A stretch of 23,895 nt of DNA from positions 1 through 23,895 of IMG/VR virus record IMGVR_UViG_3300020056_000168; one strand, given 5' to 3'. Below are positions 1 to 23,895 of the stretch, piece by piece. A model generated the notes under the pieces. The model saw only the letters and a list, made by a program, of their open reading frames with translations, was not told where the DNA came from and did no database searches. The stretch comes from a virus. Position numbers and translations under genes: made by a program. Positions within the stretch are counted from its first letter, which is position 1, and each line of letters opens with the position of its first letter.

Positions 1-1
1 A

Positions 2-1633
2 TACTCAACTGAGAAAACTCAGAGAATTATTTGTACCTATGACAAGCTTGTCACCTTAATTAATCATGACGTCAGTCTGAATGAATATGAACTTCATCTG
101 GATGAATGTCACAATCTCTATGTTGCTGCTGACTATCGAGATCGAGTCATGTATTATATTGCGTCCTCCATACGCCAGAGGGCTTACCAGCAGGTCTTTT
201 GCTACTCAAGCACATATGACTCGAAGTATCTCAGTAACTATCTGGTGATAGACCAGCACTTTCGTATTCAAAAGAATCTCCCTGTTCGGGATGATGTTAC
301 CTGTATTCACCTCAACAATCAGAAAATCACGCTCAATGAATCACTCTATGACTATATTCAGAAAAATGTTTCAGCCAATGAAAAAGTTCTCATCTATCGT
401 AATAACAAAAGTGAAAACACCGCCTTGGCTGATCTTCTGGAAGATGCGGGTATATCGACAACGCTTGTGGATAGTGATTGTAAAAATGAGCAAGAGACAA
501 TTGAGCTTCTGGAGAACGAAATGCTTTCAAAGCAAACAAAGGTTCTCATCACCACATCAATGTTGACAGAAGGAATCAATCTGCTGAATAATAACATCAC
601 TCAGATTCATTACATTGATAAGAGCAAGAGTGCTGCTACCATTCGTCAATTCGCAAGTCGGGCAAGGAACTCTACTCATAAAACTTTCGTCTGGTACAAG
701 AAGGATGAGACACTTCATGTGAAGAAGGATATCTTTGAAGAGTGGATTGATTTCATTGAAACATCAGGTCGGCTGGAGACAAACTATAACAGTCTTGTGT
801 CTGATACACCAGATCATCTGAAGCATAAACATATCAATCACTTGCTTCGTGGTTCTTCCATGTATGATCGAACATGGCGACAAAACGGCTTTCGCAATGT
901 CAGTGGTCAAATCAAGATTGACTACACAAGAATTGCGAATTATTTCTACGAGTTAGATGTGATTAATCAAAGTCACAACTCATATATTCTAGGTGAAGAA
1001 CTCGAGAAGTATGACTTTGATGTGTATTATATCAACTATGATACATCGAATATTGATCAATCAGACATTGATTCATCCAAAGAGAAATCCAGAACTGTTC
1101 GTGCAATTCGCAAAGCAGAACGTCTTGAAATACTTGAAGGTTATCGAGATAAACAGATTGATGTGAAGAAACGTTTGAATGTTTTGTTAAGAAAGAAAGG
1201 TAAGACAGCAAATGAAAATCGTGAAATCAAGATTGCGAAAGAATGGATAGCACTGAAGAAAAGTAATGTGGCTGAAGATGACATCATTCAAATCATTCGC
1301 AAAAATAATTCAAATAAAGCCAAGTTTCGTTTGTCGTTAAAAGAACAACAAAAAAATGACCTACTCTACAGTGAACTTTCATCACTCATCACTTTGAATC
1401 AAAGATATGATGTTGCAGACAGAAGTAATCTACTTGTAATTGCTGAGAAAAACATTCGAGACAAACATTCAATTGAACTAAATATAAGGAAAACAAAAAA
1501 CAATGAGATTCATGGTAAGATTAGTAAAGGTATTTTTAATACCTTGTTTAATACAGAGTCTCATGTCTACAGCGGCAAGCATTCAATTTCAATTACAAAC
1601 CTTGATCCGCTGTTTTTCAAAACTACTAACTGA
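2..1633 (+). CDS. SF2 (DEAD/DEAH-like) helicase, 5'-truncated by window edge
   Basis: The frame is open from base 2, so the N-terminus and the Walker A motif lie outside the window. A motif II-like DECH box is encoded at 101-112, a motif III-like YSST follows, and a second RecA-like domain contains TSMLTEGINL and QFASRARN (near 640-665), a motif VI-type arginine pair. This is the order expected of a superfamily 2 ATP-dependent helicase. About 300 residues after motif VI are lysine- and glutamate-rich, include a predicted coiled stretch (RKAERLEILEGYRDKQ), and match nothing I recognise. The layout recalls origin-binding or replication helicases more than restriction helicases, but that is inference. 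An internal ATG at 149 is not the true start, because conserved motif II lies upstream of it. The next gene starts 10 bases after the stop. Confidence 0.85.
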   Translation, partial: YSTEKTQRIICTYDKLVTLINHDVSLNEYELHLDECHNLYVAADYRDRVMYYIASSIRQRAYQQVFCYSSTYDSKYLSNYLVIDQHFRIQKNLPVRDDVTCIHLNNQKITLNESLYDYIQKNVSANEKVLIYRNNKSENTALADLLEDAGISTTLVDSDCKNEQETIELLENEMLSKQTKVLITTSMLTEGINLLNNNITQIHYIDKSKSAATIRQFASRARNSTHKTFVWYKKDETLHVKKDIFEEWIDFIETSGRLETNYNSLVSDTPDHLKHKHINHLLRGSSMYDRTWRQNGFRNVSGQIKIDYTRIANYFYELDVINQSHNSYILGEELEKYDFDVYYINYDTSNIDQSDIDSSKEKSRTVRAIRKAERLEILEGYRDKQIDVKKRLNVLLRKKGKTANENREIKIAKEWIALKKSNVAEDDIIQIIRKNNSNKAKFRLSLKEQQKNDLLYSELSSLITLNQRYDVADRSNLLVIAEKNIRDKHSIELNIRKTKNNEIHGKISKGIFNTLFNTESHVYSGKHSISITNLDPLFFKTTN

Positions 1634-1643
1634 ACATTGAAAG

Positions 1644-2177
1644 ATGACTTTAGAAGAAGCATTTGAATATCATCACGAAGAGAACTTACCTTACTGTTTT
1701 AATCTTTTTCAACCTTACAGTAAGAAGTTCTATGAGTTTTTTGCTGAAGCAAAAGAAAGAAAGTTGACACATGAAGATGATCGGGAACTTTTTGAAGAAA
1801 CTGATTTAGGCGAGTTTGACTATTTTGAAGGTGCCTGGGTGCCTCTTGATTTACCTATTCTTTGCGAATCAAAGTCAGAGTATCAGGGTAAGAAAGTTGA
1901 ACTGAACAAACCAAAGCGAGGTGGTGACAAGAAGTTCTATGTCTACACTCGCAATCCGCAAACAGGAAAAGTGATCAAGGTTTCTTTTGGTGCGGAAGGT
2001 GGTGGTGGAAGTTTGAAAGTTAAGTTCAATGATCCTCAGAAAAGAAAAAACTTTGCAAGCCGTCATGACTGTGCGAACAAAAAAGATAAGACAAAGGCAT
2101 CGTACTGGTCGTGCAGGTTGCCCCGTTTCGCTGCAAAACTTGGTATGAGTGTGAACAATCCAGGAGGCTATTGGTAA
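1644..2177 (+). CDS. Small phage protein with C-terminal RHxC/YWSCR motif (DUF5872-like)
   Basis: A 177-residue protein. The N-terminal third is acidic (LEEAFEYHHEENLPYC). Around residues 95-120 there is a basic, glycine-rich segment ending in FGAEGGGGSLKVKF. The C-terminus carries RKNFASRHDCANKKDKTK and YWSCRLPRFA, with two cysteines spaced as in a small family I recall from marine T4-like phages (DUF5872-type). Its biochemical role is unknown to me; in relatives it often sits near structural or head genes. The start at 1644 is the first ATG after the helicase stop and has only a weak purine-rich site (GAAAG). The end overlaps the proposed start of the next gene by 7 bases. The conserved Cys/His pattern could bind metal, but this is only inference. 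Confidence 0.8.
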   Translation: MTLEEAFEYHHEENLPYCFNLFQPYSKKFYEFFAEAKERKLTHEDDRELFEETDLGEFDYFEGAWVPLDLPILCESKSEYQGKKVELNKPKRGGDKKFYVYTRNPQTGKVIKVSFGAEGGGGSLKVKFNDPQKRKNFASRHDCANKKDKTKASYWSCRLPRFAAKLGMSVNNPGGYW

Positions 2178-2437
2178 ATGAACACTTTGTTCAGAATGGA
2201 AACATTCGAACAATTGAAAATGATCCAAGCCATTTTATCTGGCATCAAGATGAATTTGACCGTATCATCTCTTTAGTTTCGGGCGATAAATGGTTTCTAC
2301 AAATGGAACATCAGTTGCCCGAAAAAATAGAGAAGAATAAAAACATGTATATACAAAAAGAAGTTTGGCATCGTGTGTTTTGCACAAATTCAAATGCCGA
2401 GAATAATCTAATTATTTCAATACAAGACATTCAATGA
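2171..2437 (+). CDS. Small cupin-like phage protein (start uncertain, TTG proposed)
   Basis: An 88-residue protein if it starts at TTG 2171. The body reads HFIWHQDEFDRIISLVSGDKW, then LPEKI, then YIQKEVWHRVF. This pattern (W-H-x-D...R...G-x-x-W...LP...I-x-K-x-x-x-H-R) resembles small phage proteins with a predicted double-stranded beta-helix (cupin-like) fold, with His and Asp positions that could hold metal. The same frame stays open back to ATG 2111, but that start would overlap the previous gene by 67 bases. A strong AGGAGG at 2162-2167 is only 3 bases from the TTG and is better spaced for an out-of-frame ATG at 2178, which encodes just 32 residues. The stop overlaps the next start (ATGA). 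Function is unknown; the coding frame is likely and the start is not settled. Confidence 0.65.
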   Translation: MVNEHFVQNGNIRTIENDPSHFIWHQDEFDRIISLVSGDKWFLQMEHQLPEKIEKNKNMYIQKEVWHRVFCTNSNAENNLIISIQDIQ

Positions 2438-3522
2438 AATCTTTTAAAGAATTACACGAAGAAACTCTCGAGGAAAAAGAATTTCCTAAACTGAAACAAC
2501 GTAAAGATATTAGTTCAAAAACTGAAAGCGGTAAAGACAAATCAACACTTGAAAAAGATTTTCATGGTTTGCCCAAGGGCACCGCACAAAAAAGAGAGAA
2601 TTACTGGAGAAAGCAGAGAAAAAAACATCATAGTGATCCAACGGCTTACGGACCAGCACCTGGTGATAAAAACGCCAAGACAAAGCCTTCCAAATATACA
2701 AAAGCATATCATAAAAAATATGGTGATCCTTCAAAAGAAAAGAAAAAGGTCAATAAGGTCAATGAAGAAATTGATTCACGATTTGACAAAGAAATTTCAG
2801 AACTTTCAAAAAAATATGATGTTGAGAAATCAAGACTTTATAGTGAAATTGAAAAACATGTAACGAAATATCGTGACTTACCAAACACAGATATAAATAC
2901 ACTCCGTTCAAGTGCATTAAGAAAACTAAAAGAATTGTTAGCTAAAAGAGATGTTCAGGGGAATGATATGAACTCTCAAATGAAAGATCGAACACGTGCA
3001 TCTTTGTCAGGAGACACAAAGTTAAAGCCTGAGCGTGCAGAAGAATCCGTTTTATCTCCTATTCAGGAAAGAGTTTTAAATGAATATTATGAAAATGTTT
3101 TTGAAATTGATGTAGAAGAATTATATGGTGAATATCTAGAAGAAACACTGTCTGAAGCAAAAGATAACATCACGACCGCATTGAAGAACAAATCTGAAAA
3201 GAGTGGTATCTCAATGTCAATTTTGCGGGCCGTGTATAACAGGGGTGTTGCAGCATGGCGAGGTTCACATCGTCCTGGAACGACCGCATCGCAATGGGGA
3301 TTAGCGAGATGTAATTCTTACATTGCAAAGGGTAAAACTTACTATACTGCTGACGCCGACCTACATGGCGGAAAAAAGAAAACATCGGGTAAAAAGCCCT
3401 CTTCTTCAAAGCCTAAGACTTCCACGCCTAAAAAGCCTCCTTCTTCAAAACCTAAGACAAAATCTTCAAGAACACCTTCGAAGCCAAGGACCTCTGGTGG
3501 AAAAGCAAGACTTCATCCCTAA
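2434..3522 (+). CDS. Basic phage protein with DUF5824-like domain, possible capsid-internal protein
   Basis: A 362-residue protein. The N-terminus MKSFKELHEETLEE resembles the short leaders of T4 internal head proteins (MKTYQEF...). Residues about 50-100 are very basic and contain GDKNAKTKPSKYTKAYHKKYG, a motif I recall from marine phage proteins. A middle acidic stretch ends in LEETLSEAK, where L239-S-E241|A242 fits the T4 prohead-protease consensus (L/I)xE. Residues about 245-312 form a DUF5824-like domain (SGISMSILRAVYNRG, HRPGTTASQWGLARCNSY, DADL). The tail, about 313-362, is Lys/Ser/Pro repeats (KPSSSKPKTSTPKK-type). Such tails bind nucleic acid in other proteins; here that is inference. 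It overlaps the previous gene by ATGA, with 37 bases to the HNH gene. A structural, DNA-associated head role is plausible but unproven. Confidence 0.8.
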   Translation: MKSFKELHEETLEEKEFPKLKQRKDISSKTESGKDKSTLEKDFHGLPKGTAQKRENYWRKQRKKHHSDPTAYGPAPGDKNAKTKPSKYTKAYHKKYGDPSKEKKKVNKVNEEIDSRFDKEISELSKKYDVEKSRLYSEIEKHVTKYRDLPNTDINTLRSSALRKLKELLAKRDVQGNDMNSQMKDRTRASLSGDTKLKPERAEESVLSPIQERVLNEYYENVFEIDVEELYGEYLEETLSEAKDNITTALKNKSEKSGISMSILRAVYNRGVAAWRGSHRPGTTASQWGLARCNSYIAKGKTYYTADADLHGGKKKTSGKKPSSSKPKTSTPKKPPSSKPKTKSSRTPSKPRTSGGKARLHP

Positions 3523-3559
3523 GAAGAATAAATAGAAAATAGAACAAAATGAGGTTATT

Positions 3560-4108
3560 ATGGGAAAACCGGCGTGTAAGTTACCAAAACAAAGATGTTG
3601 TATGATTACTGTTTGGCATCATATCGTGCCTTCTTACATGGGAGGTTCAGATGATCCTGAGAACATGATTGAACTGACCTACAAAGAACATGCCACAGCA
3701 CACTTTCTCTTATGGCTCGAACATCACAATGAAGAAGACTGGCTTGCTTGGCTCGGATTTGAAAAACTGATAGATAAAGAAGAGTTTCATCGACGAGTAA
3801 GCATCTTAGGTGGGCAAAGGGCTGTTGAGTTGAAGAAAGGTGTTCACACTGAAGACAAAGAGTTGAAGTCAAAGTGGGGCAAGATAGGAGCTAAGGCTAA
3901 CTATGAGAAGAACAAAGACAAAATTATCGCAACCTTGAGAGAAAACGCAAAACGAGGCGCTGAACTTGGTCTTGGTGGTTATGAGAAAGACAAGTGGATT
4001 TGGATAACAAACGGAGAAGAGAGTAAGAAAGCATTGAAAGCAGAACAACTATCAGATGGATGGCGTCGTGGTCGTCACAGCAGATCAACACAAAAAGTCG
4101 TAACATGA
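3560..4108 (+). CDS. HNH homing endonuclease
   Basis: A 182-residue protein. Residues 20-48 carry the HNH signature: H20-H21-I-V-P, then GGSDDPENMIEL with N35, then H44 and H48 in KEHATAHFLLW. This is typical of free-standing phage HNH endonucleases, which nick or cut DNA to spread their own gene. Residues about 60-140 are basic and helical. The end, WIWITNGEESKKA...LSDGWRRGRH, resembles the small DNA-recognition repeats found at the C-termini of such nucleases. Cysteines at 6, 13 and 14 precede the HNH core, but I do not see a full zinc-ribbon set. The start has a GAGG site about 7 bases upstream. It has a 37-base gap on the left and an ATGA overlap with the next gene on the right, so insertion disturbed little. 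It is probably a mobile passenger within the cluster. Confidence 0.88.
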   Translation: MGKPACKLPKQRCCMITVWHHIVPSYMGGSDDPENMIELTYKEHATAHFLLWLEHHNEEDWLAWLGFEKLIDKEEFHRRVSILGGQRAVELKKGVHTEDKELKSKWGKIGAKANYEKNKDKIIATLRENAKRGAELGLGGYEKDKWIWITNGEESKKALKAEQLSDGWRRGRHSRSTQKVVT

Positions 4109-5316
4109 AAGCATTTAAACAATTCGTTATTGAAGAACAACTTTTAACTGAAGGTGGAAATTCACCCTTTATTAATCGTGAAACAGGACAAGTTCTTGGT
4201 CGTGCTGAACGCATGAACATGGCTTCTGTAAATCGCAAACAGATTCAGAAGCAGTTGCTGACCATGCTTCAGGAACTCAACGTTAAATTCGGTAAAATGC
4301 ACGGTAGACCCTTATGGCCGTCTTGGTCAATTGTTGCGTCTGGTGAAGCTTTTAACGGCTCCAGTGAGCAATTTTTTGACAAGACCATCTCTGATGCGGA
4401 CTTCAAGAAATACAAGAAGACTGTCGGTGATATGGATCTGACAATTCCTCATGGTAATTTAGGACCTCTGTTTGACTTACTCGCCACTCTCGAAAATAAA
4501 AAGCTTGCTGGTGGAACTTTTATCTACAAGGGACAGAATAAAAAGAAACAGCAAGGTCATCAAATCAATTCAATCTTTCAATTACAAAATCCAAAACTCA
4601 ATCTTCAAATTGATTTTGAAGGAGTGAACTACGAGAAAGATAAACCAGACGCCTTTGGTAAGTTTTCACATAGTTCAAACTGGGAAGATATGAAAGCAGG
4701 TCTGAAAGGTCTGGGTCATAAACTTTTACTGATGAACATGGCAAGAGCCTTATCCGCAATGCATAATGTAGTTGTGCTGACACCTTCCTCAACTGCTGAA
4801 AACCCTAAAGTTTCGGGAGCAGAAACAGAAAAGTTTCCCACGAACTTAGCATTCTCTGTTGATAGTGGCGCTCGTTTTAAATACGAGCCAGTGATGAAAG
4901 GTGAAACACAATTAGAGATTAATGGTAAAAAGGCTTATAAGAAACTTTCGACAGCGAAAAGTAAATACACAACAAATCTAAAAGAAATTTTTTATATGAT
5001 GTTTTCAAAGAAACCATCAGATACGGATCTGATTAAGTTTCGAAGTTTTGTAGGTATTCTTTCATTGCTCAAAGAAAAGAAAATAAAAAAACAAGTAGTT
5101 ATCGATATCTTTGAAAACATTATTACAAAGAGTATGTTCTGTAAGCATTGTCAAGGAACAGAAGTAAATAATCCAGATGGTGACCGTCAAACAAAAATGG
5201 TCATTCTCAATAAAATGGTATCAGAATTTGATTATCTCAAACCAATTCTTGATAAAGCTGGACCAATGATTGAAAAGTATTATCAAAACTATAAAGAAGT
5301 AAAGGTAGATTCATGA
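4105..5316 (+). CDS. Pol-beta-like nucleotidyltransferase candidate with capsid-targeting-like leader
   Basis: A 403-residue protein starting at ATG 4105, which overlaps the HNH stop (ATGA). An in-frame ATG at 4060 would add 15 residues that overlap the HNH gene and hide the leader, so I reject it. Residues 1-16, MKAFKQFVIEEQLLTE, followed by GG, look like a T4 capsid-targeting leader with a prohead-protease site (LTE|G). The body shows SGEAFNGSS, then VGDMDLTIPHG, and later LQIDFEG. A GS element, a DxD pair and a third Asp on a strand are the metal-binding layout of the Pol-beta nucleotidyltransferase superfamily, although the GS-to-DxD spacing is long. Near residue 350 there is FCKHC, a lone CxxC. 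Substrate is unknown. It is translationally coupled to the ligase-like gene (ATGATGA), which suggests a joint function. Confidence 0.8.
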   Translation: MKAFKQFVIEEQLLTEGGNSPFINRETGQVLGRAERMNMASVNRKQIQKQLLTMLQELNVKFGKMHGRPLWPSWSIVASGEAFNGSSEQFFDKTISDADFKKYKKTVGDMDLTIPHGNLGPLFDLLATLENKKLAGGTFIYKGQNKKKQQGHQINSIFQLQNPKLNLQIDFEGVNYEKDKPDAFGKFSHSSNWEDMKAGLKGLGHKLLLMNMARALSAMHNVVVLTPSSTAENPKVSGAETEKFPTNLAFSVDSGARFKYEPVMKGETQLEINGKKAYKKLSTAKSKYTTNLKEIFYMMFSKKPSDTDLIKFRSFVGILSLLKEKKIKKQVVIDIFENIITKSMFCKHCQGTEVNNPDGDRQTKMVILNKMVSEFDYLKPILDKAGPMIEKYYQNYKEVKVDS

Positions 5317-6923
5317 TGACTTTTCGCACTTTCGTAGTCAGAAAAAATTACATAACAGAGGCTGCTTCAGGTAGACTTGACAAAAGTATTACAAATGCTG
5401 ACAAGGTTTTTAAAAAGAAAGTTGAGTTCTTTTTTGTCTTAGATAAAACAGGAAATACTCTCAATCCCAGAGAATATACGATTGAAGAAAAGTTTGATGG
5501 TGTCAAGTTAAATCTTTTTCGTAATGATGAAGATTTTGATCCACAAGATTTTTCAAAGAATTGGGTGGTTTCTTACAAGAACAATATTATGCATCCTGAT
5601 GAATTCAAATCTGTTTCTTCAAAGAAGTCAAAAGAACAAGGAATTGGCATCACTCAGTATCGTTTAGTGTTTGATCATTTAAGAAAACATCATCGTTACA
5701 CAAAAAGCATACCGAAGAACACTGAATTTTTTATTGAATTCATGATGAAAAAACCAACTCTCACTCGAGAATATGAGACAAATCATTCAATGGTGTTGAT
5801 TGGCTATGCTCATAATATGGAGGTTGATAAGCAATCTGATTTTCGTATCTACACCAAAGAGACTTCCTTAGAGAATAAAGAAAATGCTCATTATGCTGAG
5901 ATGCTTCGTATCGAAAGCGGTGCTGTTGTTTTTGAAGGAACAATTGATTCCTATAATGATTTACATTCAGGTGCTAAAAATAAATCTTTGAAATCAGCAA
6001 TTTCAAAGAATAAGAAGTTTCTACAAAAATTATACAAAGACCGCAACTGGGAAGAACTTTACACTCTGATCAAAGAAATATTTCTCGAAGTCAAAAGTGT
6101 ATATGGCGGTAAGACAGAAGGTGTTGTAATCAAAGATCATTTGACAAAAAAGACATTCAAATTCCTACAAGACGACCAGCATGATAAAGATGTTCGTGCA
6201 AACGTTAAGTCTAATTATAAAATGGATGGTGAAGAAGAAAATAATTACTATACAAAACTTCGAGAAATTGCTGCTGAAATTCTTAACGACATTGACCTAT
6301 CACAACCCTTCGGTGAGGTGATGAAAGAAATTTCAGACACTGTTCATCGGAAAAAACTTCCTGCTAAGATTCATTCAAAGAAAAATATTCATCAAGTTCG
6401 TGAAGATTTACATCTGACAACGAAGATGAAGTTTGAAAAGTTAAAAGATGGTTGGGCTGGCGTTGTGGGTAAGTTTCGTATTGTTACAAAAGAACATGTC
6501 AAGATGATTGAATCTGCTTTTGATAAAGGCTATAAAGGTGTAACTGTAATGATTGTTGCGGGTTCAAGAGATCCTGAACTAGCAAACGCAAGTAAAGAAA
6601 TTCTAAAAGAAATTTTCAAAGGAAAGCCAATTGAATTTGTGATTTCAAAATCAGGTAGCATTATTTCTCTTGAAAAAAAGACTCGCAATCCAATTTTAGC
6701 CTATATATGTGGACCAGACCGTGAATTAGATTATGAGAAACAACTCAAATCAGTGAACAGTGATGCGGTTGTTGATGTATATGATGGTGGTAAACGAGGA
6801 GAAGTTTCTGCGACTCAAGCAGAAGAAGCATTAAAAAGTAATAACTATGGCAAGTTAGCTAAAATTGTACATGAAGTCACGCTTCAACGAATTGATAAAT
6901 GGTCTAAGTTTATAAAGAAATAG
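5313..6923 (+). CDS. Nucleic-acid ligase fused to a nucleotidylyltransferase-like domain, with capsid-targeting-like leader
   Basis: A 536-residue protein. Residues 1-16, MMTFRTFVVRKNYITE, then AA, align without gaps to the leader of the upstream gene. The ligase half has motif I at K60-F-D-G63 (EEKFDGVKLNLF), a motif III-like FFIEFMM with E142, and motif IV at about 269-274 (EGVVIKD). These are the nucleotide-binding motifs of ATP-dependent DNA and RNA ligases, with K60 the expected adenylation site. Residues about 380-536 read as a HIGH-superfamily nucleotidylyltransferase: G386-KFRIVTKEH395, ICGPDRELDY and SATQAEEAL, matching GRFxPxHxGH, the middle motif, and the ISSTxxR-type motif. In motif one the first His is Thr, the Gly is Glu, and the last His is kept. 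The second ATG (5316) is an equally good start. Whether the substrate is RNA, DNA or a nicotinamide mononucleotide cannot be told from sequence alone. Confidence 0.85.
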   Translation: MMTFRTFVVRKNYITEAASGRLDKSITNADKVFKKKVEFFFVLDKTGNTLNPREYTIEEKFDGVKLNLFRNDEDFDPQDFSKNWVVSYKNNIMHPDEFKSVSSKKSKEQGIGITQYRLVFDHLRKHHRYTKSIPKNTEFFIEFMMKKPTLTREYETNHSMVLIGYAHNMEVDKQSDFRIYTKETSLENKENAHYAEMLRIESGAVVFEGTIDSYNDLHSGAKNKSLKSAISKNKKFLQKLYKDRNWEELYTLIKEIFLEVKSVYGGKTEGVVIKDHLTKKTFKFLQDDQHDKDVRANVKSNYKMDGEEENNYYTKLREIAAEILNDIDLSQPFGEVMKEISDTVHRKKLPAKIHSKKNIHQVREDLHLTTKMKFEKLKDGWAGVVGKFRIVTKEHVKMIESAFDKGYKGVTVMIVAGSRDPELANASKEILKEIFKGKPIEFVISKSGSIISLEKKTRNPILAYICGPDRELDYEKQLKSVNSDAVVDVYDGGKRGEVSATQAEEALKSNNYGKLAKIVHEVTLQRIDKWSKFIKK

Positions 6924-6928
6924 GTACT

Positions 6929-7555
6929 ATGGATGTGATGATTGAAATATATGGAACACCAAAAGAAATTGTTGTTGGAGAAATCACTGAGGAACAGTAT
7001 GAATTTTGGAAAGAAAGAGAACAAGGTTACGGTGATTCCCCTTCTCTCACAGATTATTGTTTAAGAAAAAATGATTATGAAATTGATGAAGAATATGAAA
7101 TTGATGAAAAATATGATTTTATTATTGATGATTGGACTGATGTTAATGACGTTTATTCCTCAGTAGGATTTATTGGCGAAAATTCTTCTACTTTACGCAT
7201 TAAAGTAACAATTTCAGATAATCAATCAGAAATTGGTCAGCACGAAGCAACTCAAATTCGTGCTGACCAATTTGCTGAAACTAGCATAGAACTAGATGAA
7301 CCAAATGTTGGTGAATTTCATTTTATAAGTATGGAAAGTTATGAAAAACAACTATGCTTTAAATCAAAGATTGAAAATGTTGATTTTGATTTATTTAAAG
7401 AAAATCCACCAACCAATTTTTTATCATTCAAAAAAGATATTATTTATGATAAAGAAATAATTGTAGATGTTTTTTATAAAGGAATTCCTTTTATAAATCA
7501 AATCAAAAATTTCTCATCATTAGTGACTAGTCATCAATTTAGTTTGAAACCTTAG
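6929..7555 (+). CDS. Acidic hypothetical protein
   Basis: A 208-residue, strongly acidic protein of unknown function. The N-terminus holds GEITEEQYEFWKEREQ, a helical segment I recall only vaguely from marine phage unknowns. A short tandem repeat (YEIDEE then YEIDEK) occupies residues about 50-61, followed by FIIDDWTDV. The middle contains GQHEATQIRADQF, encoded by a 34-base perfect inverted repeat plus loop (7230-7273). No transmembrane segment or signal peptide is visible. It starts 5 bases after the ligase stop and is probably the last gene of that operon. Its stop codon overlaps the stop of the opposing minus-strand gene, so the two converge with no spacer. Confidence 0.75.
   Translation: MDVMIEIYGTPKEIVVGEITEEQYEFWKEREQGYGDSPSLTDYCLRKNDYEIDEEYEIDEKYDFIIDDWTDVNDVYSSVGFIGENSSTLRIKVTISDNQSEIGQHEATQIRADQFAETSIELDEPNVGEFHFISMESYEKQLCFKSKIENVDFDLFKENPPTNFLSFKKDIIYDKEIIVDVFYKGIPFINQIKNFSSLVTSHQFSLKP
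7076..7111 (+). repeat. Two-copy 18-base tandem repeat inside the acidic gene
   Basis: Positions 7076-7093 and 7094-7111 are identical at 17 of 18 bases and encode YEIDEE and YEIDEK. This looks like a recent in-frame duplication. Confidence 0.85.
7230..7273. repeat. 17-bp perfect inverted repeat with 10-base loop, inside a coding region
   Basis: The arm at 7230-7246 (AAATTGGTCAGCACGAA) is the exact reverse complement of 7257-7273, separated by GCAACTCAAA. It lies inside the acidic gene, about 280 bases before its stop. No U-tract follows on either strand, so it is not a standard intrinsic terminator. A stable mRNA hairpin or DNA cruciform is expected. Its role is unknown. Confidence 0.9.
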
Positions 7556-7866
7556 GCTTGAGAAACCAGAGATTCGTAATCAACATTGACTTCAATTGAA
7601 AAATTATCAAAGAAATTGAATTGAACAAAATCATCTTCAAGCTTTTTTAGATACAGAAATGAATATTTGTTGAAGAACATTTTCTTATCATTTTTTTCAT
7701 ATTTGAAAAAATACTCAGCAAAATTTGATGTATCAACGGTATCATAACCTTGAATTTTCATAATATTGTCTTTTCGATAATAAACATGAACCTCATCATT
7801 TTCAAATGTAATATAGTGAGCATTTGAGAAATTAAATAAGTATTCTTCAGACTCAATAAGAATCAT
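7552..7866 (-). CDS. Hypothetical protein, the only minus-strand gene
   Basis: A 104-residue protein with no family I recognise. It is rich in Phe, Tyr and Asp/Glu (ILIESEEYLFNF, VHVYYRKDN, FDNFSIEVNVDYE) and reads like a small beta-rich cytoplasmic protein with no signal peptide or membrane segment. On the minus strand a good ribosome-binding site (AGGAGA) lies 8 bases before the ATG at 7866, which supports it as a real gene rather than a shadow ORF. Its stop overlaps that of the plus-strand acidic gene (shared TTAG at 7552-7555). The divergent gap at 7867-7946 must hold its promoter; a TATACT is present at a suitable place, but the -35 element is weak. Confidence 0.75.
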   Translation of the reverse strand: MILIESEEYLFNFSNAHYITFENDEVHVYYRKDNIMKIQGYDTVDTSNFAEYFFKYEKNDKKMFFNKYSFLYLKKLEDDFVQFNFFDNFSIEVNVDYESLVSQA

Positions 7867-7883
7867 AGCAATATCTCCTATAG

Positions 7884-7891
7884 TATAAATA
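7884..7891 (+). promoter_or_regulatory. T4-type late promoter (TATAAATA)
   Basis: An exact match to the T4 late -10 consensus lies in the divergent gap, about 55 bases upstream of the first fibre gene and in the right direction. In T4 this element is read by the gp55 sigma factor. Near-matches (CATAAATA) follow at 7896. It is placed where a late tail-fibre operon would start. Confidence 0.75.
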
Positions 7892-7946
7892 GATTCATAA
7901 ATAGTTTAAACTCATAAAGTATATAGTTCATAAATTTTGGAGAAAA

Positions 7947-9056
7947 ATGGCCAGATTACAATCGACTCAAAAGCCAACAACTCTTTTGACTTTGAAAAAA
8001 GATAAAGACGAATCAAATAGTTACATGACTTTTAAGTCTGGTGAAATTATTTTGATCACAGAGCAAGGTATCGTAGATGGTGATGTTCGTTTTACAAAAG
8101 GTGACAAGGCATTATATGGAAATATGAATGGAACATTTCCTTTGTACCCAGTCGGTTCAATTATTTTCTTTGCGGGGAGTGAACAACCAGATGGTTATCT
8201 TACATGTAATGGACAGCAAGTTTCAAGACATTTATATCCTGAACTGTTTGATAAGATACGTTACACTTGGGGAAAGGGTATTCATCCAACGACAGGAAAT
8301 CGTCACAATGATTATTTCCGTGTTCCTGATTTTGAAAATGCAGCGAATGTAGCAGATGGGAGTAGCACTGAATACATTTATCATATGAGTAAGTCTTCAG
8401 ATTATCCATACCCGAGCATAAGTGACCGAAGAATACATAATTCAAATCCAGAAGAACATTATATTTCAGGTTTGTTTATTCGTAATCTAAATGAAAGAGG
8501 AATTGGTGCGAATATTGATGGGCCTGATTATTATCGATTACATGTAACAAAATTAGGACTTTGGGATACTCGTATCTATAGTGGGAATAATCGTGAATTA
8601 GTTGAACGACAATTTGGTCCATTAGATATTCAGATGGATTTATTTCAAAGACATCGACATAAACCTGTGTCAACCAATACTACTTATGATGGTGACCATA
8701 ATCACCGATATTATGGCGCACCTCGTTCACGATATTATGTGAAGGATGATGGTACAATCAATACTAAAGTAGGTGATAATGGTTACGGAAGAAAACTTGG
8801 TTCTTACGAAGATAATAGTACATCTGGTTATTTTGTAAACTTTGGAATATACAGTAAAACAGTTCCTCTTGCATTTAACACAGCTACAACTCAATCATCT
8901 GGAGCGCACATTCATTATGGTTTTGCCGGATATGGTAGAAATTTTGCTGACCAATTAAATACCACAAATGTAAACAGGTCAGATCGAGGTCATCTGGATA
9001 ATGCGAGAGAAACAAGACCAAAGAATTATTCTGTCATGTTCTGTATAAAATATTAG
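7947..9056 (+). CDS. Tail fibre / short tail fibre protein with phage tail collar domain (first of three)
   Basis: A 369-residue protein. Residues about 68-130 form a phage tail collar domain: PVGSIIFFAGSEQPDGYLTCNGQ, then LYPELFDKIRYTWGKG, then DYFRVPDF. The region after it is rich in Tyr, His and Asn (HRHKPVSTNTTYDGDHNHRY), as in T4 gp12-like receptor-binding tips where histidines hold iron; that parallel is inference. The protein ends in YSVMFCIKY, a terminal IKY shared by the next two genes. The N-terminal 65 residues probably attach to the baseplate or to a partner fibre. The start at 7947 has a clear GGAGA. It is the first gene of the late operon, 55 bases after TATAAATA. Confidence 0.88.
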   Translation: MARLQSTQKPTTLLTLKKDKDESNSYMTFKSGEIILITEQGIVDGDVRFTKGDKALYGNMNGTFPLYPVGSIIFFAGSEQPDGYLTCNGQQVSRHLYPELFDKIRYTWGKGIHPTTGNRHNDYFRVPDFENAANVADGSSTEYIYHMSKSSDYPYPSISDRRIHNSNPEEHYISGLFIRNLNERGIGANIDGPDYYRLHVTKLGLWDTRIYSGNNRELVERQFGPLDIQMDLFQRHRHKPVSTNTTYDGDHNHRYYGAPRSRYYVKDDGTINTKVGDNGYGRKLGSYEDNSTSGYFVNFGIYSKTVPLAFNTATTQSSGAHIHYGFAGYGRNFADQLNTTNVNRSDRGHLDNARETRPKNYSVMFCIKY

Positions 9057-9064
9057 GAGAAAGA

Positions 9065-10999
9065 ATGCCACTTCAAACAATTAGTTCTGGTGCTTTTAAG
9101 TTTGCAACAATCAAAGACAATCAAAAACAAGTAGCGATTGCTGGTACGATGAATATTTCTGTTGATGATGACAACGAAATATCTGGTGATTTCCGTATTC
9201 ATGACGCTGTTACTCCAGGAGGATTACCTACACCTCCAGCTGGTACTTTGACTTATATGCTCACAGAAAAAATTTGTTTTACACAAACTTTTGTAGCAAC
9301 TACTGATGGTGAAAATTCATTTACAGCCAACACTACATTATATGGACCTTTTGTACAAGATGATAATGTTCGTGTTTTTCTCACGGCTAACTCAACAGAT
9401 CCAAATGATGAATTTGAAATTGATCCTTTGAAAGAAGCATTTACTATAAATTATGCAGCCAACAATGTAACAATCGATACAGCAGAATTTATAAATCAAA
9501 TCAAGGCACATGTAGCAAACAATGTTACAGGTGAAACAATCACTCATCCAACAAAGATACGTTTACAATGGTTAGATGACCGTGTAAATGGAGGAATTCG
9601 AGAAAAGGATGGTTGGCATTTTTGTGATGGTAGAACTTTGCAAAAAAGTGAATATGCCGCCTTGTATAAATCGATTGGGCAATCTTGGAATAATATGTTA
9701 GAAATTCAAGATGTGATTAAAGATGGTTTTGATTTAAGTATTGACCATCCTTTCAATGAAATCAAAGTCATTGAAGGGAATAGTTTGTTTACAAATTTTG
9801 ATGTAAATTATGATGAGAATGAACCGGAAAATTTGATTGCGTATCGTAGAAGTCCAACAGAAGTTCAAGCAGATACATGGGAGACAGCAGAAAGGCTTGT
9901 TGAGGGCGTTCACTATACAAAATCTGGAGGAAATTTATTTACAACAACAGTAGGAAATGTTCTCGATACACGATGGGAAATTTTGATTTTGACAAAGAAA
10001 CCAAGTGATGAATTTCAGATACCTGACCTGAGAGGATATTATCTAAGGTCTATAGGTTCTTGGGATAATCGTGATACAGCAGTATCGGGCAATCCTCAAA
10101 AATATGGTATTCGTACTCGACAAGAAGATACAATTAAAAAACATAGTCACTTTTTGGCATTCAACTCTGCCGGTGAGCATTCACATGATTATACTCCTTG
10201 GTTGTATAATGACCGAACATCAACTAGTCCCAATCATTCTGCTGAATTAATAATGCCTGGTGGAAGCGCAACGAAGAACGCAGACTATAACAAGCTAAAG
10301 GCTGTTCGTAGAGGTATTGGTAAACACTACAGACACGTAGGTGACAATTGGCATCTAAGAGTTCCTTCAATATATGATCTGCCATGGTCTATGTCTCAAA
10401 CTATGCAGAGTACATGGTCTGGTTGGACCGGTTGGCAAAATCACACGATTAATAATGCCTGGAGTTATACCGCTTGGTGGACACCTTCTGGTGGTTCAGC
10501 TGGCCATTACGACCGTGTAGATCCTAGCTGGACAGAATGGAATACTTGGCGAAATTTCCACAATCCTTATTTTACAAGAAATGAAACTAAAGATTTTTAT
10601 GCGTTACTAGGAAATTTTGGCTCCAATAGTGGAGATTATGGATATTCAGGTTGGGATGTCGCAAGAAATTATTCAAGGGCTGAAAATATTAAAAATCCAA
10701 CTTCTGCTTATGAAGATGGTGCGCCTTATTATGCAAGTGAATATTGTATTCGGTCTCAACATCGAAATCAACATCATCCCATCATGTCGAGAAATTTAAT
10801 TGAACCACGATATTTTTTATTAGGTGGCGGACCAACAGATCCTATCAAATCTCAAGACCAATATCATCATCATGAAATTTGGTTCGAAGAACCGGATGCT
10901 TCTTTTCATCACACAAGTTCACAAGGTTCAACGAGTGAAAAATATCAAGAAGAAGTTGATATGCCACACATAAAGCTACCAATTTTCATCAAATATTAA
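9065..10999 (+). CDS. Tail fibre / adhesin with split collar domain and Trp-rich C-terminal region (second of three)
   Basis: A 644-residue protein. Residues 1-170 are a beta-rich N-terminal region (VAIAGTMNISVDDDNEISG). The collar domain begins at about 182 (DGWHFCDGRTLQKSEYAALY) and resumes at about 318 (FQIPDLRGYYLRSIGSWDNRD), with roughly 100 residues inserted between the usual halves. The region at about 440-500 is unusually rich in tryptophan (STWSGWTGWQN, NAWSYTAWW, SWTEWNTWRNF). The end, LPIFIKY, keeps the terminal IKY of its neighbours. It starts 8 bases after the previous stop with a good GGAGA site. It is likely a trimeric receptor-binding fibre displayed at the tail, with the aromatic insert as the probable receptor-contact tip. 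Confidence 0.85.
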   Translation: MPLQTISSGAFKFATIKDNQKQVAIAGTMNISVDDDNEISGDFRIHDAVTPGGLPTPPAGTLTYMLTEKICFTQTFVATTDGENSFTANTTLYGPFVQDDNVRVFLTANSTDPNDEFEIDPLKEAFTINYAANNVTIDTAEFINQIKAHVANNVTGETITHPTKIRLQWLDDRVNGGIREKDGWHFCDGRTLQKSEYAALYKSIGQSWNNMLEIQDVIKDGFDLSIDHPFNEIKVIEGNSLFTNFDVNYDENEPENLIAYRRSPTEVQADTWETAERLVEGVHYTKSGGNLFTTTVGNVLDTRWEILILTKKPSDEFQIPDLRGYYLRSIGSWDNRDTAVSGNPQKYGIRTRQEDTIKKHSHFLAFNSAGEHSHDYTPWLYNDRTSTSPNHSAELIMPGGSATKNADYNKLKAVRRGIGKHYRHVGDNWHLRVPSIYDLPWSMSQTMQSTWSGWTGWQNHTINNAWSYTAWWTPSGGSAGHYDRVDPSWTEWNTWRNFHNPYFTRNETKDFYALLGNFGSNSGDYGYSGWDVARNYSRAENIKNPTSAYEDGAPYYASEYCIRSQHRNQHHPIMSRNLIEPRYFLLGGGPTDPIKSQDQYHHHEIWFEEPDASFHHTSSQGSTSEKYQEEVDMPHIKLPIFIKY

Positions 11000-11007
11000 G
11001 AGTCTAC

Positions 11008-13275
11008 ATGGATAACTATTTTTCAAATAGAATTACAATTGAAGAAATTAAATCGAATATAAATGCCAAATTTCCTCCTGGAGATCAGCGTTTAGATTCA
11101 TATCCTCCAGGTGTAGGTTATCAACAAATTCAAAGACTTTCTGGATTCGCCACAGCAAAGGTACCAACAACAGATATGTTTGCTTCTTCTGGAGGAACAG
11201 AAAGATTTCCAAGTACTAAAGGTCAATTAGTAATTGTTACAGATGGTTATGATTCTGATGGTAATCCATATGGTGAAACTGATACGATGTATGCCACTGG
11301 TCCTTCACGATATGTACCTTTATATAATAGTATTTTTACTGGCGACATGAGGCTTCTTGATGGAGGAAAAAATCCAATTGGTCAAACATTTCCACCAATT
11401 GGATCATTGGGCTATTTTGCTTATAATGGTGTTCCTAACGGATGGTTAGAACTCAAGGGTCAAGGACTTTTATATTTAAAAAGTAAATTTTATGATATAA
11501 ATGGTGTTCAAATCAGTTCAAGAGCAGAAACCAATTTTGCTTATGAAATTACACAAGATACAGAATATACACCTTTATTCAATATACTTTACTCTTGGGG
11601 AATTGTAAAAACAACACCTTCAAACAACGGATGGAACTTTTTCTTACCAAAATGGCAAGGTTACTTTATACGGTGTATTAATCCATCTTCAACAGGAATT
11701 GATCCTGGCTCTCGAATTTGGCATCCAAGTGAAAGAACACATATCAACGCTTCAAGAGTAACTGATACTACTCCTACATTTGGTCATATTCCTGTTCTAA
11801 AACATACACATTATTCAAAAATTCTTCAGCGGCATTTCCGCGGAGGTCTAGATGGTCATGGTATTCGTGAAGATTGGGGAACAACGAATTTTATGCGTTT
11901 CTGGAGAAACACTCAAAATGCTGCTCATCATACAGCCGGTTCTCATTATTCTATAACAGGACAAGCAAATAGTTATACTACTTGGCGAGATTATATTGGT
12001 CAACACTGGTCATCTAGTAACTATAGACAAACATATAATTTTCATCCATTTCTTCATTCAAATTCTACAACACGTTACGGAATGCCCTACTTTGATTCAA
12101 GAACAGGAGGGCATAATTTAGATCGATTTAAAAATTTCGTGGTAGGTGGTTTTAAGAAACATCTTCGAAAAAGATATTATGGTGATGTTGAATGGAATGA
12201 TCCGGCTGCTGTAGATTATACTGCACATTATCATGATGGAGAAAGACCTGATGGATGGACATCATGCTACCAAGGAAATGCACAAGCTCCCCGAGATTCT
12301 GCTGGTAACACGCACTGGTGGTGGCATTGGAACGAAAAGTATTTTGAGGATACAAACTCAAGGTCAGGATTTGGGGATGATTGGTGGTGGTCTACTGGAT
12401 ATAATAGTGCTGAACAACTTGGTAGACATAGCACTTATTTTTGGCAAGGTTATTACCGAATGCGAAGATGGTGGGATGCTGGAAATGGAAATTGGTTTGC
12501 CAAAGCTTGGTGGGCTTCTTTAAAACCCGGTACAGCAGGCAGTCCACAGGGTGATAGAACAACGAGTAAACAATTTATTGCTAATGCTGCTTTTCTACCA
12601 TTTAAAGATTATTACGGAAACGAATCTACTTGTACGTGGACTGCTCATCGGGCTTGGTCTGATTATCCCAATCCTTATAAAAATGTTGATACAAATCATT
12701 TTCCTCCAGTAAATGCTTTCGGTATGTCAACATTTTATTCAGATGAATATCCTCATAATCAACATAATAATAATAATGAATTAAAAAATATTGCTCGAGC
12801 ACGTGTCGGACGTTATCATTCATATCGTTATCACTTTCATAATGAAGTAAAGACTTACTGGAGAGCAAAAGAAAATTGGTGGGGAACGTTTTTACATAGC
12901 TTTGAAACCTATAACGCTCGGCATGGCAGTGACAATAATCATTTTCGTAATTGGGGTGGTAGTTGGAATGCAAATTATGCTAGTTGGTGGTGGATGGGAT
13001 ATGATCGAGACAGAAACTACACTTCACAAAGTGGAACCGCAAGCTGGTTTCAGAGATGGGGACTGAATTGGACCTTTCCATATCATATCAAGCGTTCTCC
13101 TGCAGGAACAAATGATGGTACTGAAATTTTAAATACTGGTAATGATGGTGATCCAACAACTACATCAGGAAACCATCGACACTCAATTCATGAAGGTAAT
13201 AATGGTATATTTGCTAGAGGAGACTATGAAAGTCGTCCAAACAATATCGCACTTAGACTTTGTATAAAATATTAG
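11008..13275 (+). CDS. Large tail fibre / adhesin with collar domain and very Trp-rich C-terminal half (third of three)
   Basis: A 755-residue protein. A divergent collar domain spans about 128-240: FPPIGSLGYFAYNGVPNGWLE, then FFLPKWQGYFIRCINPSS and GIDPGSRIWHPSERTH. Residues about 270-720 are dominated by Trp, His, Tyr, Asn and Gly (HWWWHWNEK, DDWWWSTGY, YYRMRRWWDAGNGNW, ASWWWMGYDRDRN). By eye it has about 37 tryptophans in 755 residues. The end is NNIALRLCIKY, the conserved terminal motif. It starts 8 bases after the second fibre with only a weak AAGAG site. The layout suggests a shared collar-plus-IKY frame carrying a fast-changing receptor-binding insert. The receptor is unknown; aromatic surfaces often bind sugars, which is inference here. 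Confidence 0.85.
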   Translation: MDNYFSNRITIEEIKSNINAKFPPGDQRLDSYPPGVGYQQIQRLSGFATAKVPTTDMFASSGGTERFPSTKGQLVIVTDGYDSDGNPYGETDTMYATGPSRYVPLYNSIFTGDMRLLDGGKNPIGQTFPPIGSLGYFAYNGVPNGWLELKGQGLLYLKSKFYDINGVQISSRAETNFAYEITQDTEYTPLFNILYSWGIVKTTPSNNGWNFFLPKWQGYFIRCINPSSTGIDPGSRIWHPSERTHINASRVTDTTPTFGHIPVLKHTHYSKILQRHFRGGLDGHGIREDWGTTNFMRFWRNTQNAAHHTAGSHYSITGQANSYTTWRDYIGQHWSSSNYRQTYNFHPFLHSNSTTRYGMPYFDSRTGGHNLDRFKNFVVGGFKKHLRKRYYGDVEWNDPAAVDYTAHYHDGERPDGWTSCYQGNAQAPRDSAGNTHWWWHWNEKYFEDTNSRSGFGDDWWWSTGYNSAEQLGRHSTYFWQGYYRMRRWWDAGNGNWFAKAWWASLKPGTAGSPQGDRTTSKQFIANAAFLPFKDYYGNESTCTWTAHRAWSDYPNPYKNVDTNHFPPVNAFGMSTFYSDEYPHNQHNNNNELKNIARARVGRYHSYRYHFHNEVKTYWRAKENWWGTFLHSFETYNARHGSDNNHFRNWGGSWNANYASWWWMGYDRDRNYTSQSGTASWFQRWGLNWTFPYHIKRSPAGTNDGTEILNTGNDGDPTTTSGNHRHSIHEGNNGIFARGDYESRPNNIALRLCIKY

Positions 13276-13282
13276 AGGAGCT

Positions 13283-13804
13283 ATGTCTAAATCAAAAAAT
13301 GTTGTTGTGTTAAATGAAAATAATCATTTTGTAGGATTGAAAAAAACTTTTTTCGATAATCGTGCGAATACCTTTAGTATGATTCCAAATGGTTATGATA
13401 TACCTTTACCAGATGAAAAGGAAGGTTATTTTTCGATTTGGAATTTTGAAAAAGAAGAATGGTATTATGAAAAAGAAATTTCAGAAGAAAAAGACCAGCT
13501 TGAAGAACAAGTTCAAAATATCTTACAAAGAGATCCAATGTATTATTTGAAATTAGTGCGAAACAATCTTTTACTTGAAACAGATAGTATAGTGTTAAAG
13601 TATTATCAAGAGAGTAAAGAAGTTCCTGAATCAATAAAAAAATATCGTGAAGAATTGCGAGATATTCCATCAAAGATTGAAAGTGGAGTATTAAAAAAAC
13701 CAACATATGTAGAATCAGTTGAAAAGTTAATTGCGGAAGTAGTGAAACCAGAACTTCTTATAAATTTCAAATGGCCTGAAAAACCTGATCTTGGAGTAAA
13801 ATAA
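13283..13804 (+). CDS. Tail fibre assembly chaperone-like protein (TAP family)
   Basis: A 173-residue protein. The N-terminus, NENNHFVGLKKTF, and the central WNFEKEEWYYEKEI match the first half of caudoviral fibre assembly proteins. The second half, VRNNLLLETDSIVLKY...VPESIKKYREELRDIP and the final WPEKPDLG, follows the family pattern (R-x-x-LL-x-x-x-D ... YR-x-x-LRDIP ... WPxxP). Such proteins help fold or trimerise tail-fibre tips and are coded directly downstream of the fibre. It starts 7 bases after the largest fibre with a strong GAGGAG site. The match is by motif order and context. Confidence 0.75.
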   Translation: MSKSKNVVVLNENNHFVGLKKTFFDNRANTFSMIPNGYDIPLPDEKEGYFSIWNFEKEEWYYEKEISEEKDQLEEQVQNILQRDPMYYLKLVRNNLLLETDSIVLKYYQESKEVPESIKKYREELRDIPSKIESGVLKKPTYVESVEKLIAEVVKPELLINFKWPEKPDLGVK

Positions 13805-15298
13805 ATGGCTAAAACAGCTTTCTGCCGTATCAATGAAAATAACGAATACGTAGCACATACAGATAAATTTGAAGAAGGTCTTTTTATTGCTCCTATTCCA
13901 GAATTGAAACAGAACTCAAAAGCAATTTGGACAGGAAGGTCTTGGAAGATTGTTAAAGGAAATATAAATTATTCAAGTGAAGACATAGTTAGTTCAATAG
14001 CTGAAACAGACCAACTATTATACGTGACAGGAGAACAACAAGTAGAATTATCTTCATATGACAATGCTGATAATAATTTCTTTTTAGATAAATTTACCAC
14101 AGAAAAACAATTACTTGATGTTGAAATTATTAAATTAATTGAAAATAATCAAAAAGTTCCTACAGAATGGTCAGACTATTCAAATAAGCTGAATAGTTAC
14201 ATTCAGTATCTTGATAATCATTTAGTTTTCACTGAAGAATGTGAAGAATTCAAATACACTGAAGATGTTATAAAATCTACAAATGATTTCAAAGAAACTA
14301 ATTTCAATTCAATTGGACAATTTTTGAAAAGAATTGTTGTTTGGGATTCTGAGAAGGCTCAAGAATTACTATGTTTGAATTCAAATGATATTAATTTAAT
14401 GAGTAAATATAAAGATGATTATATTACACAAAACATTATTGATACCGAAAGTGTTATTGTATACAATATAAAAGACCATCGAATTGTTAATTTAGATGTA
14501 GATCAAAGATTGATTGAGAAAAATATTGAAGATGGTGTTTTTCGTAGTATTACTATTCGACACATACCACCAATCACTGATAAAGAACTGAGTCATGACG
14601 AATTGGTAAACCATTTGGATATCATAACTAATGGTGAAATCGATGACTTATCCGATGAAATTGTTTTTAAAGATACATTCTATTATGATGCTTATCCTGA
14701 ATTTTATGAAAGATTAGATTTATATAAATTATGTATTCAATATTATGAATACTATGAAGAAAAATATAAAGAAATTGTAATTTCTTCACCAGCAGAGCCA
14801 GTGGAAGATGAGGAAAATGTACCTGAATCAATCAACGAAGATGAAGCTAGAGCTTTACGAAATTCTCAGCTAAAGAATCGTTTTTTCGAAGAATGTTTTG
14901 TGAGATTTGATTTTCAAAAGGATGATTATCAAAAAGATTTGGAACGCTACCAAAGACTTACAGGTAAAACTACCTTTCAATTTACAACAAATGGAATTGA
15001 GTATGATTTAAGTAAATTGCTTTCAAATGAAATATTACTCATTAATCTAATACCAACTTATATTTTAGCATTAGTTGAGGATGAGATCAATCAACCTACA
15101 AATTATAGAATCGAAACTGATTATTCACGTGTTTTTGAAGGATATCAAGATATTTCTGACCTTATTGAAAATGTAAGATTAGAGCAAATAATTGACAACA
15201 TTGAAGAATTAGAAAAAGAACAAGCAAAAATTCCTGAGGGCATACAACCACATATGTTGAAAGGACCCGCAACTCTATATGATTTTGATCTCGAATGA
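13805..15298 (+). CDS. Long relative of tail fibre assembly protein (hypothetical)
   Basis: A 497-residue protein. The N-terminal 130 residues parallel the previous gene: INENNEYVAHTDKF, AIWTGRSWKIVKG, and QLLDVEIIKLIENNQKVPTEW, then DYSNKLNSYIQYL, which is the W..Y...L pattern of fibre-assembly proteins. The remaining 370 residues are acidic and helical, with charged stretches (FYERLDLYKLCIQYYEYYEEKY, LIENVRLEQIIDNIEELEKE), and I recognise no domain there. It begins on the base after the upstream stop, with a GGAG about 10 bases away, so the two are probably coupled. It may serve a second fibre or replace a two-part chaperone; that is inference. Confidence 0.72.
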   Translation: MAKTAFCRINENNEYVAHTDKFEEGLFIAPIPELKQNSKAIWTGRSWKIVKGNINYSSEDIVSSIAETDQLLYVTGEQQVELSSYDNADNNFFLDKFTTEKQLLDVEIIKLIENNQKVPTEWSDYSNKLNSYIQYLDNHLVFTEECEEFKYTEDVIKSTNDFKETNFNSIGQFLKRIVVWDSEKAQELLCLNSNDINLMSKYKDDYITQNIIDTESVIVYNIKDHRIVNLDVDQRLIEKNIEDGVFRSITIRHIPPITDKELSHDELVNHLDIITNGEIDDLSDEIVFKDTFYYDAYPEFYERLDLYKLCIQYYEYYEEKYKEIVISSPAEPVEDEENVPESINEDEARALRNSQLKNRFFEECFVRFDFQKDDYQKDLERYQRLTGKTTFQFTTNGIEYDLSKLLSNEILLINLIPTYILALVEDEINQPTNYRIETDYSRVFEGYQDISDLIENVRLEQIIDNIEELEKEQAKIPEGIQPHMLKGPATLYDFDLE

Positions 15299-15453
15299 AA
15301 GAAGTACCAGAATCACTCAAGCTTGAGTTCACTATGGCAATGCGAGAACTTCAGGATGAAGTTAAAAAACAACAAGAAAGAAAAATGATTCAACAGGCAA
15401 TTGAAGAATTTTTTTCAGAAGATAAAAAATGGAAGAAGTCCCAGACGAATTAG
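15295..15453 (+). CDS. Small ORF (52 aa), hypothetical
   Basis: The start overlaps the previous stop (ATGA). The product, MKEVPESLKLEFTMAMREL and on to KKWKKSQTN, is a charged amphipathic helix of 52 residues. It fills otherwise gene-free space and is in the same operon style. There is no known family. It shares an MxEVP start with the following ORF. Confidence 0.55.
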   Translation: MKEVPESLKLEFTMAMRELQDEVKKQQERKMIQQAIEEFFSEDKKWKKSQTN

Positions 15454-15536
15454 ATTCAGGGGACTTAGATTTGCTTTTCCGCCTCGTTGCTGAGGCTCGT
15501 AAAAATAAAGATCGGCACAAGAAAAAAAATACTTGA
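15429..15536 (+). CDS. Small ORF (35 aa), hypothetical
   Basis: It starts inside the previous small ORF and overlaps it by 25 bases. The product begins MEEVPDELDSGDLDLLFRL and ends in a lysine-rich tail. No clear ribosome-binding site is visible. It could be real or chance; the MxEVP start echoing its neighbour is the main reason to list it. Its stop TGA lies within the TTGACA promoter element. Confidence 0.4.
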   Translation: MEEVPDELDSGDLDLLFRLVAEARKNKDRHKKKNT

Positions 15537-15561
15537 CAATTTACTCGAAGTATGCTATATA
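15533..15561 (+). promoter_or_regulatory. Sigma70-like promoter for hsp20
   Basis: TTGACA at 15533-15538 matches the -35 consensus exactly. A 17-base spacer leads to TATATA at 15556-15561, preceded by TGC (extended -10). Transcription should begin near 15567-15569, giving a leader of about 80 bases. This is the best host-type promoter in the window. Confidence 0.8.
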
Positions 15562-15566
15562 TTAAT

Positions 15567-15647
15567 GCAGTGTGAATGGTTCGCACTGCATCAGCAATCG
15601 CTCGATTGAGGATTGCGTCTGACAAACCTTGCTTATTTAGGAGGCAA
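15567..15647 (+). promoter_or_regulatory. Structured hsp20 5' leader, possible RNA thermometer
   Basis: Three hairpins in a row can be drawn. The first is 15567-15576 with 15580-15589, 10 bp including one G.U pair, loop TGG. The second is GCAATC 15594-15599 with GATTGC 15611-15616, topped by CTC/GAG and flanked by TCA/TGA. The third is TTGCTT 15629-15634 with AGGCAA 15642-15647, which holds half of the AGGAGG ribosome-binding site (15639-15644) in the stem. A UUGCU next to the ribosome-binding site of a small heat-shock gene resembles ROSE-type RNA thermometers; this is inference from layout. Confidence 0.55.
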
Positions 15648-15648
15648 T

Positions 15649-16140
15649 ATGTTTATTACAAATATATCTACCAATGAATTTGACCGTTTTCTACGTCATT
15701 CAATTAATGTTTTTGACCACTTAGATGAAGTGTTTCGAGAATCTCGCTTCTCGAGCAATGTGACTTCAACATTTCCCCCTCACAATATTCGCCAAAAAGA
15801 TAATTCGTATCTGATTGAAATGGCCGTTGCTGGTTTCTCGAAAGATGAAATCACAATCACAAAAGAAAAAGATTATTTACACGTGGAAGGAAAGAAAGCC
15901 GAAGATGAAAAAAACGATGAGTATCTAACTTATCGTGGTATCGCTTCACGTTCTTTCAAAAAATCTTTTGTGTTAGGTAAAAATATGAAAGTATTGGCGG
16001 CTGATGTGAAAGATGGATTGTTGTTTATTGGTCTTGAGAAGGAAGTTCCTGAAAAGGATAAACCTCAGACAATTGAAATCGGATCAGATCAAAGTATATT
16101 GTCAAATATTGTTTCGAGTGTCAAGAAATTGGCCGCATAA
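15649..16140 (+). CDS. hsp20: Small heat shock protein, Hsp20 / alpha-crystallin family
   Basis: A 163-residue protein, the normal size for Hsp20. Residues about 45-145 form the alpha-crystallin domain: YLIEMAVAGFSKDEITITKE, YLHVEGKK, GIASRSFKKSFVLG, and the family mark DVKDGLLFIGLEKEVPE. It is an ATP-independent chaperone that holds unfolding proteins; phage versions are known in marine T4-like phages, but their exact role in infection is not established. I chose ATG 15649 because AGGAGG sits 4 bases upstream; an in-frame TTG at 15613 lies inside the leader hairpins. It has its own promoter and a terminator-like hairpin after it, so it may be a one-gene transcript with some read-through. Confidence 0.95.
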   Translation: MFITNISTNEFDRFLRHSINVFDHLDEVFRESRFSSNVTSTFPPHNIRQKDNSYLIEMAVAGFSKDEITITKEKDYLHVEGKKAEDEKNDEYLTYRGIASRSFKKSFVLGKNMKVLAADVKDGLLFIGLEKEVPEKDKPQTIEIGSDQSILSNIVSSVKKLAA

Positions 16141-16151
16141 TATGAAGGACG

Positions 16152-16178
16152 GGGTGGTCAACAGGCCACCCACTTTTA
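16152..16178 (+). terminator. Terminator-like hairpin after hsp20
   Basis: GGGTGGTC (16152-16159), loop AACA, GGCCACCC (16164-16171) gives an 8-bp GC-rich stem with one G.U pair, followed by ACTTTTAA. The T-run is short, so termination may be partial. Confidence 0.7.
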
Positions 16179-16192
16179 ACACACACATCACA
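16177..16192 (+). repeat. Leader repeat copy 1 (TAACACACACATCACA)
   Basis: A 16-base word lying just before the ribosome-binding site of the small gene at 16203. It occurs again, exactly, at 16513-16528 before the next gene. Confidence 0.85.
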
Positions 16193-16202
16193 GGAGAGAT
16201 AT

Positions 16203-16403
16203 ATGTCTTATTTCGATCTAAATTCCGCCTTTCGGTCTTCTCGCTACCAAGAAATGCAATCTTATTTTAAAAATGAATATCGTAATGACCATGAATGGGC
16301 TTTTAACAATTGGCTTGAATCAAAAGCTGAAGCCAAAAAAAAAGTTTTTTCCAGTATTGCTGCGATCTTTGGAGCCTTGCCTTTCCTACGGAGCAACAGT
16401 TAA
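16203..16403 (+). CDS. Small phage protein, frame-0 part (66 aa); full product appears to need a -1 frameshift
   Basis: Frame 0 gives 66 residues, beginning MSYFDLNSAFRSSRYQEM and ending in GALPFLRSNS. A good AGGAGAG site precedes the ATG. The ending looks like out-of-frame read-through: the -1 frame, open to 16510, continues as FPTEQQLKEKYLNQATDLVD and LEHRLENWDRR, a pattern (YLxQATDLxDLExR) that I recognise from short DUF3563-like proteins common in T4-like phages and proteobacteria. Nine A's at 16335-16343, read in frame as A AAA AAA, make a plausible slippery site. Alternatively a one-base deletion near 16382 (CCTTTCC) broke the gene. Either way the conserved part is outside frame 0. The role of the family is unknown. 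Confidence 0.7.
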   Translation: MSYFDLNSAFRSSRYQEMQSYFKNEYRNDHEWAFNNWLESKAEAKKKVFSSIAAIFGALPFLRSNS

Positions 16404-16510
16404 AAGAAAAATATTTAAATCAAGCAACTGACCTTGTAGACCTTGAACATCGTTTAGAAAACTGGGATCGTAGAAGTAGTCGCCAGAATAATTCAGGCGT
16501 CATGTATTAA
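16331..16510 (+). other. -1 frame extension encoding the conserved C-terminal part of the small protein
   Basis: This frame has no stop from 16331 to the TAA at 16508-16510, and no suitable start with a ribosome-binding site of its own. It encodes the conserved QATDLVDLEHRLENWDRR segment and ends in NNSGVMY. It fills the otherwise empty space at 16404-16510. It is best read as the second half of the 16203 gene, joined by programmed -1 slippage, or split by a mutation or an assembly error. Confidence 0.65.
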
Positions 16511-16512
16511 TA

Positions 16513-16528
16513 TAACACACACATCACA
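16513..16528 (+). repeat. Leader repeat copy 2 (TAACACACACATCACA)
   Basis: An exact second copy of the word at 16177-16192, again directly upstream of a ribosome-binding site and start codon (gene at 16539). Confidence 0.85.
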
Positions 16529-16538
16529 AAAGGTAATT

Positions 16539-16817
16539 ATGGCTGATGGTAAAAATCCATATCAAATTCGTCAAGAACTTCTGAATCAAGCACAATCGTT
16601 TGTTGAGAATGCGTATCAAATGCAACAATCTGTCATTGAACGAAACTTTCAACTTGCTGAAATGATGATGAAAACAAATGAAGCAGCAGGTGTAGCCTTG
16701 TTCAAAACAACAACAGATAATCTAGAGAAATACTGCAAAGATTATCCTGGTGTTGATGCTGTTGTTGAAGCAGCACGTGAGATGCAAAATTTTGTGGATA
16801 ATAAATCAAAACAGTGA
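16539..16817 (+). CDS. Small helical phage protein, hypothetical
   Basis: A 92-residue, wholly helical protein: NPYQIRQELLNQAQSFVENA, then methionine-rich AEMMMKTNEAAG, then DAVVEAAREMQNFVDNKSKQ. Small proteins beginning with the NPYxxRxxLL pattern recur in marine T4-like phages near replication genes, but I know no function. Two long amphipathic helices suggest an oligomer or a protein-binding factor; this is inference. The start has an AAAAGG site. Upstream is the second copy of the TAACACACACATCACA repeat, and downstream is a long hairpin holding the next gene's ribosome-binding site. Confidence 0.8.
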   Translation: MADGKNPYQIRQELLNQAQSFVENAYQMQQSVIERNFQLAEMMMKTNEAAGVALFKTTTDNLEKYCKDYPGVDAVVEAAREMQNFVDNKSKQ

Positions 16818-16822
16818 TTTAT

Positions 16823-16868
16823 TTGCTCCTAAATATTAAGGTCAATAATCTTCAGTATTTAGGAGCAA
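16823..16868 (+). promoter_or_regulatory. 13-bp perfect hairpin burying the ribosome-binding site of the RuvC-like gene
   Basis: TTGCTCCTAAATA (16823-16835) pairs perfectly with TATTTAGGAGCAA (16856-16868) across a 20-base loop. The ribosome-binding site AGGAG at 16861-16865 is wholly in the stem, and the ATG follows at 16870. Translation should be blocked unless the hairpin is opened, cut, or not formed. No T-run follows, so it is not a clear terminator. Confidence 0.85.
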
Positions 16869-16869
16869 C

Positions 16870-17448
16870 ATGTTACACATTGGCGTTGATTTTTCCATTA
16901 CAAGTCCTTGCGTTTGTTTTTGGAATACAAACAAAGAACATCTCTTTGAAAATTGTGACTTCTTTTTTCTAAAGTCTCACAACAAGCAAAACGATTATCC
17001 ATCAAATATTTCATTCGCAGATTCCTCATTTTCGAAAGACAACTCAATTCGTTTTTCTGAAAATGCTCAGGTTCTTAGGACTGAAATTAAAAAAAGACTT
17101 GACTCTTCACGCCATTATGCTATAATGATGGAAGGCTATTCAATGGGAGCAAAGGGTAGACTTTTTGACATTGGTGAAGCAACAGGAATTTTCAAGTATT
17201 TTCTTTCGCAAGAAAAAATTAACCCAATTATAATAGCACCTTCGGTAATTAAAAAGAATGCTACAGGAAAAGGTAATGCGAACAAATATCAAATGCTTGA
17301 AAAATTTTTAGAAATAAATAGTAGTTTACTCGAATCACAATGGGTAAAAAATCTTATCACGGAAAAGCGTTTACAATCTCCGTTGACCGATATTGTAGAC
17401 GCTTTTTTTATTGCTAACTCATTTACGGTTTCATATGATCAAGGCTAA
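16870..17448 (+). CDS. RuvC-like Holliday junction / flap nuclease
   Basis: A 192-residue protein. The RuvC-type acidic quartet is visible in order: D7 in GVDFSITSP, E88 in MMEGYSMG, and D174/D177 in TDIVDAFFIAN. The segment NATGKGNANK at about 132-141 matches the lysine-rich loop that contacts DNA in this fold. The length and layout fit RuvC-family resolvases that cut branched DNA, which in a T4-like phage would be needed before packaging and would parallel T4 endonuclease VII, an unrelated fold. The gene overlaps thyX by 14 bases. Its ribosome-binding site is locked in a perfect hairpin, so expression is probably tightly controlled. Confidence 0.85.
   Translation: MLHIGVDFSITSPCVCFWNTNKEHLFENCDFFFLKSHNKQNDYPSNISFADSSFSKDNSIRFSENAQVLRTEIKKRLDSSRHYAIMMEGYSMGAKGRLFDIGEATGIFKYFLSQEKINPIIIAPSVIKKNATGKGNANKYQMLEKFLEINSSLLESQWVKNLITEKRLQSPLTDIVDAFFIANSFTVSYDQG
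17099..17126 (+). promoter_or_regulatory. Internal sigma70-like promoter candidate before thyX
   Basis: TTGACT (17099-17104), a 16-base spacer, then a consensus TATAAT (17121-17126) with an extended TGC. It lies inside the RuvC-like gene, about 310 bases before thyX. The core TATGCTATA is shared with the hsp20 promoter. Confidence 0.5.
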
Positions 17449-18349
17449 TATAGTTCAAGATAGTAGTCTTCCTACAGGAGAAAGATTATTGACATACAAT
17501 CTCCGATATGGTAGACTTATTCATAGTGAACTTTTGCGGCATCGAGCAGCATCCCATTCAGTCAAAAGTTCAAGAGCAATTCCCACCAAGAAGTATCGCA
17601 AAGAAGTTGAAAATGATCCTTACATTCCAGTCAAATTCGGAACAAATCAAAAAGGCATGCAAGCCGGTAAACAAACAGCAGCCAGTGTTGCCTATGGTAC
17701 TAAAATCTGGAAGCTTTCAGCTAAGTTTGCTTGTATGGCGCATTCACTCATGGAGTATGTGAATGTTCACAAAGAAGTTGCGAATCGTATTTTAGAACCT
17801 TATGTATGGGTTGAAGAAACACTGACAGTTGAATTTGACGCACTTCAACAAATTGCAGAGCTTCGTATTCATGATGATGCTCAAGAAGATATTCGTGCAG
17901 TTGTTGAAGAAATGATTTATGAAGCAGAACAGCATAAAAATAACAGTGTAATTCTGGAAGAGAATCAATGGCATGTGCCTTATGTCATTCGTCAAGTGAA
18001 TGGTAATATGATTTATAAAGATAATGATGGTAAAAACCTTACACTTGATGAAGCAATCATTTGTTCAGCTGCAAGATGTGCGAGAAGTTCTTATGCAAAT
18101 CATGATAATTCAACAACTACATATGAGAATGATACAAAACTTGCTGACCGTTTGATTGGTTCAGAACCAATGCACTTATCACCCTTTGAACATCAGGCAA
18201 GAGCATTTATTAGTCAAGAAGAGCGATATGAATTTGGCTCAAATTTTCGTCATTTCTTTCAGCAACGAAAGGCAATTGAGAGACAGTATGCATCTACAAA
18301 TCAAACCTCTGAAACCTTTGAAGAAGAAAACCTTCAGAAAGCTAGTTGA
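17435..18349 (+). CDS. thyX: Flavin-dependent thymidylate synthase ThyX
   Basis: A 304-residue protein. The ThyX signature RHRx7S is present as R35-H-R-AASHSVK-S45, followed by SRAIPTKKY. Near the C-terminus MHLSPFEHQARAF matches the second family motif, and FRHFFQQRKA follows. ThyX makes dTMP from dUMP using methylene-tetrahydrofolate, FAD and NADPH, so it supplies thymidine for phage DNA. At 304 residues it is longer than typical cellular ThyX (about 220-250); the extra length is mostly a helical middle section (about 130-180). I chose ATG 17435; an in-frame ATG at 17411 would extend further into the nuclease gene. It overlaps the nuclease by 14 bases and the methyltransferase by 62. Confidence 0.93.
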   Translation: MIKANIVQDSSLPTGERLLTYNLRYGRLIHSELLRHRAASHSVKSSRAIPTKKYRKEVENDPYIPVKFGTNQKGMQAGKQTAASVAYGTKIWKLSAKFACMAHSLMEYVNVHKEVANRILEPYVWVEETLTVEFDALQQIAELRIHDDAQEDIRAVVEEMIYEAEQHKNNSVILEENQWHVPYVIRQVNGNMIYKDNDGKNLTLDEAIICSAARCARSSYANHDNSTTTYENDTKLADRLIGSEPMHLSPFEHQARAFISQEERYEFGSNFRHFFQQRKAIERQYASTNQTSETFEEENLQKAS

Positions 18350-19622
18350 AGAAAACTGGAGAAGCCCAAACAAAGCAATTCTTCAACATATTGAAGATAC
18401 AGCAGATCGAAAAGGCTATCCACATATACCGAATTGGCTCGACTTCACTCAGGGAAAGAATGAAGTTGAAGTCTATTCGACGTTGATGAACTATATTCTA
18501 ACAAAGCAACTTCCTCTACCAAGTTCAAGAGGAACAGAAGAGGATGCTCAAAAGGCTTTTCACAAGTATAAGTATAAAACATTTGCGCCTTTTGTTCATT
18601 CGAATGATGTTGACCGAGAACTTACACATCGTTTGACTGAAAGTTTGAAATATAAACATGACTATTGCGATGAGTATACATTAGGTTATTTTCCTCAGTA
18701 TACTCGAGCAAATCCTATTTCAAACTATTTTGCTGAAGGTGAGAGATTGTTATGTGAAGTGATCAATAAAGAATCACCAACTTTTTTATGGACAGAAGAG
18801 CATGGTGTTTCTCGTTTGATGGACACGATGAGAAGAATCGGTGTGAAAAAATTGAGTGAGGCAACCTTTAAAAGTTTCTTTGCTCATGCCGGTCAAATTG
18901 CGGCTCAGTTCAATGTGAACACGGCAAAGAACATCTACAACACCGCAAAGGGAGATGTGATTTTTGACATCTCTTGCGGATGGGGTGATCGATTGACAGG
19001 CTTTTATCTTTCAGAGAAAAGCACATATTATGGCACTGATCCAAATCTAAATATGTTTGAGATTTATAAAGAAATGTGCCACGCCTATGAGAAATGGTTA
19101 GGTTGTGAAAACCCTACGTTTCTTGAAGGAGAAGATTATTTTGAAATTCGTGGTAAGAAACATGTTCGAATCTACAATCTTCCTGCTGAAGATGTGAATT
19201 ATGATGAAATACCTGATATTGATTTGACATTTTCATCACCGCCTTATTTCAATAAAGAACTCTATGGTAAGAATTCTCAGGCGCAAAAGAATCAATCATG
19301 GAGCCGATATGTCACAGAAGACGCCTGGCTCACAGATTTTCTTTATAAGATTATGGATGAACTCATACCTAAATCAAAGACAACAATGATCAATATCACT
19401 GACGTAGGTATTGATAAAAATCGTGTGAACATTTGTGATCCAATGGTAGAACGATACAAAGATTCTTTTGTTGGCATCGCAGGATTTCAACTTTCAAAAA
19501 ATATGAATGTAAAAGATGACAAGCATATGTTCAAGAAAGATACAATTTACACTGAACCTATTTGGACATTTGGTGAACCTTTAGTTGAAATCAAACGAAC
19601 AAAACTTTTAGACTTATTTTGA
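18288..19622 (+). CDS. DNA methyltransferase (amino-MTase, SPPY type)
   Basis: A 444-residue protein if it starts at ATG 18288. A SAM-binding motif I-like segment, DISCGWGDRLTGFY, begins near residue 227, followed by YYGTDPN. The catalytic motif IV is FSSPPYFNKELYG with P318-P-Y320. SPPY is common in N4-cytosine methyltransferases and is also found in some N6-adenine ones. Motif I precedes motif IV (alpha/gamma order). The first 200 residues, including WRSPNKAILQH and the YKYKTFAPF region, may recognise the target. The start overlaps thyX by 62 bases; an upstream in-frame ATG at 18156 would overlap by almost 200. Likely roles are self-DNA protection or regulation. The target base is not decidable here. 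Confidence 0.82.
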   Translation: MHLQIKPLKPLKKKTFRKLVEENWRSPNKAILQHIEDTADRKGYPHIPNWLDFTQGKNEVEVYSTLMNYILTKQLPLPSSRGTEEDAQKAFHKYKYKTFAPFVHSNDVDRELTHRLTESLKYKHDYCDEYTLGYFPQYTRANPISNYFAEGERLLCEVINKESPTFLWTEEHGVSRLMDTMRRIGVKKLSEATFKSFFAHAGQIAAQFNVNTAKNIYNTAKGDVIFDISCGWGDRLTGFYLSEKSTYYGTDPNLNMFEIYKEMCHAYEKWLGCENPTFLEGEDYFEIRGKKHVRIYNLPAEDVNYDEIPDIDLTFSSPPYFNKELYGKNSQAQKNQSWSRYVTEDAWLTDFLYKIMDELIPKSKTTMINITDVGIDKNRVNICDPMVERYKDSFVGIAGFQLSKNMNVKDDKHMFKKDTIYTEPIWTFGEPLVEIKRTKLLDLF

Positions 19623-19628
19623 GGAACT

Positions 19629-19913
19629 ATGGCATTACATCGTATCACTGCAATCTTTGATAAAGATAAAGTATTTGAAAAGATACTTAATCTTGATTAT
19701 TTAATTTCAATTGAACCATATGCAGAAAAAGATAATTGTTATTTAAAGTTTGTAACAACAACAGAAGAATTTAGTTTTGTTTACAATAATATGGAAGATA
19801 TGAAGATGGATTATGACAAGATTCATGAAAGCATGTCAGACCAATTCAATTCAACACAAACAGTAATAAATGGATGTATAGATATCAAAACTTCCGAAAC
19901 ACTTTTAGGGTAA
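19629..19913 (+). CDS. Hypothetical small protein
   Basis: A 94-residue protein with a GAGG site 6 bases before the ATG. It reads as alternating strands and a helix (LHRITAIFDKDKVFEKI, CYLKFVTTTEEFSFVY) with no motif I recognise and no membrane segment. It lies between the methyltransferase and the flavoprotein with gaps of 6 bases and 1 base, so it belongs to the same operon. Confidence 0.7.
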   Translation: MALHRITAIFDKDKVFEKILNLDYLISIEPYAEKDNCYLKFVTTTEEFSFVYNNMEDMKMDYDKIHESMSDQFNSTQTVINGCIDIKTSETLLG

Positions 19914-19914
19914 T

Positions 19915-21360
19915 ATGAAACAAGTAGACGTAGCAGTAATTGGTGCCGGTTCAGCAGGAATGTCAGCCTACCGAGCAGTTAAAAAAGCAGATAAATCATG
20001 CGTTTTAATTGAGAATCATTTGTATGGAACAACCTGTGCAAGAACTGGATGTATGCCAAGTAAACTTTTAATTGCTGCGGCTAATTCAGCACATAATATT
20101 CGTAAAGCATCTCAGTTTGGTGTTCATGTAGATTTGAATACTCTTGAAATCAATCGTAGTGATGTGATGAAAAGAGTTCGAAAAGAACGAGAAAGATTTG
20201 TTAATTTTGTTCTTGATGATGTTTATGATTTCCCCGAAGAGGATCGTGTCTTAGGAAATTATCATTTCATTAATGAAAACACATTAGAAAATGAATTAGG
20301 TGAAAAAATTCAAGCAAAAAGATTTGTTCTTGCGACAGGAACAAAACCTTTTGTTCTTCCTCAATTTGCTGACATACCAGACCGTGTATTAGATACAGAA
20401 GATTTCTTTAACTTTCATGTTTTACCTAAGAGTGTTTGTGTTGTTGGAACAGGAGCGATTGGTTTAGAACTTGGTCAAGCTTTGACCAGATTAGGTGTTC
20501 GTGTGACCATTTTAGGAATTTCAAATCTGATTGGACCCATTACAGACCCAGAACTGTTAGACTTAGCAAACGAATTGTTTCGAAGAGAATGTCGAATTTT
20601 CAATGATGCCAATATCTTAACTGCTGAACTTGTTCAAAAAGAAGGTGATGAATATGAAAAAGTAGTTGAAGTTCGTTTTGAACAAGACAATGTTATTTAC
20701 CGAGAACAATTCGAATATGTTCTTTCTGCTACAGGGCGAGTGCCAAATCTTGAAAAACTTTGTCTTGAAGCAACGCCTCTAAAGTTTGAAAAGAAAAGAC
20801 CAGTTTACAATACAAATACTTTACAATGTATGAATGAAGATGGCACACCATCATTCTTTTTCATCGCTGGTGATATCACAGGAGATCGAATGATTCTACA
20901 TGAAGCAATTTGGGAAGGTCAATTTGCTGGTAGAAATGTAATTAATTCATTGCGAGATGGTTATATCGATGCTGCTCCACTTCTCGTTGAGCAAAGAAAA
21001 ATTCACACTCCTTTAGGTATTGTTTTCACCGATCCTGAAATTTGTATGGTTGGTTTGACACATTCAGAATTGACAGACCAGCATCGTATTGGTAGAGTGA
21101 ATTTTGAGAATCAAGGTCGTTCTCGTATTCAGCTAAAGAATTATGGAGCTTTACATATCTATGCTGACGTTTCAGATCGAAAGATTGTTGGTTGTGAGAT
21201 GTGTGGACCAGCCGCAGAACATCTTGGTCATCTGATTGCTTGGGCAATTGAATCTGAAACAACTGTTGATCAAGCTCTCGAGATGCCTTTCTATCATCCT
21301 GTAGTTGAAGAAGGTTTACGAACGGCTTTGAGAGATTTACGTATTAAATTAGATGAATAG
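19915..21360 (+). CDS. lpd: Dihydrolipoamide dehydrogenase-type FAD/NAD disulfide oxidoreductase
   Basis: A 481-residue, full-length class I flavoprotein disulfide reductase. FAD binding: G10-A-G-S-A-G15. Redox pair: C41 and C46 in GTTCARTGCMPSK. NAD(P) binding: G178-T-G-A-I-G183. Second FAD motif: FIAGDITG near 318-325. The dimer domain ends with H461-P-V-V-E-E466 and GLRTALRDL, the catalytic His-Glu pair. The CARxGCMPSK box and the HPVVEEGLRTALRD ending match, as I recall them, a lipoamide-dehydrogenase-like branch found in gammaproteobacteria. It would oxidise dihydrolipoyl groups or another dithiol with NAD. This is rare in phages and points to capture of a host metabolic gene. All catalytic residues are kept, so it is probably active. 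It starts 1 base after the previous stop and overlaps the next gene by 8 bases. Confidence 0.9.
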   Translation: MKQVDVAVIGAGSAGMSAYRAVKKADKSCVLIENHLYGTTCARTGCMPSKLLIAAANSAHNIRKASQFGVHVDLNTLEINRSDVMKRVRKERERFVNFVLDDVYDFPEEDRVLGNYHFINENTLENELGEKIQAKRFVLATGTKPFVLPQFADIPDRVLDTEDFFNFHVLPKSVCVVGTGAIGLELGQALTRLGVRVTILGISNLIGPITDPELLDLANELFRRECRIFNDANILTAELVQKEGDEYEKVVEVRFEQDNVIYREQFEYVLSATGRVPNLEKLCLEATPLKFEKKRPVYNTNTLQCMNEDGTPSFFFIAGDITGDRMILHEAIWEGQFAGRNVINSLRDGYIDAAPLLVEQRKIHTPLGIVFTDPEICMVGLTHSELTDQHRIGRVNFENQGRSRIQLKNYGALHIYADVSDRKIVGCEMCGPAAEHLGHLIAWAIESETTVDQALEMPFYHPVVEEGLRTALRDLRIKLDE

Positions 21361-22012
21361 ATTTATGGTATACTCAGATATAAAGATCGTAGCGGAGAGG
21401 ATTCAAACCGAGAACATTGAATTTTATCAAATTGAAAACTTTCTCACCAAATATGAGTGTGACAATCTCATTGAGATTATGAAACCAAGATTGATACCTT
21501 CAAAAGTTGTCAACAATGATAAAAACTACGCCATACAACCAGAAAAAGTTGATATGAATTTTCGCACAAGTTCAACTTGTCAGTTTCAAAATGATGAAAA
21601 CATTCTCATCTCAATTCTTGATTCAAAGATTTCACTCACAGTTGGACTTGATTCAAAACATGGTGAACCTGTTCAGGGACAACACTATCTACCTGGTCAA
21701 GAATTCAAGGCACATTTTGATCCATTCCCGGTGAATGAGCAAAATGCTGTTCATCTAAGAAGAGGTGGTCAAAGGACTTGGACCTTCATGATTTATCTGA
21801 ATGATGTCGAATCTGGAGGCGAGACAGAATTCCCTGAGATTCCTCTGACAGTCACTCCAAAAACAGGAAAAGGAATTTTCTGGAACAACTTGACAATTGA
21901 CTCAAAAGGTGATACGATCATTAACAACTATGCTTCACACCGTGGCTGCCCTGTGGTCAGCGGTGAAAAATATATCCTCACTAAATGGTTTCGTGAACTT
22001 TATTTCAAATAA
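21353..22012 (+). CDS. 2OG-Fe(II) dioxygenase, prolyl 4-hydroxylase-like
   Basis: A 219-residue protein. The iron facial triad is visible: H121-x-D123 in KAHFDPFP and H196 in ASHRGCPV, with K206 in GEKYILTKWF placed to bind 2-oxoglutarate. TWTFMIYLNDVESGGETEFP is the usual core between them. Such genes are common in marine T4-like phages; the substrate, a protein or a nucleotide, is not known. The start ATG 21353 overlaps the flavoprotein stop by 8 bases. An alternative in-frame ATG at 21365 is possible, and neither has a strong ribosome-binding site. Sharing a transcript with a flavin oxidoreductase may be chance. Confidence 0.9.
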   Translation: MNRFMVYSDIKIVAERIQTENIEFYQIENFLTKYECDNLIEIMKPRLIPSKVVNNDKNYAIQPEKVDMNFRTSSTCQFQNDENILISILDSKISLTVGLDSKHGEPVQGQHYLPGQEFKAHFDPFPVNEQNAVHLRRGGQRTWTFMIYLNDVESGGETEFPEIPLTVTPKTGKGIFWNNLTIDSKGDTIINNYASHRGCPVVSGEKYILTKWFRELYFK

Positions 22013-22024
22013 TCAAGGATTATA

Positions 22025-23895
22025 ATGTTTTACACAAACGTTGCTCTCATAGGCAATAATATGCACATGAGATATATTGAAAACGGTGTGAGAAAACAAG
22101 GTAAATTTCGTTTCAGTCCTGAGCTTTTCATCTCACATCCGAATGGCGATTATGTCGATCTCAAAGGTAAACCTTACAAAAGTAAAGTAGTCAAAAGTGT
22201 TTACGATGCTCGACAATATGTCAAAGATTATTCTGTTGATGGCAACACAATCTGTGGCAATCCTAAACCTGAATTTGAATTCATTGATAAGTTCTTCAAA
22301 GAAGATGTTTCATTCGATCAAGAACTCATCAACATTGTCTATCTTGACATTGAGGTTTTTACTGATGGTACCTTTCCTGATCCATCAGAATCAAAGTTTC
22401 CCATCAATGCGATTTCACTTCGAACAAGAGGTGTCACTTATGCCTTTGGTCTCACCTATGAAGGCTGCGGTGACTATGTAAATGATCGTGATGATATCAT
22501 TGTTCAGCTATATGATAACGAAGAAACTCTTCTTCTAAAGTTCATTCAATTATGGACTGAGCTTGAGATTGATGTAATCTCTGGCTGGAACTCAACAACC
22601 TTTGACTTGCCTTATATCTGCGGACGAATTGAAAAGGTCTTAGGTGAAGATAGTATACGAAAACTCTCACCTTTTAACAATGTCTATGCTGGTACAAGAC
22701 AGAACAGTTTCGGTCAACGTGAATTATTCTATGTAATCAAAGGTATCTCTCAGCTAGATTATCTTGCTCTCTACAAAAAGTTCACCTTTGTCAATCGTGA
22801 AAGCTACAAGCTTGATTTCATTGCTGAAGTTGAATTAGGTGACCACAAAGAAGATATCTCTGAGTTCGATAACCTGTTTGACTTGTACGAAAAAGACTTT
22901 CAACTATTCATGGACTATAACATCAAAGATACTGAACTTGTTGAACGTCTTGATGACCGACTAAAGTTTATGGATATCGCATTGACTCTTGCCTATTTCT
23001 CAAAGGTCAACTATGAAGATATCTTCAGTCCGATGAGATACTGGGAAAACATCATTCAGAACTATCTGTATAGTGAGAAGATTGTTGTACCTTACGAGAA
23101 AACTGTCAGTGAAAAAACTGCTAAGTTTGAAGGTGCTTATGTCAAGCCACCCATCACAGGTAAGCATGAGTTTATGGTATCCTTTGACTTCACTTCTCTG
23201 TATCCTTATATCATTCGCACATTCAATATCTCACCTGAGACAATTGAATATCAGAAGCCAATGACCATTGAGGATATTCTGAATCAGCAGAAAGATTTGT
23301 CAGAAGACTATCGTAAAGATGTTGCTGTTGCCGCAAATGGTGTTCGTTTCTCAAGAGACCGTACAGGCTTCATTCCGACTCTTGTCAAAAGAATGCTTGA
23401 CTTGCGAGTTGATTCGAAAAAGGCAATGATTTCAACAAGACAAGAGATTGAAAGATTGAAAGAAGCAGGTGAAAAGGCTCGTATTCCTGAACTCGAAAAG
23501 AAGGCTGTTGCTCTCTATAACATGCAGCTTGTTGCGAAAGTTGCCGCAAACTCCTTCTATGGTATCTGCGGTCTGAAATACTTCCGTTTCTATGACATTC
23601 GTTTGGCAGAGGCAGTGACCTATTCAGGTCAGGCAGTCAATCGCTTTGTTGAAAACTATTTGAACAAGTATCTGAATGAAACATTCAAGACAGATAATCT
23701 TGATTATGCGGCCTACATGGATACAGACTCAATCTATTTTCGACTTGATGAGATTGTGAAGAAGGTCGTGCCGAACAAAAGTCGAGAAGAACAAAACAAG
23801 TTTGTTCAGAAAGTTGGCTACACAAAACTCTCTGAAAAGATTGACGAAGCTGTCGACAAGTTCAATAAATATCTGAACGTTCATGAAGAAGTTCT
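22025..23895 (+). CDS. 43: DNA polymerase, family B, T4 gp43-like, 3' end cut by window edge
   Basis: There are 623 residues before the window ends. The N-terminus, MFYTNVALIGNNMHMRYI, matches gp43-type polymerases. The 3'-5' exonuclease residues are D108 and E110 (YLDIEV), D194 (NSTTFDLPYI) and D302 (NIKDTELVERL). Polymerase motif A is D388-F-T-S-L-Y-P, motif B is AKVAANSFYG with N509, and motif C is Y564-M-D-T-D-S569. The thumb domain is missing because the window ends. Motif A reads SLYPY instead of the usual SLYPS. AAGGA 7 bases upstream serves as the ribosome-binding site. It replicates the phage genome and proofreads. The gap from the hydroxylase is 12 bases, so it is probably co-transcribed with the genes before it. 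Confidence 0.96.
   Translation, partial: MFYTNVALIGNNMHMRYIENGVRKQGKFRFSPELFISHPNGDYVDLKGKPYKSKVVKSVYDARQYVKDYSVDGNTICGNPKPEFEFIDKFFKEDVSFDQELINIVYLDIEVFTDGTFPDPSESKFPINAISLRTRGVTYAFGLTYEGCGDYVNDRDDIIVQLYDNEETLLLKFIQLWTELEIDVISGWNSTTFDLPYICGRIEKVLGEDSIRKLSPFNNVYAGTRQNSFGQRELFYVIKGISQLDYLALYKKFTFVNRESYKLDFIAEVELGDHKEDISEFDNLFDLYEKDFQLFMDYNIKDTELVERLDDRLKFMDIALTLAYFSKVNYEDIFSPMRYWENIIQNYLYSEKIVVPYEKTVSEKTAKFEGAYVKPPITGKHEFMVSFDFTSLYPYIIRTFNISPETIEYQKPMTIEDILNQQKDLSEDYRKDVAVAANGVRFSRDRTGFIPTLVKRMLDLRVDSKKAMISTRQEIERLKEAGEKARIPELEKKAVALYNMQLVAKVAANSFYGICGLKYFRFYDIRLAEAVTYSGQAVNRFVENYLNKYLNETFKTDNLDYAAYMDTDSIYFRLDEIVKKVVPNKSREEQNKFVQKVGYTKLSEKIDEAVDKFNKYLNVHEEV

Follow-up and report, generated by a model that had tools for sequence, protein, structure and literature searches.

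The reductase gene and its surroundings

The window analysed here is the whole stretch of 23,895 nucleotides, a 23.9-kb IMG/VR fragment that ends inside the polymerase gene gp43; its features are listed in Table 1. The reductase reading frame begins with ATG and encodes 481 amino acids followed by a stop codon. Its product carries Pyr_redox_2 (E 5.5e-32) and Pyr_redox_dim (E 1.5e-18) domains, both above the Pfam cut-off, and across an alignment of 38 relatives the cysteine pair C41/C46, the dyad H461/E466 and the glycines at each nucleotide site are all retained. The gene is real and intact, and all the motifs of a flavoprotein disulfide reductase are present. The original prediction was thus borne out on superfamily, completeness, intact catalytic parts and the unusual location of the gene. 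The AlphaFold2 model has a mean pLDDT of 90.1 and a pTM of 0.88, and its best PDB match is 3ic9 (TM 0.91), which aligns with the reductase by sequence at 384 bits.

Table 1. Features of the window around the reductase gene
Feature	Position	Strand	Basis
ThyX, flavin-dependent thymidylate synthase	17435..18349	+	profile matches
Conserved phage protein with weak similarity to DNA methylases of phages, start position uncertain	18228..19622	+	
Conserved small protein of 94 aa, ends 1 nt before the reductase	19629..19913	+	comparison with related phages
Mosaic segment	19800..21750	.	DNA identity, window against L005
GorB-type flavoprotein disulfide reductase, probable NADPH:glutathione-disulfide reductase, 481 aa	19915..21360	+	profiles, tree, model
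FAD-binding GxGxxG, residues 10-15 (G10-x-G12-x-x-G15)	19942..19959	+	glycines kept in 38 relatives (alignment)
Redox-active pair C41-x4-C46 inside YGTTCARTGCMPSK	20035..20052	+	alignment of 38 relatives, residue comparison
NAD(P)-binding GxGxxG, residues 178-183 (G178-x-G180-x-x-G183)	20446..20463	+	alignment of 38 relatives, residue comparison
Catalytic dyad H461...E466 (FYHPVVEEGLRT)	21295..21312	+	alignment of 38 relatives, residue comparison
2OG-Fe(II) oxygenase, 8-nt overlap with the reductase end	21353..22012	+	Pfam
DNA polymerase gp43, cut by the contig end	22025..23895	+	

The gp43 product shares 40% identity with T4-like polymerases of cyanophages, and the phage is, on sequence grounds, T4-like; with ThyX and the oxygenase alongside, the description of the setting as a phage replication operon holds. 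The 94-aa gene keeps its position in all compared related phages covering that place, and its product had no Pfam match. Elsewhere in the window there is a gene for an Hsp20-type small heat-shock protein (15649-16140), kept in the compared relatives (57-98%), and a set of large His/Trp/Tyr-rich fibre-like genes (9065-13275). The best-aligned parts of the latter are only 28-34% identical to those of the related contig L005, whereas the downstream replication genes are 94-98% identical.

The reductase frame is no artefact, because the identical protein (100%) is found on two other IMG/VR contigs and versions of 72-73% identity on four more. A relative of 35-36% identity is present in a more distant set of contigs (L104, L105, L106, L107 and L109), at the corresponding position, after the 94-aa gene and before gp43. 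When the window is compared with L005, DNA identity between 19.8 and 21.75 kb is 62-79% over most of the segment and 81-86% at its edges, against mostly 91-98% in the flanks. Likewise, dS is 1.5 for the reductase and 0.19-0.37 for ThyX, the methylase-like gene and gp43, while dN/dS of the reductase is about 0.14. The segment is read as an allele exchanged by recombination, with both forms under purifying selection, and the reductase is a maintained phage gene. The B allele has an additional 123-aa ORF following the reductase, a match to DUF6552 (L005:11400-11771), which is absent from the window. A single clade for the phage copies is not rejected (AU p 0.765), which does not in itself prove a single acquisition. 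A high-GC relative was also seen on two temperate-phage contigs (L103 and L108).

Family membership and bacterial orthologues

Against the family NF004939, which is named 'dihydrolipoyl dehydrogenase', the window protein scores 547.9 bits (cut-off 435), and the phage relatives in L005 and L106 score 534 and 449 bits. It falls below the cut-offs for canonical Lpd (TIGR01350, 235.2 bits against 408.8), canonical glutathione reductase (NF004776, about 155 against 480) and mercuric reductase (TIGR02053, 209 against 454). In the tree, 80 bacterial proteins of the NF004939 type group with the phage proteins, and a split with SH-aLRT 100 sets them apart from Lpd, Gor and SthA; the tree has several long branches, so that its deeper order is unsure. 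The YGTTCARTGCMPSK motif around the cysteines is typical of the GorB/NF004939 group, the corresponding motifs being GGTCLNVGCIPSK in Lpd and GGTCVNVGCVPKK in Gor. At the end of strand 2 of the NAD(P) site (VTILGISN) neither the Glu of Lpd nor the Arg pair of Gor is seen, and comparison with Gor and Lpd gave no residue-level signature that separates NADPH from NADH use. Orthology gives good support for a GorB-type enzyme of the NF004939/PRK06292.1-1 group, an FAD disulfide reductase that would act as a homodimer; its substrate, cofactor and dimeric state are predicted from sequence.

In bacteria, 36 of 79 loci have a hybrid Redoxin+Glutaredoxin gene (prxgrx) immediately upstream of the orthologue, in the same orientation and separated from it by 15-294 bp, and LysR genes recur in 23 of 80. 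A cueR/copZ-prxgrx-gorB locus has been described in B. pertussis, and the recombinant GorB of that species (BP1729) is an NADPH:GSSG reductase with a kcat/Km of 323,000 M-1 s-1 (PMC7794356). In one Bordetella genomosp. 1 locus (L071) and three of Achromobacter (L031, L076 and L098), a small CopZ-like ORF with the motif MTCGHC precedes prxgrx; a divergent MerR-like ORF is found at L071, L076 and L098, and against NF004939 the protein of L071 reaches 705 bits and that of L098 737. By gene order and sequence these four are the predicted gorB of the copZ-prxgrx-gorB operon, and the GorB identity of the group runs through these loci, which share the operon, rather than through the B. pertussis sequence itself.

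The three Neisseria genomes tested carry a GorB-type gene and have no canonical Gor. As the Neisseria OxyR regulon consists of gor, prx and katA (PMC6172773, PMC2881104), and a prx-adjacent copy is present in L019, we infer that the gor of this regulon is the NF004939 gene. On plasmids the orthologue adjoins catalase/Dps and MsrB.

With its bacterial GorB-type counterparts the phage protein shares only about 45-50% identity, and its substrate could therefore have shifted. The phage gene has no prxgrx directly upstream, and this is also the case for about half of the bacterial members; such adjacency is genomic context and not a defining feature of the protein.

Candidate roles of the reductase

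The reading preferred here, to which we give a probability of roughly 0.6, is that the protein is a GorB-type glutathione reductase which keeps glutathione or glutaredoxin reduced for a phage ribonucleotide reductase with a Grx::NrdB fusion. The suggestion in the original prediction that the enzyme might keep thiols reduced comes close to this. NAD(P)H would reduce FAD, FAD the C41-C46 pair, and this pair glutathione disulfide (or glutathionylated glutaredoxin), while H461/E466 from the other subunit would serve as the acid-base pair; GSH would recharge the Grx domain and this in turn NrdA. Synthesis of dNTPs would thereby become independent of the host reductase, with ThyX in the same gene block. 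The part of this reading that concerns ribonucleotide reduction is held with moderate confidence, at about even odds, from genome content.

No ribonucleotide-reductase genes lie in the 23.9-kb window, and because the record ends inside gp43 those of this phage are deduced from its relatives. In an 84-kb relative (G001), genes for NrdA and a Grx::NrdB fusion lie about 15 kb from the reductase, and in two others (G028 and G029) a free Grx gene directly precedes the one for Grx::NrdB, so that the fusion is present in all three relatives long enough to judge. The distance from reductase to fusion is about 15-17 kb, and the two are not in one operon. Work on Facklamia ignava showed that a Grx domain serves efficiently as the reductant when fused to NrdB (PMC6187632). 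Two sister phages, G036 (146 kb) and G037, keep Grx::NrdB and lack the reductase, meaning that the pairing is not obligatory and that the reductase is accessory in this clade. That this T4-like lineage encodes both ends of a glutathione path, a GorB-type reductase and a Grx fused to NrdB, is a tentative conclusion, somewhat short of even odds.

In sister phages, small free Grx ORFs lie beside the slot without a reductase (L143:3189-3443 and L144:7317-7571), with KCPSC in the L143 ORF and RPSC at the same position in that of L144. In a further sister record of 146.5 kb the slot holds a GMP-synthase-type ORF with GATase and GMP_synt_C domains (L145:7822-9552).

The main rival to a role in ribonucleotide reduction is that the same GorB-type enzyme defends against peroxide or oxidative stress together with a host peroxiredoxin-glutaredoxin. 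The bacterial coupling to PrxGrx and LysR genes and the plasmid copies beside catalase/Dps and MsrB speak for this, as does the early response of YerA41-infected Yersinia ruckeri, in which the 'dihydrolipoamide dehydrogenase' CSF007_17485 (logFC 7.07) and the 'peroxiredoxin/glutaredoxin' CSF007_17480 (logFC 6.95) head the list of genes induced at 15 min (PMC7354516); from their adjacent tags these are presumably the host gorB-prxgrx pair. However, the window, G001, G028 and G029 yielded no peroxiredoxin (Redoxin), and the phage gene sits within a replication and nucleotide block, next to positions that are occupied by Grx or GMP synthase in sister phages. Peroxide defence is considered unlikely.

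A different substrate is improbable, whether by direct reduction of Grx::NrdB without glutathione or by action on another low-molecular thiol or a metal ion as in MerA. Outside its own group the protein has near-equal subfamily scores (Lpd 235, MerA 209 bits) and the gene lies among redox and nucleotide genes, but it misses the MerA cut-off, its C-terminus (RTALRDLRIKLDE, ALRDLRIKLDE) lacks the MerA-like cysteine pair, and the B. pertussis GorB reduces GSSG (PMC7794356).

That the enzyme is a true dihydrolipoamide dehydrogenase, the shared E3 of host pyruvate and 2-oxoglutarate dehydrogenases or of glycine cleavage and so a source of one-carbon units (methylene-THF) for ThyX, was raised in the original prediction, with the one-carbon link as speculation, and is suggested by the names of NF004939 and 3ic9; it is now very improbable, as the protein fails the canonical Lpd cut-off and groups apart from Lpd with the GorB set, whose orthologues include the assayed glutathione reductase of B. 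pertussis, no biotinyl/lipoyl domain (PF00364) was found at E<=1 in the window record or in G001, both incomplete phage records, no E1, E2 or GcvH genes stand beside the orthologues among the neighbour families tallied, and a separate canonical Lpd is present in 26 of 26 tested bacterial genomes with a GorB-type gene. Grouping with enzymes that act on glutathione is an outcome which the original prediction itself had named as counting against it.

Database names and comparison with known systems

The enzyme family is known and has apparently not been described from phages. Among the top hits of the annotated phage collection there was no phage-encoded example that does not look bacterial, BFVD gave no full-length viral structural match, and within the partial literature coverage no report was found of a phage-encoded reductase feeding ribonucleotide reductase. 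The best annotated-phage matches (37.8%) were Acinetobacter 'phage' bins with a 5S rRNA gene; these look bacterial and were set aside as phage evidence. Separately, some proteins of Lactococcus phages that carry the name 'ribonucleotide reductase alpha subunit' (phrog_6397 and BFVD A0A0D3MT87 and E0YIZ6) resemble this flavoprotein in profile or in fold, and these names may be wrong.

The family label 'dihydrolipoyl dehydrogenase' is misleading, since orthology places a glutathione reductase with assayed activity inside NF004939, and labelling viral copies as lipoamide dehydrogenase would give a false hint of viral control over central carbon metabolism. The induced Yersinia gene is an example, as the YerA41 study places it under glycolysis (PMC7354516). 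If the preferred role in ribonucleotide reduction is right, the phage would equip its ribonucleotide reductase with a fused reductant and with the disulfide reductase behind it, NAD(P)H and glutathione from the host would suffice for deoxynucleotide synthesis, and a simple reconstitution in vitro would be possible.

Of the known enzymes, B. pertussis GorB (BP1729) shares the orthologous group, through the Bordetella genomosp. 1 and Achromobacter loci, and the motifs CARxGCMPSK and FYHPxxEEG; the phage protein differs in being phage-borne, in its length of 481 aa, which includes a short additional segment near residues 345-362, and in having no adjoining PrxGrx gene. The closest solved structure, 3ic9, is a bacterial protein, the 'dihydrolipoamide dehydrogenase' of Colwellia psychrerythraea, and no assay behind this name was seen in the literature covered. 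Canonical Lpd has the same fold, CxxxxC and His-Glu dyad, whereas the phage protein differs around the cysteines and lacks both the Glu at the end of strand 2 and lipoyl partners. With canonical Gor it probably shares the substrate, by orthology to GorB, but it has neither GCVPKK nor the Tyr of GxGYIAVE. Finally, the Grx::NrdB fusion known from Facklamia, Francisella and vibrio phages (PMC6187632) is also found in the relatives of this phage, and to it these relatives add a reductase gene of their own.
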